The translations under genes were made by a program, and so were the position numbers. From positions 186,001 to 250,000 of the forward strand of contig NZ_JACJPO010000038.1 in assembly GCF_014696105.1 (NCBI RefSeq): a DNA stretch of 64,000 nucleotides, read 5' to 3'. Under the pieces are notes generated by a model. The model was not told where the DNA came from and did no database searches. It saw nothing but the letters and a program-made list of their open reading frames with translations. Below, one piece after another: positions 1-64,000 of the stretch (position 1 is the stretch's first letter; each line of letters starts with the position of its first letter). Source of the stretch: Microcoleus sp. FACHB-1515. GTDB taxonomy: Bacteria; Cyanobacteriota; Cyanobacteriia; Elainellales; Elainellaceae.

Positions 1-116
1 ACCCAGCGCCTACCTTTCCATTCCGGCTGCTCTTGTCCATTGATTCGCAGGATGCGAATTTCCTCACTTACGCCAATTCCATGAAAGACACAAACAACGC
101 TGCGATATTCCAACAT
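1..116 (-). CDS. Hypothetical protein downstream of nirD (partial, runs off left edge)
   Basis: An open frame starts at the ATG read from 116 to 114 and stays open for 38 codons to the window edge. It begins MLEYRSVVCVFHGIG and contains a charged stretch EEIRILRING. A purine-rich GGCGGA lies about ten bases before the ATG. It follows the nirD stop by 77 nt on the same strand, so it may be the third gene of the nir operon. I do not recognise the family. Only the N-terminus is visible, so function cannot be assigned, and a chance open frame is not excluded. Confidence 0.45.
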   Translation of the reverse strand, partial: MLEYRSVVCVFHGIGVSEEIRILRINGQEQPEWKGRRW

Positions 117-193
117 CTCGATCGTTCCGCCTGATACGTTGAAAGCCGCCGATTTTAGATTTCAGCGGCTTCTTCGATCATAGTCAGCAGCGA

Positions 194-544
194 TTAAGAG
201 CCTACGCCAATTTGCACTTGATCTTCAACAATGCGGACTAAATAGATGGGAAGGCTGATTGATTCATCGTCGAAACATTGCCCTGTGCTGAGGCAAAAGT
301 TTTGCTTGTAGATTGGAGAAGCCACTTTCGGTTGACCGTTGCGATCGCCCACAATTCCCCGCGACAAAACAAACGCTTTGCTAAACGGATCGTAGTTAGA
401 AATGGCATACAAGCTATCATCAACGCGAAAGATGGCGACCTGTTCACCATTCACCAAAGCGCAAACTCCGGTATTGGGAAGAACGCGATCGATCGAACAA
501 ACCGTAATCCATTGAGTCTCGGTAATCGAAGGTGCAAAAACCAT
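194..544 (-). CDS. nirD: Nitrite reductase small subunit NirD
   Basis: A 116-residue Rieske-fold protein, the usual partner of NirB in NAD(P)H-dependent assimilatory reduction of nitrite to ammonium in the cytoplasm. The family signature is clear: SNYDPFSKAFVLSRGIVGD followed by ASPIYKQNFCLSTGQC and a terminal SLPIYLVRI strand. As in other NirD proteins, the Cys-His pairs that bind a Rieske [2Fe-2S] cluster are absent, so it is probably not a redox subunit itself. The frame is open further upstream (TTG at 562, GTG at 556). I chose the ATG at 544 because the conserved sequence begins there. It follows nirB by about 70 nt, with a hairpin in the gap, and should be co-transcribed with it. Confidence 0.9.
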   Translation of the reverse strand: MVFAPSITETQWITVCSIDRVLPNTGVCALVNGEQVAIFRVDDSLYAISNYDPFSKAFVLSRGIVGDRNGQPKVASPIYKQNFCLSTGQCFDDESISLPIYLVRIVEDQVQIGVGS

Positions 545-573
545 AACTTTGTCCACTCTCAAAATAATTAGCT

Positions 574-598
574 GGAGAGACGTGAACCACGCCTCTCC
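574..598. repeat. Intercistronic hairpin between nirB and nirD
   Basis: Inverted repeat with outer arms GGAGAG/CTCTCC and inner arms CGTG/CACG around a 3-nt loop, with one A/C mismatch between the two stems. It resembles the short GC-rich palindromes scattered through cyanobacterial genomes. There is no long T run, so it is more likely an mRNA processing or stability element, or an interspersed repeat, than a full terminator inside the nir operon. Confidence 0.5.
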
Positions 599-615
599 AA
601 AATTCAGTCAATCGC

Positions 616-3135
616 CTAGTTCATTGCCATCAGGCGTTCATGCTCGTATGCAGGGCGTTTTTGTCCGCGTTCTTCCACCTGCATCAAACTGGGATCAGGC
701 GACTCGATGTTGACAAAATGCGCGAAGCGTTGAAGGGCTTGCGGATTTTCGATCGTTGTCTTCCATTCGCAAGCATAAGTATTCACCTGGTGCTGCATTT
801 CGGCTTCAAGTTCAGCGCAGATGCCGATCGAATCTTGCACAACAACCTGCTTCAAATAGTCCACTCCGCCTTCCAATTTGTTCAGCCAAGTTGCAGTCCG
901 TTCAAGCCGATTGGCGGTGCGGATATAGAACATCAAGAAGCGATCGATCAAACGAATCAAAGTTTCCTTATCCAAATCTTCTGCTAACAGTTGCGCGTGC
1001 TGCGGTTTCATGCCGCCGTTGCCGCAAACATACAGATTCCAGCCTTTTTCCGTTGCAATAACGCCGAAATCTTTGCTTTGGGCTTCGGCACATTCGCGGG
1101 TGCAGCCCGACACAGCAGACTTGATTTTGTGAGGAGCGCGGAGGCCGCGATAGCGCAGTTCCAGTTCGATCGCCAAACTGGTCGAATCCTGTACGCCAAA
1201 CCGACACCAAGTGCTGCCAACGCAGGATTTCACCGTCCGCAGTGCTTTCCCGTAGGCGTGACCCGACTCAAATCCAGCATCCACCAGTCGCCGCCAAATG
1301 TGCGGAAGCTGATCGACTCTTGCGCCCAGTAAATCAACCCGCTGACCTCCGGTAATTTTCGTGTAGAGGCCAAATTCTTTCGCCACTTCGCCCAAAGCAA
1401 TTAGCTGATCGGGCGTCAGTTCACCACCGGGAACGCGAGGAATAACCGAGTACGTGCCGTCGCGCTGAATGTTGGCGAGAAATGCGTCGTTCGTATCTTG
1501 CAGTCCGACATGTGGCGCGTTGAGAACGTAGTCGTTCCAAGCGGACGCAAGAATCGAAGCAACAGTGGGCTTACAGATTTCGCAGCCGCGTCCGGTTCCA
1601 TGTGACTGTAGCAGTTCGTCAAAGGTGCGGATTTGGTTCGATCGCACAATGTGATAAAGCTCCTGCCGCGAGTAGGCGAAATGCTCGCACAGGTGATTCT
1701 TCACTTCGATCCCCGCCTTTTTCATCTCTGCCTTCAGCAGATCGGTGACGAGCGGAACGCAGCCACCGCAGCCAGTTCCCGCTTTGGTGCAGGCTTTGAC
1801 GCTGCCGACATCCGTAAAGCCGTTCGCCTGAATTGCCGTACAGATGTCGCCCTTCGTCACGTTGTTGCACGAGCAGATTTGAGCGGCATCGGGAAAACTC
1901 TCAACGCCCATCGCAACAGGCGCTCCCGTCCGAGGTGGTAACAGCAAATCTTCGGGATGCGGTGGGAGGGCGATCGCATTTTGCACGAGTTGCAGCAGAT
2001 TTCCGTAGGCCGAAGCGTCGCCGATCAAAATGCCGCCGAGCAAGCGATCGCCCGCCTCGTTCATCACCAGCTTTTTGTAGGTTCCCTGCCGCGCATCGGT
2101 AATCGCAAACTCAGTTGCGCCCGCTGTTTTAGCAAATGCATCACCAAAGCTGGCAACATCGACACCCAGCAGCTTCAGCTTGGTGGACATATCCGCTCCG
2201 GTGAAGCTGGCCGCGCGTCCGCAAATGTGATCGGCGGCGACGCTTGCCATCGTGTAGCCCGGAGCAACCAGGCCGTAAATGCGATTTTGGTAGAGGGCAC
2301 ATTCCCCGATCGCATACACATTTTCATCCGAAGTTTGGCAGGCTTCATTAATCACAATACCGCCGCGTTCACCGATCGCCAAACCGCAATTTCTGGCGAG
2401 TTCATCACGGGGACGAATGCCAGCCGAAAACACGATCATCTCAGTTGCTAGTTCGCTCCCGTCCGCGAATTTCATCTTGCTAACGCGACCCGCTTCGCTA
2501 ACAATTTCAGTCGTCGATTTGCTCGTATGAACCTGAACACCCAGCGCTTCAATTTTCTGCTTGAGTATTGAACCGCCGACATCATCAATTTGCACAGGCA
2601 TCAAGCGCGGTGCAAACTCAACAACGTGAGTTTCTAAACCCAAGTTTTTCAAGGCATTGGCACATTCTAGACCTAATAATCCGCCACCAATCACAACACC
2701 AACGCGACAGTCTTTCGCGTAGGCAGACATTGCTTCTAAATCATCGATCGTGCGATAGACAAACGTTCCTTGCGCTTCTTTACCTTGAATCGGCGGCACA
2801 AACGGATAGGAACCTGTTGCTAGAACAAGCTTATCGTAATGAACCACTTTGCCATTTTGCGATCGCACCGTTTGCGATTCGCGATCGATTTCCACAGCTT
2901 TGTCATTCAGATAAACCTGCACATCTTGATAGGAATCGGGCACAACCAGCGATAAATCTTCTGCCGTTTTTCCTGAGAAGAAGCCGCTGAGATTGACGCG
3001 ATCGTAGGCTAGTCGCGATTCTTCGCAAAAGGTAATCAAGTTCCATTCTTGGGTCGCGCCCTGAGCGATCATGCGCTCGATGAAGCGGTGGCCGACCATG
3101 CCATTCCCAATCACAACCAGATTTTTTCGGGACAT
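616..3135 (-). CDS. nirB: Nitrite reductase [NAD(P)H] large subunit NirB
   Basis: An 839-residue flavo-sirohaem protein catalysing six-electron reduction of nitrite to ammonium. An N-terminal FAD/NAD half carries GNGMVG at residues 10-15 and GGGLLGLE near 150. A BFD-like [2Fe-2S] region follows, with C421 and C423 (ICSCNNV) and further cysteines near 447-460 (CTKAGTGCGGC). The C-terminal half holds the ferredoxin-like nitrite/sulfite reductase domains with the [4Fe-4S]-sirohaem ligand motifs C-x5-C (C638, C644) and C-x3-C (C678, C682). All key cysteines are present and the length is normal. Most cyanobacteria use the shorter ferredoxin-dependent NirA instead, so this type is noteworthy here. 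The ATG at 3135 is the natural start, about 75 nt from a perfect NtcA box. Confidence 0.95.
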   Translation of the reverse strand: MSRKNLVVIGNGMVGHRFIERMIAQGATQEWNLITFCEESRLAYDRVNLSGFFSGKTAEDLSLVVPDSYQDVQVYLNDKAVEIDRESQTVRSQNGKVVHYDKLVLATGSYPFVPPIQGKEAQGTFVYRTIDDLEAMSAYAKDCRVGVVIGGGLLGLECANALKNLGLETHVVEFAPRLMPVQIDDVGGSILKQKIEALGVQVHTSKSTTEIVSEAGRVSKMKFADGSELATEMIVFSAGIRPRDELARNCGLAIGERGGIVINEACQTSDENVYAIGECALYQNRIYGLVAPGYTMASVAADHICGRAASFTGADMSTKLKLLGVDVASFGDAFAKTAGATEFAITDARQGTYKKLVMNEAGDRLLGGILIGDASAYGNLLQLVQNAIALPPHPEDLLLPPRTGAPVAMGVESFPDAAQICSCNNVTKGDICTAIQANGFTDVGSVKACTKAGTGCGGCVPLVTDLLKAEMKKAGIEVKNHLCEHFAYSRQELYHIVRSNQIRTFDELLQSHGTGRGCEICKPTVASILASAWNDYVLNAPHVGLQDTNDAFLANIQRDGTYSVIPRVPGGELTPDQLIALGEVAKEFGLYTKITGGQRVDLLGARVDQLPHIWRRLVDAGFESGHAYGKALRTVKSCVGSTWCRFGVQDSTSLAIELELRYRGLRAPHKIKSAVSGCTRECAEAQSKDFGVIATEKGWNLYVCGNGGMKPQHAQLLAEDLDKETLIRLIDRFLMFYIRTANRLERTATWLNKLEGGVDYLKQVVVQDSIGICAELEAEMQHQVNTYACEWKTTIENPQALQRFAHFVNIESPDPSLMQVEERGQKRPAYEHERLMAMN

Positions 3136-3181
3136 CGTGAACTCTCGTGTAGTGCCATTCGCTTGCTAAGCCTATCGAGAG

Positions 3182-3221
3182 TTTCTAAAAGTTGCGAGCG
3201 GCATTTTGTAGCTTTCGATAC
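3182..3221 (-). promoter_or_regulatory. NtcA-type promoter of nirB
   Basis: A perfect NtcA box, GTA-N8-TAC, occupies 3208-3221. NtcA is the global nitrogen activator of cyanobacteria. Its class II promoters have this box roughly 22 nt before a -10 element. On the minus strand a TAGAAA hexamer (3187-3182) starts 20 nt after the box, which fits roughly although it is not a good -10 match. The box sits 73 nt upstream of the nirB ATG, in the 272-nt gap behind the ADP-ribosylglycohydrolase gene. Activation under ammonium shortage is inferred. Confidence 0.7.
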
Positions 3222-3407
3222 GGAATCGGGTCGATCGATTCACGTTCTGCATCAGGTCAATTCTGTTCTTGCATCAGTCGAAGTTTTAATGCCACAAAGC
3301 TCAATTTGTAACAGCTTTGAAATAATTAAGTTGCCGAAAAGCGGCTGCAAAGCATAGGAAAACTATTAAAGGATTAGGCGGTAATTCAAAATTGTGTTTT
3401 TTCTGCT

Positions 3408-4367
3408 TTACCCACACACTGCCGCGAATCGAGTAGCGAGATCGATGATGTCATCGCGGCGAGCGATCGCCTCTATCCAATCTTTTGGAATCGCCTCAAA
3501 GCCATAATAAATTCCGGCCAAGCCGCCCGTTACCGCAGCCGTTGTATCTGTATCGTCTCCTAAATTCACCGCTGTTAAAACCGTTTCTGCGTAGGTCTTG
3601 CCATTCAGCAAACACCACAAAGCAGCTTCGATCGTATCAATCACGTAGCCTGACGATCCGATCGAATCGATCGATTGCTGGTGAATTTCGTCCTGAAAAA
3701 GGCGATCGAAATGCTTCAATTCTGGTTGAAAAAACGGCAATTTATACAGCGGTGAAATCCGATTGCATCCTTTTTGATAGGCCGTGTGTGGATCGTCACC
3801 TTGCAGCAAAGCGATCGCAATCGACACGTAAATCCCGCAGGCCATTTGCGATCGTGGATGCGCGTGTGTGATGCAGGAAACTTGATGGACGCGATCGATC
3901 AAATCAGGAAAATTCAGCTTTGAATGCAGAAACGCCATCGGTAAAATTCGCATCAGTGAGCCGTTGCCGTTGCTTCGTTCACTTGTTCCACCTGCTTCCA
4001 ATGGCGGCACACCTTGAAGCATTCGATTGATGGCTTGTGCAGTTGTGTCACCCACATCAAATGTTTCATTTCTCGCCGTCCAGTAGCTTTGTTGATACCA
4101 ACGACAAAAGCGATCGCCAATATCTGCGAGATTAAATCCTTGACACAAGCTTTCCGCAAGGCAAAAAGTTAGCGAACTGTCATCCGACCAAGTGCCTGGT
4201 GGCTGATTCCAAGTTCCATAGCCTTGCATTGTGGTGACAGGCTGAATTTGACGTTGCGATCGACTCGTAAACTCGACCGGAACGCCAAGTGCATCTCCCA
4301 CACACAGCCCCATCAATCCTGCAAGTATCGACATAATTTCAGCTTCGATCGCGCTGCCAAGCATCAT
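3408..4367 (-). CDS. ADP-ribosylglycohydrolase (DraG/ARH) family protein
   Basis: A 319-residue member of the family that removes ADP-ribose from proteins or small substrates with two metal ions. The family metal-site motifs are present in order: GDALGVPVEF near the start, SDDSSLTF, NGSLMRILPM, ITHAHPRS and the C-terminal NLGDDTDTTAAVTGGLAG. The catalytic core therefore looks intact. ATG codons at 4367 and 4364 and another at 4334 (MSILAGLMG) are all possible. The last fits the family N-terminus best, and none has a good ribosome site. The gene follows the dnaE-C stop by 35 nt on the same strand and could be the last gene of that operon. The true substrate cannot be told from sequence. Confidence 0.85.
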   Translation of the reverse strand: MMLGSAIEAEIMSILAGLMGLCVGDALGVPVEFTSRSQRQIQPVTTMQGYGTWNQPPGTWSDDSSLTFCLAESLCQGFNLADIGDRFCRWYQQSYWTARNETFDVGDTTAQAINRMLQGVPPLEAGGTSERSNGNGSLMRILPMAFLHSKLNFPDLIDRVHQVSCITHAHPRSQMACGIYVSIAIALLQGDDPHTAYQKGCNRISPLYKLPFFQPELKHFDRLFQDEIHQQSIDSIGSSGYVIDTIEAALWCLLNGKTYAETVLTAVNLGDDTDTTAAVTGGLAGIYYGFEAIPKDWIEAIARRDDIIDLATRFAAVCG

Positions 4368-4402
4368 AGCAGGCGGCGATCGAATTTTCGGTCAAACTGA
4401 CA

Positions 4403-5731
4403 CTAACTGCCTGTCAGTGCCGTAGCTCTTGCCTGAAATCCTGCCTGAAGCAAAGCATTCACGGCAGACTGTTGTTCTAACACACGAAATTGAGCACCTA
4501 GCCGCACAAATTGCCGATGTTCCTTTGCAGAGATGACCGCAACAACCGGAACTTTTGCCTTGTCACCTTCGCCACGCTGATTGAGTAAAACAGTACGAAG
4601 CTGATGCTGTTTAGTAATATCGCTGGCTGTTCGCGGCTCCAATTCAACTAACACCATCTGCACCGTTTCAATTGGTTCTGCATCTTCAATAATCAACTGC
4701 ACTCGATCGTCACGAGTATCAACTTTTCCCCAAATCATCAGCCGCGCATCAATCTCAATTACTGAATTGATTCGATCGAATGCCTTGGGAAAAATAACCG
4801 CCTCGCAATGTCCGGTGAGATCTTCAATTTGCACGATCGCCATCCGTTCGCCTTTTTTAGTCGTTACAGGCTTGATGCTTGACACCATAACGATCGCACT
4901 CAACATTGAGCTATCCGCTTGATGACTTAGCTCACTCAGGCTAATTGGCGCAAGAATTTTTGCAGCTTCATGAATCGTCCGCAAGGGATGATCAGAAATG
5001 TAAAAGCCTAACAGTTCTTTTTCTAGCTTCAGCTTTTCCTGCGGCGGAAAATCAGGAACAGATGCAGCTTTTGGTGCGGCTTCAAAACTGGTAGATGATT
5101 CATTAGAACTGCCAAATAGATCGAATAGATTGCCTTGTCCAATTGCTCGATCTTTTGCTCGCGACTGTGCCCAGTCCAACACAAGATCTAGATCATGCAT
5201 GAGTTGATTGCGATTTGGATCAAGACAGTCAAACGCGCCCGACTGAATCAATGCTTCCAGAGCGCGGCGGTTGACGGTGCGTGAATCAATTCGACTGCAC
5301 AAATCACTCAATGATTGAAACAAGCCTTCTTCGCGAGCAGATAGAAGATGTTCGATCGCCCCTAAGCCAACATTCTTAACAGCAGACAAACCGAATAAAA
5401 TGCTGTCTTGCAAAGGCGTAAAATCAATGCCCGATCGATTGATATCCGGCAGCTCTACCTGAATGCCCATGTTCATGCAGGTGGCAATGTATTTTTGCAC
5501 CTTGTCTTGGTCGCCGCTGTTTGCGGTCAGCAACGCCGCCATGTATTCAACCGGATAGTTGGCTTTTAGGAACGCCGTTTGATAGGTGACGTAGCCGTAA
5601 GCGGTTGAGTGCGATTTGTTGAAGCAGTTGGAGGCGATCGCACCATTCTCCAGCAGGAAATTGTGATCTTCGATCACGCCAATATCAAAAACAGGTTGAA
5701 CGCCTAAAGATTCACGGCTGACAATTTTCAT
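4403..5731 (-). CDS. dnaE: DNA polymerase III alpha subunit, C-terminal half with C-terminal split intein (DnaE-C)
   Basis: A 442-residue precursor. Residues 1-35 are the split intein half IntC, with block F ([12 protein letters not shown]) and block G ending in ASN. The C-extein then begins [21 protein letters not shown], a helix-hairpin-helix and OB-fold region typical of the end of bacterial DnaE. I chose the ATG at 5731 because GAGGAG lies eight bases upstream and IntC sequences begin M-I/K-I there. An in-frame TTG at 5761 would overlap the preceding gene. The C-extein is 407 residues. With the 756-residue N-extein encoded nearby, the spliced product would be 1163 residues, close to the 1160 of E. 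coli DnaE. The gap to the Uma2 gene upstream is only 16 nt. Confidence 0.95.
5627..5731 (-). other. Split intein C-terminal half (IntC) of DnaE
   Basis: Thirty-five codons from MKIVSRES to the terminal Asn. Block F ([11 protein letters not shown]) contains the conserved Asp and His, and block G (NGAIASN) has the cyclising Asn. The next residue is the +1 Cys, followed by Phe-Asn, as in the Npu and Ssp DnaE inteins. The Cys codon lies at 5626-5624. All residues needed for trans-splicing are visible. Confidence 0.93.
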
Positions 5732-5747
5732 CGATCGCTCCTCACAG

Positions 5748-6332
5748 CTAGATATTGGCAAAAATCGGCTTTAAATCTAATACGAATTCAAATAAAACAT
5801 CTTCGCCAGATAGTGATTCTGGGTTTTGAAGAATTTGTGGAGGTTGGTTCGCTCGATAAACTTCAACCTGTCGATTTTTTGGGTCAATTAGCCAACCTAA
5901 TCGCACACCGCTATCGATGTACTCCTGCATCTTTTTTCTAAGTTGCATCATTGAATCAGTTTCTGAGCGCAATTCAACCACAAAATCCGGCGCAAGCGGT
6001 GGAAATTTGCGTCGCTGCTCTGGCGTTAAAGCATTCCACTTTTCCCGCTGTACCCAGCTTGCATCCGGTGAATAATTCGCCCCGTTTGGCAGTTTAAATT
6101 CAGTTGAGGAATCAAAGGTAAGTCCGAGATTCGTCCGCTGATTCCAGCTTTCTAGCTGAAAGGCGATTTTCATGTTTCGGTTTCCAGTTTCTCCGCCTGT
6201 TGGTGGCATGATGATCAGCTTTCCCTGTGCTGTTCGCTCAATTTTGAGATCGCGATTTACTTGACAAAGATCGAAGTACTGATCGTCGGTCAGCTTCACA
6301 ATGGGTTGGAGGTCAATTTCGATCGCAGACAT
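5748..6332 (-). CDS. Uma2-family (DUF820) PD-(D/E)XK nuclease-like protein lying between the dnaE halves
   Basis: A 194-residue protein of the Uma2 family, which is strongly expanded in cyanobacteria and has a restriction-endonuclease-like fold. The fold markers are [10 protein letters not shown], the acidic SPDASWV, and [13 protein letters not shown], which supplies the second catalytic acid. These are followed by the usual [16 protein letters not shown] helix-strand and the EVYR strand. The ATG at 6332 has GAGGAA eight bases upstream. It follows the 440-residue gene by 20 nt and ends 16 nt before the IntC start codon, so it is part of the dnaE operon by spacing. Its biological target is unknown. 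A paralog about 50% alike by eye is at 13801-14391. Confidence 0.88.
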
Positions 6333-6352
6333 ACTCGATTCCTCAACTCAAT

Positions 6353-7675
6353 TTATGCAAATTCTAGAGGCTGGGAAGGCAGAATATACATTAAATTTGC
6401 TCCTTCCGGTTGGGGTTCTGCGGGTTCAAGCTTGAGCCATTCATGAAAGCTGATCCCAAGCTGCGCGATCGCCTGCACTTCAACCTGATACGCTTCAAAT
6501 CGCTGCTGCGTTTCGATCATTGATTCCATCATTTCCATTGCTTGCGGAAGCCGTTTCATTGTTTCCTGTTTGGTTTCTTCTCGATTACCAAACATGCTGC
6601 CTTTCACTTCGTTTTGGGTAATAATTGCTGCTGGCAAAGACTCAACCCACTTGTAGCCTCTCCTAGCATTTTGCTCATCCATCAAGTTAAACAAATTGTC
6701 GCGCTGTAGCTCAAAAACAGCGTTTTCATTCATTGCTGGATCGAGCCACTGATAAACCTTTGTGAGCCGCTTGAGATCGATTTTTTCCTTGAAATCAGGA
6801 TGCAGATAAGCCGCAGGATTTGAAGTCAGAAGCATTTGAACGTACTTTTGCAGGCAAGCTCGAATTTTTTCTGCGCCAGTCTGTAGGCGTTGAGGCACAA
6901 TGTCAAATTCTTCCAATTCGAGATAGCAACGCGCCTCAGCGATGTAAGCTAGCGCTAAGGTGAGCAAATATTCGTCAATGATTGGGCTTTTTTGTTCTAG
7001 TTCCTGCTGCACCAAGCCCAAGTAGATATGCTCAGCTTTGAGGAAACGGTTGATTGCTGAGAGAGCGCTGCTTCTGCGGTTTTCGGGCTTGCTCATGGTG
7101 AAGGCATTCATTGCCAAATCCAGCGCGGCTCGAAACTCTGCATAGAAGCTCAAGTCGATTTTCCGATCGATCTTGCTCAACAGTTCTTGAGACTTCTGCA
7201 AACGTTCCTCAAGCTCGCCCAACCGCTGCAAAATGACAGTGAATCCAACAACTGAAACACCCAAATTCAAAATGCTGGCCGCAGATGTCACCTGCAAAAC
7301 GCCCTGCATATTCTGCATCGTGTTTTCGATCGCGCTCAACTGTTGCTCAATGCCATCAAGCCGCCCGTTCACTTTTGAAAAACCGTGAACAGAAACACCA
7401 GTATTGACTGCTGAAACTGCGAAATTAGCGACACCTACAGCAGGGTTCACGGGGAGCGATTGCAGTGCTTTTGCTAGGTCAATGAGCCACCCGCCGTTAG
7501 AACCTGTTGCACAACCATTCTTGCCCACTTCCCTGAGCCAAACCACAACTTGTTTAGTTACAGCATCACGCACCACGCCGCCAACACGCTCATAGCTGCC
7601 ATTCATCAAACCCTCAGCGATCGCTTGAGGCAAAACAAAGGTTGTCGTCAGTGTATTCACGATCGTTGACCCCAT
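6353..7675 (-). CDS. Hypothetical protein with hydrophobic helices and coiled coils, between dnaE-N and dnaE-C
   Basis: I do not recognise this 440-residue protein by name. The N-terminal 55 residues (MGSTIVNTLTTTFVLPQAIA, ERVGGVVRD, VVVWLREVG) form an amphipathic module. Two similar units follow at about 75-185. Each is a small-residue hydrophobic stretch (VANFAVSAVNTGVSVHGF; ILNLGVSVVGFTVILQRL) running into a heptad-like helix (LDGIEQQLSAIENTM; LGELEERLQKSQELLSKID), which suggests a hairpin that could enter a membrane. The rest is a long all-helical region, and the C-terminus is short and acidic. The ATG at 7675 is 9 nt after the dnaE-N stop and the next gene follows by 20 nt, so it should be co-transcribed with dnaE. 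A helical pore-forming or scaffold role is only a guess. Confidence 0.75.
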   Translation of the reverse strand: MGSTIVNTLTTTFVLPQAIAEGLMNGSYERVGGVVRDAVTKQVVVWLREVGKNGCATGSNGGWLIDLAKALQSLPVNPAVGVANFAVSAVNTGVSVHGFSKVNGRLDGIEQQLSAIENTMQNMQGVLQVTSAASILNLGVSVVGFTVILQRLGELEERLQKSQELLSKIDRKIDLSFYAEFRAALDLAMNAFTMSKPENRRSSALSAINRFLKAEHIYLGLVQQELEQKSPIIDEYLLTLALAYIAEARCYLELEEFDIVPQRLQTGAEKIRACLQKYVQMLLTSNPAAYLHPDFKEKIDLKRLTKVYQWLDPAMNENAVFELQRDNLFNLMDEQNARRGYKWVESLPAAIITQNEVKGSMFGNREETKQETMKRLPQAMEMMESMIETQQRFEAYQVEVQAIAQLGISFHEWLKLEPAEPQPEGANLMYILPSQPLEFA

Positions 7676-7684
7676 CAGCAGAAA

Positions 7685-10321
7685 TTACCTTTGCAGTGTG
7701 CCCAGCGTGCTTCCGGTTGTAACGGGCGGCCAGCAAAGCTGATCCCTTAGGGATCGTACCTCCACACGCTTCAGTTCTAATCCTTGACGATAGATTCGAT
7801 CGATCGCTACCATTTCGCCTTTTGTTGTCATGAATTCGTGGTCTTTCGTGGCGCGAATTTTGGTGTTGTCTTCGAGGCAATATTCAAACACCTCTTGCAG
7901 GCCGCGATCGTGCCACTGAGCAATTTTTTGAGCGTAGATGCAGCCGTTTTGATTGATGCTGTAGACAGTGCAGGGAAAGCGATCTTTAACAATTTTGCCG
8001 ATTGGAAGTGAGCCATGTTCGATCGTTAAAATTTCAGTATCGTAGCTCAAGCAATATTCGGCAAACTTCACCATTTGGTCAAAAAGCTCGGCAGCAACTT
8101 TGGGTTTTACGCCGTTCTTTGATGCCCCACCAACAAAGATTTCCTGATGCTTTTCCATCTCGGATTTCTTTTTTTTGCCCATTGCTCGACGGAGCAGATC
8201 GGCTTGTCCCAACGAATAGCCACCCATGTCCTGCGCGATCTTCATGATTTGCTCTTGGTAGACCATGATTCCGTAGGTTTCGTTGAGAATCGTTTCTAGG
8301 ATTGGGTGATCGTATTCAATCTTTTCGCGTCCGTGTTTGCGATTGATGAATCGTGGAATGAGGCCAGCGTCAAGTGGACCAGGACGATAGAGTGCAAGAA
8401 CCGAGGAAATGTCCTCAAGCCCATCCGGTTTGAGTTCGCGAACGATTTGTCGCATTCCTGATGATTCAAGCTGAAAGATGCCTTCTAGCTCGCCTCTTGC
8501 AAGTAGCTGATAGGCTTTGGGATCGTTAAGCGGTAAGTTGTCAAGGTCGATCGATTCTTTACGATGCTGGACGATCAGATCGATCGCCTTCTGGATCATT
8601 GTCAGATTTTTTAATCCTAAAAAGTCCATTTTCAGCAGTCCCAGCGCTTCAATGTCCTCCATGAAATATTGTGTGAAAACGTTGCCGTCGGCGTTGCGCT
8701 GAAGCGGCACAATTTCATCGAGTGGCTGAGCAGAAATAACGACACCTGCGGCATGAATGCCAACACTTTTGTTTGTGCCTTCGATGCGAATTGCCATGTC
8801 GAGCCAGTGGCGAACTTTCTCATCTTTTTCGTATTTTTCTTTAAATTCCGGCGCAGGTGTTTCGTCAGAAATCATCACTTTAAGCTTGGTCGGTTTGCCG
8901 CGCACAACCGGAATCAGTTTTGCCATGCGATCGGCTTCTCCATAAGGAATATCTAGCACTCGCGCCACATCTTTTAACACCGCTTTGGATGTCATGCGGT
9001 TATAGGTAATGATTTGGGCGACGCGCTCGGCTCCATATTTTTCGGTGACATATTGAATGACTTCATCGCGGCGATCGATACAAAAATCGGTGTCAATGTC
9101 CGGCATCGATTTTCGTTCAGGATTCAAGAATCGCTCGAACAGTAAGCCATGATGAACCGGATCAATGTTCGTAATTCCCAATGCGTAAGCAACCAGCGAT
9201 CCAGCAGCAGAACCGCGACCGGGGCCAACGGGAATATTGTTGTCGCGAGCATATTTGATGTAGTCCCACACGACTAAAAAGTAAGTGGAAAAGCCCATCT
9301 GCTGCATCATTTGCAGTTCGTAGTTGAGGCGATCGCAATAAGTCGAATCGATCTGGTCACGCCTCGTTACTTTGCGTCGTTCGAGCAGTCCCTCCCAGGT
9401 CACTTTCTCCAGATAGCTTTCAGCGGTGTAGCCTGCGGGAACGGGATAATCGGGAATGCGCGGTTCGCCTAAAATTTCGTAGGGTTCAACTTTTGCGGCA
9501 ACTTCGAGCGTGTTGGCGATCGCTTCTTCAATGACATCTTCCGTCAGATGATCGCGAAACAGCAAGCGCATTTCTTCAGGAGATTTTAGATATTCTGTGC
9601 CGCTATATCGCAAGCGTTTATCTTCAGAAATGAGCTTTCCGGTTTGAATGCAAAGTAGTGCGTCGTGCGCTTCCACGTCATAGCAAGAAATGTAGTGAGA
9701 ATCGTTGGTTGCAATTAGCTTGACGCCATATTCGCGAGCCAAATTGACCAGTTGAACGTTAACAATTCGGTCTTCTTGCGAGCCATGATCTTGAATTTCG
9801 AGATAGAAATTGTCCTCGAATCGGTCTTGATACCATATGACGCGATCGCGAGCAATATCCATCCGGCCTTGCATGATCGCTTGGGGAATTTCTCCGCCCA
9901 GACAAGCGCTCGTGACGATCAAGCCTTCGCGGTATTCTTCTAATAAATCTTTGTTGATGCAGGGACGTGAGAAAATGCCTTTTCCCTGAACGCCTTGCAG
10001 GTGCGAAATGGTAGTGAGCTTGACGAGGTTTTTGTAGCCTTGCGTATTTTTAGCGAGAACGACTTGGTGATAGCGCGGACGGCGTTCTTGCTTGGTGATG
10101 TCGCCGTTGATGACGTACATTTCATTGCCGACGATCGGCTTGACGTTGCGAGCCATGCACACCTTGAGCAGTTCGATCGCGCCGTACATGACGCCGTGAT
10201 CGGTGAGGGCGATCGCAGGCATTTCGAGTTCAACGGCGCGATCGACCAGATCGGGAAGTTGACTCGCGCCATCGAGTAAGCTGTAGTCGCTGTGAATATG
10301 CAAGCCGACGAAGGAAGACAT
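7685..10321 (-). CDS. dnaE: DNA polymerase III alpha subunit, N-terminal half with N-terminal split intein (DnaE-N)
   Basis: An 878-residue precursor carrying the PHP domain ([11 protein letters not shown] at the start), the palm and finger domains, and a C-terminal IntN. The catalytic acids lie in [15 protein letters not shown] at about D408 and D410, and [17 protein letters not shown] matches the polymerase core. The N-extein ends KFAEY after 756 residues, and the intein begins at Cys757. A GTG precedes the ATG by one codon, and I used the ATG at 10321. Neither has a strong ribosome site. The DnaE-C half is on the same strand 1.95 kb downstream, separated by two genes. In cyanobacteria studied so far the halves are usually far apart. 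Confidence 0.96.
7688..8053 (-). other. Split intein N-terminal half (IntN) of DnaE
   Basis: A 122-residue segment starting with the nucleophilic Cys (codon 8053-8051) after extein Tyr. Block A is [10 protein letters not shown] and block B is [11 protein letters not shown] with the T-x-x-H motif. AQWHDRG and [14 protein letters not shown] match DnaE inteins closely. The recognisable intein ends near ELKRVEV. The last 23 residues, including [16 protein letters not shown], resemble no intein tail I know. The total length is close to the 123 residues of Ssp IntN. Confidence 0.92.
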
Positions 10322-10691
10322 CACACCAAGCCCGGAATTCAGAATTTAGCTAAGCGTAACACTATACCTGGAGTTTTTCGCCTGATTTTGCGGATCTTGC
10401 CTCTACATCTGGAACTAGAGTTTTGAGACAGGCAAGCCCTGCACAGGCGACAATATTGCTCCTGCGAATGCACCGTGTTCTTAATATTTGTTTAATTTCT
10501 TGATACTAATGTACCAGAAAAACGCTGGAAAAACTCTAAACTTTTAGCAAATTCTCAACAAAGTTTTTGCGCCGCCATCCGCCGCTGTTTTTCCTGTTGC
10601 AGCGATCGAACTGGCACAGGCGGAACCGCGATTTTCGGAAACCGTCGAGCCGTTCAGTGAAATTACTGCCGTTGAATTTACAGAAAGCTTT
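10322..10691. promoter_or_regulatory. Divergent intergenic region upstream of dnaE-N
   Basis: A 370-nt gap between dnaE-N (minus) and the exported-protein gene (plus); it should hold both promoters. I see an AT-rich block near 10480-10515 and a loose CTTGCCT/AGGCAAG inverted repeat near 10394-10427. The plus-strand frame of the next gene stays open upstream to a TAG near 10545 but has no usable start there. I see no clear conserved promoter element. Confidence 0.35.
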
Positions 10692-11453
10692 ATGAAAGCA
10701 AAACATGACTTGAAGCGATCGCTCCGCCGACTGATCCTGCTGGCCTTGATGCCTGTCGCGACTGCTACCAGCATTTTCATCGCGCCATACTCGGCGTTGG
10801 CAAACTGCGCGGGCGAACCGCCAGATGAAGTCGTTGTGCCGCTGGTGCAGCAGCGCTGGCAGGAATTGCAGCGGATGCAGACTTATCCTTGGGGAACAGC
10901 GCGAGTGTATGACCGCTTGGATGTCGATCGCCGTCAGGTTTGGTTCAATGCCAACTTCAACCAGCTTCGCGGAACGCAAAAGCAGCAGGCGATCGAAATG
11001 CTTCAGCTTGGCAGTTCTCCCTTCCGAGCTTACGCCAGCGATGGCCGCTTGCTCTCTGCCCGATATGACGGCTGTACGCGCTTCGACACGCTCACCGAAC
11101 GAGCACGCTACGGCTACTACTTCAACGAAATTGGGCGATCGCTCCCCTCCAACACGCCCCGCGATCAGTTGCGAAATGTTGGGCGTCCGGCTTGGCGGCA
11201 GGTGCGCTATCCAATCACAGCCGCGACCGAGCGATCGGTGCGGACACTGTTCTGGAATCGGATGGGCTACGCACAGGCAAACAGCGGCATGTGGATCGCT
11301 TGGGTTCCCGAACAGGGCTACTTTGAAATCAATGTGCCCAATGGCTACAACGTGCAGCAGCTAAGCCGTTTCTGGGGCGCGGCTCCGCGTCAATATCGCT
11401 ACATCGTCGTGCAAACGGATGGAACAACAGTGTTTGACGCGAATTTTGATTAA
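10692..11453 (+). CDS. Exported hypothetical protein
   Basis: A 253-residue protein with a clear signal peptide: basic MKAKHDLKRSLRR, a hydrophobic core LILLALMPVATA, and a likely cleavage after YSALA before NCAGEPP. The mature part is rich in Arg, Tyr and Trp and has no domain I recognise. It contains LFWNRMGYAQANSGMWIAWV and a C-terminal YIVVQTDGTTVFD. It is transcribed away from dnaE-N. Its stop shares the four bases TTAA with the convergent nuclease gene. A periplasmic or secreted location is inferred from the signal alone. Confidence 0.75.
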   Translation: MKAKHDLKRSLRRLILLALMPVATATSIFIAPYSALANCAGEPPDEVVVPLVQQRWQELQRMQTYPWGTARVYDRLDVDRRQVWFNANFNQLRGTQKQQAIEMLQLGSSPFRAYASDGRLLSARYDGCTRFDTLTERARYGYYFNEIGRSLPSNTPRDQLRNVGRPAWRQVRYPITAATERSVRTLFWNRMGYAQANSGMWIAWVPEQGYFEINVPNGYNVQQLSRFWGAAPRQYRYIVVQTDGTTVFDANFD

Positions 11454-11944
11454 GACGATCGATGCTGTCGTCGCCAGTCCCAAGGCATGACGGGATTGCG
11501 CTGCGCCCAAAAGCCGCGTCGGGCACGGCGGGCGGTTTGTTCAGCTTGCAGGTAAGCGGCTCGATCGTCACGGCAACCGCTGAGATATTGCGAATAGACA
11601 ACGGCCTGCCCTTCCGTCACCAGTTGCAGATTGACCGATCGCCCATTGACATAAATTTCGCCGACTGTGCGCCCATAGCGATCGGTCTCGACCGTCCGCA
11701 GTTGCACACGGCGTCCGGCAGGAAGCAGTTGACGGAGGCGATCGCTGGCCGCTTGTCCTCCGGGTTGGCGGCGTTCGGGCGCGTCAATGCAGGCAAGTCG
11801 AACGGTGACATCTTGGCCGTTTTGCCGCACGTGCAGCGTGTCACCGTCGCCCGTTGAGATGACGCTGGTTCCTAGAAATGCTTGGGCGATCGAGCATCCG
11901 GCTAGGAAAACACACAGCAGCCCTATCAAAATCAATCGTTTCAT
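11450..11944 (-). CDS. Thermonuclease (staphylococcal nuclease-like) lipoprotein
   Basis: A 164-residue SNase-fold protein. The start MKRLILIGLLCVFLAGCS is a lipoprotein signal with the lipobox LAGC, so it is probably anchored to the inner or outer membrane facing the periplasm. The domain shows the calcium and phosphate-binding landmarks: TGDGDTLHV, RLACIDAPERRQPGG, and DRYGRTVGEIYVNG. QLVTEGQAVVY and RARRGFWAQ are typical of its C-terminal half. I chose the ATG at 11944 rather than the in-frame start 18 nt upstream because the signal peptide begins there. The likely role is Ca-dependent degradation of external DNA or RNA. Confidence 0.88.
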   Translation of the reverse strand: MKRLILIGLLCVFLAGCSIAQAFLGTSVISTGDGDTLHVRQNGQDVTVRLACIDAPERRQPGGQAASDRLRQLLPAGRRVQLRTVETDRYGRTVGEIYVNGRSVNLQLVTEGQAVVYSQYLSGCRDDRAAYLQAEQTARRARRGFWAQRNPVMPWDWRRQHRSS

Positions 11945-11974
11945 GCCGACTAATCTACCCAAAATTGCAGCAAT

Positions 11975-12394
11975 CTAATCGTCTCCAAACAGATCTTCTT
12001 CATAACCATCTTCGCTGCCCGGTGCGGAGGCGATCGCCGGACGCGACAGGCGCACTGATTCGACGCGAGGACTGGAAACAGAAGCCGCTTGGGGAAAGGC
12101 AGACTCGGCGGGCACTGAAGTTGAAATTCCGGCGATCGCTGCGAGATATTGAATTTGTTCGCGCAGCCGCAAAATTGCGTCGTGAGCAAGGCGCTGAACT
12201 TCTTCGCAAGAAGCATCCGACTGTTCATAGGCTAATGGAAGCCAGCACATCCGCAGCGCAGCCAGCACCATTTCTTTTTCCAAATAGGTTGGATGCGACT
12301 CGGCTTTGAGATATTCGAGCAGCACGCGATCGGAACTGTCGGCGGGGACTTGCAGGCGGAGACGATAGTCAAACGGAGTTTTGCTGTCGGTCAT
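11975..12394 (-). CDS. Hypothetical protein
   Basis: A 139-residue soluble protein that I do not recognise. The N-terminal 90 residues look folded and helical (FDYRLRLQVPADSSDRVLLEYL, EKEMVLAALRMCWLPLAYEQ, CEEVQRLAHDAILRLREQI). The last 45 are low-complexity, rich in Ser, Ala and Pro, and end in the acidic EDGYEEDLFGDD. The start is the ATG at 12394, because the upstream alternative is only a TTG. It lies 30 nt upstream of the nuclease gene on the same strand, so the two may be co-transcribed. Confidence 0.65.
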   Translation of the reverse strand: MTDSKTPFDYRLRLQVPADSSDRVLLEYLKAESHPTYLEKEMVLAALRMCWLPLAYEQSDASCEEVQRLAHDAILRLREQIQYLAAIAGISTSVPAESAFPQAASVSSPRVESVRLSRPAIASAPGSEDGYEEDLFGDD

Positions 12395-12775
12395 GATCAA
12401 ACGAGGATGAGTTTCGGCCTACCTTCGATCTTGCACTGGGACATTCTCAAATTCTAAAATCCGTACATTTCAGACTGGCTGAAGCGATCGCAGCGAGATG
12501 AGAGCAGTAATTTTAAGTTTAGTTAAATTTGGACAAATTCTTGAGTTGAGCGGGTCGATCGATCGCATTTTGGGCAGTTCAGGTCGATCGAAATGCGATC
12601 AAAGTTAAGCCAGGGTATTAATTGTTCGCAGAACTTTATGTCAGCTCACAATTGCGAGTGATACGCTTTAAGCTACCAAAAGATTTTCGCTTCGCTTTGT
12701 TTGATTGCGGTTTAATTCTTGTCAGTTTGGTTTCGCTTGTTTGAGCCGTTTACCAATATAAATTAGGAGATTCAG
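12395..12775. other. Intergenic region without a recognised gene
   Basis: A 381-nt gap between divergent genes. It contains several GATCG-rich stretches and an AT-rich run just before 12776, where AGGAGA gives the next gene a strong ribosome site. I see no RNA gene or repeat. It presumably holds the promoters of both flanking genes. Confidence 0.35.
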
Positions 12776-12985
12776 ATGTCCAGCAAAGATGTTTATGCCT
12801 TTGGAGTTCAGTCGGGTACGCGCAATCATAAGGGCGCTTTTGTTCGACACACGGTTTACAAACTGGTCGAAATTAATGATGCAGGCTGGGCGTTAATTTG
12901 CCAGGATGATGCTACTTGTCACTATGTTGACCCGGACTGTCTGCGTGAAATGCGTCATCCCAACGGAACAACCGATCCGCATTAA
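12776..12985 (+). CDS. Small conserved-looking hypothetical protein
   Basis: A 69-residue protein with an excellent ribosome site (TTAGGAGATTCAG before the ATG). It contains GTRNHKGAFVRHTVYKLVEI and a short Cys/His-containing segment ALICQDDATCHYVDPDCLREM with three cysteines, which could bind a metal, although no known spacing is apparent. No domain is recognised. It is followed within 30 nt by a good intrinsic terminator, so it appears to be a single-gene transcript. Confidence 0.7.
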   Translation: MSSKDVYAFGVQSGTRNHKGAFVRHTVYKLVEINDAGWALICQDDATCHYVDPDCLREMRHPNGTTDPH

Positions 12986-13011
12986 GCAGCCTACTTTAAA
13001 TGCAATTGTGG

Positions 13012-13048
13012 TTTAGCTCTCTGGAGATTGCTGGAGAGCTAAATTTTT
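13012..13048 (+). terminator. Intrinsic terminator
   Basis: A perfect 10-bp stem TTTAGCTCTC/GAGAGCTAAA with a 12-nt loop, followed directly by five Ts. It lies 27 nt after the small gene ending at 12985. Confidence 0.8.
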
Positions 13049-13225
13049 CTGAGATCGATCGCCAGAAAAGCGCATCGGCAAAGCAGCGATCGGCACCAGA
13101 TGAGATATAACTGGTAGAAGTGCTGCGAACAACGCAATCCTTTTGCAATGATTCTGCTTTTGCGGGAATCCTAGCTTGAGAAGGCACAATAGAAAAGGCG
13201 GTTTTTGCTGCCGCTGTCTGGATGG

Positions 13226-13255
13226 GTCGATCGCCAAACAGTCGATCGCCAAACA
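13226..13255. repeat. Tandem 15-bp repeat upstream of ebfC
   Basis: Two exact copies of GTCGATCGCCAAACA in a row, 43 nt before the ebfC start codon. Each contains a CGATCG core. It could be part of the promoter or a simple slippage product. No function is assigned. Confidence 0.6.
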
Positions 13256-13297
13256 CTGGAAACGCCCATCATCACACATCTAGCGTCACAGGAAGTT

Positions 13298-13645
13298 ATG
13301 TCAAAAGGTCAAGGATTCGGCGGCTTCGGCATGGGCAAAATGAAGGAACTTGCCGATGCCTTCAAAAAAGCGCAGCAGGTGCAAGAAGGCGCGAAAAAGC
13401 TGCAAGAAGAATTAGAAAACATGGAGATTCAGGGCGAGGCTGGCGGCGGCTTGGTCAAGGTTGTGCTGAGCGGCAACCAGGAACCGCGTCGCGTGGAAGT
13501 GTCGCCGGATGTGCTGGGCGAAGGCGCAGAAGTGCTTTCTGATCTCGTGTTGGCCGCGATGAAAGATGCCTACAACAAATCGACGGCCACGATGCGCGAA
13601 CGGATGGAAGAACTCACGGGCGGCCTGAATCTGCCGGGAATGTAG
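13298..13645 (+). CDS. YbaB/EbfC family nucleoid-associated protein
   Basis: A 115-residue DNA-binding protein that forms tweezer-like dimers on DNA. It has a Gly-rich N-terminus ([12 protein letters not shown]), a long charged helix ([24 protein letters not shown]), and the family core [23 protein letters not shown]. The amphipathic C-terminal helix ends in [18 protein letters not shown] used the ATG at 13298, preceded by AGGAAG. The open frame extends 31 codons further upstream, but that part is low quality and contains the tandem repeat. Confidence 0.9.
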
Positions 13646-13685
13646 GTTTTTCTCACCGGACTGGTTTTCTTTCCGGACTGCACAG

Positions 13686-13739
13686 AATCGATCGCAAGGC
13701 GTCTCCATACGATTGCGATCGATTTTTGCGCGAAAGGGC
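13686..13739 (+). repeat. Terminator-like interspersed element, copy 1
   Basis: Perfect 11-bp arms AATCGATCGCA and TGCGATCGATT with a 17-nt loop, continuing into TTTTGCG and CGAAAGGGC. A near-identical copy lies at 14443-14498 in the same orientation. It sits 40 nt after ebfC, where it could end transcription. The similarity extends through the loop and both flanks, so it is a repeated element and not just two independent hairpins. Confidence 0.7.
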
Positions 13740-13800
13740 GATCGCGTTGCCGGGTGAGAAATGCGGCATGATCGAGTGAATTGAGGCTGGAGCGATCGAA

Positions 13801-14391
13801 ATGAGTGTGCTAAGTGTCCCGCTGGTGCTGAATCTCGATGGCGTTCATCTCACGGATGAGCAGTTTTATCAGCTTTGTGTGAGTAATCCTGAAATTCCCT
13901 TTGAGCGCAATTCGCAAGGAGCCTTGATTGTCATGTCGCCTGTGGGTGGAGGCAGCGGGAATCGGGAACTGGAGTTTGGAATTGATTTAGGCAATTGGAA
14001 TCGACAGACGCAGCTTGGGAAGGTGTTTAGTTCTTCGACGCTGTTCAAGCTGCCGGGTGGAGGCGATCGATCTCCGGATGCGGCGTGGGTGGAGCTTTCA
14101 CGCTGGCAGGCACTCACGCCGACTCAGCGGCAGAAATTTCCGCCGATCGCGCCAGATTTTGTTATGGAGCTACGATCGCGCACCGATAGTTTGGAGATGC
14201 TGCAACAGAAGATGCAGGAGTATCTTGATAGCGGTGTGCGACTGGGCTGGCTGTTTAATCCGCAAGATCAGCAGGTCGAGATTTATCGGCAGGGTGAAGC
14301 AAAGGAAGTGCGGCCACTGCCGACTGAGCTTTCAGGTGAGTTGGTCTTACCCGGATTTCGCTTAGTGATCGATCGCTTTGACGACGACTAG
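13801..14391 (+). CDS. Uma2-family (DUF820) nuclease-like protein, second copy
   Basis: A 196-residue paralog of the Uma2 gene found inside the dnaE operon. It shares the same landmarks: [75 protein letters not shown] and VEIYR. The acidic SPDA and ELRS positions expected of the PD-(D/E)XK site are present. It stands alone between two copies of a terminator-like repeat. The function of the family in cyanobacteria is not settled. Confidence 0.88.
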   Translation: MSVLSVPLVLNLDGVHLTDEQFYQLCVSNPEIPFERNSQGALIVMSPVGGGSGNRELEFGIDLGNWNRQTQLGKVFSSSTLFKLPGGGDRSPDAAWVELSRWQALTPTQRQKFPPIAPDFVMELRSRTDSLEMLQQKMQEYLDSGVRLGWLFNPQDQQVEIYRQGEAKEVRPLPTELSGELVLPGFRLVIDRFDDD

Positions 14392-14442
14392 CTTCTAGCA
14401 GCTTCTAAGTAAAGATCTGATTACTCTTGCCGGACGGCCAAA

Positions 14443-14498
14443 AATCGATCGCAGGGTGTCTCCGACATCGATTGCGATCGATTTTTGCGTGAAAGGGC
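14443..14498 (+). repeat. Terminator-like interspersed element, copy 2
   Basis: The same 11-bp arms AATCGATCGCA/TGCGATCGATT as copy 1, with a 19-nt loop sharing GTGTCTCC/GCGTCTCC, and the same trailing TTTTGCG and GAAAGGGC. It lies 51 nt after the second Uma2 gene. The two copies bracket that gene as direct repeats about 757 bp apart. Confidence 0.7.
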
Positions 14499-14501
14499 AA
14501 T

Positions 14502-14690
14502 TCACGCCAGCGGATCGGGGCGGGGTCGATCGAAGGCGATCGCAAATTCCCCGTCGCGCATGATCCGCCGCAGCACCTTCAAATGTTCTTCAGCTTCGTT
14601 GCGACTGCGACACCGAGCGACAATCGCATTCTGCATATTGGGCAGGCAGCGCACGACGCACCAAGGATATAGCTGCTGACGATAAGACAT
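14502..14690 (-). CDS. Small conserved cyanobacterial hypothetical protein
   Basis: A 62-residue protein from an ATG at 14690 preceded by a strong AGGAG. It reads MSYRQQLYPWCVVRCLPNMQ, then VARCRSRNEAEEHLKVLRRIM, then GEFAIAFDRP. I have seen this small single-domain pattern repeatedly in cyanobacteria, but I know no function for it. The frame is open for 44 more codons upstream. That extension is poor in sequence quality and ignores the strong ribosome site. Confidence 0.72.
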   Translation of the reverse strand: MSYRQQLYPWCVVRCLPNMQNAIVARCRSRNEAEEHLKVLRRIMRDGEFAIAFDRPRPDPLA

Positions 14691-14861
14691 GAAAACTCCT
14701 GACGGCTTTGCGCCGCCTGACGGTAGATAAATTGAAACGAATGGAAAATTTACCAGTCGAGTTGACTGGCAGACCGAGTTTAGAAGGCTGGTTGGTGAGA
14801 CACTAAAAGGAGAGCAGGTCAAAGCTTTTAGCCGCCTGCTTCTTCTGCTGTGTGACTTTAC

Positions 14862-14903
14862 TATAAGGCGCTTATAACTCTGTAGTCAAGCGGCTTGTAC
14901 AAG
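14862..14903 (+). promoter_or_regulatory. Palindromes upstream of the XRE regulator gene (possible operator)
   Basis: Two palindromes lie 20-60 nt before the regulator ATG: TATAAG-GCG-CTTATA (14862-14876) and CTTGTACAAG (14894-14903). The second overlaps a CAAG-CGG-CTTG repeat. Small XRE regulators often bind such sites in their own promoters. Autoregulation here is inferred from position only. Confidence 0.45.
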
Positions 14904-14923
14904 AATCTTATAGTTTTGCTGGA

Positions 14924-15154
14924 ATGTCTGAACAAGAATCGCCTCTCAAGAAGCGCAGAGAAGAATTAGGTTTGACTCAAAGAGATGTTGCTGTCGCAGT
15001 CGATATCTCCGTTCAAACTGTTAGTAATTGGGAAACAGGTCGCTATCAAGAGGCGAAGTTGACGCTCACACAAATTAAAGCTTTGTGTCGTTTGCTGAAC
15101 TGGACGCTAGAAGATTTGCCGGATGATTTTAGACCTTCGAGTTCGATCGACTAG
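14924..15154 (+). CDS. XRE-family helix-turn-helix regulator
   Basis: A 76-residue protein that is almost entirely an HTH_3/Cro-type domain: KRREELGLTQRDVAVAVDISVQTVSNWETGR, followed by two helices LTLTQIKALCRLLNWTLEDLPDDF. It has no separate effector domain. Its 3' end overlaps the 3' end of miaA by 26 nt on the other strand. Palindromes upstream are candidate operator sites. Confidence 0.88.
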   Translation: MSEQESPLKKRREELGLTQRDVAVAVDISVQTVSNWETGRYQEAKLTLTQIKALCRLLNWTLEDLPDDFRPSSSID

Positions 15155-16118
15155 ATAAAAACCCCACCACTCGCGCCCAAACTCGATCGATCAACTCCGA
15201 ATCATTAGAATCAAACCACTCGATCGAATCATCTGCCCGAAACCAAGTCCGCTGCCGTTTGGCGAATTGGCGCGTGTGAATGGTGGTTAGCTCGATCGCA
15301 TCTTCCAGCGAAATTTTTCCGGCTAAATACTGTTTCATCTCTGCATAGCCCAGCGTATTGAGCAGCGGCAAATCTGCGCCGTATTTGTGGCAAAGTCGAT
15401 CGACCTCTTCAACAAATCCCACTGCAACCATGTTTTTCGTGCGCTGGTGGATGCGATTTTCTAAATCCTCACAGTCCAAGCCAATTTGTAAAATCGGATA
15501 GGTCGGCGGATCTTCGCCCTGCTGCGTCGAGATCGGTTTGCCCGTGACGTAAAAAACTTCGAGTGCCCGCAAGGTTCTGACCTGATCGTTCGCGTGGATC
15601 TTTGCTGCGGCGATCGCGTCCACCTGTTGCAGCATCGCGTAACATTGCGCCTGACCGATCGATTCAAGCTGGAATCGCAACTCAGCCTGCGGCGGCACAC
15701 GCGGTATTTTCAAGCCTCGGACGATCGATCGAATATAGAGACCTGTTCCACCGACAAGAAACAGGGGGAGCGATCCTGACTTCCGAATAATCGATCGCGC
15801 CCGCTCCTGATAATCCGCTACTGTCAGCGTTTCAGTTGGGTCGCAGATATCAATGAGTTCGTGCGGGACAAGCTGGCGTTCTTCAGGCGTGGGTTTTGCC
15901 GTGCCGATGTCAAATTCGCGATACACTTGGCGCGAATCAGCGTTGAGGATGCGCGTCGGCGTGCAAAGACGTTGGGCGATCGCGATCGCCAGAGCCGTTT
16001 TTCCGGTTGCCGTTGCGCCGCAAATGACGATTAGAATAGGAGAAGGATTGAGTAGTACAGATGTATGGAGGGTGAAAGATTCGGTACCGTTCCGGGAGCG
16101 CTTTGCGATCGAATCCAT
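15129..16118 (-). CDS. miaA: tRNA dimethylallyltransferase MiaA
   Basis: A 329-residue enzyme that adds a dimethylallyl group to A37 of tRNAs reading codons that begin with U. Motifs seen: the P-loop GATATGKTA at about residues 34-42, the DSRQVYREFDIGTAKP substrate loop, GGTGLYIRSI, and the C-terminal THTRQFAKRQRTWF typical of the family (here as IHTRQFAKRQRTWFR). The P-loop normally lies within about 10 residues of the start. Here a 27-residue N-terminal extension precedes it, and part of that extension is encoded by an interspersed repeat (16085-16111). No other start codon lies between the repeat and the P-loop. The gene is divergent from gyrB. Confidence 0.93.
   Translation of the reverse strand: MDSIAKRSRNGTESFTLHTSVLLNPSPILIVICGATATGKTALAIAIAQRLCTPTRILNADSRQVYREFDIGTAKPTPEERQLVPHELIDICDPTETLTVADYQERARSIIRKSGSLPLFLVGGTGLYIRSIVRGLKIPRVPPQAELRFQLESIGQAQCYAMLQQVDAIAAAKIHANDQVRTLRALEVFYVTGKPISTQQGEDPPTYPILQIGLDCEDLENRIHQRTKNMVAVGFVEEVDRLCHKYGADLPLLNTLGYAEMKQYLAGKISLEDAIELTTIHTRQFAKRQRTWFRADDSIEWFDSNDSELIDRVWARVVGFLSSRSNSKV
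16085..16111. repeat. Interspersed 27-bp repeat, copy A (inside miaA 5' end)
   Basis: This 27-bp block, with core CCGTTCCGGGAGCGCTT followed by GCGATCG, recurs at 56161-56187 with a single mismatch. Here it is read as residues 3-11 of MiaA. In another frame it would read ALPERYR, which is the frame used in the second copy. Confidence 0.75.
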
Positions 16119-16226
16119 TGGGCGATGAAGTAGACAGGGTTTGAGTAGCGATCCATCCCGGCTGAAAACTGCGGCTGAAATTGGGCAAAAATCGCCTCCA
16201 AGCCAGATGTGCTATAATTTTGATAG

Positions 16227-18218
<1,992 letters not shown>

Positions 18219-18238
18219 TCCAGGCCGTTTTGCCACAG

Positions 18239-18275
18239 CACGGGTTGGGCGTCGATCGCCTGCCCGTGTTTTTTT
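18239..18275 (+). terminator. Intrinsic terminator of gyrB
   Basis: Stem CACGGG/CCCGTG with an inner GGCG/CGCC, followed by seven Ts. It lies 20 nt beyond the gyrB stop. Confidence 0.85.
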
Positions 18276-18281
18276 GTCGCC

Positions 18282-19181
18282 CTATGCTTCCCCATCTAAA
18301 CGCTGCGATCGATTTAGAAAATAGGGAAGTTCTGCATCGCGACGCGGATAGTTTTTGAAGATAAATCGCAGCAAAAACGGAGCGCTCATCGCGATCAGCA
18401 CCAAGCCCACCCACCAGTTTTGCTGAAGCCATGCCAAATCGGTGACGCTGGCGGAATCTTCAGTTTCAGGAGCAAAAAGCGAGACTGCCGCCAGCGCATT
18501 GTTCAAGGCATGACAGACGATCGGGACGGCCAGCGATCGCGTTTTCAGATACAGCAACCCCATCACCAAACCGAAGATCGACAGACCGACAAAGTTGGCG
18601 TGCAAAATGCCAAACACGATCGAAGAAGCAATCAAAGCCGGACGAATTCCCCACTTGGTTGCCCAGCGCTGAAGGATGATGCCGCGAAACAAAAATTCTT
18701 CGGTAATCGGCGCAAATCCCACCAGCACGATCGGTCCCAGAATGGTGTCGAGCAGCGGAAAAGCAGTTTCTGTTGTGCTGCTGCTGTTGATCTGCTCTAA
18801 AAGCGCGTCCACCAGTGAGGGTGCAGCCAGCGACAGCAGATAAAACGACACCAAAAACCAGCCCAGCGACGACAGCAAAACAGCCACCACCAAACCCGTC
18901 AACCTAAGCCAGTTGGCGCGGCGCCACTGTCCAACGACATCTTCAAGCTGCACCTGCAAGCGATCGAACTGCTGCAAGACGAGCAGACACAGCGACACCA
19001 TCAAACCGATGTATATAATCCAAGTCCAAATCGCATCGGTTGGTTCAATTTGCAGCGCACTCGACAAAATTCCCTGTGCAATGCCCAGCAGCAGCGAAAT
19101 CAAAAGCAGCCACAGCACCAAACGCCGCACCTTAAGATGAACAAACGGATTCTCCGCAGGATTGATCTGACCAGAATTCAT
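18282..19181 (-). CDS. CPBP-family intramembrane metalloprotease
   Basis: A 299-residue polytopic membrane protein of the CAAX protease/bacteriocin-processing (Abi) family. The active-site motifs are EEFLFRG, the His in GILHANFVG, and the HALNNALA segment. There are about seven to eight hydrophobic spans. I chose the ATG at 19181 (MNSGQINPAENPFVH), since the frame open further upstream codes for an unlikely His/Arg-rich leader. Its substrate is unknown. It converges on the gyrB terminator and lies upstream-adjacent to the GST gene on the same strand. Confidence 0.85.
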   Translation of the reverse strand: MNSGQINPAENPFVHLKVRRLVLWLLLISLLLGIAQGILSSALQIEPTDAIWTWIIYIGLMVSLCLLVLQQFDRLQVQLEDVVGQWRRANWLRLTGLVVAVLLSSLGWFLVSFYLLSLAAPSLVDALLEQINSSSTTETAFPLLDTILGPIVLVGFAPITEEFLFRGIILQRWATKWGIRPALIASSIVFGILHANFVGLSIFGLVMGLLYLKTRSLAVPIVCHALNNALAAVSLFAPETEDSASVTDLAWLQQNWWVGLVLIAMSAPFLLRFIFKNYPRRDAELPYFLNRSQRLDGEA

Positions 19182-19304
19182 CAGTTTGTGGTGATGAGAA
19201 ATTGTCCTTACTTTAACTCGATCGCACCACATGCCTACAGCCGTTTGTCGGGGCAGGATATCTCGCGTTTCGACAGGGCGATTCATCCTGACCGCTGAAA
19301 ATCG

Positions 19305-19976
19305 CTAATCCGAATTGCGATCGCGAAAAGCGTCTTGATCTGTGTCTATCACTTCGGTTTCCGCTGCTGCCGCTGCAAGCCACTCCTGCATGGCCGGAAG
19401 CTGCCAGAGCGCATCAACGTAAGCTTGTGCAATAGGCGGCAGCGGCACGGCATAGGTGACAAAGCGCGTCGCAACCGGAGCATACATGGCATCGGCGATC
19501 GAAAAACTGCTAAACAAAAAGTCACCTGTGCCGCCAAAATTCTGCCGACAGGTTTGCCACAGATTGCAGATGCGATCGATATCGCGCTGAACGGCAGGAG
19601 TTGCAGTCTGGGGACGACGGGCGCGACAGTCCACAGGCATTTGCGATCGCAAGCTGCTAAAGCCCGAATGCATTTCAGCACTGACCGCACGCGCAACCGC
19701 ACGGGCCGCCGCCTCCGCAGGCCAAAGGTGGCGATCGGGTGCAAGTTCAGCAATGTATTCGCAAATTGCCAGCGATTCCCACAAAGTTAAACCGTCATGT
19801 TGCAGGGCAGGCACGCGACCAGAAGGCGAATATGCCGAAATCTGCTCGGTCGTGTCTGGCAGATCGAGCGGAATGCGAACTTCTTCAAACTCCAAACCAG
19901 ACTGCTTGAGGACGAGCCAAGGCCGCAGCGACCAGGATGAATAATTTTTATTGCCAATGATGAGGATGAGAGCCAT
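19305..19976 (-). CDS. Glutathione S-transferase family protein
   Basis: A 223-residue cytosolic GST. The thioredoxin-like N-terminal domain shows the Ser-containing active-site region NKNYSSWSLRPWL, then the cis-Pro segment SGRVPALQHDG and LWESLAICEYIAE, which place glutathione. The C-terminal helical domain includes FSIADAMYAPVATRF, the conserved helix-6 N-cap motif. It resembles the single-domain GSTs common in cyanobacteria and proteobacteria. The substrate is unknown. It is on the same strand as the CPBP gene but separated by about 120 nt. Confidence 0.87.
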   Translation of the reverse strand: MALILIIGNKNYSSWSLRPWLVLKQSGLEFEEVRIPLDLPDTTEQISAYSPSGRVPALQHDGLTLWESLAICEYIAELAPDRHLWPAEAAARAVARAVSAEMHSGFSSLRSQMPVDCRARRPQTATPAVQRDIDRICNLWQTCRQNFGGTGDFLFSSFSIADAMYAPVATRFVTYAVPLPPIAQAYVDALWQLPAMQEWLAAAAAETEVIDTDQDAFRDRNSD

Positions 19977-20151
19977 CGATCGAGGGATGAAGCGGGAACA
20001 AAATAATCCGAATGATCGACTAAGAAGCGATCGCCCTATCCTAGCAAAAAGAAATTGCTAGATATTCATTAATTCATCAACCCTCGCAAGAGTGATTGAT
20101 CAGAAATTGTCTAGAATAAGTTTCGATGCGACGGTTGGCAATTTGAACACC

Positions 20152-21828
20152 ATGCGGAAAACATACCAACGATCGCTAGCAGCGGTGGCGATCGCTTCCC
20201 TCTGCTGGGGCAGTGCGACTCAGTTAATGCCGCAGAGGGCAATGGCGCAGTCGGCTCCGCAGCCGATCGACGATCCGGTGATTGATGTCGGCGTGGTGCA
20301 GCGATTTGGCGCTGAGCCAACTCAAACACTGACGATTCAGCCGCCCGCTGGTCAAAACATGACCTTGAAGTTTGAAACGAGCGGACGCGAACAAACGATT
20401 ACAACTGCCAATCCGGTCGAGTTTGAAATTGGCATGTTGGCGTTGCCGCAGCCGCAGTCGATCGAGCGGGTCGTGCTCAGTTCGCACCGCAGCTTTGAAA
20501 GCGCCGAATACAGTGCGAACCGCTGGCGAGAAAGAGGTGTCGAGGTCGAAATCGCGCAGCCGCGCGGCTGGCAGGTGTGGGCAAAGCGCGACACCTACAG
20601 TACGCCCCTGCTCAGACGCCTGCTGCTGCAAAACTTGCAGGCGAACGGCTCACGCACTGCCATCATCGATTCGCAAACCGTCACGGCCATTCCCAAAGCG
20701 GCCTTTGTTTTGAATGGCTTTCGCTATCAGCGCGATCGCGTCGAAATCACGATTCCCAGCCAGCGCTTATTTGTGACGCGCGATCAAGAGCGCAATCGCC
20801 GTTTGTATGCAGGCAGTCTGCGGCTTCAGCCCAACGCCTACGGAACCTACACGCTGGTCAATCCTGTGCCGATCGAAGCGTATCTGCGCGGCGTCGTTCC
20901 GCACGAAATTGGCACGGGTGCGCCGCAGCCTGCGATCGAAGCGCAGGCAATTTTGGCTCGCACCTATGCTTTGCGGAATCTGCGGCGATTTGCGATCGAT
21001 GGCTATCAGCTTTGTGCGGATACGCAGTGTCAGGTGTATGAGGGCATTGGCGGTGCGGCTCCGAATACCGATCGCGCCATTGCCAGCACACGCGGCTTGG
21101 TGCTGACCCACAATAATGAACTGGTCGATGCACTTTATTCCTCGACCACAGGCGGCATCACTGCGCCGTTTAGCGATGTGTGGAACGGCGCGGATCGCCC
21201 GTATCTGCAAGCCGTTGTGGATTCACCGCAGCCGATTTGGGATCTTGCCCGCTTCCCCTTGTCGGACGAAAATAACTTCCGGCAGTTCATTGCTCGATCG
21301 CCAGATGGCTTCAACGAAAACGGCTGGGCGCAATTCCGCTGGCGACGCGAAACCACCTTGGCAGAAATCGCTGCCGGACTGCGACAGTATTTGCAAAACA
21401 CGCAGCAGCCTTTGGCAAATTTGACGCAGGTGCGAGAACTGCGGATTCTGGAGCGATCGCCTGCTGGACGAGTGCAGCGAATCGCGATCGCCACTGACGT
21501 AGGCACAGTGGAACTGCAAAAAGACGAAATTCTGCGGGCGCTGTTTCCACCGACTAGCACGCTGTTTTACCTCGATCCGGTTTATGAGCCGCTTCCAGCA
21601 AACGCGCCGACTCCTGCTCCCGATGCGCCACCCCCGCAACGAACACTGAAAGGCTATGCCTTTGTGGGCGGAGGTTTAGGACACGGAGTAGGCATGAGTC
21701 AGGCGGGGTCTTACCATCTGGGCGAAATTGGCTGGACGAACGCCCAAATTCTCAATTTCTACTATCCAGGAACGCAACTTCAGCGGCTCAACACTGCGAT
21801 CGTATTTTGGCCGGAAGGCGAATCATAA
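20152..21828 (+). CDS. SpoIID/LytB-domain exported protein
   Basis: A 558-residue protein with a signal peptide (MRKTYQRSLAAVAIASLCWG, cleavage likely after AMA). The SpoIID-type core has YLRGVVPHEIGTGAPQPAIEAQA, ILARTYALRN, YSSTTGG and the C-terminal GGLGHGVGMSQAGSYHLGE, which carry the conserved Glu and His/Gly motifs. In Bacillus, SpoIID cleaves glycan strands of peptidoglycan. The cyanobacterial homologs are probably lytic transglycosylases acting on the wall. I used the ATG at 20152, where the signal peptide begins, rather than an in-frame start 60 nt earlier. Confidence 0.88.
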   Translation: MRKTYQRSLAAVAIASLCWGSATQLMPQRAMAQSAPQPIDDPVIDVGVVQRFGAEPTQTLTIQPPAGQNMTLKFETSGREQTITTANPVEFEIGMLALPQPQSIERVVLSSHRSFESAEYSANRWRERGVEVEIAQPRGWQVWAKRDTYSTPLLRRLLLQNLQANGSRTAIIDSQTVTAIPKAAFVLNGFRYQRDRVEITIPSQRLFVTRDQERNRRLYAGSLRLQPNAYGTYTLVNPVPIEAYLRGVVPHEIGTGAPQPAIEAQAILARTYALRNLRRFAIDGYQLCADTQCQVYEGIGGAAPNTDRAIASTRGLVLTHNNELVDALYSSTTGGITAPFSDVWNGADRPYLQAVVDSPQPIWDLARFPLSDENNFRQFIARSPDGFNENGWAQFRWRRETTLAEIAAGLRQYLQNTQQPLANLTQVRELRILERSPAGRVQRIAIATDVGTVELQKDEILRALFPPTSTLFYLDPVYEPLPANAPTPAPDAPPPQRTLKGYAFVGGGLGHGVGMSQAGSYHLGEIGWTNAQILNFYYPGTQLQRLNTAIVFWPEGES

Positions 21829-21836
21829 AAGTATCA

Positions 21837-21882
21837 GTTGAAGCGCACTCGATTGGTTAATGCGCTCAACTCTTCGCTTTTT
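21837..21882 (+). terminator. Probable terminator of the SpoIID-like gene
   Basis: Arms AGCGCA/TGCGCT extended by GTTG/CAAC with one bulged A, followed after seven bases by TTTTT. It begins nine bases after the stop codon. The spacing to the T run is longer than ideal. Confidence 0.45.
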
Positions 21883-22380
21883 GGATCCAATAAAAGTATA
21901 AATTGAAATAGAGTTCGATCGAGCATTTGCGTAAAAGCTCGCACTTATCTCTGCGAATTTCATTGGAGTAAAAGCAATTGTTTAAAAAGTTGGTGAGCAG
22001 TGAAATCTGCCTCATCGACTTTAATCGTTTCAATTTCTCAAGTGTTGTTCGGTCTCAAAACTCAAATCCAATCTTTACTGAATGAGTGAGAAGTTAAATC
22101 GGTATCCGAAAGTTGGCCTGACGTAGAATCTACGGGACATCAACCGTCAGCTTTATGGGGTCGAAGCGATCGAAGCGGCGACGAGTTTCCAAAACGCGAT
22201 CGAAGCGTGAACTAAATTTACAAATGGATTTTTGCGAATGAATGGAATATTTTGACGCAGTTTAGGCATAATCGACCTTATATTTCTGGAGATTTTATTT
22301 CGAGAAATAAGCTGCGGACGACGGGTGCTCGGTTTGCAGCTCGCCAAGCTGTGATTTTCCGGTGTTTGAGAGAGTAAATT
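21883..22380. other. Intergenic region without a recognised gene
   Basis: About 500 nt, AT-richer than its surroundings. An imperfect direct repeat (AAAAGTATCAGTTGAA near 21827 and AAAAGTATAAATTGAA near 21892) straddles the terminator. A 64-codon minus-strand frame at 22153-22347 has no ribosome site and is unconvincing. The far end should hold the promoter of the RTX-protein gene. No RNA gene was seen. Confidence 0.35.
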
Positions 22381-25203
22381 ATGTCATCTTCCTTTGTTTT
22401 CGTTGATCAGGCGATCGACCAGTATCAGTTTCTCGCGAACGGCATTGACCCGACTGCAACGGTCGTCGTTCTCGATTCGCAACAGGACGGCGTTGCCCAA
22501 ATCAGCGCAGTTCTCGCTGCCCAAGCGTCGATCGAGGCGGTTCATCTCTTTTCACACGGCGCACCCGGCACGCTTCAGCTTGGCGCAACGACCCTCACCC
22601 TCGACTCACTCGCCGCCTACGACCTCGCACCTTGGCAGCAAGCCCTGCGCCACGCCAACCTGCTCATCTACGGCTGTCGCGTTGCCTCAGGCGCGGTGGG
22701 CGATCGCTTCTTGCAGGAATTACATCAGCGCACCGGAGCAAACATTGCCGCAACTGTCACGCCAACGGGAAGTGCAGCGCAGGGCGGCGATTGGAATTTG
22801 GAGTGGCGCATCGGGGCGATCGAACCCGTGCCCATTCTGCATCCGGACGTGATGGCGCAGTATGATTCAACGCTGGAATTTGTGATTCCAAATTTGCTGT
22901 TTGCCCCAGCCACGACAGACGAAGGCAACGTTGCACAACCTTCACAATTGCGCGTGGTTGACTTAGAAACGGGAGATTCCCAAATCATTGCACCGCTCGC
23001 GTTTCAAACGTTTGCCCTGGCTCGGCAAGCTGGAACAGGCCGCCTCTACTACGTGGAAACTGGGGAAAACGGTCGGGTTGCCTATTACGATACGAGAACC
23101 GGACAAAACGTGACGCTGCTGAACCGCACAGGCGTCTTTGACGATGCCGGAGCAGGAGCGCCACCGTCCCAGTTTGTCAAGCTGGCGCAGCAGGCGGGCA
23201 GCGGCATCATCTACGCGATGAACAGTTCGACGCCGAATTTGTTCTCGATCGCGGTTGAAGGAGACACTGCCGGAATTGCAACAAATCTGGGGGCAATCAC
23301 CCTAGCCAACGGTGATCCGCTGCCGTTTGGTGGCGGTGATATTGCTTTTGACCCCGAAAATCCAAACCGTTTGTTTGTGACGGTGACGCGGCCTGACAGC
23401 AGTACCAATGTTTTTCAACTCTACACGGTTGATGTTAGTGCTCCAGGTCTGCCTGCAACCTTTGTGGGCGATGTACGCTTGCCAAATGGAATTGTTCTCA
23501 GTGATGCCGGATCGGGGTCGCTTGCGTTTGGGCAAGATGGCTTTCTCTACCTCACATCAGATATCGGTGAAATAACGGCTAGTAGTCGTTTGTTTCAAGT
23601 TGATCCGGACACTGGAATCGTTGTCGATGCCGATCGCGTTCGTCCGATCGCTCGTCTGAATGACTTTGCCACGCTGCCGACTGTCACGCCGCAAGTTGAC
23701 TTGGTGCTGACCAAAACAGACGGGCTAGACTCGATTCAACCAGGCGAAGAAATTGTCTACACCATCACCGTCACCAACACATCTCCCACTGGCAGTTTGG
23801 CAGACATTCGCCTCACCGATTTCATCACCGGAGTCAACGGTGTCACCTGGTCAGGTGTATTTACAGGTGGAATTCCTGGTGATCTCAACAGCTTCTTCCC
23901 TGGCGCAGAAATTGGTACGGGCGACATCGACGTGCGATTTAACCTGGCAGCGCAGGCCACGCTGACCTACACGGTGCGCGGCACGGTTGACCCCGATGCG
24001 CTGATTGGCACCACGCTCGAAAATACGGCTCAAGTGATTGTTCCACCGGGTGTGATTGATCCCAATCCAGAGGACAACACTGATAGCGACCAAACAGATA
24101 TTGGTTGCGTTCGCGGCATCAATCGGCGCGGCAGAAACAATCGCGATAACCGCTTGCTGGGCGACAACGACATCAACCGCTTGACCGGAGGTGGTCGCAG
24201 AGATGTCCTGCGCGGCTTTGGCTGTCCCGATACGCTAATTGGCAATCGCGGGCGCGACCTGCTGCGCGGCGGCAACGCCAGAGACAACCTGCAAGGCAAC
24301 CAGAACAACGATCGACTCAATGGCGGTGAAGGACGCGATCGACTCAATGGCGGTTTGGGCAACGACACCCTGCTGGGCAGCATTGGCAACGATTCGCTGC
24401 GCGGTGGCAGCGGGCGCGATCGCCTGTTGGGTGGAGCCGGAGCCGATCGCATGGTGGGCAACAACGGCGATGACGTGATGCGCGGCAACCGCGAAAACGA
24501 CGTGATGTTCGGGCGGCTTGACAACGATCGGCTCAACGGCAATCGCGGCAACGACAGGCTGCGCGGCAATTTAGGACGCGATCGCTTGGGCGGCGGTGCA
24601 GGCAGCGACCTGGTAGAGGGCGGGCGCGGCAATGATGTTCTGTTTGGCGGCAATGGCAACGACAGGCTGAATGGCGACTTAGGCCTGGATGTGCTTGTGG
24701 CGGGTAATGGCGATGACAGCTTGCTGGGGCGGGCACAAGCCGATCGCCTGTTTGGTGGAGCCGGACGCGATCAGATCATTGCGGGTGGCGGTGCAGACCG
24801 CGTGGAAGGCGGCGCGCAAGCGGATGTGCTCAACGGCGGATTGGGCATCGATCGCATCATTGGCGGTGGCGGTGCAGACCGACTAATTGGTGGACGACGC
24901 ACCGATGCGCTCAGAGGAGGTGGCGGACGCGATCGCTTTGAATATCGCAATACGGATGAAGGCGGCGATCGCGTTTTGGACTTTGCTAGTGCAGCCGACC
25001 AAATTGATTTAAGCCGCATCTTTGCCCGCAGCGGCTACGGTGGCGAGCGTCCGTTCCGTCAATATGTCCGCCTTCAGCAGTCCGGCTCAGACACGCTCGT
25101 TTTGCTCGATGTGAATGGCGATCGCAGCAGCGGCTTCGAGACCTTCATCACGCTGGCTGGCGTCAACCGCAGCAGCATGTCGGCTCGCAACTTCATCGTC
25201 TAG
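22381..25203 (+). CDS. Large DUF4347 / DUF11 / RTX-repeat protein, probably secreted
   Basis: A 940-residue mosaic. Residues 5-160 are a DUF4347 domain (VHLFSHGAPGTLQLG, LLIYGCRVASG, FLQELHQRTGANIAAT). Residues 165-435 look like a beta-propeller-type domain. Residues 440-575 are a DUF11 domain (YTITVTNTSPTGSLADIRLTD, ENTAQV). Residues 590-875 hold about thirty RTX-like nonapeptides (GGLGNDTLLG, GGAGADRM), and the protein ends with DRVLDFASAADQIDLS. There is no Sec signal. RTX proteins leave by type I secretion through a C-terminal signal and fold on binding calcium. Many repeats carry Arg or Asn where Asp is usual, so calcium binding may be uneven. No secretion ABC gene is adjacent. Confidence 0.85.
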   Translation: MSSSFVFVDQAIDQYQFLANGIDPTATVVVLDSQQDGVAQISAVLAAQASIEAVHLFSHGAPGTLQLGATTLTLDSLAAYDLAPWQQALRHANLLIYGCRVASGAVGDRFLQELHQRTGANIAATVTPTGSAAQGGDWNLEWRIGAIEPVPILHPDVMAQYDSTLEFVIPNLLFAPATTDEGNVAQPSQLRVVDLETGDSQIIAPLAFQTFALARQAGTGRLYYVETGENGRVAYYDTRTGQNVTLLNRTGVFDDAGAGAPPSQFVKLAQQAGSGIIYAMNSSTPNLFSIAVEGDTAGIATNLGAITLANGDPLPFGGGDIAFDPENPNRLFVTVTRPDSSTNVFQLYTVDVSAPGLPATFVGDVRLPNGIVLSDAGSGSLAFGQDGFLYLTSDIGEITASSRLFQVDPDTGIVVDADRVRPIARLNDFATLPTVTPQVDLVLTKTDGLDSIQPGEEIVYTITVTNTSPTGSLADIRLTDFITGVNGVTWSGVFTGGIPGDLNSFFPGAEIGTGDIDVRFNLAAQATLTYTVRGTVDPDALIGTTLENTAQVIVPPGVIDPNPEDNTDSDQTDIGCVRGINRRGRNNRDNRLLGDNDINRLTGGGRRDVLRGFGCPDTLIGNRGRDLLRGGNARDNLQGNQNNDRLNGGEGRDRLNGGLGNDTLLGSIGNDSLRGGSGRDRLLGGAGADRMVGNNGDDVMRGNRENDVMFGRLDNDRLNGNRGNDRLRGNLGRDRLGGGAGSDLVEGGRGNDVLFGGNGNDRLNGDLGLDVLVAGNGDDSLLGRAQADRLFGGAGRDQIIAGGGADRVEGGAQADVLNGGLGIDRIIGGGGADRLIGGRRTDALRGGGGRDRFEYRNTDEGGDRVLDFASAADQIDLSRIFARSGYGGERPFRQYVRLQQSGSDTLVLLDVNGDRSSGFETFITLAGVNRSSMSARNFIV

Positions 25204-25366
25204 CTTGGTGGAAAAGGGGGCGGGTCAAGCCGCCGCGATCGTGTCGCAATCCGCTTGTCTACCGTCATAATGGACAGGCTGATTGTGACCAAAATCGATC
25301 GACGGCGATCGACAGAAGTTCATCGCTCACACTCGATCCCCGACAGCCCCATCACCTGCTCGCCGC

Positions 25367-28063
25367 ATGGAGTTAATCTGCTGCCACATCAACGCCGATT
25401 TTGATACGCTTGGTGCTGCCGTCGGCCTCAGTCGGCTGCGTCCCGGTGCCCGAATTGTGCTGACGGGCGGCTGCGACCCGATCGTGCGCGAATTTTTGGC
25501 ATTGCATCGCGACGAATACGCTTTGATCGATCGCCGTTCTGTCAACGTAGACGAGATTCAGTCGATCGCCTTGGTGGATACGCAGTGGCGCGATCGCGTT
25601 GGGGTGGCGGCAGAATGGCTGGATTTGCCCAACGTTAAAATCAGCATCTACGATCATCACCTGGCCTCAGCAGGCGACATTCCCACTGCCTGCCTGCATC
25701 AAGAGCCAGTCGGGGCGATCACCACCTTTATTGCCGAGCAGCTTCAGGCTGCCGAAATTGCGCTCACCGTCAGCGAAGCAACCGTGATGGCCTTGGGCAT
25801 TCATGCCGACACCGGATCGCTCACCTTCGATCAAACCACTGTCCGCGATGCGGCGGCGCTCACCTGGCTGATGGCGCAAGGTGCAAGCATCAGCGCGATC
25901 GCGCAGTACGCCCAACCCGGCCTTTCTCCACAACTGCAAGAGGTGCTGGCCTGTGCGATCGAACAGCTTCAAACCGAAACGCAATTCGGCCTCAGCCTCG
26001 CCTCCGTCCTGCTGCATCTGCCCACCTTGCCGATCGGACTGTCGAGCGTGACGGAACGCCTGATGCGCCTGACGGAAGCGGACGTGCTGCTGTTTGCTGC
26101 TGCCAGCGATCGCACCGAGGCAGAGTGCCGCATGACGATCGTGGGTCGTGCCCGCGCAGACGTAAATCTCGCGGCACTGCTGAAACCATTCGGCGGCGGC
26201 GGTCATGCAAAAGCGGCTTCGGCTTCTTTGCGAACAGAAGATCCTGAAGCGGTGATGGCGCAACTGCGGCAAGATTTGCGCGATCGCCTGCCGCACCCTT
26301 TGACCGCTCGCGAGATCATGTCTTCTCCAGTGCGGACGATTCGCCCTGACACGACGATCGCTGAGGCGCAGCGAATTTTGCTGCGCTATGGACATGCTGG
26401 CCTGTCGGTTGTGGATGCGAGCGATCGACTAGTTGGCGTGATTTCGCGACGCGATCTCGATATCGCCCTGCATCACGGCTTTAGCCACGCGCCCGTCAAA
26501 GGCTACATGAGTACGAATCTCAAAACGATCGCGCCCGACAGTACGCTGCCGGAAATCGAAGCGCTGATGGTGACGTATGACATTGGCCGTTTGCCCGTTC
26601 TTGACCAAGACCAGCTTGTGGGAATTGTGACGCGCACTGATGTGTTGCGGCAGTTGCATCAGGGCAGGACGATCGATCGCCCGACTGCCCGACTTGTTGT
26701 CCCGCCACCTGCCGCGATCGCGCAACTGCTGAAGCGGCTTTCACCAGAACTGCAAGCCGTCCTCAAAATGGCCGCCAATCAAGCCGAACAGCGCGGCTGG
26801 CAGCTTTACCTGGTGGGCGGCGCAGTGCGCGATTTGCTGCTGAGCGATCCCGCTTCGGGAGCGCTGCAACTGGTCGATATCGATTTGGTTGTGGATGGCT
26901 TTCATCGATCGGCAGATGCCGCAGCAGGCGTAGAACTGGCTCGCGCCCTTCAGCAAACCTTTCCCGACACGCGACTTCAGGTACACGGCAAATTTCAGAC
27001 GGCAGCATTGCTGTGGCCGCATCGCTCCGCCGATTCACAGAAAAATCTTGCCCTCGACATTGCCACCGCCCGCACCGAGTTTTATCCGTATCCCGCTGCC
27101 AATCCGGAAGTCGAAGCCAGTTCGATTCGCCAAGATTTATACCGCCGCGATTTCACCATTAACGCGCTGGCAATTCGCCTGACGGCTCCCCGCACCAGTG
27201 AACTGCTCGACTTTTTTGGCGGCCTGCTCGACTTGCAGGCCAAGCGCATTCGCGTTCTGCACAGCAACAGCTTCATTGAAGACCCGACGCGCATCTACCG
27301 CGCCGTTCGTTTTGCCACCCGCTTACACTTCACGATCGATCCGCAAACCGAAGGCTATATCCGCCACGCGATCGCCAGCGGCGTGTTCGATCGCATCCAG
27401 GCCGAGATGGAAAAAACGCCTGCCCTGCAAACTCGACTGCGGCGCGAACTTAAATATTTGCTCGAAGCGGCCTACTGGCAGCCTGCACTCAGCTTGCTCT
27501 CGGATTTGGGTGGACTGCGCTGTTTGCATCCCGACCTGGAAATGACGCCTGAGTTGCATCTGCAACTTCGCCGTGCCGATCGCTGGCTCAAACGCTTCGA
27601 TCGCGCTCAATCGCTGGAACACTGGCTCGTTCTGCTCGAAGTGCTGCTCGCTCAGCTTTCGCCGCCCGACCGCCCCCCAGTTGCCAAAAATCTTCAGCTT
27701 CCCGCTGAGACGATCGATCGCCTGACTCAGCTTGACGCGATCGAAGCACGCTTGCAGGCCGAATTGCCCGCAGGATATCGTCCCAGCCAAATTGTGCAGC
27801 AGCTACAGGCGTTGTCGATCGCGACGCTCGTTCTCGTTGCCGTCCGCAGTTCGCGATCGATCCGCCGAGCGATCTGGCAATATCTCACCGTTTGGTCAAC
27901 CATCAAGCCACCGCTCGACGGAAACGATTTGCGAAAGCTTGGCTACCGTCCGGGTCAACAGTTCAAATTCATGTTGAGTGAACTGCAAGCCGCCACGCTG
28001 GATGGTGAGGTGAGCGATCGCGCTTCAGCCGAAGCGTTTTTGGCAGAACGGTTTCCGCTTTGA
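25367..28063 (+). CDS. DHH phosphoesterase - CBS pair - tRNA nucleotidyltransferase fusion
   Basis: An 898-residue fusion. Residues 1-310 are a DHH/DHHA1 phosphoesterase (INADFDTLGAAVGL, YDHHLASAGD, GGGGHAKAAS). Residues 315-445 are two CBS domains. Residues 465-895 are a class II CCA-adding or poly(A) polymerase: VGGAVRD, the catalytic DIDLVV, RRDFTINALA and DPTRIYRAVRFA. The family joins tRNA 3'-end addition of C or A to a nuclease-like module regulated by adenine nucleotides. Some bacteria share the job between CC- and A-adding enzymes, and which activity this one has cannot be read from sequence. The start ATG at 25367 fits the DHH N-terminus exactly. Confidence 0.93.
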   Translation: MELICCHINADFDTLGAAVGLSRLRPGARIVLTGGCDPIVREFLALHRDEYALIDRRSVNVDEIQSIALVDTQWRDRVGVAAEWLDLPNVKISIYDHHLASAGDIPTACLHQEPVGAITTFIAEQLQAAEIALTVSEATVMALGIHADTGSLTFDQTTVRDAAALTWLMAQGASISAIAQYAQPGLSPQLQEVLACAIEQLQTETQFGLSLASVLLHLPTLPIGLSSVTERLMRLTEADVLLFAAASDRTEAECRMTIVGRARADVNLAALLKPFGGGGHAKAASASLRTEDPEAVMAQLRQDLRDRLPHPLTAREIMSSPVRTIRPDTTIAEAQRILLRYGHAGLSVVDASDRLVGVISRRDLDIALHHGFSHAPVKGYMSTNLKTIAPDSTLPEIEALMVTYDIGRLPVLDQDQLVGIVTRTDVLRQLHQGRTIDRPTARLVVPPPAAIAQLLKRLSPELQAVLKMAANQAEQRGWQLYLVGGAVRDLLLSDPASGALQLVDIDLVVDGFHRSADAAAGVELARALQQTFPDTRLQVHGKFQTAALLWPHRSADSQKNLALDIATARTEFYPYPAANPEVEASSIRQDLYRRDFTINALAIRLTAPRTSELLDFFGGLLDLQAKRIRVLHSNSFIEDPTRIYRAVRFATRLHFTIDPQTEGYIRHAIASGVFDRIQAEMEKTPALQTRLRRELKYLLEAAYWQPALSLLSDLGGLRCLHPDLEMTPELHLQLRRADRWLKRFDRAQSLEHWLVLLEVLLAQLSPPDRPPVAKNLQLPAETIDRLTQLDAIEARLQAELPAGYRPSQIVQQLQALSIATLVLVAVRSSRSIRRAIWQYLTVWSTIKPPLDGNDLRKLGYRPGQQFKFMLSELQAATLDGEVSDRASAEAFLAERFPL

Positions 28064-28157
28064 GGGCGCAAGGGGAACGGTCAATCCCCGATAGTTGACG
28101 CTCAATCTCCAAGCCCCATAAGGTAGAATCGGCAGAGCCATTTCACAAAATTTCTGT

Positions 28158-29216
28158 ATGAGCTTGACGGCTGGCGCAACGCTGCAAAACGGCAAATACT
28201 TGATTCACAAGCTGCTGCATCAAACCGATGCCACCGTCAGCTATCAGGCGACCCACACTAGCTTGAATCATCCCGTCGTGATTCACACGCTCAATCCGAG
28301 CTTGCAGCAGTCGTTCCGATTTGATGCGCTGCGGCAGCAATTTCTCGCCACTGTGAAGCAGGGCAAACTCAAAGCTGCGATCGTGCGGGACTGCTTTGAA
28401 GAAAACAACCTGCCCTACGTTGTCCTGGAACCCGCTTCAACTCCCATCAAGCTCACAGACTGGATGCCGTTTTTGACGCCTGCCGTCTTGGGTGCGCCTG
28501 CCGAAAGTGGCAATACCGCCCCTTCGATCGCGGTTCCAGCGATCGCTCCGCCTGCTCCTGCTCCCGCTCCTGTCGCCGCTGCGCCTCAGCTTCCCTCACT
28601 GCCCGCTCAGGCGATCGCGCCACTGCCGCCACCGCCACCCGTTGTTCCCGCACCTTCGACTTCTCGCTTTTCGCGCTGGCTGCCGATCGCCCTGCTGCTC
28701 ACCGCAGGTTTCGCAGGCTTGAGCGGAGCTGCGATCGGCTGGAAGCTCCGCAACGGTGCGGCATCGGCAAGCGCACCTGCTTTGTTTAGTCGCGAACAGT
28801 CTTTTCCTGAGAAAACTGACTGGCTCGGCGAAGATCCATATGCCGACAGCGACAGCGGAGACGATTCCTTTGATTCAGCAAGTCCAGCGATCGAGCGGCG
28901 CAGCACCACGCGGCAGCGACGAGCGATCGAACCGGAACCCGAATATTATGAGCCGCGCCCGCGATCGCGTTCTCGCCAAGTCGAGCGGTCTGAACCAGAG
29001 CGATCGCGATCGCGAGTCGAAGATCAGCCACAGGTCGAATCCAAGCCAGAGATCGAAGCGCCAAAGGTCGAAAGCTTGCCCGATCCAGTTCCACAGCCGG
29101 AAGCACCTCTGCCCGATCCGACTCCGGTTGCGCCCGAACCGCCCGCGCCCGATCCTGTCGAAGTTCCCAGTCCCAAAGTTCAGCTTGCACCACCTGCCGA
29201 ACCCATTTCGCAGTAG
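28158..29216 (+). CDS. Membrane protein with a kinase N-lobe-like domain and Pro-rich and charged linkers
   Basis: A 352-residue protein. Residues 1-95 look like the N-lobe of a Ser/Thr kinase (LQNGKYLIHKLLHQTDATVS, PVVIHTLNPSL, LPYVVLEPAS), but the glycine loop and the catalytic Lys are not preserved and there is no C-lobe. A Pro/Ala-rich linker (115-170) leads to one membrane span (WLPIALLLTAGFAGLSGAAIGW, about 173-195). A long, highly charged, Pro/Glu/Arg-rich tail runs to the end. The tail is probably disordered and, by the single span, outside the cytoplasm. No catalytic function is expected. A scaffold or sensor role is speculation. Confidence 0.7.
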   Translation: MSLTAGATLQNGKYLIHKLLHQTDATVSYQATHTSLNHPVVIHTLNPSLQQSFRFDALRQQFLATVKQGKLKAAIVRDCFEENNLPYVVLEPASTPIKLTDWMPFLTPAVLGAPAESGNTAPSIAVPAIAPPAPAPAPVAAAPQLPSLPAQAIAPLPPPPPVVPAPSTSRFSRWLPIALLLTAGFAGLSGAAIGWKLRNGAASASAPALFSREQSFPEKTDWLGEDPYADSDSGDDSFDSASPAIERRSTTRQRRAIEPEPEYYEPRPRSRSRQVERSEPERSRSRVEDQPQVESKPEIEAPKVESLPDPVPQPEAPLPDPTPVAPEPPAPDPVEVPSPKVQLAPPAEPISQ

Positions 29217-29229
29217 ACGGCCTATGGCG

Positions 29230-29901
29230 CTAAACAAAGTGATAGGGTGGCAACCCGTTTCCCAGACTCAACTGCCACAGGAAAGCGTCAGCTTGCCACT
29301 GCTGAAACTGCTGCTGAAGCTGTGCATCGATCGATTGATCCACCAGCAAATACAATCGCTCCACGCCATCTTGCACCTCACCGATCGTGACCGGATAGGA
29401 TTGCGCGATCGTGGCCTGAAGCGATCGCAACTGCGATTGCTGCATTTGCTGCCGCTGCGTTTCCTGCAAAAAACCAGCGCTTTTTGCCAGAGAGTAATCT
29501 TTGCCCTTCAGGTCAGGCTCGATCGCCCGGTCTGAGGCTGCAAGCGGCGAGCATTTCAGGCTGTATTCCACTTGATTGGTCAGCGCGGCGAGCTTGTTCA
29601 GATAGGCTTGCTGGTGCGTGTGCAAATGCTCAACTAGTCCGGCTTCTGAGACAAAGCAAGTACCGAACCGTAAAGGCAGCAGCGTTGTTTGCTCAAATAG
29701 TTCGCGAATGACGCGATCGTGATTCAAAACGGCCTGCATCAGTTGCTCGTCGCTGCGCTGAAGCATTTCCAAATCTAATTCGGGTTCAACAACGGCGACC
29801 AATTCAGCCGCAGAAACGATCGCCAAATTCCCCGCAAATCCGGCTGGCAACGTCAGAATCGATCGGGTGGAACTCGCCAAAAAGGTGTAGGCATATATCA
29901 C
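29230..29901 (-). CDS. GvpL/GvpF family gas vesicle protein
   Basis: A 223-residue protein with the GvpL/F pattern: N-terminal strand MIYAYTFLAS, helix DEQLMQAVLNHDRVIRELFEQTTLLPLRFGTCF, then the second domain with GKDYSLAKSAGFL and the C-terminal VERLYLLVDQ. GvpF/GvpL are minor gas vesicle proteins. No gvpA, gvpC, gvpN, gvpJ or gvpK lies nearby, so this copy is isolated, either from a dispersed cluster or recruited to another role. It converges on the preceding gene with a 13-nt gap. Confidence 0.82.
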   Translation of the reverse strand: MIYAYTFLASSTRSILTLPAGFAGNLAIVSAAELVAVVEPELDLEMLQRSDEQLMQAVLNHDRVIRELFEQTTLLPLRFGTCFVSEAGLVEHLHTHQQAYLNKLAALTNQVEYSLKCSPLAASDRAIEPDLKGKDYSLAKSAGFLQETQRQQMQQSQLRSLQATIAQSYPVTIGEVQDGVERLYLLVDQSIDAQLQQQFQQWQADAFLWQLSLGNGLPPYHFV

Positions 29902-30055
29902 TCGATTCGCACCGTTAGTGATGATGAAACGCGATCAAACGTGCCGATTTTGCCTGGTCAGCAGGTGAAATCGGCACGTTTGATTACTCATCGTAAAACA
30001 GGATTTCTACTGTGCAAATGGCGCTAGCGCAGACCTGTCGATCGATGTTTCGCTG

Positions 30056-30679
30056 CTAGCGTTTGGCCGCATGAACGGCTGACTTGCTGTGTTCAACCTT
30101 GCCTTTGCCGTTGGGATGACGAGGTTGAATTACGCCATATCCGCCGTGATTGCGCTCATAGATCACGTTGATTTCGTGCGTTTCGGCATTGAGGAACATA
30201 TAAAAATCATGATCCACCAGTTCAAGCTGTTCTAGAGCTTGCTCAACGGTCATGGGTGGCATCGCAAAATACTTGGTTCGCACGACTTGGGAAGGCAGAC
30301 TGGGGGCGCGATCGCTCACCAAATCACCAACGGCTGATTCGTCCAGCACTTCAACGGTTTTCACGGGTGCTTGAATTTGCTCTTGGCGCTTTTCTTTGTA
30401 TTTGCGGAGTTGGCGACAAATCTTGTTGGCAACCATGTCAATGCTGGCGTAAAGATTTTCGCTGCTTTCTTCAGCCCGGACGACTGCACCGTTAGCATAG
30501 ATCGTCACTTCTGCGGTTTGGCGAGGATTGATTCGAGGATTGCGGGCAACAGAAAGGTGAACGTCAACTTCTGTGGTTAAATTTTGAAAATGGTTGACGG
30601 CCTTTTCGATTTTCTGATGGACGTATTCGCGGATTGCATCAGTAATTTCGATATTCTTGCCCTGAATCACAAGCTTCAT
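30056..30679 (-). CDS. lrtA: Long-form ribosome hibernation promoting factor (LrtA/HPF)
   Basis: A 207-residue protein. The N-terminal S30AE domain ([57 protein letters not shown]) binds the 30S decoding site. The C-terminal domain ([39 protein letters not shown]) dimerises and yields 100S ribosomes. In cyanobacteria it is known as LrtA, from a light-repressed transcript. The ATG at 30679 has GGGAGG upstream. The region before it is 162 nt and is shared with divergent lipB. Confidence 0.93.
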
Positions 30680-30841
30680 AAAGCTGCCTCCCTAGAGGAT
30701 GGGGGTGATACTTTTACCCTAACACTTTGTATTCTGTAGAACAGACCACTTTAGAATCATTTGCATCTGTTCACTATTCTTGATTTGTTGCTCAGCGCTT
30801 GAACCGAAAATTGTGTTAAATCCCGCTTGAAATTTTACTGA

Positions 30842-31546
30842 ATGGTGCTAAAAAACACGTCTTCTCCGCACGAACTGATTCGATCGCAACTGCGCTGCCA
30901 ACTTTACCAGGTCGGATTGATGGACTATGAAACCGCTTGGCAGTGGCAGCGATCGCTTGTCGAGCAGCGGCGATCGAATCCTGACCTTGAAGATTTACTC
31001 ATTTTGCTGGAGCATCCGCCCGTCTACACGCTCGGTCAAGGCGCAAGCTGGGAGTTTGTCAAATTTGATGCCACGCGGTCGGCGGCAAAAGTGTGTCGAG
31101 TCGAGCGCGGCGGCGAAGTGACCTATCACTGTCCGGGGCAGCTTGTCGGCTATCCGATCTTGAATTTGCGTCGCTATCAGCCGGACTTGCACTGGTATTT
31201 GCGTCAGCTTGAAGAAGTCGTGATTCGATCGATCGCCCCGTTTGGTTTGGTGGGTGAGCGCATTTCTGGACTAACAGGCGTTTGGGTAGAAGGCTACAAG
31301 GTGGCGGCGATCGGCATCAAGGTCAGCCGCTGGATTACGATGCACGGTTTCGCCATCAACGTGTGTCCAGATTTAATTGGATTTGGCGCGATCGTTCCGT
31401 GCGGCATTGACGATCGACCCGTCGGCAGCCTAGCGCAGTTTGGCGCGATCGAGTTTGCTGCCGTTCAGCAGCAGGTCGCTCGTGCTTTTAGCGAAGTGTT
31501 TGAAGTGCAGCTTGTTGAATCGCCGTTTGAGACAAAGCGCTGGTAA
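30842..31546 (+). CDS. lipB: Octanoyl-[acyl carrier protein]:protein N-octanoyltransferase LipB
   Basis: A 234-residue enzyme that moves octanoate from acyl carrier protein to lipoyl domains of pyruvate dehydrogenase, 2-oxoacid dehydrogenases and GcvH. Motifs: [29 protein letters not shown], the catalytic Lys in [17 protein letters not shown], and the catalytic Cys in IVPCGI. The length is usual. No lipA is adjacent. The ATG at 30842 is followed by a poorly conserved 12-residue leader, so a slightly later start is possible. Confidence 0.94.
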
Positions 31547-31641
31547 AGGTATTGCTGCGTTCTTTGTCAAGAATCCGTTCCAGATGCAGCAGTGGCTCAA
31601 AGCGATCGAGAGTGTCCTGATCGATCGAGGGGTCTCGATCG

Positions 31642-32172
31642 CTACTGGGGAATGCGGACTTCGACAATGGTGGCGTTGAAGCGGTAGGTTTGACCTTCGA
31701 GTTCGATCGGTGTGCCAATTTTGATTTTGTTGTTTCCCAAAACCGGACCATCGTCCGTAATATTTGCGTTGCCACCCAAAGTCATTAACATGTCGGTGCT
31801 GTAGGCCATTTCAGGACGTGGATCGGGCAAAGCTCTCACGCTGCCGTCCGGTTGTGAAACCGTGACGGTGCGCGGTAGTGGCTTGACATCCTTGACGTTG
31901 ATTTGGCCGTAGGGCTGGTTGCGGATGATGATATTTGTTTTTTGGGCTGTTTTGATGTCGGTCATAAGCTGCTGGGGTTGCGCCACCGACAAACCGCGCA
32001 CGACGGCATCCACTTCGATCGCTTTGGTTTGAGCGCCCACTTGCGCCACTGAGCCAGCCGTGCCAGGGTAGAAGAACACGCCAAAAATGACCAGCAAAAT
32101 CACGAGTGCCGCGCCAATATCGAGCAGGCTAACTTTGCCGAATAGTCGTCCTTGAGAATCGAGAATTGCCAT
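31642..32172 (-). CDS. DUF4330 domain membrane-anchored protein
   Basis: A 176-residue protein with a short cytoplasmic start (MAILDSQGRLFGKVSLLD), one membrane span (IGAALVILLVIFGVFFYPG), and an exported beta-rich domain containing AIEVDAVVRGLSV, NIIIRNQPYGQINVKDVKPL and IGTPIELEGQTYRFNATIVEV. This matches DUF4330, common in cyanobacteria and of unknown function. It is convergent with lipB and divergent from the M48 peptidase gene. Confidence 0.82.
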   Translation of the reverse strand: MAILDSQGRLFGKVSLLDIGAALVILLVIFGVFFYPGTAGSVAQVGAQTKAIEVDAVVRGLSVAQPQQLMTDIKTAQKTNIIIRNQPYGQINVKDVKPLPRTVTVSQPDGSVRALPDPRPEMAYSTDMLMTLGGNANITDDGPVLGNNKIKIGTPIELEGQTYRFNATIVEVRIPQ

Positions 32173-32326
32173 ACCGCTTTACCAAAACATGCATCTCCAG
32201 AAGGCACTCTAGCAGCTTTGCTCCGCAGAGCGCACAAATTTTGTGAAATTTGACAGGCAACAAAATCGCGATCGCGATCGTCGCCCTGCTTATCGTTTCC
32301 CCTGTTCAACTTTCAGCCAACAGTCT

Positions 32327-33178
32327 ATGATGCTTCAAACTCTGCTTGGATCGATCGATCGACTGCGCCGCCGCTGGCTGTACGGCTTGGTCTCGGCTTT
32401 AGTAGCGCTGAGCTTGATTTTGTCAACGGCTCAGCCGAGTCCAGCAATTCCTTGGCTAGACTTGATTTTGCGCGGCGTCCAGGTGATTCAGCTTTCCAAC
32501 TTGGGCGATCGCCAAGAAGTCGAACTTGGTCGCCGCATCAACGACCAGCTCACCAGCCAAGAATTTCGCCTTGTCCGCGACTCCAACATTCGCGACTACG
32601 TCGATCAAATCGGCCAGCGACTCGCACCGTCCAGCAGCCGCCCGAACATTCCCTATGTTTTTCAAGCCGTTGAAAGCGAGCAGGTGAATGCGTTCGCCAC
32701 GATGGGCGGCTATGTTTACGTCACCACAGGCTTGATGCGTCTAGCTGACAACGAAGCGGAACTTGCCAGCGTCATCGGCCACGAAATCGGCCACATTGCC
32801 GCTCGTCATGCAGTCGAACAAATGCGCGAAGCGGCGATCGCTTCTGGCCTAGTCACTGCGGCGGGACTCGATCGCAACACTGCGGTCAACTTGGGTGTCG
32901 AACTGGCAATCCGTCGTCCCCACAGTCGTCAAGCGGAACTGGAAGCTGACCAGCTCGGCTTGGCAAACATCACCAGTGCTGGATATGCACCGGGGGCAAT
33001 GGTTGATTTCATGCAAAAGCTGGTCGGTCAAGGTTCTGTGCCCACATTTTTGAGTACGCATCCGGCGACGAGCGATCGCATCGCTGCCCTCCAGCGCCAA
33101 ATCAATCCGGCTACTGCCGATCAAGGCATCGGTCAGGATGATGCCGCCTATCGATCGCGCATTCAGGCACTCCGGTAA
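32327..33178 (+). CDS. M48-family metallopeptidase, exported
   Basis: A 283-residue zinc peptidase. A hydrophobic signal (WLYGLVSALVALSLILSTAQPSPA) is followed by the M48 domain: VNAFATMGGYVYVTTGLM, the zinc site HEIGHIAARH, and the third ligand region SRQAELEADQLG. STHPATSDRIAAL closes the active site. It resembles the BepA/LoiP quality-control proteases of the periplasm, but lacks BepA's TPR tail. I used the ATG at 32327, where two Met codons lead into the signal peptide. The longer frame from 32243 has an unlikely charged leader. Confidence 0.9.
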   Translation: MMLQTLLGSIDRLRRRWLYGLVSALVALSLILSTAQPSPAIPWLDLILRGVQVIQLSNLGDRQEVELGRRINDQLTSQEFRLVRDSNIRDYVDQIGQRLAPSSSRPNIPYVFQAVESEQVNAFATMGGYVYVTTGLMRLADNEAELASVIGHEIGHIAARHAVEQMREAAIASGLVTAAGLDRNTAVNLGVELAIRRPHSRQAELEADQLGLANITSAGYAPGAMVDFMQKLVGQGSVPTFLSTHPATSDRIAALQRQINPATADQGIGQDDAAYRSRIQALR

Positions 33179-33398
33179 GCTTTAGCAAAACAAGATCGCT
33201 CCTTCACGCTTGCGATCGCACCACAGGCTGATTCTACAGAGGGTGCGATTCAATACGAAATTCTCCGCAGGAAAGAGCGATCGCGCTTCGGGTTCCTGTC
33301 TCTAGAAGGAATCGAGGAGCGATCGAAACAGGGTAGTTTATGGCTATCAACTCAAGCAGAGTTGTTTAACAGCAAATTGATACACAGGAAGTTTAACT

Positions 33399-33743
33399 AT
33401 GGCAAATGAAGCAGATATGACCGGAAAAGAAATGCAGGATGTTCGCCTTGGCGACCCGACTGAAGCTGAACCCGGACGTGGCGCACCTGGCGACCAATTT
33501 GGTGTGCAAACGGCTCAGCCGACCGATGTGAATGCGCCGGATGCAATTATTCCCAACAATGTGGATGTTGAGAAAAACATCAAAAACATTAAAGCTGAAG
33601 ACGCTCAAGAAGAAGCTGAAGATCCCGAACCGATTCACACGACGCATGGCTACGTGATTGATGAAGGCGGTTTGATCAACAATTTCGCCGTTGAACCGCA
33701 AATTTATGTCAACGAACCTGGCGATTTAGGCGATCAGCACTAA
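33399..33743 (+). CDS. Acidic hypothetical protein
   Basis: A 114-residue, very acidic protein with a good ribosome site (CAGGAAG before the ATG). It has no hydrophobic segment. The sequence is rich in Asp, Glu, Pro and Asn (GDPTEAEPGRGAPGDQFG, AEDAQEEAEDPEPIHTTHGYVIDEGGLINNFAVEPQIYVNEPG). It is probably intrinsically disordered except perhaps for the C-terminal YVIDEGGLINNFAVE segment. The family is not recognised. A hairpin follows the stop closely. Confidence 0.68.
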   Translation: MANEADMTGKEMQDVRLGDPTEAEPGRGAPGDQFGVQTAQPTDVNAPDAIIPNNVDVEKNIKNIKAEDAQEEAEDPEPIHTTHGYVIDEGGLINNFAVEPQIYVNEPGDLGDQH

Positions 33744-33750
33744 TGCTGAA

Positions 33751-33773
33751 GCGGCAGGAGTTGATGCTGCCGC
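33751..33773 (+). terminator. Possible terminator hairpin
   Basis: Perfect 7-bp GC-rich arms GCGGCAG/CTGCCGC with a 9-nt loop, eight bases after the stop of the acidic-protein gene. The downstream stretch is T-rich but not a continuous run. Confidence 0.45.
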
Positions 33774-33847
33774 AGTTTGCTTCTCTTATATTTTCACCCA
33801 TTAATCAGAGAGTATTCTCTGCACAAACACATTAACTTCAAACACTT

Positions 33848-35200
33848 ATGAATCGGGAACCAGATGTTAGCAATTCGACTGACCCGATCGCATCCCAGCC
33901 GCCCAAGGCCGAGTCGGAATCGATCGTATCCTTGGGCGCGAAGCTGGGTGAAACAGTTGGCAGCACTGCCTTGAGCATGGGGAAAGCTGCGGTTGAAACA
34001 GCGGCGGGACTCGGTACGGCCATGACCGCAACCGCGCAGCAAACGGGCAAAACTGTTGTCGAAACCGCTGCCGGACTGGGCGAAATTTTAGGCCACACGA
34101 CCGCTCAGACGAGCAAAAGCGCGATCGACACTGCTGCCGCCATCGGTTCGATCGTCGGCAAAACCTCGACGCATGTCGGCCAAACGGCGATCGATTTTGC
34201 AACTTGGGCGAGCGATCTCGTGGTTTGGATGGGCGAGGCTACGGTCAAGCAAGGCTATCAGTGGGTTGACCAAGCGACCAAGGGTACAGGGTACGCCGTT
34301 ACCGCACTTGGCAACAACAGCTTGGTGCGCCGACTGTCGGGCTTGCTGAGAATCGACTGGCTGGTAGGCATCAGCGATCGCATTGACCTGCAAAAGGCGC
34401 AAGCGGTTGTCGAACAACTGCAAGCGAAATATCCGGACGAGTCATCCCGCGAAATCGCGCATCGCATCATGGTTGAGAAGGCAATGTATGCGGCAGGAAC
34501 AGGTGTGGTCAGCAGCTTGGTTCCCGGTGCGGCTTTGGCACTTTTGGCGATCGATCTGGCGGCGACGACTGCACTGCAAACCGAAATGGTTTATCAAATT
34601 GCTGCTGCTTATGGCCTGGATTTGAAAGATCCAGGCCGTAAAGGTGAAGTTCTGGCGATTTTTGGGCTGGCTCTGGGCGGCAGCAAAGCGCTTCAGGCAG
34701 GGCTGGGTTTTCTACGCAATGTGCCGCTGGCCGGAGCGATGATCGGGGCGGGAACGAATGCGACGATGATGTATACATTGGGCTATGCGGCCTGTCGGTT
34801 CTATGAAGCGAAGCAGAGCGGAGAATTGATCGAAGCGAACCTGGCAAATTTGCAGCAGGAAAGCGATCGCTATTTGCAAAAGGCGATCGAGCAGCAGCAG
34901 ATTACTGACCAAGTTTTGGCCCGAATGCTGTTAGCGAGCTATCCCAACAAAACCTGGCGAGAAATTCAGCCGGAACTCGATCGCTTGCAGCTTAGCGATC
35001 GATCGATTCAGCAGATTTCTGATAGTTTGCGTTCTCCTCAACCGCTCGATCAACTGCTTGACCAGCTTGATCCAGAATTTGCTGCGCCGCTCTATGTTCA
35101 GTGCCAACGAGTGATGCAGATGGATCGCGAGATCAATGCCGCAGAAGCAGAAATTTTGAGCGCGATCGAGCAGCGCTTTGATCTGCCGCAGCAGATTTAG
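33848..35200 (+). CDS. EcsC-like protein with N-terminal 22-residue repeats
   Basis: A 450-residue protein. Residues about 45-130 hold four similar 22-residue units (GKAAVETAAGLG..., GKTVVETAAGLG..., SKSAIDTAAAIG..., GQTAIDFATWAS...), a pattern of amphipathic helices like those seen in LEA-type proteins. The central part has small-residue hydrophobic segments (GTGVVSSLVPGAALALLAIDLAA, VLAIFGLALGGSKALQAGLG) resembling the EcsC family. The C-terminal 110 residues are helical and charged. The function is unknown. Membrane association is likely. The stop overlaps the convergent tamB stop by four bases (TTAG). Confidence 0.6.
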   Translation: MNREPDVSNSTDPIASQPPKAESESIVSLGAKLGETVGSTALSMGKAAVETAAGLGTAMTATAQQTGKTVVETAAGLGEILGHTTAQTSKSAIDTAAAIGSIVGKTSTHVGQTAIDFATWASDLVVWMGEATVKQGYQWVDQATKGTGYAVTALGNNSLVRRLSGLLRIDWLVGISDRIDLQKAQAVVEQLQAKYPDESSREIAHRIMVEKAMYAAGTGVVSSLVPGAALALLAIDLAATTALQTEMVYQIAAAYGLDLKDPGRKGEVLAIFGLALGGSKALQAGLGFLRNVPLAGAMIGAGTNATMMYTLGYAACRFYEAKQSGELIEANLANLQQESDRYLQKAIEQQQITDQVLARMLLASYPNKTWREIQPELDRLQLSDRSIQQISDSLRSPQPLDQLLDQLDPEFAAPLYVQCQRVMQMDREINAAEAEILSAIEQRFDLPQQI

Positions 35201-38200
35201 AAGCGGCGGTTAAACTCTAGGACGACTCGCGATTCCCCAGAGAAATTCGTTGAGCTACGCAGCAGAAATTCATCGCTGAGGCGATAGCGCAAACCGACCT
35301 GAGTGGGTTCGGGCGTGGTGAGAAATTGCAGCACGGAGGCGGATAGATTGGGCGTGATGTCTACGCCAATTTCGGCAGCGAGGCCAAAGTTGGCTTGGCC
35401 TTCGTCGTTGGTGATTGACGTGGGGAACAAGCGGAATTCGCTGAGGCCAAGCGTGTTGCCGATGAAGTTTTGGACGCGCGTAAGCAGCGCTGATCCGGCG
35501 AGGTTGGCAAGTGCCAAGGTCGTGTCGCCTCGACCCAACGTATCGACGAAACTGCCGCCGATCAAGGCGAGGATTTCGTTTTGCGATCGCCCCGGACTGC
35601 TGCTTAGCTCCAAGTTGCGGCCAAGCTGACTGGCGCGGCCTGTAACTCTTGCCTGCACGCGCACCGTTTGCAGTGAGCCAAATTCGCTAGCGGGAATCGC
35701 GCTAACTTCCGACGAGGCAAACGGCGTGAAAGACGTGATCTGTGTGGGCGTACTGGTAACTTCGGGAACAGAGGTGACGAGGGTGATGTTGAGTTCTGGA
35801 TCGAGGCCTTGATTCGGGGTAAAAGTGGCGGTTTGGGGAAAGCGGCGATCGAGGTTGAACTGCGTTGTGAACAAATTCACCTGCCCGCCGCGCAGTTCGA
35901 TCGTGCCGTTGGCTTCGAGGTCGCGGAAGTTGTCGAGCGAGCCGTTGACAAGCAGATCGCCTCTGGCTAGAAAATTTAGAACGGGCTGACGCGTAATCAG
36001 CAGCGCATCGCCCAAGGTGATTTGCAGATTGTTGAGCGCGGGAGCCGTAAAGAGCGGGGCGTTGGCTTCAGCAGTTGGGGTTTCTGTCGTGGCGGGGGCG
36101 GCAGTATCCGGCAGGGAAACGCGCCCCTGACTGAGGGTGATGTTGCCGCCGATCAGCGGAGCAAGCGCGGCTCCAGCAATGTTGACTTCTCCGCTGACGT
36201 TGCCGTTGTAGAGTCCTTTGTAGTTGAGTGTGAGGTCGTTTAGCTTAACAATAAGCGGCGAAACGGTATCGGAAGTAGGAGCGTCGTTGGGATCGAAGAT
36301 GGGCAAAACACCGATCGCGGTAACAAAGCCGCTGCCAATGTCACCGCGAAAGGCTTCCACCTGAATGCGGCTGCGGTTGAACTGGATGCGCCCAGAAGCG
36401 TTGGTGAGCGGTTCGGGTAAGGCTTGAGCCGTGAAGGTGGCGTTCTCGAAGCGGGCAGTTCCCTCCGCGATCGGATTCAATGCCGTGCCGCGCACTTGCA
36501 GATTAACGCTGCCTTCGCCGCCTTCCCAGGCCACCTGATTTTGGAAGAGGTTGAGCAGCGCGAGTCCTTCATCCTGCACGTTCACATCGAGGCTGATCGC
36601 GTCGCTGTCGGGAAACACGGTCATGAACGGAAAGCGGTAGGGAAGGCTGCCTGCGATCGTCAAGGGCTGCGGTTCCTCGACAACCACGCGCCCCTCAAAG
36701 TTCAATCGCGCATCGTTGTAGCTAAAGAAGCTGGTGGCTTCTTGGACAGGCGTACCGTTGAGGCTGCCCTCCGCCAAGCTAAATTCTCCGGTTGCCTGCG
36801 GATTGCGGAAGCTGCCTGAAACGGTTGCAGTTGCATTGATCTGACCGTCAACATCCAGCGGCGTGTCAAAGAAGTCGCGCACTAAAGCGGCGGGAACCTG
36901 CTGCGCCTGAAGCTGTCCGGACTGCGCTTCGCCGCCGACGCTGCCCGAAAAGCTGAGGAACGAATCGGGATTTTCAACGCGATCGCCCGCCTCCAGATAG
37001 CTAAAGCCCTGCAAGCGCAACGGCAACACGGTCAACTCGCCGTTTTCAAACGTGCCGTCTGCCAGGATGACGCGATCGACTCCATATTCGCCGTAGCGCC
37101 AGTCTTGACCTTCCAGGTTGAAGCTGGCTATAATGCCCGATCGGGCTGAAGCGGCGATGTCAATTTCGCCTGTGAATGCACCGTTCAACGTTGCCAGATC
37201 TGGCAGGATTTGCGCGTCTTCTTGCTGTTGTCGCTGCGCTCGCAGAACGTCGATTTCTGCCAAGCGGCGCAGTTGGGTAATCAGCGCGGCGCCGGGTGAA
37301 CCGACTGGAACAAGGTCAAGCGCATCGGCGGAATCGTAGGTGGGCAGTTCCAGTCCGCGTCCAAAATCTTCGTAGTCAAAAAATTGCAGGGCAGTGAGAA
37401 TATCTTCAATTCGTCCTTGGTCGGCAGTGATTTTGCCTTGAAACTGTGGATCATTGCCGCCAGAAAAGTTTCCGGCCAGCAAATAGCGGCTGTTGTTGAA
37501 GCGCAGTTCTCCGTTGGAAATGACGCCCGCGCCGTTGGCGTAGCGAAATTCGGCCACTAAGCTGTCCGGTGTAGATTCCTCTTGAATCGCGTTGAGATAG
37601 CCCAAGCGCGGCTGTGCGATCGCCACCCGGCCTTCTGCCGCAAACGTGTTGAGGTTGACATTGAAGTCGCCGTTGAGCGTGCCGCCAATTGTGCCCAACG
37701 TTGCAACAGGACGCAAATTCAGCACGTCCAGCGGAAAGTTTGCGACCGAGGCAATCAGCCGATCGCCCACTGTGCGCCCCTGCGCGATCGTCGTGTCTTG
37801 CTGAATCAGAAATTCGATCGGGCGGTTGCGTGAATCAAGCTGGGCATAGATGCGATCGCGATCGCCGCGCAAATCGACCACTGAAGTTTGTCCGCCATAG
37901 CGGACGCTGCCCGCCAATCGATCTTCAAAGGCAAGGCTGTTGTTGACGACGAGATTTTGCAAAGCCAACTGACCAATGGCGGCAGGTGCGCTAGGTGTGC
38001 CGCTGATCCGGCCTTGGAAATCAGCGAGTCCCGCAACCTGAACGTTGTTGGGCAGGGTGACAGGTAGATCGGCCAGGTTGTAATCTTGCAGGCCGAGATT
38101 GATGTCAAAGCGAGAAATGGCGGGCGTTTGGGTTGCCACAAAGACAACGCCATTGGCTCTGAGGCCGGGAGCGGTGGCGGAATCGATTTGCAGCCGATCG

Positions 38201-40416
38201 CCCAGCCAGCGAATTGAAGCGGTGAGCGGACGATCAATCTGTGCCAAGCCTTGCGACAGTTGCACCTGACCCGCCGCCCGAATCGTTGCGAGAGACGGAT
38301 TTGCGAGTGTGCCGCTGACACGTAGATTGCTACCAAGTTCGCCGCGCAGATTGGGAGAGAAAGCAGCAAGGGCGACGTTGCTCGCTTGTACGGTCGCGTT
38401 CCAGAGGCCACTTGCGATCGCCACATTGCCCGCTACGCGCCCGCCTGCCAAGTTCGCAATTTGATATTGGCCTTGCGCCTGAATTGCGTTGGGCGAAAAG
38501 TCGCTCAGCCGTCCAGCGACGCGAAAATTGCCGCCGAGTGAGCCAGAAGCAAGGCTTGGATTAAAGCGATTGAGGGCAACTTGGCTGGCAGAGGCAACGG
38601 CATTCCAGCGGCCATTGGCGATCGTGCCCTGCCCGACGATGCGTCCGCCTGCGAAGTTGTCAATGCGAAAGTTGCTGCTGCCGCGAATCGTGTCGGGGCT
38701 GAAGTTGGTGAGCGTTCCGGCAAGCTGAAAGTCGCCATTGAGTGCGCCAGAGAGGTTCGATCGAAATTGATTCAGCGGCACTTGGGCAATTTGGCCGTTG
38801 GCATTCCAGCGACCATTGGCAACTTCGCCTTCGCCCAAGATGCGCCCGCCCGCCACGCGAATTTCGGTATTGCGAAAGCGGACGTTGCTGCCGCGAATTT
38901 GCGCTTCGCCCGTTGTCGGGTAGGTGGCCTGCAACGCCTGAAAGCGCACGTTCGTTTGAAAATTGCTGAACGTGCCCTCAACGCTGGCTGTGGCGGCGAT
39001 CGCGCCTAATCTTACATTTGGATTGTTGAAGCCGTAGCTGCGGGCGATCGCATCTCCGGGCGCGTTGGTCGTGTTGAAGCGAAAGGCAACCGTTTCGTCG
39101 CGAAAGCCGATCGTGCCACTGCCCTGCACCACGCCGCCGCCGCTGGGAACCGCCGTAATTTGATCGAACGTTAGCGCTTGTGGCGTGACGCGAAAGTTGG
39201 TGGTGAGGCGATCGAAGCGGAGGCGATCGGCCTGAGCTGAACGAATCGATCGCGCTGTTCCGGTCAGCAGCGGGCGATCAATTTCTCCCGTGATGCGGAC
39301 ATCGCCTTGAAACACACCGGAAAGGGCGATCGGCGTTTTCAAGTTAAAGGTGCGAAGCAGGTTGGGAACCGTCACCGATGCCGCTTGCGCCCTCAGGTCA
39401 TAGCCTTCCTCAAAGTCAAGGCTACCGCTGAGTTCAGCCGGAATTTCGCCATACAGCCCGCTCAGTTCTTCAAAGAAAATTCGCTGATCGACAAATCGCA
39501 AGCGGCCTGCCACCTGCCGAAATTCGTTCGGCACTTCGGCAATTTTGGCCGACACGCCTTGTCCCTGCACCGTGCCGTTGACGGCGATCGGATTGTCGGG
39601 CTGATAGTCGATCGTCAAGTTGCCGCCAACCTGTCCGGCCTGCAAGCGAATCGGCAGGGGCAATAAGGCGCTGACATCGGCGGCCTGCAAGTTTTCTCCC
39701 TGGATGGAGACGCGAGTGCGATCGATCGTGCGATCGGTTTCGCCCTTCAGGGTTAAGCTGCCACCCGTCGCGATCGCGCCGTTCGCTTCAAAGAAAATTT
39801 TTTGATTTTGGTTTTGCAGATTGGCGCTGCCGTTGACGTTTTGCAGCGTGATGGTGCGAGCGGTTGCTCCCGGTTCATTCGCCTCGGCACTCACGGCAGG
39901 CGACGGTTCAAGCGTCAAGGTGGCCTGACGAAATCGAATCGTGTCGAGTTCGGTTTTGATGATGCCGCGTGAATCTTGAGTTGTCACCTGCGTACTGATC
40001 CAGCGACCGTCCGGCGTTTGATCGACAAAAATATCGGGGCGCAGCAGCGTGATGTCCAGACCGAGGCGGCGCGTCCAGATTACATCCCACAGATTAAAGC
40101 TGACCTCAACCGCATCGACAGTGACGCGATCGCGGTCATTCGCTGTTGGCGGCAGAATTGATTCGCCAAACCGCAATCCGGTCAGCGTTACCTGCTCCAC
40201 TTCTCCGAGATCCAGCGGACGATTGAGGGTTTGCGACAGATTGGTTTCGACCAGCGGAGCGAGGCGCTCTTGAATAAACGTCCATGCCCACCACGCGCCG
40301 ATCGCGCCCGCAGCTAGCGTTACACCTCCAGAAATCAGGGCGGCTCGCAGCAGCATCAGCCGCCAGCGATGGAAATGGGGTTGTGGCTCTTGGTCAGGCG
40401 GTGAAGAATGCGGCAT
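35197..40416 (-). CDS. TamB-type translocation/assembly module protein (DUF490)
   Basis: A 1739-residue envelope protein. One N-terminal span (LMLLRAALISGGVTLAAGAIG) anchors it in the inner membrane. A very long beta-rich region follows, with repeated blocks such as FRVAGRLSDFSPNAI and GRVAGNVAIASGLWNA, which should form a hydrophobic groove of the bridge-like lipid-transfer type. The C-terminal TamB/DUF490 domain (VRVQARVTGRASQLGRNLELSSSPGRSQNEILALIGG) ends in LRYRLSDEFLLRSSTN and a terminal Phe, as expected for contact with an Omp85 barrel. Cyanobacterial TamB is related to chloroplast TIC236. The likely role is lipid transport or outer-membrane protein assembly. Confidence 0.93.
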   Translation of the reverse strand: MPHSSPPDQEPQPHFHRWRLMLLRAALISGGVTLAAGAIGAWWAWTFIQERLAPLVETNLSQTLNRPLDLGEVEQVTLTGLRFGESILPPTANDRDRVTVDAVEVSFNLWDVIWTRRLGLDITLLRPDIFVDQTPDGRWISTQVTTQDSRGIIKTELDTIRFRQATLTLEPSPAVSAEANEPGATARTITLQNVNGSANLQNQNQKIFFEANGAIATGGSLTLKGETDRTIDRTRVSIQGENLQAADVSALLPLPIRLQAGQVGGNLTIDYQPDNPIAVNGTVQGQGVSAKIAEVPNEFRQVAGRLRFVDQRIFFEELSGLYGEIPAELSGSLDFEEGYDLRAQAASVTVPNLLRTFNLKTPIALSGVFQGDVRITGEIDRPLLTGTARSIRSAQADRLRFDRLTTNFRVTPQALTFDQITAVPSGGGVVQGSGTIGFRDETVAFRFNTTNAPGDAIARSYGFNNPNVRLGAIAATASVEGTFSNFQTNVRFQALQATYPTTGEAQIRGSNVRFRNTEIRVAGGRILGEGEVANGRWNANGQIAQVPLNQFRSNLSGALNGDFQLAGTLTNFSPDTIRGSSNFRIDNFAGGRIVGQGTIANGRWNAVASASQVALNRFNPSLASGSLGGNFRVAGRLSDFSPNAIQAQGQYQIANLAGGRVAGNVAIASGLWNATVQASNVALAAFSPNLRGELGSNLRVSGTLANPSLATIRAAGQVQLSQGLAQIDRPLTASIRWLGDRLQIDSATAPGLRANGVVFVATQTPAISRFDINLGLQDYNLADLPVTLPNNVQVAGLADFQGRISGTPSAPAAIGQLALQNLVVNNSLAFEDRLAGSVRYGGQTSVVDLRGDRDRIYAQLDSRNRPIEFLIQQDTTIAQGRTVGDRLIASVANFPLDVLNLRPVATLGTIGGTLNGDFNVNLNTFAAEGRVAIAQPRLGYLNAIQEESTPDSLVAEFRYANGAGVISNGELRFNNSRYLLAGNFSGGNDPQFQGKITADQGRIEDILTALQFFDYEDFGRGLELPTYDSADALDLVPVGSPGAALITQLRRLAEIDVLRAQRQQQEDAQILPDLATLNGAFTGEIDIAASARSGIIASFNLEGQDWRYGEYGVDRVILADGTFENGELTVLPLRLQGFSYLEAGDRVENPDSFLSFSGSVGGEAQSGQLQAQQVPAALVRDFFDTPLDVDGQINATATVSGSFRNPQATGEFSLAEGSLNGTPVQEATSFFSYNDARLNFEGRVVVEEPQPLTIAGSLPYRFPFMTVFPDSDAISLDVNVQDEGLALLNLFQNQVAWEGGEGSVNLQVRGTALNPIAEGTARFENATFTAQALPEPLTNASGRIQFNRSRIQVEAFRGDIGSGFVTAIGVLPIFDPNDAPTSDTVSPLIVKLNDLTLNYKGLYNGNVSGEVNIAGAALAPLIGGNITLSQGRVSLPDTAAPATTETPTAEANAPLFTAPALNNLQITLGDALLITRQPVLNFLARGDLLVNGSLDNFRDLEANGTIELRGGQVNLFTTQFNLDRRFPQTATFTPNQGLDPELNITLVTSVPEVTSTPTQITSFTPFASSEVSAIPASEFGSLQTVRVQARVTGRASQLGRNLELSSSPGRSQNEILALIGGSFVDTLGRGDTTLALANLAGSALLTRVQNFIGNTLGLSEFRLFPTSITNDEGQANFGLAAEIGVDITPNLSASVLQFLTTPEPTQVGLRYRLSDEFLLRSSTNFSGESRVVLEFNRRF

Positions 40417-40697
40417 GCGGTTGGGACATCAACAGAAGACGATCGGGCATCCGGGGAACGAAACACTAAATCTACTTCGATTGAGTGATGAATCGATTCG
40501 CTTAAAAATTTAACCTAGAACGCCGCGTTGCATGTGGATTCTGCAACTTAGTGAAATTTACCTGTTTGAAGAATTCTGGCAGTCGAGCAAGCGTTTTTTC
40601 TTGCAAAATCTTTCCTAAGGGTCATCGATCGCTCTATCGCTATCGAGGCGTAGACTGATACAATCTGGGGATCAACGCTCTAAACGTCGGAGATTGC

Positions 40698-41051
40698 ATG
40701 GAACCAGGCGATTCTGTACCGTCAGAAGTTGTGCAGCAAGTAGCTGAATATTTCAGCGTTCTGAGTGAACCGATGCGACTGCGGCTGCTCAATCTGCTTC
40801 GAGACGGCGAGAAATGCGTTCAGGATTTAGTTGAAGCGACCGCGACCAGTCAGGCAAACGTTTCCAAGCATCTCAAAGTCATGCTGCAAGCGGGGATTCT
40901 CACACGGCGCAGCGAAGGCACATCTGCCTATTACCGAGTAGAAGACGATTTGATTTTTGAGCTTTGCAACCTGGTGTGCGATCGCATTGCCACCCGCATC
41001 GAAGAGCAAGCCCGCTATTTCCGCGCCTTTACGCTCAGCCGCAACCAGTAA
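40698..41051 (+). CDS. ArsR-family winged-helix regulator
   Basis: A 117-residue protein: SEPMRLRLLNLLRDGEKCVQDLVEATATSQANVSKHLKVMLQAGILTRRSEGTSAYYRV is a complete ArsR winged helix. There is one Cys in the alpha3 region (GEKCV) and one near the C-terminus (ELCNLVCDR has two), but not the ELCVCD metal site of classical ArsR/SmtB, so the signal it senses is unclear. GGAG sits before the ATG. It lies 200 nt upstream of the efflux operon on the same strand. Confidence 0.88.
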   Translation: MEPGDSVPSEVVQQVAEYFSVLSEPMRLRLLNLLRDGEKCVQDLVEATATSQANVSKHLKVMLQAGILTRRSEGTSAYYRVEDDLIFELCNLVCDRIATRIEEQARYFRAFTLSRNQ

Positions 41052-41249
41052 GCGATCGCGTTTCGTTCCCCAAAGCAGCAAGCGTCTCTCGCAAAGGTGA
41101 GGCGCGATCGTTCCGGCTGCAATTCAATCAATTCATGAGAGGTTGAGCCTTGCACGCTTGATCTCCGCCTGTGGGCGTTCGTAATTTTGCTGCCACAGCA
41201 TGATTCTAACTATTGATAGATTCAATGCGTTTAGTATTTACTGAACGAA

Positions 41250-41819
41250 ATGAACATCGCTAGAATAGAAACATCACAAATTATAAAGATTTTTAACGTG
41301 AAGCCTGTAGAGCTATCGTCTGTTGCACCCGCCTCGATCGAGCCGCCACCCGAACGATCGCCGCAAGCGCAGTTCGTGGAAGATGTCGGCGTCATGTTTG
41401 AAGCCGTTGGACTGCCGCGCATGGCCGGACGAATTTTGGGCTGGCTGCTGGTTTCAGTTCCCGCTCAGCAGTCGCTCAGCGAAATTGCCGAAGTATTGCA
41501 GGCGAGCAAAGGCTCGATCAGCATGATGACGCGCTTGCTCATTCAAGTGGGTCTGATCGAGCGGATTAGTCTACCCGGCGATCGCCGCGATTATTTTCAG
41601 ATTAAACCGCACGCCTGGACACAGATGTCGCAGCAGCGGATGACGCAAATTACCGCTTTTCGAGAACTGGCCGATCGCGGACTCGCTCTGCTGGCCGACC
41701 AAGGCCCACATCAGCAAATGCGACTCCAAGAAATGCGCGACATTCATGCGTTCTGGGAGCGCGAACTGCCGCTTCTGCACGATCGCTGGCTGCGCGAGCA
41801 AACTTCCGACTCTCAATAA
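41250..41819 (+). CDS. GbsR/MarR-family regulator of the adjacent efflux operon
   Basis: A 189-residue winged-helix protein: LPRMAGRILGWLLVSVPAQQSLSEIAEVLQASKGSISMMTRLLIQVGLIERISLPGDRRDYF. This matches the GbsR/MarR group, followed by a helical dimerisation region. It ends 20 nt before the HlyD-type gene, so it is probably the first gene of that operon and its regulator. The N-terminal 40 residues are low-complexity and the true start could be a GTG about 16 codons in. Confidence 0.85.
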   Translation: MNIARIETSQIIKIFNVKPVELSSVAPASIEPPPERSPQAQFVEDVGVMFEAVGLPRMAGRILGWLLVSVPAQQSLSEIAEVLQASKGSISMMTRLLIQVGLIERISLPGDRRDYFQIKPHAWTQMSQQRMTQITAFRELADRGLALLADQGPHQQMRLQEMRDIHAFWERELPLLHDRWLREQTSDSQ

Positions 41820-41839
41820 TTCCCTACCTCACACGGCTC

Positions 41840-43183
41840 ATGCAACTCTCTATGTTTGACAAAAAACGTCGCCCGACTCCTTGGCTGGCGGGTCTGCTGG
41901 CGATCGGTCTGATTGGCAGTGCCGCCACTGGCGCGATCGTGATTCGCAACCGCAACGCCACCCCAGACATTGCTGCGCTCACTGAGTCCGTGCAGTCGCA
42001 GCCCTTAACCGTGCGAATTACGGCCAGCGGCGACGTGAAACCCATCCAAACCGTCAACCTCAGTCCCAAAAGCGCCGGAATTCTCGCTGAGCTTTATGTG
42101 CAGCAGGGCGATCGCGTTTCCCAAGGGCAAATCATTGCCCGCATGGAAAACGCAGACATCGTCGCTGAAATTGAGCAGGCCAGAGCCAGAGTTGCCCAAG
42201 CCCAAGCGCGACTCAGTCAGGTGCGATCGGGCAATCGACCCGAAGAAATTTCCAGAGGCCAAGCCGCCGTTGCCCAAGCCGAAGCGAGAGTCCGAGAAGC
42301 GCAATCGCGACTGGCGCTGGCCGAAGATCGCGTTGAGCGGAATCGATCGCTTGCTGACGCCGGAGCCATCTCGCAAGACACGCTCAACCAGGTGATCAGC
42401 GAAGCCGAAACCGCCCGCGCCACCGTCACCCAACTGCAAGCCGGAGTCCGCGAATCGCGCGAAAGCCTGCAACTGTTGCAAAGCGGCAGCCGCGCTGAGG
42501 AAATCCAAGAAGCCCAAGCGCAACTGCAAGAAGCGATCGCCAACCTGCGAACCGTCGAAGTCCGCCAATCGGACACGGTGATTCGCGCTCCCTTTGGGGG
42601 AATTATTACCCAGCGCTATGCCAGCGAAGGCGCATTCGTTTCGCCCGCCACGTCTGCTTCTGCCGAACAGTCCGGAACTTCAACCGCGATCGTCGCCCTT
42701 GCCCAGGGGCTTGAAGTCGTTGCAGAAGTCCCCGAAGTTGACATTCAGCAGCTTCGACCCAATCAGCCCGTCGAAATCGTCGCGGATGCTTTTCCCGATG
42801 ATGTCTTTCGCGGTCGCGTCCGCCTGATTGCCCCCGAAGCCGTCGTTCGCCAAAACGTCACCTCCTTTGAAGTGCGCGTTTCCCTCGAAACCGGACAAGA
42901 CAAACTGCTCTCCGGCATGAACGTCGATCTCACCTTCCTAGGCGAAGAAGTCGATAACGCGATTACTGTTCCGATCGGCGCGATCGTCACCGCCCAAGGT
43001 CAAACCGGAGTCCTCGTCCCCGACGAAAACAACGAAGCCACCTTTCGCCCCGTCACCCTCGGCACGGCAGTCGGAGACCAAACCCAAATCCTCGAAGGAC
43101 TGCAACCGGGCGATCGCATCTTCACCGCCCCGCCGCCCGGATGGAGCATTGAGGATATCGATCCGGCGAAGGTGGAAGAGTAG
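41840..43183 (+). CDS. HlyD/MacA-type periplasmic adaptor of an ABC efflux system
   Basis: A 447-residue membrane fusion protein. It has an N-terminal span (WLAGLLAIGLIGSAATGAI) and a barrel-lipoyl half (GDVKPIQTVNLSPKSAGILAELYVQQGDRVSQGQIIARM). A long Ala/Gln/Glu coiled coil runs over about residues 110-245, followed by the second lipoyl half (TVIRAPFGGIITQRYASEGAFV), then beta-barrel and membrane-proximal domains. It should bridge the MacB-like permease to an outer-membrane TolC channel, which is not in the window. It follows the GbsR regulator by 20 nt. An ATG five codons later (MFDKKRR) is an equally good start. Confidence 0.92.
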   Translation: MQLSMFDKKRRPTPWLAGLLAIGLIGSAATGAIVIRNRNATPDIAALTESVQSQPLTVRITASGDVKPIQTVNLSPKSAGILAELYVQQGDRVSQGQIIARMENADIVAEIEQARARVAQAQARLSQVRSGNRPEEISRGQAAVAQAEARVREAQSRLALAEDRVERNRSLADAGAISQDTLNQVISEAETARATVTQLQAGVRESRESLQLLQSGSRAEEIQEAQAQLQEAIANLRTVEVRQSDTVIRAPFGGIITQRYASEGAFVSPATSASAEQSGTSTAIVALAQGLEVVAEVPEVDIQQLRPNQPVEIVADAFPDDVFRGRVRLIAPEAVVRQNVTSFEVRVSLETGQDKLLSGMNVDLTFLGEEVDNAITVPIGAIVTAQGQTGVLVPDENNEATFRPVTLGTAVGDQTQILEGLQPGDRIFTAPPPGWSIEDIDPAKVEE

Positions 43184-43542
43184 GGGTGTGGGTGTGGGGT
43201 GTGGGCGTAAAGGCAGACTGACCAACAGGCAACGGTTCGGAAAACCCAGGTCGCGGTCGGCACAGCCAATGCGAAGCGCCACATTGCCACCCACGAGTAG
43301 CCCCTTGCGTAGGGTGCATGGGAGGACTCTCCCTGCCGGGGTTGGAGGTGTGGAGGAGGGGTGGCCCTAGCCTCCACTGGCTCGGAAACCAAAAGCAATC
43401 CAACCTCGAAAAATTTGTTATCTGAAGTTTGAAACCCTGGAAAGCCCCCTAAATCCCCCATGAATGGGGGACTTTGAACTTGAGATTTGTTTGATTGCAG
43501 GAAGAAATTGATTGAACGTGAATTCTTAAAAGTCGCCACACT
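43184..43542. repeat. Non-coding interspersed repeats inside the efflux operon
   Basis: A 359-nt insertion-like stretch between the adaptor and permease genes. It starts with a G/T-rich run (GGTGTGGGTGTGGGGTGTG). A GC-rich segment with no convincing coding potential follows. Near 43443-43480 there is a CCCCCTAAATCCCCC / GGGGG hairpin-like motif followed by ACTTTGA, which I recognise as a very common cyanobacterial interspersed sequence. No transposase remnant is visible. Confidence 0.6.
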
Positions 43543-44760
43543 ATGGACATCCTCGAAAGCATGAAAATGGCTGTCAAAACCTTGACCGCCAATCGCGTCC
43601 GCAGCAGCCTCACCATGTTGGGCATCATCATCGGCAACGCCTCCGTGATCACAATGGTCGGAGTTGGACAAGGCGCACAGCGCTACGCAGCCGGACAATT
43701 TGAATCTTTGGGACCAAACGTCCTGTTCGTCATTCCCGGCAGCGACGAAGACGATGTTCGATCGAACGACGAAATTCGATCGCTCACCCTTGAAGACGCG
43801 AACGCGATCGCCGCCCAAGTTCCCACCGTCAGCGCTGTCGCCCCGCAGCTTCAATCGCAACAGCAGCTTAGCTTCCGCAACAGAACCACCAGTTCGATCA
43901 TTACCGGAACCGTTCCCGACTTCTCGATCGTCCGCAGCTTTGAAGTCGATCGCGGTCGTTTCCTGAGCGATCTCGATGTCCAGCGCAGCAATCGCGTCGT
44001 CGCCCTCGGTTCAGACCTCGCCCGCAACTTGTTTGGCAGCACCAATCCGATCGGAGAGCAAATCCGCATCAAAAACATCAGCTTTGAAGTCGTCGGCGTG
44101 ATGGCCTCGAAAGGCGCATTTTTGGGAGACAACCAGGATGATGTTGCCTTCATTCCGATCACGACGATGACCAGCCGAATTACCGGAAACACGTCGCCCT
44201 ACGGAACCGCCGTCACCTTCATTTCGGCCACCGCCCGCGACGAACAATCAATGGAAGCCGCACAGTTTCAAATCGAAAATTTGCTGCGCCTGCGTCACCA
44301 AATCGTGAATGAAGATGACTTCACCGTGCGATCGCAACAAGACGCGCTCGAAATTGTCGGCAACGTCACCAACGCCTTGACGCTAATGCTGGCCGCGATC
44401 GCCGCCATTTCCCTGCTCGTCGGCGGCATCGGCATCATGAACATCATGCTGGTTTCCGTGCGCGAACGGACGCAGGAGATCGGTCTGCGAAAGGCGATCG
44501 GTGCCTCCCAGCAAGACATTCTGGTGCAGTTCATGATTGAAGCCGTGATTCTCTCCGCCTTGGGCGGCTTGGTCGGAACTGCGATCGGCGTTGGTGGCGT
44601 CACCTTGGTTGGCATGTTCACCCCGCTTGAAGCAGGCGTTTCCCCGATCGCCGTTGCCTTGGCAGTCGGCGTTTCTGGCGGCATCGGCTTATTCTTTGGC
44701 GTTGTGCCCGCCCGCCAAGCCGCAAAACTTGACCCGATCGTTGCCCTTCGCAGTGCCTAA
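43543..44760 (+). CDS. MacB-type ABC transporter permease
   Basis: A 405-residue MacB/FtsX-fold permease: one N-terminal span (VRSSLTMLGIIIGNASVITMVGVG), a large periplasmic domain (about 50-280), and three C-terminal spans including AAIAAISLLVGGIGIMNIMLVSVRERTQEIGLRKAIGA, the hallmark segment. There is no fused ATPase, which is encoded by the next gene. Together with the HlyD-type adaptor it should form a tripartite exporter for a small molecule or peptide. Identity of the substrate cannot be inferred. Confidence 0.93.
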   Translation: MDILESMKMAVKTLTANRVRSSLTMLGIIIGNASVITMVGVGQGAQRYAAGQFESLGPNVLFVIPGSDEDDVRSNDEIRSLTLEDANAIAAQVPTVSAVAPQLQSQQQLSFRNRTTSSIITGTVPDFSIVRSFEVDRGRFLSDLDVQRSNRVVALGSDLARNLFGSTNPIGEQIRIKNISFEVVGVMASKGAFLGDNQDDVAFIPITTMTSRITGNTSPYGTAVTFISATARDEQSMEAAQFQIENLLRLRHQIVNEDDFTVRSQQDALEIVGNVTNALTLMLAAIAAISLLVGGIGIMNIMLVSVRERTQEIGLRKAIGASQQDILVQFMIEAVILSALGGLVGTAIGVGGVTLVGMFTPLEAGVSPIAVALAVGVSGGIGLFFGVVPARQAAKLDPIVALRSA

Positions 44761-44779
44761 GCCTTCTAAGCAAACAGCC

Positions 44780-45493
44780 ATGCAAAAAATCATTCAGCTT
44801 GAACATATTTCCAAAATCTACGGTGCAGGCAATACCGAAGTCCGCGCCCTGCTAGACGTAAATTTAATCGTCGAATCCGGCGAATACTGCGCGATCATGG
44901 GGCCATCCGGTTCAGGAAAATCAACCGCGATGAACGTGATTGGCTGTCTCGATCGCCCCACCGACGGCCAGTATTACCTCGACGGCGAAGATGTTGCCCA
45001 GCTTGAAGACGACCAGCTTGCCCATATTCGCAACCGCAAAATCGGCTTTGTGTTTCAGCAATTTCATTTGCTGCCGCAGCTTAGCGCGATCGAAAACGTG
45101 ATGCTGCCGATGGTGTATGCCGGAGTTCCCACGCAGGAACGGCGCGATCGAGCCGCCGAAGCCTTAACCCGTGTGGGATTGGCAAATCGGCTGAACAATC
45201 GACCCAATCAGCTATCGGGCGGACAGCAGCAGCGGGTCGCGATTGCACGAGCGATCGTCAATCGTCCGGTTTTGCTGCTGGCGGATGAACCAACGGGCGC
45301 ACTCGATTCGCACACGACGCAAGAAGTGATGAACATTTTTGCCGAACTCAACGCCAGCGGCATGACGGTCGTGATGGTGACGCACGAACCGGAAGTCGCT
45401 CGCCTGACGCATCGCGTCGTCTGGTTCCGTGATGGTCAAGTGATTCACTCGCATCTCGCGCCGACGGAACTGGCGCAGGTTGCAGCAGTTTAA
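44780..45493 (+). CDS. MacB/LolD-type ABC transporter ATP-binding protein
   Basis: A 237-residue nucleotide-binding domain that powers the preceding permease. Walker [11 protein letters not shown]-loop [11 protein letters not shown], signature LSGGQQQR, Walker [13 protein letters not shown] and switch His in VTHEPEVA are all present. I used the ATG at 44780, 19 nt after the permease stop. The frame is open 63 codons upstream, inside the permease gene, but that part is not ABC sequence. Confidence 0.95.
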
Positions 45494-45529
45494 GGTCAAA
45501 ATTGCTATAGTGAATTCCTCGATCGCGCC

Positions 45530-46159
45530 GTGCCCTACTATCGTCAGCGAGCCAACGTTCTTCCACCCGAATATCTGCACAGGTTGCAGGGCGAAATTTT
45601 GGCCTGTCCGTACTTGGCGGTCAACAATTTGAATCGCGATTTTGTGGAAACCCAAGGCTTCTCGATCGTGTTCAGGCGATCGCACCTCGCCACCGTCACC
45701 GAACAATTTCCCTTTTTCGCGGACTATCTCAACCTCGCCCTAGAGCCAGAGTGCAACGCTTTTTACCTGAATCCGCTGCTGCTGAGGCAAGGGTCGCGAG
45801 TTGATCCACACATCGATCGATCCTTGCGCTCCTACTGCAAAACGGTTGAGCCGCCCGCGATCGTCAGCGTTTTGTACGTTCAGGTTCCCACTGGACTGCA
45901 AGGCGGCGAACTAATGTTGAAAAATCGTAAGCAGGCGATCGCACAGATCAAGCCGCAAACGAACTTGCTGATTCACTTTCAGGGCGATTTAACTCATTCG
46001 GTGAATGCTGTGAACAGCATTGGAACGCGCTTGAGTTTGGTGTGTGAGCAGTACAGCCTCAGTGCGGAGGAACTGCGGCAAATTCCCAGCTTTGCGATCG
46101 AATCGAGAGCCGTGAAGCGATCGAACAACAAGAAGCTGGTGAACGGGCGGCGCTCCTAA
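45530..46159 (+). CDS. 2OG-Fe(II) oxygenase family protein
   Basis: A 209-residue protein with the double-stranded beta-helix metal triad: H-x-D in VDPHIDRSL and the distal His in GDLTHSVNAV, followed by the Arg in IGTRLSLVCEQY that binds 2-oxoglutarate. It lies 36 nt after the ABC ATPase and may be co-transcribed with it. The start is a GTG at 45530. No ATG is available near the conserved N-terminus. The substrate is unknown. A role in modifying the exported compound is only a possibility. Confidence 0.8.
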   Translation: MPYYRQRANVLPPEYLHRLQGEILACPYLAVNNLNRDFVETQGFSIVFRRSHLATVTEQFPFFADYLNLALEPECNAFYLNPLLLRQGSRVDPHIDRSLRSYCKTVEPPAIVSVLYVQVPTGLQGGELMLKNRKQAIAQIKPQTNLLIHFQGDLTHSVNAVNSIGTRLSLVCEQYSLSAEELRQIPSFAIESRAVKRSNNKKLVNGRRS

Positions 46160-46267
46160 CCATGAACTTCAAGCCATGAAAAAGACGCGCCGCAGCACGT
46201 CTGAAGTGGACAGTTTGCCCAATTGCATTTAATGTCTTTTTGCTGTGAAGCTGAGATTTTAGCAGCA

Positions 46268-46327
46268 AACCTGGATCATTCTTCACTCAGGTTGAACGGC
46301 AAATCCGGATTATTCTTCGCTCAGGTA
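46268..46327. repeat. Imperfect tandem repeat at the 3' end of an exported-protein gene
   Basis: Two 26-bp copies at 46268-46293 and 46302-46327 share CATTCTTC/TATTCTTC-type cores ending in CTCAGGT. On the minus strand both would encode LSEE followed by a stop or near-stop. The second copy contains the real C-terminus of the neighbouring gene; the first looks like a duplicated 3' end. Confidence 0.55.
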
Positions 46328-46759
46328 AAGTTCATAGCGGTATGTGCCCGATCGATCGCCGACAAAATCGCCAACCCAGATCTGATAGGTTCCCGCAGGC
46401 CAAAAGCCAGACACTTCCGGCATCAAGCCGTTCGCATCGTCTGAGCAGTAGCGACCATCTGGTCCGGTAATCAGCAGCGTCACGTCGCCTTCTGCTTCGA
46501 CGCTGGCACGCAAAAACTGAAACGGGCGAGTCAGCGTCACCACATGATCAGGCGCATTGGCAGCATCCACATAGCCGCAGTCGTTTGTGGCGCGGCTACC
46601 CCCCGAAAGTCCCGTTCCCACAGCGGGATCAGGCATAAATCCAGGTGCAAGGTTGAAGCTTTGATAGTCAGCGCGAGCCGCTTGCGGCATGGCAACAACG
46701 GCACTTGCTCCAAACGCGCAAGCAGCGAAAACGGTAGCGGAAGTTTTGAAAATATTCAT
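46310..46759 (-). CDS. Exported hypothetical protein with PPC-like fold
   Basis: A 149-residue protein with a signal peptide (MNIFKTSATVFAACAFGASA, cleavage likely after ARA). The mature domain includes VTLTRPFQFLRASVEAEGDVTLLITGPDG, FWPAGTYQIWVGDFVGDRSGTYRYELYLSEE and two Cys. This resembles bacterial pre-peptidase C-terminal domains, where Gly-rich turns carry polar ligands. It probably acts in the periplasm or outside. No catalytic motif is visible. Confidence 0.75.
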   Translation of the reverse strand: MNIFKTSATVFAACAFGASAVVAMPQAARADYQSFNLAPGFMPDPAVGTGLSGGSRATNDCGYVDAANAPDHVVTLTRPFQFLRASVEAEGDVTLLITGPDGRYCSDDANGLMPEVSGFWPAGTYQIWVGDFVGDRSGTYRYELYLSEE

Positions 46760-46940
46760 CTGTCTTGAGAACGTATAGACTACAGGTGAAGCTTCATTAC
46801 TAGCATTGTGCTTGTGAAGAAGGTGTCAATTACTACAGCTTCTTGATATTGGTTCCATAAAGTGATTGATAATTTTGTTTGCGATCGCCTCCGTACTCCG
46901 GACTCGATCGCTTGTTCGCAAGGCTGAATTGATAACGCTG

Positions 46941-47864
46941 ATGATGACGCTAAAAAATCCACACCTGGAATTGACCGTTCGTCCCGATCTCGGTGGCCGG
47001 ATCGATCGCCTCCACTCTCTGAAATCTCAACAAGACTGGCTGTGGCATCCAGCAAATTACGAGGAGGCGACGCGCTCGCTTGCAGTTGGGGCATCGTTTG
47101 ACGCTAACTGGACGGGCGGCTGGGACGAAATCTTTCCTAACGATGCAGCGGGAGAATTTCAAGGTCGCCAACTGGTCGATCACGGCGAACTCTGGTCGCA
47201 AGCGTGGGAGGTGGCGGATGCTTCTGAAACGCAAATTACGCTGGTGCGCGACTGCCAAACCGTCCCGGTGACGGTGACAAAATCGATCGCCCTTCATCCA
47301 ACCGAACCGCAGTTTCGCATCGACTACGATCTGCAAAATCACAGCGACGAGACGATTCCGTTTCTACTCAAACAGCACTGTGCGATCGCGATCGAAGCAG
47401 GCGACGAAATCTTGCTTCCAGACTGCACGATCGAACCTGTTGCACTGGGCTTTAGCAAAATTATCGGGCAGGAAGGAAAAACGCGATTTCCCAAGGCGAT
47501 CGGCGCGGACGGGCAGGAAGTGGATTTGCGGTTTGCGCCGAGTCGATCGTCTGGGCTGCAAGAGTTTTACTACAGTTTTGACTTGGCAAAAGGCGAATGC
47601 GGCATTCGTCGCGCCCGGACGGGATCAACGCTGCGAATGCGATTTGAGCGATCGGATTTTCCCTATGTTTGGGTATTTCAGAGCTACGGCGGCTGGCAAG
47701 ACCACTATGTTTTGGTGATGGAACCTTGTACGACAATGCCGTATGACCTGGAAATTGCCAGCCAGAATGGAACGATCGCCCAGCTTGCTCCAAACGCGAC
47801 TCGACACCTTGCGCTGACGGTTGAATTGAGCGAATTTAACTGCGAAAATGCTGCTGGGCGCTGA
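46941..47864 (+). CDS. Galactose mutarotase-like (aldose 1-epimerase superfamily) protein
   Basis: A 307-residue protein with the supersandwich pattern: LTVRPDLGGRIDRLHSLKS at the N-terminus, TGGWDEIFPNDAA, then SIALHPTEPQFRIDYDLQNHSDETIPFLLKQHCAIAI and DFPYVWVFQSYGGW. The His in LLKQHCAI occupies the place of a family active-site His. It may be an aldose epimerase or a sugar-binding relative. I used the ATG at 46941 (ATGATG), because the frame extending upstream is not similar to the family. Its 3' end overlaps tlyA by 29 nt on the other strand. Confidence 0.72.
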   Translation: MMTLKNPHLELTVRPDLGGRIDRLHSLKSQQDWLWHPANYEEATRSLAVGASFDANWTGGWDEIFPNDAAGEFQGRQLVDHGELWSQAWEVADASETQITLVRDCQTVPVTVTKSIALHPTEPQFRIDYDLQNHSDETIPFLLKQHCAIAIEAGDEILLPDCTIEPVALGFSKIIGQEGKTRFPKAIGADGQEVDLRFAPSRSSGLQEFYYSFDLAKGECGIRRARTGSTLRMRFERSDFPYVWVFQSYGGWQDHYVLVMEPCTTMPYDLEIASQNGTIAQLAPNATRHLALTVELSEFNCENAAGR

Positions 47865-48666
47865 GTGCAACTTGCTCGATCGCCTGCAAATTTGGCGGTT
47901 CTGTTCCCGTTTCGCTCAGCCACAGCAGATACTCAATATTTCCCGCAGGCCCAACCAGCGGCGACCAAGTTAATCCCCGGTAGCGCCAGCCTTGAGCGAT
48001 CGCCGCTTTCAACACCGAATCGATCGCATCCGCATGATCGCGGGGATCGCGGACAACGCCTTTTTTGCCGACGCGATCGCGCCCGACTTCAAACTGCGGT
48101 TTGACCAGCAAAATGACTTCACGAGGCGATCGCAGCAAATTCCACAAAGCCGGAAGAATTTTGGTGAGCGAAATGAAGGAAACATCGGCCACGCCCAAGT
48201 CGGCGATCGGTTCCCCGACTGGATAAAGCTGATCGGGCTGCAAGTGCCGCAAATTTGTTCGTTCGCGCAAAATCACCCGCGCATCTTGACGAATTTCCCA
48301 CGCAACTTGCCCATAGCCGACATCCACGCCGTAAACTCGCGCTGCGCCTGCCTGCAACAAACAATCGGTGAAGCCGCCCGTTGAAATTCCGGCATCGAGG
48401 CAGATGCGATCGACTGCCGCAATGTCAAATTCCGCTAGCGCTTTGGCTAACTTTTCGCCACCTCTGGACACGAAGGGCGATCGCGTTTTCAGCTCGATTT
48501 CAGCTTCGGGCGCAACTTCCGTTCCGGGTTTATCAACAAGTTGCTGATTGACGCGCACCTCGCCCGCCCGAATCAAGCGCTGCGCCTGTTGGCGAGACGT
48601 GCAAAGCTGGCGATCGACCAAAAGCGTATCCAGTCGGACTTTAACCACAAGCGGCCACAAAATCAT
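47836..48666 (-). CDS. tlyA: TlyA-family 16S/23S rRNA 2'-O-methyltransferase
   Basis: A 276-residue protein with an N-terminal S4 RNA-binding domain (VRLDTLLVDRQLCTSRQQAQRLIRAGEV) and a FtsJ-like methyltransferase domain (LDAGISTGGFTDCLLQAGAARVYGVDVGYGQV). The K-D-K-E type catalytic residues can be placed at K in GEKLAKAL, D in VADVSFIS, K in LLVKPQFE and E in GNIEYLL. TlyA methylates ribosomal RNA and its mycobacterial form governs capreomycin sensitivity. A GTG seven codons in is an alternative start. Confidence 0.92.
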   Translation of the reverse strand: MILWPLVVKVRLDTLLVDRQLCTSRQQAQRLIRAGEVRVNQQLVDKPGTEVAPEAEIELKTRSPFVSRGGEKLAKALAEFDIAAVDRICLDAGISTGGFTDCLLQAGAARVYGVDVGYGQVAWEIRQDARVILRERTNLRHLQPDQLYPVGEPIADLGVADVSFISLTKILPALWNLLRSPREVILLVKPQFEVGRDRVGKKGVVRDPRDHADAIDSVLKAAIAQGWRYRGLTWSPLVGPAGNIEYLLWLSETGTEPPNLQAIEQVALSAQQHFRS

Positions 48667-48717
48667 GCAGCTTGATCTTACGCATTCTTGTCAGCGTTGT
48701 GTTTGAGCGCAAAGCGG

Positions 48718-49701
48718 TTAGGGAATTTCGAGGAGGATGTTGCCGATCGCTCGTCCGCTCTCCATCAGTTCATGCGCTTGGGCAATTTCCGCTAGGGGAA
48801 AACGCTGAGCGATCGAATGCTTCAGCGCTCCCTCGGTCAGTGCGGCAGTAATATCGCGGGCAGCAGCGGCGTGAGCGGCTGAGTTCATCGTGTAGACCAA
48901 GACGGTGTGGACGCGCAAATTTTTGTAGGCCAAGTCGTAAAAGGAAATTTGCGGCTGTGGATTTGAGTCGGAGGCGTAGGAGGCGATCGCTCCATTGCGC
49001 TTGAGAATTTGCAAATTCACAGCGAGATTTGCAGCAAAATCCACATCCACGACGCGATCGACGCCTTTGGGAAACTCGTTTTTAACAGCAGCGGCGACAT
49101 CTTCGGTTTTGTAGTTGAAGATGCGATCGGCTCCCGCAGCTTTCGCGACTTCGGCTTTTTCTGGTGAACTCACGGTTGTAATCACGGTTGCGCCGCCCCA
49201 TTTGGCAAGCTGAATCGCGTAGTTGCCAACTGCGCCTGCGCCGCCCGTCACCAAAATCGTTTGTCCGCTCACCACCCCATCGCAAAAAACGCTGTAGTGC
49301 GCGGTCATTGCGGGAACACCAAGGCAAGCCCCAGCCGCAAAATCAGTGTTGTCGGGCAGCGGAACGGCTTGATGGGCGGGAACGGTGACAAATTCGGCGG
49401 CTGTGCCTTGACCGCTGCGTAAAGTCGCCTCGTAGATCCAGACGCGCTGATGCAGACGATCGATCGACACACCTTCGCCGACCGCTTCGATAATCCCCGC
49501 GCCGTCGTTGTGGGGAATGACGCGATCGAAGCGCATCGTCAAGCCGCCCCAACCGCTTCTTTGCTTGACATCCGAGGGATTAATCCCCGATGCGCGAATT
49601 CGCACTCGCACCTCGCCCGCATTCACCAAAGGCAAATTTGTTTCACCAACGGTGAGAACATCTGAAGCGGAACCAAGCTGCGTGTACCAAGCGGCTTGCA
49701 T
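48718..49701 (-). CDS. Quinone oxidoreductase-type (zinc-independent) medium-chain dehydrogenase
   Basis: A 327-residue NADPH-dependent reductase. A GroES-like N-terminal domain (VRVRIRASGINPSDVKQRSG, VIPHNDGAGIIEAVGEGV) precedes a Rossmann domain with GGAGAVGNYAIQLAKWGGA. Zinc-binding cysteines are absent, as in quinone oxidoreductases. It is downstream of relA/spoT on the same strand with only 2 nt between them, so the two may be co-transcribed. Confidence 0.9.
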   Translation of the reverse strand: MQAAWYTQLGSASDVLTVGETNLPLVNAGEVRVRIRASGINPSDVKQRSGWGGLTMRFDRVIPHNDGAGIIEAVGEGVSIDRLHQRVWIYEATLRSGQGTAAEFVTVPAHQAVPLPDNTDFAAGACLGVPAMTAHYSVFCDGVVSGQTILVTGGAGAVGNYAIQLAKWGGATVITTVSSPEKAEVAKAAGADRIFNYKTEDVAAAVKNEFPKGVDRVVDVDFAANLAVNLQILKRNGAIASYASDSNPQPQISFYDLAYKNLRVHTVLVYTMNSAAHAAAARDITAALTEGALKHSIAQRFPLAEIAQAHELMESGRAIGNILLEIP

Positions 49702-49703
49702 CG

Positions 49704-51977
49704 CTAGGAATCCTCAGCCTGACTGACGCGATGCAGGCTGATCACGTCGCTCATTTTGCGAATTTGGCTGAAGGTGCGATCGAGCTGCTGATGATCCTGT
49801 ACGTCGATCCCCAAGTGAATCATCGCGGTTTGGCCGGGAACCGTTTTTACCTGAGCGCTGCGGACGTTGATGTTGTAGTCGCTTAAGCGCATCAAGATAT
49901 CTTTGAGAACGCCGACGCGATCGAGAACTTCAATATGAATCTGCACCGGATAAGTTTGGCTGCGTCCCTGGCAGGATTCGTTGGGATTCCAACTCACGGG
50001 GATCAAGCGATCGCCCGGAATGCTGTCGGTATTGCTACAGCCTTGACGATGAATCGAGATGCCGCGACTGCTGAGCGTGACAACACCGATGATTGCTTCA
50101 CCGGGAACCGGATTGCAGCAGCCCGCCAGATGATACAGCAAGCCCTCGACGCCCAAAATTGGAGAATCGCTGATGCGCGGAGTCGATCGCGGCGCAGACG
50201 GCGGCGGCAGCAGCGTTGCGATGTCCTTGTCTTTATCTTTGTCGGGGGCAGGGGCGATCGTCTGCTTGGCTTTGATCGTTTCGCGCAAACGGTTGATCAC
50301 CAGATTCAGCGTCATTTCGCCGTAGCCCAAAGCAGCAAGCAGATCCTCAACGCTGTGGTAGTTACATCGCAGCGCGACCGTTTGCATCGGGTCAGATTTC
50401 AACAGCGCTTCAAAGCCTTTTTTGCCGAGTTCTTTTTCAAGCAGTTCCCGTCCGCGCAGCACATTCTCGTCACGGCGCGATCGCTTGTACCACTGGCGAA
50501 TCCGATTTTTTGCTCCGGTTGTGACGGCAAAGTTGAGCCAGTCAAGGCTGGGATGCGAATTTTTCTGCGTGATGATTTCGACAATATCGCCATTGTGCAG
50601 CGTTGTGTCCAGCGTCACCATCCGCCCGTTCACTTTTGCGCCAGCGCAGTGATTGCCGACTTCGGTGTGAATGCGGTAGGCAAAATCGATCGTTGTAGCG
50701 CCGCGACTGAGCGAGACGACATCGCCCTGCGGCGTAAACACATACACATCGTCATCGAACAAGTTGTCTTTGACGTTTTCGAGATATTCCTGCGCGTCTT
50801 TGAATTCGCTTTGCCAGTCCAGGAGCTGCCGTAGCCAGGTAAACTTGTCGTCGGTGGCGGTCATGCGGCTGGTGCTGCCGCCGGATTCTTTATACTTCCA
50901 GTGTGCCGCGATTCCGTATTCGGCGACGTGGTGCATCTCAAGCGTGCGGATTTGGACTTCGATCGGGCGTCCGCTCGTGCCGATCACAACCGTGTGAAGC
51001 GACTGATAGCGATTCGGCTTCGGCAGGCCAATGTAGTCTTTGAAGCGACCGGGGATCGGGCGATAGGCATCATGGACGACGGCGAGAGCGCGATAGCATT
51101 CGTCATTGCTGTTGACGATGACGCGAATGGCGGCGATGTCAAAAATTTCGTGAAACTCTTTTTGCTGCCGCTGCATCTTTTCGTAGATGCCGTAAAGATG
51201 CTTGGGGCGTCCGCTGATGTCCAAACATTCGATCCCCAACTGTTCGAGGCGATAGCGTAAGGTGGCGGTGACATTGCTCAGGCGGGATTCGCGATCGCCC
51301 CGTTTATCACTCACTAGCCGCTGCATCTGCCGATATGCTTCGGGTTCGAGATACTTAAACGCCAGATCTTCCAGTTCCCATTTGAATCGCCCGATCCCCA
51401 AGCGGTTTGCCAGCGGTGCAAAGATTTCTTTTGTCTCCTGAGCGATGCGCTTTTGCTTGTCGGGCGGCAGATGCTCTAGGGTTCGCATATTGTGGAGGCG
51501 ATCGGCCAGCTTGACGACGATGACGCGAATATCCGTCGCCATCGCCAAAAACATGCGGCGAAAGTTTTCGGCCTGTCGTTCGGTTTTGCTCGAAAAATTG
51601 AACTTTGAAAGCTTGGTAACGCCTTCGACCAGACGACGAACTTCGATCCCGAAGCGTTCTTCAATCTCGTCGGCTGTCACGTCGGTATCTTCCACCACGT
51701 CATGCAAAAAGCCTGCCGCGATCATTGCGCCGCTGCCGCCTAAATCGCGCAGCAGTCCGGCGACTGCGACAGGATGAGCAATGTAGGGTTCGCCCGATGC
51801 GCGAGTTTGACCTTTGTGGAGGCAGTAGGCAAACTCAAAGGCTTGACAGACCAGGGTGGAATCGACTTCGCTGGAATCGATTTCGCAGGCGATCGGGGAA
51901 CGCTGCGAGATCAAGCAGTCCTGAAGCCATTCAGGAAGCATTACATCAGTCGGAAGCGTGGAAGCCGTTACGTTCAT
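49704..51977 (-). CDS. Bifunctional (p)ppGpp synthetase/hydrolase (RelA/SpoT)
   Basis: A 757-residue long RSH protein of the stringent response. The HD hydrolase domain has HPVAVAGLL, FLHDVVEDT and KLADRLHNMRTL. The synthetase domain has GRPKHLYGIYEKM, GRFKDYIGLPKPNRYQSLHT and VQIRTLEMHHVAEYGIAAHW. A TGS domain (VFTPQGDVVSLSRGATTIDFAY), a Cys-rich helical insert (HLAGCCNPVPGEAIIG) and an ACT domain complete it. Both hydrolase and synthetase residues are intact, so it should do both jobs. I used the ATG at 51977. A TTG seven codons upstream is weaker. Confidence 0.96.
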   Translation of the reverse strand: MNVTASTLPTDVMLPEWLQDCLISQRSPIACEIDSSEVDSTLVCQAFEFAYCLHKGQTRASGEPYIAHPVAVAGLLRDLGGSGAMIAAGFLHDVVEDTDVTADEIEERFGIEVRRLVEGVTKLSKFNFSSKTERQAENFRRMFLAMATDIRVIVVKLADRLHNMRTLEHLPPDKQKRIAQETKEIFAPLANRLGIGRFKWELEDLAFKYLEPEAYRQMQRLVSDKRGDRESRLSNVTATLRYRLEQLGIECLDISGRPKHLYGIYEKMQRQQKEFHEIFDIAAIRVIVNSNDECYRALAVVHDAYRPIPGRFKDYIGLPKPNRYQSLHTVVIGTSGRPIEVQIRTLEMHHVAEYGIAAHWKYKESGGSTSRMTATDDKFTWLRQLLDWQSEFKDAQEYLENVKDNLFDDDVYVFTPQGDVVSLSRGATTIDFAYRIHTEVGNHCAGAKVNGRMVTLDTTLHNGDIVEIITQKNSHPSLDWLNFAVTTGAKNRIRQWYKRSRRDENVLRGRELLEKELGKKGFEALLKSDPMQTVALRCNYHSVEDLLAALGYGEMTLNLVINRLRETIKAKQTIAPAPDKDKDKDIATLLPPPSAPRSTPRISDSPILGVEGLLYHLAGCCNPVPGEAIIGVVTLSSRGISIHRQGCSNTDSIPGDRLIPVSWNPNESCQGRSQTYPVQIHIEVLDRVGVLKDILMRLSDYNINVRSAQVKTVPGQTAMIHLGIDVQDHQQLDRTFSQIRKMSDVISLHRVSQAEDS

Positions 51978-52286
51978 GCTGGTCTTGCCTTTGTTCAAGA
52001 GGGCTTCAAGTAGATGTGTTGCTGATTTTACGGTATTTAAAGTGATTCAGGATACGGCTTTGATAAAATCTGCGTCTGTCGAAAGACAGAGATGCAAAAA
52101 ACAGCACGTCGCGCGATCGCTTGTGCTCAAACCCTGAAATCGATTGAGAATCGACGCCGAAAGCGCTGATTATCGGACAATTGAAAATTGAGAAATTTCT
52201 GATTGATTTCAGTATAGACAATGTTTCTCAGGTTAATTCTTCAGCAAGTTAGAGATTGACAACCTTTCGATCGAGTGACTCTACCC
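51978..52286. other. Divergent intergenic region upstream of relA/spoT
   Basis: About 309 nt shared by relA/spoT (minus) and the PatD-like gene (plus). It contains a perfect 6-bp hairpin TCTGTC-GAAA-GACAGA (52075-52090) with a GNRA-type loop on the plus strand and a CGATT-rich short inverted repeat near 52140. I see no protein or tRNA gene. It should hold both promoters. Confidence 0.4.
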
Positions 52287-52646
52287 ATGTCGATAGACGC
52301 TTTTCGGCAGTCCTACGCCGCGTTGCACCAGCAGCTAGAGCAGTTTCAGGCGATTGCGGTGCAGGACGATCCCCAGTGGATGCGAACCAGCTTCGCCCGT
52401 ATTCAGCAAGACTTTCAGCAAATCGTACAGCAGTTTGACGCGATCGATCTGCCGCATCCGATCCCCGCCTGCCAAACCGAGATCAGCAAACAGTTACGAC
52501 TGCTCGGCATGGACGTGATGTATTTGCAGGCCGCCAGATTGTCAACAACTGCTGACAATCGCCGATCGCAACTGCTCGATCGCGTGGAAATGCTGAAAGG
52601 TTTTTGTGAAACGGTGCTGTCCGCAATTTCCGCTGAGCCGACTTGA
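52287..52646 (+). CDS. PatD-like protein
   Basis: A 119-residue, all-helical soluble protein: QQLEQFQAIAVQDDPQWMRTSFARIQQDFQQIVQQF and KQLRLLGMDVMYLQAARLSTTADNRRSQLLDRVEMLKGFC. The second segment looks like PatD, which adjusts heterocyst frequency in Anabaena and is also present in many cyanobacteria that do not form heterocysts. The assignment comes from memory of the pattern, not from a search. I used the ATG at 52287. A GTG four codons upstream is possible. Confidence 0.5.
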   Translation: MSIDAFRQSYAALHQQLEQFQAIAVQDDPQWMRTSFARIQQDFQQIVQQFDAIDLPHPIPACQTEISKQLRLLGMDVMYLQAARLSTTADNRRSQLLDRVEMLKGFCETVLSAISAEPT

Positions 52647-52669
52647 CTGTTGTTTCTGGTTCTGTCAAC

Positions 52670-53347
52670 TTACTCAATCCGAATGCTGTCCTTGATCCCA
52701 AACCAGTTGTAGCGCTGCACGCCGAACGGCAAAACGACCAGCAAGATGAGGAAGACGGCAGCGATCGCCAGTCCCACAGTCAAATTGACGGTGAAACTTG
52801 CGCCCATGTAAGCAAGAAAAAAGACACAGGGAATTGTGCCGAGCAGCGTTGCGATCGCATAGATTCCAAATGACAATCCGGCCATTCCTGCCGCATAGCT
52901 GATCAGGTCAAAGGGCGCGATCGGCAAGAGATGCGTGATGAAAACCACCCAGCCGAGGTAAAGTTCGCCGCGATGCGTCGAGAGGTGCAGCATTTTTCCC
53001 GTTAGCGATCGAATCACCGATCGTCCCAATGTCCGCCCCAAAAAGTAAGCCATCAAGCAGCCGACAAAAATGCCGATCGTGCCGTAAATTGCCGCTGTCA
53101 ACGGTTGCCAAACTGCGCCCGCCGCCACAACGATTGGCGTTCCGGGAATCGGGCTAAAGACGATCGCCAGCATCAAAATTCCGACATAGGCCAGCTTGCC
53201 AGCAAAACCCAGCGCGGCGATCGATCGAATCCAGTCGATCGGATTGCGGTTCTGCACCAGTCGCCAGCTTGTCAGCAAACACAAGGCCAGAACCAGCAGG
53301 GCAAGGCTGTTGAGATGCGTCAGGAGGCGCAGAAGTTTCGGTCGCAT
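52670..53347 (-). CDS. TVP38/TMEM64-family (VTT domain) membrane protein
   Basis: A 225-residue protein with about six hydrophobic segments. The VTT/DedA core is seen as FSPIPGTPIVVAAGAVWQPLTAAIYGTIGIFVGCLMAYFLGRTLGR, and VVFITHLLPIAPFDLISYAAGMAGLSFGIY. The paired half-helix motifs are those of DedA-type scramblases and transporters, which move polyprenyl phosphate or phospholipids. The substrate here is unknown. It converges on the PatD-like gene with a 23-nt gap. Confidence 0.9.
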   Translation of the reverse strand: MRPKLLRLLTHLNSLALLVLALCLLTSWRLVQNRNPIDWIRSIAALGFAGKLAYVGILMLAIVFSPIPGTPIVVAAGAVWQPLTAAIYGTIGIFVGCLMAYFLGRTLGRSVIRSLTGKMLHLSTHRGELYLGWVVFITHLLPIAPFDLISYAAGMAGLSFGIYAIATLLGTIPCVFFLAYMGASFTVNLTVGLAIAAVFLILLVVLPFGVQRYNWFGIKDSIRIE

Positions 53348-53605
53348 AAGTAGAATTGCTCGATCGCCGTCTTCACTCTATCTTGTCCGCCGTCTGCTCT
53401 TTCTTTGGTTAAAAATGGTTTCAAGTTGCGATCGACAACTTGACAGGTAATCCCTTCATTGGTATTCGGCTTTACTTTCGGTAGAGGGCGAACAGCATAT
53501 CCTGTTGCTACTGTGAATAGACATGCAACAAAAGTTTGCATTCGGGCCTTCCCCAAGTGCGGCGTGAGGAGTCCGGCAGTCCGTTACTGAAATGGCGATC
53601 GTGAC

Positions 53606-54532
53606 ATGATGCAAAACCAGCTCGCAGAAATCCCCCTTTCTATCACCAAAATCCGCAACAACATTTGGACGATCGGCATTCCTTCTTGGCTGTTTGGGCT
53701 GGGCGATCGCACCGTTGCCGCTTTTGCCGATGGCTATCTGACGGCGATCGAGCTTGCTCAATTGCTGATGGCCTCGTTCTTCTTCATTAGCTGGCTGTAT
53801 CTCAAGCCCGAAGCGAGCTTCAGCAGTGGCAGTAGTGAGCTGCTGGCCGCTTGTGAATCTGACGCGCTTCTGCCTCAGCACGATGTTTATTTGCGGCGGG
53901 CACAGCAGCGGATGACCGAGTTGCAAGAACATCACCTGATTACGCAGGAATACATTCTGCCGATTCCTTACATCTGCCAGATCTATCACTTGCTGAACCT
54001 GAAACACCTCGAAACCGTGCATGGCTTCAGCCTCAACAATTTGAAAGTTGTCAAGATTGTGAATTCTGAGCCGACCGCACTGGGCGGCAAGGTGCGATTT
54101 CAGACGGTTCTGGAGTCGCCATACAACGTTTTGCGAATCTGGCGACAACCGATCGTTGAGGTCGAGCTAACGCTGCTTACGCCCTATACGGTCGAACTCA
54201 ACATTCCGGTCTACAACGACAAGCGTATTGTCGTCATCTTTAATGCGATTCCGCTCAACAACAACGAACACAAATTCTTCATCGACATTTACAGTAATTT
54301 GGGCTGGCCGAAGCTGCTGATTCAGCCGATTTTGCACTTTGCCGCCTGCTTAACGCTGTTTGAAGATCTGCCATACATGCAAAAGCTGGCCGAGCGCAAT
54401 TTGGAGCGCGTCGTCAAGCAGGGCAAAGTGTCCAACCACGAAAGCATGTGGCTGTTCAAGCGATTTGCTGATCTTTATGGCAATCGACTTGGGAATGCTC
54501 AAAGAGCGCTGCCGAGTGCAGAAGCTGCCTAA
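53606..54532 (+). CDS. Conserved-looking hypothetical protein
   Basis: A 308-residue protein that I do not recognise by domain. It has one or two hydrophobic stretches near the start (LAQLLMASFFFISWLYL), suggesting a membrane anchor. A mixed alpha/beta region follows, with HDVYLRRAQQRMTELQEHHLITQEYILPIPYICQIYHLLNLKHLE and VVKIVNSEPTALGGKVRFQTVLESP. NIPVYNDKRIVVIFNAIPLNNNEHKFFIDIYSNLGWPKLL comes later. The length and even composition argue for a real gene. It ends 86 nt before nadA on the other strand, with a strong hairpin between. Confidence 0.75.
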   Translation: MMQNQLAEIPLSITKIRNNIWTIGIPSWLFGLGDRTVAAFADGYLTAIELAQLLMASFFFISWLYLKPEASFSSGSSELLAACESDALLPQHDVYLRRAQQRMTELQEHHLITQEYILPIPYICQIYHLLNLKHLETVHGFSLNNLKVVKIVNSEPTALGGKVRFQTVLESPYNVLRIWRQPIVEVELTLLTPYTVELNIPVYNDKRIVVIFNAIPLNNNEHKFFIDIYSNLGWPKLLIQPILHFAACLTLFEDLPYMQKLAERNLERVVKQGKVSNHESMWLFKRFADLYGNRLGNAQRALPSAEAA

Positions 54533-54556
54533 GGTTTGAATTGCGATCGCTCATAA

Positions 54557-54590
54557 AAATCCGCGTGGTGTCAACCCATCACGCGGATTT
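54557..54590. terminator. Bidirectional terminator-like hairpin between convergent genes
   Basis: Perfect 11-bp arms AAATCCGCGTG/CACGCGGATTT with a 12-nt loop, with A and T bases at both outer ends. It lies between the 3' ends of the hypothetical gene and nadA and could serve both. Confidence 0.75.
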
Positions 54591-54618
54591 CTGGACATTG
54601 GCGACCTGGCGCTCTGCA

Positions 54619-55581
54619 TCAACTCATCGCCAACATGCGCTGAATCGGCTTGAGTGCGGCTTGCTGAATGGATTCGGGCAGCGTGATTTCCGGCGATCGA
54701 TCGCGCATTGCCAGATACAGCTTTTCGATCGTGTTTAGGCGCATGTGCGGACATTCGTTGCAGGCGCAGTTGTTGAGCGCAGGCGCGGGAATGAAACGTT
54801 TGTGCGGTGCGGCTTTCTGCATTTGGTGAATAATGCCCGGTTCGGTGGCAACGATGAATGTGCCGCGATCGCAAGTCTGCGCGTATTTCAGCAGCGCGGT
54901 TGTGGAACCGATGTAGTCCGCATGACGCAGCAGTGCGGCTTCGCATTCGGGATGGGCGATCACAGCAGCGTCGGGATGCTCAGTTCGCAGTTGGATCAGG
55001 CTTTTTTCGGAAAAGGTTTCGTGGACGATGCAGCTTCCCTGCCACAGCACCATGTCGCGTCCGGTTTGCTGCATGACATAGCGCCCAAGGTTGCGATCGG
55101 GCGCAAAGATAATCGGCTGGTCGGCAGGAATCTGATTGACGATCGACACGGCGTTAGAACTGGTGCAGATGATGTCGCTCATCGCTTTGATTTCTGCTGT
55201 GCAATTTATGTAAGAAATCACCAAATGATCGGGATGCGCGGCTTTGAATTGAGCGAATTCCACTGGCGGGCAACTGTCGGCCAGCGAGCATCCAGCGTTG
55301 CGATCGGGCAGCAGCACGAGCTTGTCGGGGTTGAGAATTTTTGCCGTTTCTGCCATGAAATGCACTCCGGCAAACACAATCACATCAGCATCCGTACTCG
55401 CGGCCTGCTGAGACAAACCAAGCGAATCGCCCAGATAGTCGGCAATATCTTGAATATCCGGGTCTTGATAGTAGTGCGCCAGGACGACCGCATTCAGTTC
55501 GCGCTTGAGGTCGGCAATGGCAGCAAATAAATCGGTGGGCAGGCGATCGATCGGGGCACGAGCCGGAGCGGTAATCAGCAC
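54619..55581 (-). CDS. nadA: Quinolinate synthase NadA
   Basis: A 320-residue [4Fe-4S] enzyme that condenses iminoaspartate with dihydroxyacetone phosphate in de novo NAD synthesis. The three cluster cysteines can be placed in [23 protein letters not shown] and CACNECPHM. The substrate-binding segments [19 protein letters not shown] and [15 protein letters not shown] are typical. No nadB or nadC is adjacent. The start is a GTG at 55581, and there is no ATG or clear ribosome site near it. An inverted repeat and a TATAAT box lie just upstream. Confidence 0.95.
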
Positions 55582-56006
55582 GACGGTTAAGTTTGAGTGA
55601 AAAGAACTAGGATTCCAAGTTCAAATTATAGTTCTTTTCACCAAAAATGAAACGAGCGATCGAGCAGGAACACTCTGCCCGATTGGATGTTCCACAATCA
55701 GAGGGCATCAGGCGCAGGTTTGTCGGAAGTAGGAGAATTCACCTCCGCATCACCCTCAAAATTCTGTTCAGATGACTAGCGGAGTTGCGATCGCCCTTCC
55801 AAGTCGATCGAACTTATTGAAGCGGTTGAGCAAACAACGGAAATCAACCTTTTTCCCCTTCTGGAAAGCCAAACTGATTTGGAAGTTCGCATTAAAAATT
55901 GCCAAAATTACGGCCATCACCAGGAATTTACAAAAGTCATTCCTGCAATCTCCGATTCTCACAGCGTCACGGGCGGCAGCTTTGGTGGCGGTGGCCGATC
56001 TTGGAG
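55582..56006. other. Intergenic region between nadA and an exported-protein gene
   Basis: About 425 nt. The nadA-proximal end carries the promoter and inverted repeat. The rest has no recognised gene: a 95-codon plus-strand frame from 55772 has no ribosome site, an unusual Lys/Ser-rich sequence, and overlaps the next gene. It is best treated as non-coding. Confidence 0.4.
55598..55640 (-). promoter_or_regulatory. nadA promoter with a long perfect inverted repeat
   Basis: Perfect 12-bp arms TGAAAAGAACTA and TAGTTCTTTTCA with a 19-nt spacer. On the minus strand a consensus -10 box TATAAT (55630-55625) starts inside the first arm, so the predicted transcription start falls between the arms and the second arm is in the leader, 17 nt before the nadA GTG. 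This is the geometry expected of an operator for a dimeric or looping repressor. A regulator of NAD synthesis is plausible but not identified here. Confidence 0.6.
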
Positions 56007-56762
56007 CTAAGAACAGCGATCGGCACTTGCCCGAATCACCGACTGCAAATTTCCGCTAAATTCGAGGCGATAGCGGAATGGAGATGAGCCTGTACACTGC
56101 ATTGGCTGGCGATCGATCCGGCGTGGTGCAAACCAAGAGTCGGCTTCGACCACGAGGCGATACCGTTCCGGGAGCGCTTCGCGATCGCCCCGCAAGTTCA
56201 GCGCTGTCACTTGAATCGAATTTGTACGGCCTGAAGTCAGGACGCTGGAGAGAAACGTGGCGGCTGTGACGTTGCCCGTTGCAGGATTGATGCGAGCAAG
56301 GACGGCAGCTTTTGCGCCGCCGCCGTTGCCGTAGCTCGTCAGCCATCCACGTGTGGCAAAACGGCGAAAATCCTGGCTAGGTGTACCTTGTGTGCCTGTT
56401 GAAGAAAAGACGGCATACAGCACACCCTGTCCGTTCCACACCAGGCCGTAGCCGCGACTGTCATCATTGCTGGTTTCATAAGTGGTTTGACACCAGGTGC
56501 GCCGTCCGTTGTCAAAGCGTATCAGGATGGGGTTTTGGTTGTTGGCGTTGACCTGCTGGTAGCCAATGTAGAAGCGGGTTTGTCCGACTGCGACCACTGC
56601 GCCACCCTTACGGCGAATTGCGGCTTCGGAATCGCGACAGGAGAAGGTGACGGCCTCGCGGACTGAAGTTTGAACGGCTGTTTGAGCGGTTGCGGATGTG
56701 GGCATCAAGCTGGCGCACGCGATCGCAACCGCGATTCCAGCGATCTTTAAGCGATTCAACAT
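56007..56762 (-). CDS. Exported hypothetical protein carrying an in-frame repeat
   Basis: A 251-residue protein with a signal peptide (MLNRLKIAGIAVAIACASLM, cleavage likely after TAQ or ATA) and AGGAG before the ATG. The mature part looks beta-rich: AAIRRKGGAVVAVGQTRFYIGYQQV, WNGQGVLYAVFSS, LARINPATGNVTAATFL. It may be a small beta-propeller-like or lectin-like domain; the family is not recognised. Residues 192-201 (ALPER) are coded by a 27-bp sequence that also appears in the 5' end of miaA. Confidence 0.72.
   Translation of the reverse strand: MLNRLKIAGIAVAIACASLMPTSATAQTAVQTSVREAVTFSCRDSEAAIRRKGGAVVAVGQTRFYIGYQQVNANNQNPILIRFDNGRRTWCQTTYETSNDDSRGYGLVWNGQGVLYAVFSSTGTQGTPSQDFRRFATRGWLTSYGNGGGAKAAVLARINPATGNVTAATFLSSVLTSGRTNSIQVTALNLRGDREALPERYRLVVEADSWFAPRRIDRQPMQCTGSSPFRYRLEFSGNLQSVIRASADRCS
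56161..56187. repeat. Interspersed 27-bp repeat, copy B (inside the exported-protein gene)
   Basis: Differs at one position from the block at 16085-16111. Here it is translated as REALPERYR on the minus strand. Both copies are in coding sequence and both are in frame, in different frames of the repeat. Confidence 0.75.
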
Positions 56763-56940
56763 TGAAAAAATCTCCTGGGTGCAATTCTTTTTCTCAGTTC
56801 GGTAGAACAGCAGCCCTTAGACGTAATCTAGCCGAAGCGATCGCCCTGCTAGTTCAGTAGATGTCCCTAAAATTTTTGTGAAATGCACGGTTCAAACCGC
56901 ACAACCAGCGTAAATTGCCAATAACGATTTCTTTTGCTGT

Positions 56941-57360
56941 ATGAAAACTTTCGTCTGTTTGCTGAGCGGCTTGCTGCTGATTCCGCTGCCTGCGATCGCC
57001 CAAAGCCAAACGCTTCCTCAAATCGTGCCTTCAGCACCCGCGCCGCCACCACTGCTGAACGTGACCCCGGTGAACGCTCGCATTTCGATTCGGATGATCA
57101 ATGAAACCGGAGCGGCGATCGACTACGAAGTGATTGGTGACACGCAGTATCGAACGCTGGGCGGCAATCAGGCAATTACGCTGCAAAGCCTCGCCACGCC
57201 GACCACGCTTACCTTTCGCCGACAAGACGGCGGCTTGCTTCAGGCCAGTCTGCGATCGCTGACGACGGGATTAGAACTCCGCCTCAGCGCCACAACGGAT
57301 TTTGGTCGCGATCGCACAGCGCTGACGATCGACGAACAGGGTGGCGTGTTTCTTAACTAG
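56941..57360 (+). CDS. Small exported hypothetical protein
   Basis: A 139-residue protein with a clear signal peptide (MKTFVCLLSGLLLIPLPAIAQ, cleavage after AIA). A Pro-rich linker (PSAPAPPPLLN) is followed by a compact beta domain: ISIRMINETGAAIDYEVIGDTQYRTL, QAITLQSLATPTTLTFRRQDGG, LRLSATTDFGRDRTALTI. The family is not recognised. Its stop shares CTAG with the convergent TPR gene. Confidence 0.75.
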   Translation: MKTFVCLLSGLLLIPLPAIAQSQTLPQIVPSAPAPPPLLNVTPVNARISIRMINETGAAIDYEVIGDTQYRTLGGNQAITLQSLATPTTLTFRRQDGGLLQASLRSLTTGLELRLSATTDFGRDRTALTIDEQGGVFLN

Positions 57361-58394
57361 CGCAAGCCTAAACTGGCCTGCCGACTAACCAGCAAGCCTT
57401 CCTGCTGACGGTCTTCAAGGTAGCGGGCGATCGCAATGGCCGCCTGAAAATATAGCGTGGCCTGAGCGCGATCGCCCTGCTGGACAAAAAATTCGGCCAG
57501 CAAGCGAGCGGTGTTAAGCTGCTGCTGCGAATTGGCCTGTGCCAAGTTGAGGCGATCGCGCAAAAGATCGAGCGCGGTTTGCGGTTGTCCGAGTGTGCTG
57601 TAGACGGCAATCAGGCCATCGATCGCTCGAAACTGGCTGGCGCGATCGTCGATCGATTCTGACAAATCCAGCGCAATTAAATAGTTTCGCAGAGCGTCCT
57701 GCGGCTGATTGGCCGTGCGATACGCATCGCCCAGAACGTTGCGAGCGCGGATGGCAACGGCAGCTTCACGGGTGCGGCGGAGAAAGTCGATCGCCACTTC
57801 AAGCTGTTTAATCGCTTCTTCGGTTTGACCCAGTTGCAGCGAAATCGCGCCCAAGTTGCTGAGCGCAAAACCTTGACCCGCCGGATCGCCAATCTGCTGC
57901 GCGATTCGGTTTGCCTCCAGGGAAAGAATTTGCGCCGCACCGGGATTTCCCCGCACCAGCAGAATCGCAGCAAGCCGATTGAGCGCAAAGATTTGGCCGA
58001 GTTCATCTTCGGTGTCGCGAGCAATCGCCAATCGCCGACGCAGCACATCTTCCGCTTCGAGCGATCGCCCAAGCTGCGTGTAGAGCGTCGCCAAATTTTC
58101 GTAAACGCTGCCCAGCGCGGAAGCATCTTGAAGCTGCTCATAGTCCAGCGCGGCCTGCTGCCAAGCGGCGATCGCTTCGTCAAACCGTCCCACTGCGGCT
58201 TCTTCGCGACCGTACTGGAAATTTTGATCCGCGATCGATCGCAGCACAACCGAGATTTCATCGGTCTGAGGCTGCCGATTCAACTGCTCGGTCAGCGTTT
58301 CCCTCGGTGGTGCAAACTGCTCGGTGAGGCTTTGCGCCTGAGCGGGAACGGCAATTGCGATCGAACTCAGGGCGATCAGCAAACGGTAATTCAT
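57357..58394 (-). CDS. Exported TPR-repeat protein
   Basis: A 345-residue protein with a signal peptide (MNYRLLIALSSIAIAVPAQA) and about six TPR-like helix pairs of 40 residues (AVGRFDEAIAAWQQAALDYEQLQD, ALGSVYENLATLYTQLGRSLEAEDVL, GFALSNLGAISLQLGQTEEAIKQLEVA, RNVLGDAYRTANQPQDALRNYLIAL). TPRs bind protein partners. The start codon overlaps the stop of the upstream sigma-like gene (ATGA), so the two are translationally coupled. The TPR part would lie in the periplasm, where it cannot touch the sigma-like protein directly. Confidence 0.82.
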   Translation of the reverse strand: MNYRLLIALSSIAIAVPAQAQSLTEQFAPPRETLTEQLNRQPQTDEISVVLRSIADQNFQYGREEAAVGRFDEAIAAWQQAALDYEQLQDASALGSVYENLATLYTQLGRSLEAEDVLRRRLAIARDTEDELGQIFALNRLAAILLVRGNPGAAQILSLEANRIAQQIGDPAGQGFALSNLGAISLQLGQTEEAIKQLEVAIDFLRRTREAAVAIRARNVLGDAYRTANQPQDALRNYLIALDLSESIDDRASQFRAIDGLIAVYSTLGQPQTALDLLRDRLNLAQANSQQQLNTARLLAEFFVQQGDRAQATLYFQAAIAIARYLEDRQQEGLLVSRQASLGLR

Positions 58395-59050
58395 GAGACG
58401 GAAACAGATTGATCGCTGAGGCTGCGGTTTTCGAGGTAGATGGCGCGAATGTCTTCGGGAAGAGCGGCCTCAAGCTGCTCGTAGCTCGATCGCAACTGCT
58501 CGCGCACCTGCTTAGGCGAAATCACTTCGCCTTCTGCCTGCAAGTAAGCGGCAATGCGGGTTTCACTCCAGCGGAAAGTCTGCGCCATCACGACAATTAA
58601 GCGCTGGGTCGGCGGCAGTTGGTCAAGCGCCTGCTCAACGTAGCACCACAGGGGCGGCGGAGCGGCTTGCAGCGAATAGTGGATTTCCTCGACAGGCGGC
58701 AGCTCAGCGCGATTGATGCAGACAGCGGTAAGGTTGATAATCCAGCTTTGCAGCGTCATTTCGGTTTGCTTGGACGCCTGCCGCAAATCGAGTCCGCCCA
58801 GTTCGTGATGAATGTGCCGCCAAGTAATTGCGAACAAATAGTCCGCTTGAACGGGCGATTTGGCGGAGTGGCGAATCAGCGTGTAGACGATCGAACTGTA
58901 GCGGCAAAAGATCGCCGTAAAATACTGTCCGGTTTCCGGATGCCGCTGAAACTGCGTCAAAAGCTCTTGATCGCTATAGTGCGCCAGCGAGGAAATCAGC
59001 GGATGGCTGCACTCTGGGAAAGTTGGAATTTGCACAGGCGACGATTCCAC
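58391..59050 (-). CDS. Sigma-70-like (group IV/ECF-type) regulator
   Basis: A 219-residue protein. The N-terminal half resembles sigma region 2 (SDQELLTQFQRHPETGQYFTAIFCRYSSIVYTLIRH, FAITWRHIHHELG). The C-terminal half resembles region 4 (LPPTQRLIVVMAQTFRWSETRIAAYLQAEG, KQVREQLRSSYEQLEAALP). The region 2.4-like part is weak, so it could be a sigma factor, or a relative that does not recognise promoters. The start is a GTG at 59050. It is translationally coupled to the TPR gene by an ATGA overlap. No anti-sigma gene is evident next to it. Confidence 0.65.
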   Translation of the reverse strand: MESSPVQIPTFPECSHPLISSLAHYSDQELLTQFQRHPETGQYFTAIFCRYSSIVYTLIRHSAKSPVQADYLFAITWRHIHHELGGLDLRQASKQTEMTLQSWIINLTAVCINRAELPPVEEIHYSLQAAPPPLWCYVEQALDQLPPTQRLIVVMAQTFRWSETRIAAYLQAEGEVISPKQVREQLRSSYEQLEAALPEDIRAIYLENRSLSDQSVSVS

Positions 59051-59119
59051 GCGAAAAGAATAGCTCTCAATATACAGACTGTCGCGCGGACTGCACAGAT
59101 CTTAAAGAAAAATTTTTGG

Positions 59120-59143
59120 AGGGGCAATTCGCGAACCGCCCCT
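59120..59143 (-). terminator. Terminator-like palindrome after the permease gene
   Basis: Arms AGGGGC/GCCCCT with a 12-nt loop, followed on the minus strand by CCAAAAATTTTT. It lies 16 nt beyond the permease stop. Palindromes of the form GGGGCAATTCGCGAA are repeated widely in cyanobacteria, so it may also be an interspersed element. Confidence 0.55.
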
Positions 59144-59158
59144 AGGTTCAGCAGAAGG

Positions 59159-60616
59159 TTAAACGTCTACAATTTCGCCATCTTCTGCCACGATCGATTC
59201 TTCAGCAGTCGGATTTTGCGGCAGCAGCCAACTGAGCAAAATCGCCGTTAGGCCGCCTGTCGAGGTCGCCGAGGCAAACATGTTTTTGATCAGCGCAGGC
59301 TGATTGTTAAATAGTTCGGGGACAAAGACGACGCCCAGACCCAAACCCAGCGAAACTGCAATAATAATCGTGGCGCGGCGATCGAGATTTTCGGTTGCTA
59401 GGATTTTAATTCCGGCAACCGCGATCGAGCCAAACATCACCGTTGTCGCGCCGCCTAGAACAGGCTGCGGAATCGATTGAAATGCACCGCCAACGATCGG
59501 CAACAGTCCCAACAGTGCCAGAATTCCAGCTACAAAAAATCCAACATAGCGACTGCCTACACCTGTCATTTGAATGACTCCGGTGTTTTGGCTAAATGTG
59601 GTAATTGGAAAGGTATTCAGCAACGCAGCCAGCGAAGAATTGAGACCATCGGCTAATACGCCCGCTTTGATTCTGCGAAAGTAAACTGGGCCTGTAATCG
59701 GCTCTTTGGACACTACTGAAGTGGCAGTCATATCGCCAACCGATTCGATCGCCGTCAGCGGATAGAGAATCAAAAAGGGAATCAGGGCGGCAAAATCAAA
59801 ACTCATGCCGTAGCGAAACGGAACGGGCAGGCTGATAATTGGAAGTCGGCTAAAAATACTAAAATCCACTAAGCCCATAAACGCAGAAGCAATGTAGCCC
59901 ACCAACAAACCGATCGCGATCGCTCCCATACGAATGTACTGATTTTTTGCCAGCGTTAGCACAATCACAATCAGAAAAACGCCGCCGCCGAGCGCAATGT
60001 TTTGGGCACTCGCGAACGTGTTGTTCTGCAACGCTGCTGTGCCGCCTGCCATGCTGGTAATGCCCGTTTTCAGCAAGCTTAATCCGATCAGCATCACGAG
60101 CGTTCCGGATACGATCGGCGTCACAATTTTGCTGAGCAAATGCAAAAAGCGGCTGAGAATGACATTCGCAAATGCGCCGAAAAAGCAAACGCCAAAAATC
60201 AGCGCCAACGCCTGCTCTGGCGTTCTGCCGCCTTGAATTGCCGTGCCGCCCACGCCCAAAATTGCGCCCAAAAACGCAAAACTTGTGCCCTGCAAGCTCA
60301 ACAAGCCTGATCCAACAGGACCAAAGGTTTTGCACTGAATGAAGGTGCAAATGCCCGAAGCAAGCAGCGACATACTGATAATGAAGCTGGTGTTGGTTGG
60401 ATCGAGTCCCAGACTGGTGCTGATAATTAGCGGCGGTGTGACGATGCCAACAAATGCAGCGAGCACATGCTGAATCGCCACAAAAATTGATTCTGCGACG
60501 GGTGGCTTATCGTACAGTCCATAGATAAGTTCTGAGCCTGTTTTTAGCTCTGGAAATCCTTGCGCTTCGGGTAGATCATGCGCTTGTGATACGTCAATTT
60601 TGTTACGCTGCGTCAT
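59159..60616 (-). CDS. NCS2-family purine/uracil permease
   Basis: A 485-residue membrane protein with about 14 spans. The NAT signature QNTGVIQMTGVGSR is present, preceded by the NTFPITTFS loop, and the early GIVTPPLIISTS segment is typical of the family. NCS2 proteins take up xanthine, uric acid or uracil in symport with protons. The substrate of this one cannot be decided from these motifs. GGAGG lies 12 nt before the ATG at 60616. A terminator-like palindrome follows. Confidence 0.92.
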   Translation of the reverse strand: MTQRNKIDVSQAHDLPEAQGFPELKTGSELIYGLYDKPPVAESIFVAIQHVLAAFVGIVTPPLIISTSLGLDPTNTSFIISMSLLASGICTFIQCKTFGPVGSGLLSLQGTSFAFLGAILGVGGTAIQGGRTPEQALALIFGVCFFGAFANVILSRFLHLLSKIVTPIVSGTLVMLIGLSLLKTGITSMAGGTAALQNNTFASAQNIALGGGVFLIVIVLTLAKNQYIRMGAIAIGLLVGYIASAFMGLVDFSIFSRLPIISLPVPFRYGMSFDFAALIPFLILYPLTAIESVGDMTATSVVSKEPITGPVYFRRIKAGVLADGLNSSLAALLNTFPITTFSQNTGVIQMTGVGSRYVGFFVAGILALLGLLPIVGGAFQSIPQPVLGGATTVMFGSIAVAGIKILATENLDRRATIIIAVSLGLGLGVVFVPELFNNQPALIKNMFASATSTGGLTAILLSWLLPQNPTAEESIVAEDGEIVDV

Positions 60617-60811
60617 ATTGGGCGATCGCCTCCTCGATAGCTGCGAATAATGAGTTGCAAAAGCTTGTCAAAAATGAATCTTTGCATTGTAAAGGTGAGC
60701 AAAGACTCGAAAAGTAACTCAAGCTACACAACAAACTCGGTACTCGTCAGTTTTCCAGAGCGATCGCTTTGGGCAGTACCTAACTAGCAGGTATTAAAAT
60801 TCTCAACTTTG

Positions 60812-62473
60812 CTAGCTGTTGACAAAAATAGCAGCCGTGAATGCGGGCAAATCGATCGTTAAACGCTCGCCTTCTAACTTCACTTCATGATTCGATCGCC
60901 AAACTTTCCAGACTGTATTTGCAAAGAAGTTTGGACATTGATACCGCTTCAACTCCTGGTTAGAGAAGTTGACGACGATCGCCACCTGCGAACCGCTATC
61001 ATCCCAGCGACGATAGGCTAAAACGTTGTTATCAACATCTTCGTGAAAGAAGTCAATATTGTCGGTTCGCAAGGCTGGAGTTTGCTTGCGTAGCTCGATG
61101 ATTTGTTTATAGAACTCGAATAGATCGCGGTTCAATTCTTGCTCTAGCAAATGCCATTTGAGTGGATTTGGATTTGTGACGTTCTCAGCTTTGCGCGTAT
61201 CTTGTCCAAACTCATCGCCCATCCAAATCATCGGCACACCCACAGCCGTCATTTGCAGGACAACACCTAATTTAGCGCGATCGAATGCTTCTTTTCCGGT
61301 GATTTGGCGATCGCTCAGCTCCACCAAGGGATGTTCGCGATCGTGGCTGGCAATGTAGTTAATTACATTCGCCGCCGTTTTGTAGCCTTGCTGCGGCGGA
61401 TTCATTGATTCTTTCAGTTTGTCAAAATTGACTACGTTGCTAATCGCATCGATCGCGAAAATCCGAAAGCTTTCATGCCAGCAAGCTTCTAGTGGCCCAT
61501 CTTGTGCTGTCGTGATTGCTGGACTGTCAGGAATATGTTCAGCAATGTTGTAAAACGGTTTTTCACCTGCGGCATTCGTGGCTTCTTGGGCAATCCACTT
61601 GAGGAAATTATTGTTCGCAAGCTGCCGCACCGCATCAAAGCGAATACCGTCGAGATGGTAGTTGCTTACCCAAAATCGCACCACATCGCCAACGTATTTC
61701 CAGGCGGGTTTAATATCAAGCTGCTCATCATAATTGTCGTAGTTAAATTCTGGCCCCCAATAGTTGTTTGGATCATCCGGATAATGCATTTCGTGATAGA
61801 ACCAGTAGTCGCGATCGATCTGCACCAGCGGATTATTTTCATCGCTGTGATTATAAATTCCGTCCATCAAGACGCGAATGCCGCGACCGTGACATTCATC
61901 CACAAACTGCTTGAATTCCTGTGGCGTTCCATAGCTCGATTCCAAAGCAAAATAATCACGCACCAAATAGCCCCAGCGGTAATCTCCGGCATACTCGGTA
62001 ACGGGCATCAACTCGATCGCATTCACGCCCAATTCTGCTAAATAATCAAGTCGGTCAGTCGCATGTTGCAGTCGCGTTTTGTGCGTTCCCAAATCTTTGC
62101 CGCAAAAGTCCGCCAGATGCATTTCATAGATGATTAAATCTTTGTTGGCAGCAAGTTCGCGATCGTCATATTGCCAGGTGTAGGTATCGCTAAATCGCTT
62201 GCCAGATTTCACCAAAACGGTGCCGTTTTGCGTTTCGCGATCGATCGCTGTGACGTAGGGATCGTTGACCTCAACGGTTCGGCCTGCGGGTTCGGTGAGT
62301 GACTGGACGCGAAATTTGTAGTGATGAACGCCGTCTTCCAGCTTTATGGTTGTCCGAAAGGTGCCGTCTTCGCCTTTCTGCATCGGAATTTCTTCCCAGT
62401 TGGAAAATGAACCGATAAGTTTCACTTCAGACAAACGCGGTGCAAAAAGCTGAAATTCAATTCCGTCCGCCAT
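60812..62473 (-). CDS. GH13 alpha-amylase-family enzyme with an N-terminal E-set/CBM48 domain
   Basis: A 553-residue enzyme. The N-terminal domain (FQLFAPRLSEVKLIGSFSNWEEIPM, DGTFRTTIKLEDGVHHYKF) is an E-set/CBM48 module. The (beta/alpha)8 barrel carries the catalytic residues: GIRVLMDGIYNHSD, the nucleophile in DGIRFDAVR, the acid/base in NIAEHI and the transition-state Asp in IASHDRE. It acts on alpha-glucans such as glycogen. Whether it is a branching, debranching or trehalose-related enzyme is uncertain. AAGGA lies before the ATG at 62473. Confidence 0.9.
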   Translation of the reverse strand: MADGIEFQLFAPRLSEVKLIGSFSNWEEIPMQKGEDGTFRTTIKLEDGVHHYKFRVQSLTEPAGRTVEVNDPYVTAIDRETQNGTVLVKSGKRFSDTYTWQYDDRELAANKDLIIYEMHLADFCGKDLGTHKTRLQHATDRLDYLAELGVNAIELMPVTEYAGDYRWGYLVRDYFALESSYGTPQEFKQFVDECHGRGIRVLMDGIYNHSDENNPLVQIDRDYWFYHEMHYPDDPNNYWGPEFNYDNYDEQLDIKPAWKYVGDVVRFWVSNYHLDGIRFDAVRQLANNNFLKWIAQEATNAAGEKPFYNIAEHIPDSPAITTAQDGPLEACWHESFRIFAIDAISNVVNFDKLKESMNPPQQGYKTAANVINYIASHDREHPLVELSDRQITGKEAFDRAKLGVVLQMTAVGVPMIWMGDEFGQDTRKAENVTNPNPLKWHLLEQELNRDLFEFYKQIIELRKQTPALRTDNIDFFHEDVDNNVLAYRRWDDSGSQVAIVVNFSNQELKRYQCPNFFANTVWKVWRSNHEVKLEGERLTIDLPAFTAAIFVNS

Positions 62474-62503
62474 TAACCCAATCCTTTGCTGTAAATGTTG
62501 CTG

Positions 62504-62533
62504 AAAAACCCTTCAAACAATTTGCTTGAAGGG
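62504..62533 (-). terminator. Intrinsic terminator of the DUF2795 gene
   Basis: Perfect 8-bp arms CCCTTCAA/TTGAAGGG with a 9-nt loop. Reading on the minus strand the stem is followed by five Ts. It begins 12 nt after the stop. Confidence 0.8.
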
Positions 62534-62544
62534 CTAAAAACAAT

Positions 62545-62739
62545 CTATTCGAGTTCGCCAACGGCTTTATTTACATCCGTTGGTGTTTCAAATTCTTCGT
62601 CAGGCAACTGCTCTAAAATCGACTTCATGTCTTTGTCTGCACCGTTCTTTTCTGCGTGATTAATCACGTCTTCTTTGCTTGCAGGATAGTCAAGACCTTT
62701 CAAGTGCTTTTGCAGTTCGATCGGGTTCACCTTTGCCAT
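62545..62739 (-). CDS. DUF2795 small protein
   Basis: A 64-residue protein: NPIELQKHLKGLDYPASKEDVINHAEKNGADKDMKSILEQLPDEEFETPTDVNKAVGEL. This is the full DUF2795 pattern, a small three- or four-helix domain with a DNA-repair/stress-like distribution in bacteria and no proven biochemical role. AGAGG lies before the ATG. Its own terminator follows, so it is probably transcribed alone. Confidence 0.88.
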   Translation of the reverse strand: MAKVNPIELQKHLKGLDYPASKEDVINHAEKNGADKDMKSILEQLPDEEFETPTDVNKAVGELE

Positions 62740-62980
62740 ATTTGCCTCTTAAAAACAATTGAATACATTACTGAAACTGAACAGTAGAAATGTAAACGCT
62801 AATATGTTTAAGAAGCTTCATTCTCAGGCATTGTTTGCAGTTTGAAGCAGGTCTATCTCGATGCAGATGCTAGAAAAATCAAATTCTGATTTCAGTCGCG
62901 ATCTCTCTCGATCGACTGAGGCTGGTCAGTTCACCATTTCTTAAAACGAAAAGGTGGATTATTAAACTTTGTTGCGATCG

Positions 62981-63625
62981 ATGCAGAATCTTTCTTTTGA
63001 GCTTGGGATGCGGCGGACGGCAACGGTTCTTGCTGTCATCGTCCTGACGTTGACATTGGTAGCGGGCGTGACAGGCGTATTGCTGGCGTTTTACTATGAG
63101 CCTGCCGCAGGTCGAGCCTACACCTCGCTGCAAGAAATTGTGAATGATGTGCAAAATGGTCAGCTCATCTTGGGTTTGCACAACTATGCGGGGCATGGGC
63201 TAATTGGTGTAGCTTTGATCGAAATCATCTTAATGTTTCTCGGTCGCCGCTTTACAAGAAGCTGGCTGACCACTTGGATTAGCGGCATTTTGCTGACGCT
63301 GACGGCGATCGGCCTGGGCTGGACTGCGATGATTTTGGGCTGGGATCAGCTTGGCTACTGGCGATTCCGCATTGAACTGGGCACGATCGAAGCGATTCCG
63401 GTCATTGGCGGGACGCTGCGCGACATCCTCGTCGGCGGTGGCAGCGTCAACACGACAACAGTTGAACATCTCTACACCATTCACAGCTACCTGCTGTCGG
63501 CAGGCGCAGTGCTGCTGGCGATCGTTCACCTTGCTGCATCGATTCTGGCTGCTCGTCCGGTTGCCCAAGAACAAGCCTCTCCTGTGCAGGAAGACGCACC
63601 TGTGCCGACTGGCGTGGGCAGCTAG
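62981..63625 (+). CDS. Cytochrome b6-like (PetB paralog) membrane protein
   Basis: A 214-residue protein with four spans aligned to cytochrome b6. GWDQLGYWRFRIELGTIEAIPVIGGTLRDILVGGGSV matches the b6 segment around the Qo loop, and HLYTIHSYLLSAGAVLLAIVH has the H-x14-H pair of helix D. In helix B the first His (GLHNYAGHG) is kept, but the partner 14 residues on is Glu, so one of the two b haems lacks an axial ligand. The Cys that binds haem c-n in b6 is also absent. It is probably not a Rieske/b6f core subunit but a separate electron carrier or assembly protein. I used the ATG at 62981. Confidence 0.85.
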   Translation: MQNLSFELGMRRTATVLAVIVLTLTLVAGVTGVLLAFYYEPAAGRAYTSLQEIVNDVQNGQLILGLHNYAGHGLIGVALIEIILMFLGRRFTRSWLTTWISGILLTLTAIGLGWTAMILGWDQLGYWRFRIELGTIEAIPVIGGTLRDILVGGGSVNTTTVEHLYTIHSYLLSAGAVLLAIVHLAASILAARPVAQEQASPVQEDAPVPTGVGS

Positions 63626-64000
63626 GAGCGGACTTCTTCAACGGGAGGCAGCAGACTGGCAACCGGAATTTCTTCGATCGCTGGAAGTTTTTCGACGGTC
63701 AGTGGCGCTTGGCTGACGCCGCCTGCCAATCTGCGGAGCAGCAGCGGTTTCGGGTCATGCAGCAGATAGATGAGGCGATCGCCCGCCTGCCACTCTTCGA
63801 TCGGAGGCACAAGCTGTAGGTATCCGTCGCGATCGATTAGCAGGGGCAGGAGTTCGCCCGATCGAATTAAAGCTTCCAAGTGAACCTGCTGAAAGTCAAA
63901 GCCAATTTCCCGCAGTACGGTTTCGCCCAGCTTGACGGTGCGATCGCGCAGATATTGATTCCAAATCTTCAGCGGCATCTGTGGCAAAAAGGCGGGCTGA
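63622..64000 (-). CDS. C-terminal part of a probable cation/proton antiporter (partial)
   Basis: The open frame continues to the right edge, so only the C-terminal 125 or so residues are seen. They read PLKIWNQYLRDRTVKLGETVLREIGFDFQQVHLEALIRSGELLPLLIDRDGYLQLVPP, WQAGDRLIYLLHDPKPLLLRRL. This resembles the TrkA-C-like regulatory tail of sodium/proton antiporters in cyanobacteria. The assignment is from memory of that tail. It ends in CTAG shared with the convergent cytochrome b gene. Confidence 0.5.
   Translation of the reverse strand, partial: QPAFLPQMPLKIWNQYLRDRTVKLGETVLREIGFDFQQVHLEALIRSGELLPLLIDRDGYLQLVPPIEEWQAGDRLIYLLHDPKPLLLRRLAGGVSQAPLTVEKLPAIEEIPVASLLPPVEEVRS

What the first reader, a model, noticed from the sequence alone, without database searches (positions are those of the whole stretch)
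6353..7675. Unknown 440-residue hydrophobic/coiled-coil protein embedded in the dnaE operon
The protein has two similar units, each a hydrophobic Ala/Gly/Val stretch running into a heptad helix, followed by a long helical bundle. Similar architecture is seen in helical pore-forming proteins and some conflict-system effectors. Its neighbours are a nuclease and, past dnaE-C, an ADP-ribosylglycohydrolase. The three non-polymerase genes could be a small toxin/defence-like module riding inside an essential replication operon.
Basis: inference. Interest (0 to 1): 0.6.

Follow-up and report, generated by a model that had tools for sequence, protein, structure and literature searches.

The report
JukB-like gene inside split dnaE intein
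The 440-residue cyanobacterial protein is a distant, stand-alone relative of JukB, a bacterial pore-forming anti-phage protein, and its gene sits in the gap between the two halves of the split replicative DNA polymerase gene, a gap that in related cyanobacteria is filled again and again by nucleases, toxin genes and a homing endonuclease.

Summary
The ORF at 6353-7675 (-) is a real gene under purifying selection. It has the two similar hydrophobic/coiled-coil units described.

(1) The protein belongs to the JukB superfamily. JukB is the tetrameric-pore effector of the Jumbo phage Killer (Juk) system. Support: a PADLOC JukB match at E 6.7e-9 (13 of 14 homologs match, best 4e-20; reversed sequences do not); distant homologs find JukB as the only PDB hit, through the N-terminal module as well as the coil; and JukB ranks first of all PDB chains in two structure comparisons. 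It is not a Juk operon, because no JukA gene lies next to it.

(2) dnaE is cut here by the classical cyanobacterial split intein. dnaE-N ends in the N-intein and dnaE-C begins with the C-intein, only 1,953 bp apart. The JukB-like gene and a Uma2 gene fill that gap. In related genomes the same gap holds LAGLIDADG homing endonucleases, PD-(D/E)XK or Uma2 proteins, a Dam-type methylase, MazF, an AlbA_2 protein, or nothing. In this order the JukB-like gene occurs in 3 of 36 genomes, always in this gap.

Best reading: a lone JukB-like membrane-active, probably defensive protein kept as cargo in a 'fractured' dnaE. The three-gene-module idea fails, and function is untested.

The parts
7685..10324 (-). 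dnaE-N: DNA polymerase III alpha, N-terminal part, ending in the split-intein N half
   Evidence: NF007079 1674 bits, TIGR01445 intein_Nterm residues 758-833
7688..8053 (-). N-intein ([12 protein letters not shown]...) with its variable tail, following extein ...FAEY
   Evidence: TIGR01445 3.2e-11
6353..7675 (-). JukB-like protein, 440 aa (the finding)
   Evidence: PADLOC JukB PDLC04114 E 6.7e-9; VIA rank 1 = JukB 9jht Z 12.5; Ka/Ks 0.09-0.21 against L001
7526..7642 (-). conserved N-terminal module, residues 12-50 (AF2: helix plus three short strands), I..GL..G...R.GGV[IV]R...QVV.WLRE
   Evidence: near-invariant across homologs at 20-60% identity; aligned to JukB 31-70 by the A3 profile
7304..7444 (-). 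hydrophobic/coil unit 1, residues 78-124
   Evidence: internal repeat, 0 of 2000 shuffles as high
7148..7285 (-). hydrophobic/coil unit 2, residues 131-176, with the main TM-like segment 131-149
   Evidence: PADLOC JukB match spans 102-180
6458..7243 (-). C-terminal helical bundle, residues 145-406
   Evidence: AF2 pLDDT mostly 74-94; superposes on JukB 74-303
5748..6332 (-). Uma2-family (PD-(D/E)XK-fold) protein in the same gap; the motif reads PD...ELR, without the canonical lysine
   Evidence: PF05685 1.6e-47; one of 49 Uma2 copies over the cut-off in this genome; Ka/Ks 0.14
4403..5731 (-). dnaE-C: C-terminal part of DNA polymerase III alpha, starting with the split-intein C half
   Evidence: NF005616 720.7 bits; [10 protein letters not shown]...ASN^CFNKSHS
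5627..5731 (-). C-intein, 35 residues
   Evidence: TIGR01443 2.6e-4, over its curated cut-off
5732..7684 (-). split-intein gap, 1,953 bp, holding the JukB-like gene and Uma2
   Evidence: same order in L001

Best explanation
The gene encodes a stand-alone JukB-like protein: a conserved N-terminal alpha/beta module, one or more hydrophobic segments leading into a coiled coil, and a C-terminal helical bundle. By analogy with JukB it most likely stays soluble or membrane-associated at rest. When a trigger is sensed, probably phage infection and probably through the N-terminal module or an unlinked partner, it oligomerises and inserts the hydrophobic unit(s) into a membrane, permeabilising either a phage-made compartment or the host membrane. 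It sits between the two halves of dnaE because the split intein joins the DnaE halves in trans. DNA between the halves is therefore harmless to the polymerase, is probably co-transcribed with it, and is tied to an essential gene. The gap thus works as a safe harbour that collects selfish or defensive genes, with a free-standing homing endonuclease as the likely original occupant. Shown here: JukB homology, purifying selection, the gap location and the recurrent gap cargo. Inferred: pore formation, defence role, trigger, trans-splicing, co-transcription, and the endonuclease as original occupant.
For: JukB homology: PADLOC JukB matches the protein at 6.7e-9 and 13 of 14 family members (best 4.2e-20). 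A distant member matches over the N-terminal module plus hydrophobic segment (residues 9-123, 1.2e-12). Reversed sequences, which keep composition and much of the coil character, do not match JukB. The profile of distant members finds one chain in all PDB, JukB 9jht, with two colinear pieces including ...GQIVrHL against AGSIVKHL outside the coil (E 0.021). The near and distant subfamilies are one family (hhalign 99.4%, E 1.5e-21). JukB is Foldseek rank 1 (prob 0.99) and VIA rank 1 (Z 12.5, 186 residues, rmsd 3.5) for the window protein. [quoted passage not shown]). Location: N- and C-intein models on the flanking genes; same order in L001; a homolog in the gap of G394; 3 of 36 genomes of the order have the gene, all in the gap. 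Gap cargo elsewhere: LAGLIDADG endonucleases in G286 and G420, other Uma2, D12 methylase, PemK/MazF, AlbA_2, PD-(D/E)XK-like.
Against: No JukA gene is adjacent in any genome tested; the nearest weak JukA-profile match is about 6 kb away in G085. Foldseek E-values are weak (0.058), and helical bundles give Z up to about 13 by chance. The distant member's model ranked JukB only 16th (Z 9.6), among Cry-type and designed bundles. The hydrophobic region has pLDDT below 50. Homologs elsewhere are lone genes with no consistent defence neighbour. No pore, toxicity, expression or trans-splicing data exist. Uma2 is abundant (49 copies), so its presence alone proves little.
Confidence: 0.6

Rival explanations
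1. Shared ancestry with JukB but a housekeeping role: a membrane-anchored scaffold or stress protein of cyanobacteria, not defence.
For: Homologs are mostly single genes in varied contexts, e.g. beside a chlN-like gene in several genomes of family f6. Divergence from Nostoc-type homologs (55-60%) is similar to that of DnaE (about 60%), as for an old vertically kept gene.
Against: Patchy: 36 of 386 genomes of the phylum, most at lower identity, and 3 of 36 in the order. Unit number varies 1-3, even within one genus. TA-type genes are frequent neighbours. Family-level match to a known effector.
Confidence: 0.25
2. The gap genes are parts of a homing element: Uma2 (PD-(D/E)XK fold) replaces the LAGLIDADG endonuclease and cuts intein-free dnaE alleles, moving N-intein, cargo and C-intein together; the JukB-like gene hitch-hikes.
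For: LAGLIDADG genes (55% identical to each other) overlap dnaE-N and abut or overlap dnaE-C in two families. Intein-free and split dnaE interleave on the DnaE tree, at least 7 forced changes; the close relatives G011 (split) and G415 (free) differ. A PD-(D/E)XK homing endonuclease is known (Zhao 2007, cited in PMC10448857).
Against: Intein divergence follows extein divergence (G000-G394: N-intein 64%, C-intein 71%, extein 73%), so no recent transfer of this cassette is visible. Uma2 lacks the canonical ExK lysine and is present in 49 copies.
Confidence: 0.25
3. Three-gene toxin/defence module (JukB-like, Uma2, ADP-ribosylglycohydrolase).
For: Adjacency in this window and, for the first two genes, in L001.
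Against: Uma2 and the JukB-like gene occur without each other. The ADP-ribosylglycohydrolase lies beyond dnaE-C and is not seen next to dnaE-C in the other loci read to that point.
Confidence: 0.03
4. The JukB match is a coiled-coil/hydrophobic artefact and the protein is an unrelated helical protein.
For: Weak PDB-level E-values. Other coil families such as LmuB also match weakly.
Against: Reversed sequences lose JukB but keep LmuB. The N-terminal module, outside the coil, matches JukB too. JukB is rank 1 among 350,542 chains.
Confidence: 0.12

Closest known systems
JukB (Jumbo phage Killer system, PDB 9jht; PADLOC PDLC04114)
   Same: N-terminal module, hydrophobic segment running into a coil, C-terminal helical bundle; significant profile match; best structural match of the window protein
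   Different: No adjacent jukA; 440 aa against 335 aa for the 9jht chain; hydrophobic unit duplicated here; cyanobacterial; sits in a split-intein gap; activity untested
Cyanobacterial split DnaE intein (Ssp/Npu DnaE type)
   Same: N-intein ending dnaE-N and C-intein starting dnaE-C at the FAEY^...^CFNKSHS site
   Different: Halves are 1,953 bp apart, same strand, N before C; [quoted passage not shown]
'Fractured genes' with split inteins and a free-standing homing endonuclease (Dassa et al. 2009; known from memory and from citations, paper not held)
   Same: Host gene broken by a split intein with separate ORFs, including an endonuclease, between the halves
   Different: Here the gene is chromosomal cyanobacterial dnaE; cargo varies (LAGLIDADG, Uma2, PD-(D/E)XK-like, MTase, TA, JukB-like)
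I-Ssp6803I-type PD-(D/E)XK homing endonuclease (Zhao 2007, via PMC10448857)
   Same: Restriction-type fold used for homing in a cyanobacterium
   Different: No evidence that the Uma2 here cuts dnaE; Uma2 is a separate family

Membership tests
JukB | Sequence match to JukB profile | tested here: met
   6.7e-9 for the window protein; 13 of 14 members; reversed controls negative
JukB | JukB fold: N-terminal module + hydrophobic segment + helical bundle | tested here: inconclusive
   Rank 1 in Foldseek and VIA (Z 12.5) for the window protein over the bundle, but within the range helical bundles can reach by chance; rank 16 for a distant member; N-terminal module aligned by sequence only
Juk system | jukA encoded next to jukB | tested here: not met
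   JukA profile over 38 genomes holding the gene: never adjacent; nearest weak match about 6 kb away in G085
JukB | Forms membrane pores / stops jumbo phage | not testable with these tools
   -
Split DnaE intein | N- and C-intein on separate ORFs flanked by DnaE exteins at the FAEY/CFNK site | tested here: met
Split DnaE intein | Halves ligate by trans-splicing | not testable with these tools
Fractured gene (split intein + free-standing ORF in the gap) | Independent ORFs between the two intein halves | tested here: met
   JukB-like gene and Uma2 in the 1,953-bp gap; repeated in L001, L053, L062, L063, L065 and others
Fractured gene with homing endonuclease | A homing endonuclease in the gap | tested here: inconclusive
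   Window: Uma2 only, endonuclease activity unproven. In L054 and L077 a LAGLIDADG gene is present
Uma2 nuclease | PF05685 match | tested here: met
   1.6e-47; catalytic lysine of ExK not canonical (ELR), read from the sequence

The most novel reading that the evidence does not exclude
The gap of the split DnaE intein is a general safe-harbour or homing cassette in cyanobacteria. It began as an intein with a free-standing homing endonuclease and now serves as a cargo bay in which nucleases, toxins and phage-defence effectors (including a new lone JukB class) are locked to the essential replicative polymerase. The split intein would then be kept partly because its gap is useful to cargo genes.
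Probability: 0.3. Interest if true: 0.8.

Novelty: new variant of a known kind. Interest (0 to 1): 0.6.

Why it matters
JukB is known as the effector of a two-gene anti-jumbo-phage system. A widespread cyanobacterial family of JukB relatives without JukA would mean this pore-type effector is older, or wired differently, than thought. The dnaE gap matters more generally. The DnaE split intein is the workhorse of protein trans-splicing technology, and its origin is usually told as one ancient genome rearrangement. Close, same-strand halves with a LAGLIDADG endonuclease between them, interleaved with intein-free alleles, look like intermediate states and make the origin and mobility of that intein directly testable.

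Tried and rejected
Pfam, NCBIfam and PHROGs gave only sub-threshold coiled-coil matches for the protein. A direct PDB sequence search with the mixed family profile A2 gave only coils, and phmmer of one distant member gave nothing; only the profile of distant members found JukB. A phage origin was considered: no PHROG support. Recent horizontal transfer of the cassette between G000 and G394 was considered and rejected, because intein and extein divergence agree. JukA partner: one weak match per genome far from the gene, so not a Juk operon. The single-gene genome-contig scan gave only two relatives; the wider survey came from the genome search. Literature for gap genes in cyanobacterial dnaE: nothing found in the held library. 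The two key papers (Caspi 2003, Dassa 2009) are not held, so prior notice cannot be excluded. The number of gap-cargo events is small and no formal enrichment test was made.

Full report
Observation. Its two similar units are real (local score 58 against 21.2 +/- 4.1 in shuffles, 0 of 2000), and a helical bundle follows. The gene is under purifying selection against the same-genus contig L001 (Leptolyngbyaceae cyanobacterium SM1_3_5): Ka/Ks 0.09 and 0.21 in its two halves, Uma2 0.14, dnaE halves 0.03-0.06. L001 is a low-coverage contig with apparent frameshifts also in dnaE. L001 and G394 keep the gene in the same place, directly after dnaE-N.

Where it sits. The upstream gene ends in an N-intein (TIGR01445) and the downstream dnaE gene starts with a C-intein (TIGR01443). 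This is the classical cyanobacterial split DnaE intein, at the usual FAEY^...^CFNKSHS site, but with the halves only 1,953 bp apart, on one strand and in the natural order. The window gene and a Uma2 gene occupy the gap. In 80 other split-dnaE genomes most halves are far apart, but several families have close halves.

What else is found in that gap. Family of the window: JukB-like + Uma2 (G000, G404/L001); Uma2 alone, about 71% identical to the window's (G390, G392); JukB-like + D12 DNA methylase (G394); a Uma2 of another subfamily (G011); almost nothing, 132 and 337 bp (G402, G414). Other families: a LAGLIDADG endonuclease that overlaps dnaE-N and abuts or overlaps dnaE-C (G286, G420; 55% identical to each other); a 226-228-aa PD-(D/E)XK-like protein (G215, G436, G440, G442; 62-93% identical to each other; PADLOC PD_DExK 4.9e-8 for the G440 copy); a PemK/MazF toxin (G443); an AlbA_2/RecG-C protein (G446); small or other genes (G471, G027, G207). 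Uma2 has 49 copies over the cut-off in the window's genome, so a Uma2 in one gap is weak evidence; the spread of different nuclease and conflict families is the stronger point. On a tree of the DnaE C-extein, intein-free and intein-split alleles interleave with at least 7 forced changes, and close relatives such as G011 and G415 differ in state. Intein and extein divergence agree, so recent homing of this cassette is not seen.

What the protein is. PADLOC's JukB model matches the window protein at 6.7e-9 and 13 of 14 family members. A distant member matches over the N-terminal module plus hydrophobic segment, 1.2e-12. Reversed sequences lose JukB while keeping the coil family LmuB. A profile of six distant members finds one chain in all of PDB, JukB (9jht), with two colinear pieces, one of them outside the coil; its E-value of 0.021 is modest. 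The near and distant subfamilies are one family. The AF2 model (mean pLDDT 66.6, hydrophobic part uncertain) has JukB as best structural match in Foldseek (prob 0.99, E 0.058) and VIA-align (Z 12.5, 186 residues). A model of a distant member is less specific, JukB 16th with Z 9.6. Sequence carries the claim and structure supports it.

What it is not. JukA is never next to it, so it is not a Juk operon. In other cyanobacterial families the gene stands alone among varied neighbours, several of TA type, others housekeeping. In the window's order it occurs in 3 of 36 genomes, always in the dnaE gap. The number of hydrophobic units varies from one to three, two here and one in the same-genus L001.

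Mechanism. By analogy with JukB, recruited by JukA to form tetrameric pores on the jumbo-phage early-infection vesicle (PMC13282480), I propose a membrane-permeabilising effector with an N-terminal sensing or oligomerisation module. That step is inferred. For the location I propose that trans-splicing makes the gap the one place inside dnaE where foreign genes do no harm and gain linkage to an essential gene, so cargo accumulates after a homing endonuclease opened the site. The occupancy pattern is shown; the causal story is inferred.

Noticed in passing
L054:3073-3831 and L077:1647-2429: Free-standing LAGLIDADG endonuclease genes between the halves of the split dnaE intein, overlapping the 3' end of dnaE-N; possible still-mobile form of the DnaE split intein.
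   Followed up: partly
L066 (G402), 3018-6721: A second dnaE interruption upstream, with LAGLIDADG-like sequence and intein end motifs (...VVTHNC), in addition to the split intein; the reading frame appears broken.
   Followed up: no
L080:2341-2703: A duplicated fragment of the N-intein downstream of dnaE-N, next to PIN- and RelE-like genes and a PDDEXK_4 gene.
   Followed up: no
L042 (G068), 6768-9481: Two JukB-like genes in tandem.
   Followed up: no
L002 (Gloeomargaritales VI4D9), 9899-11898: JukB-like homolog cut short, with transposase-like ORFs on both sides.
   Followed up: no
window 13801-14391: A second Uma2 gene in the window; 49 copies over the cut-off in the genome.
   Followed up: partly
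G000:C39:71780-72370 (L071): Weak JukA-profile match (8.3e-5); a similar weak match occurs in nearly every genome tested that holds the JukB-like gene, usually in an open frame of about 290 aa.
   Followed up: no
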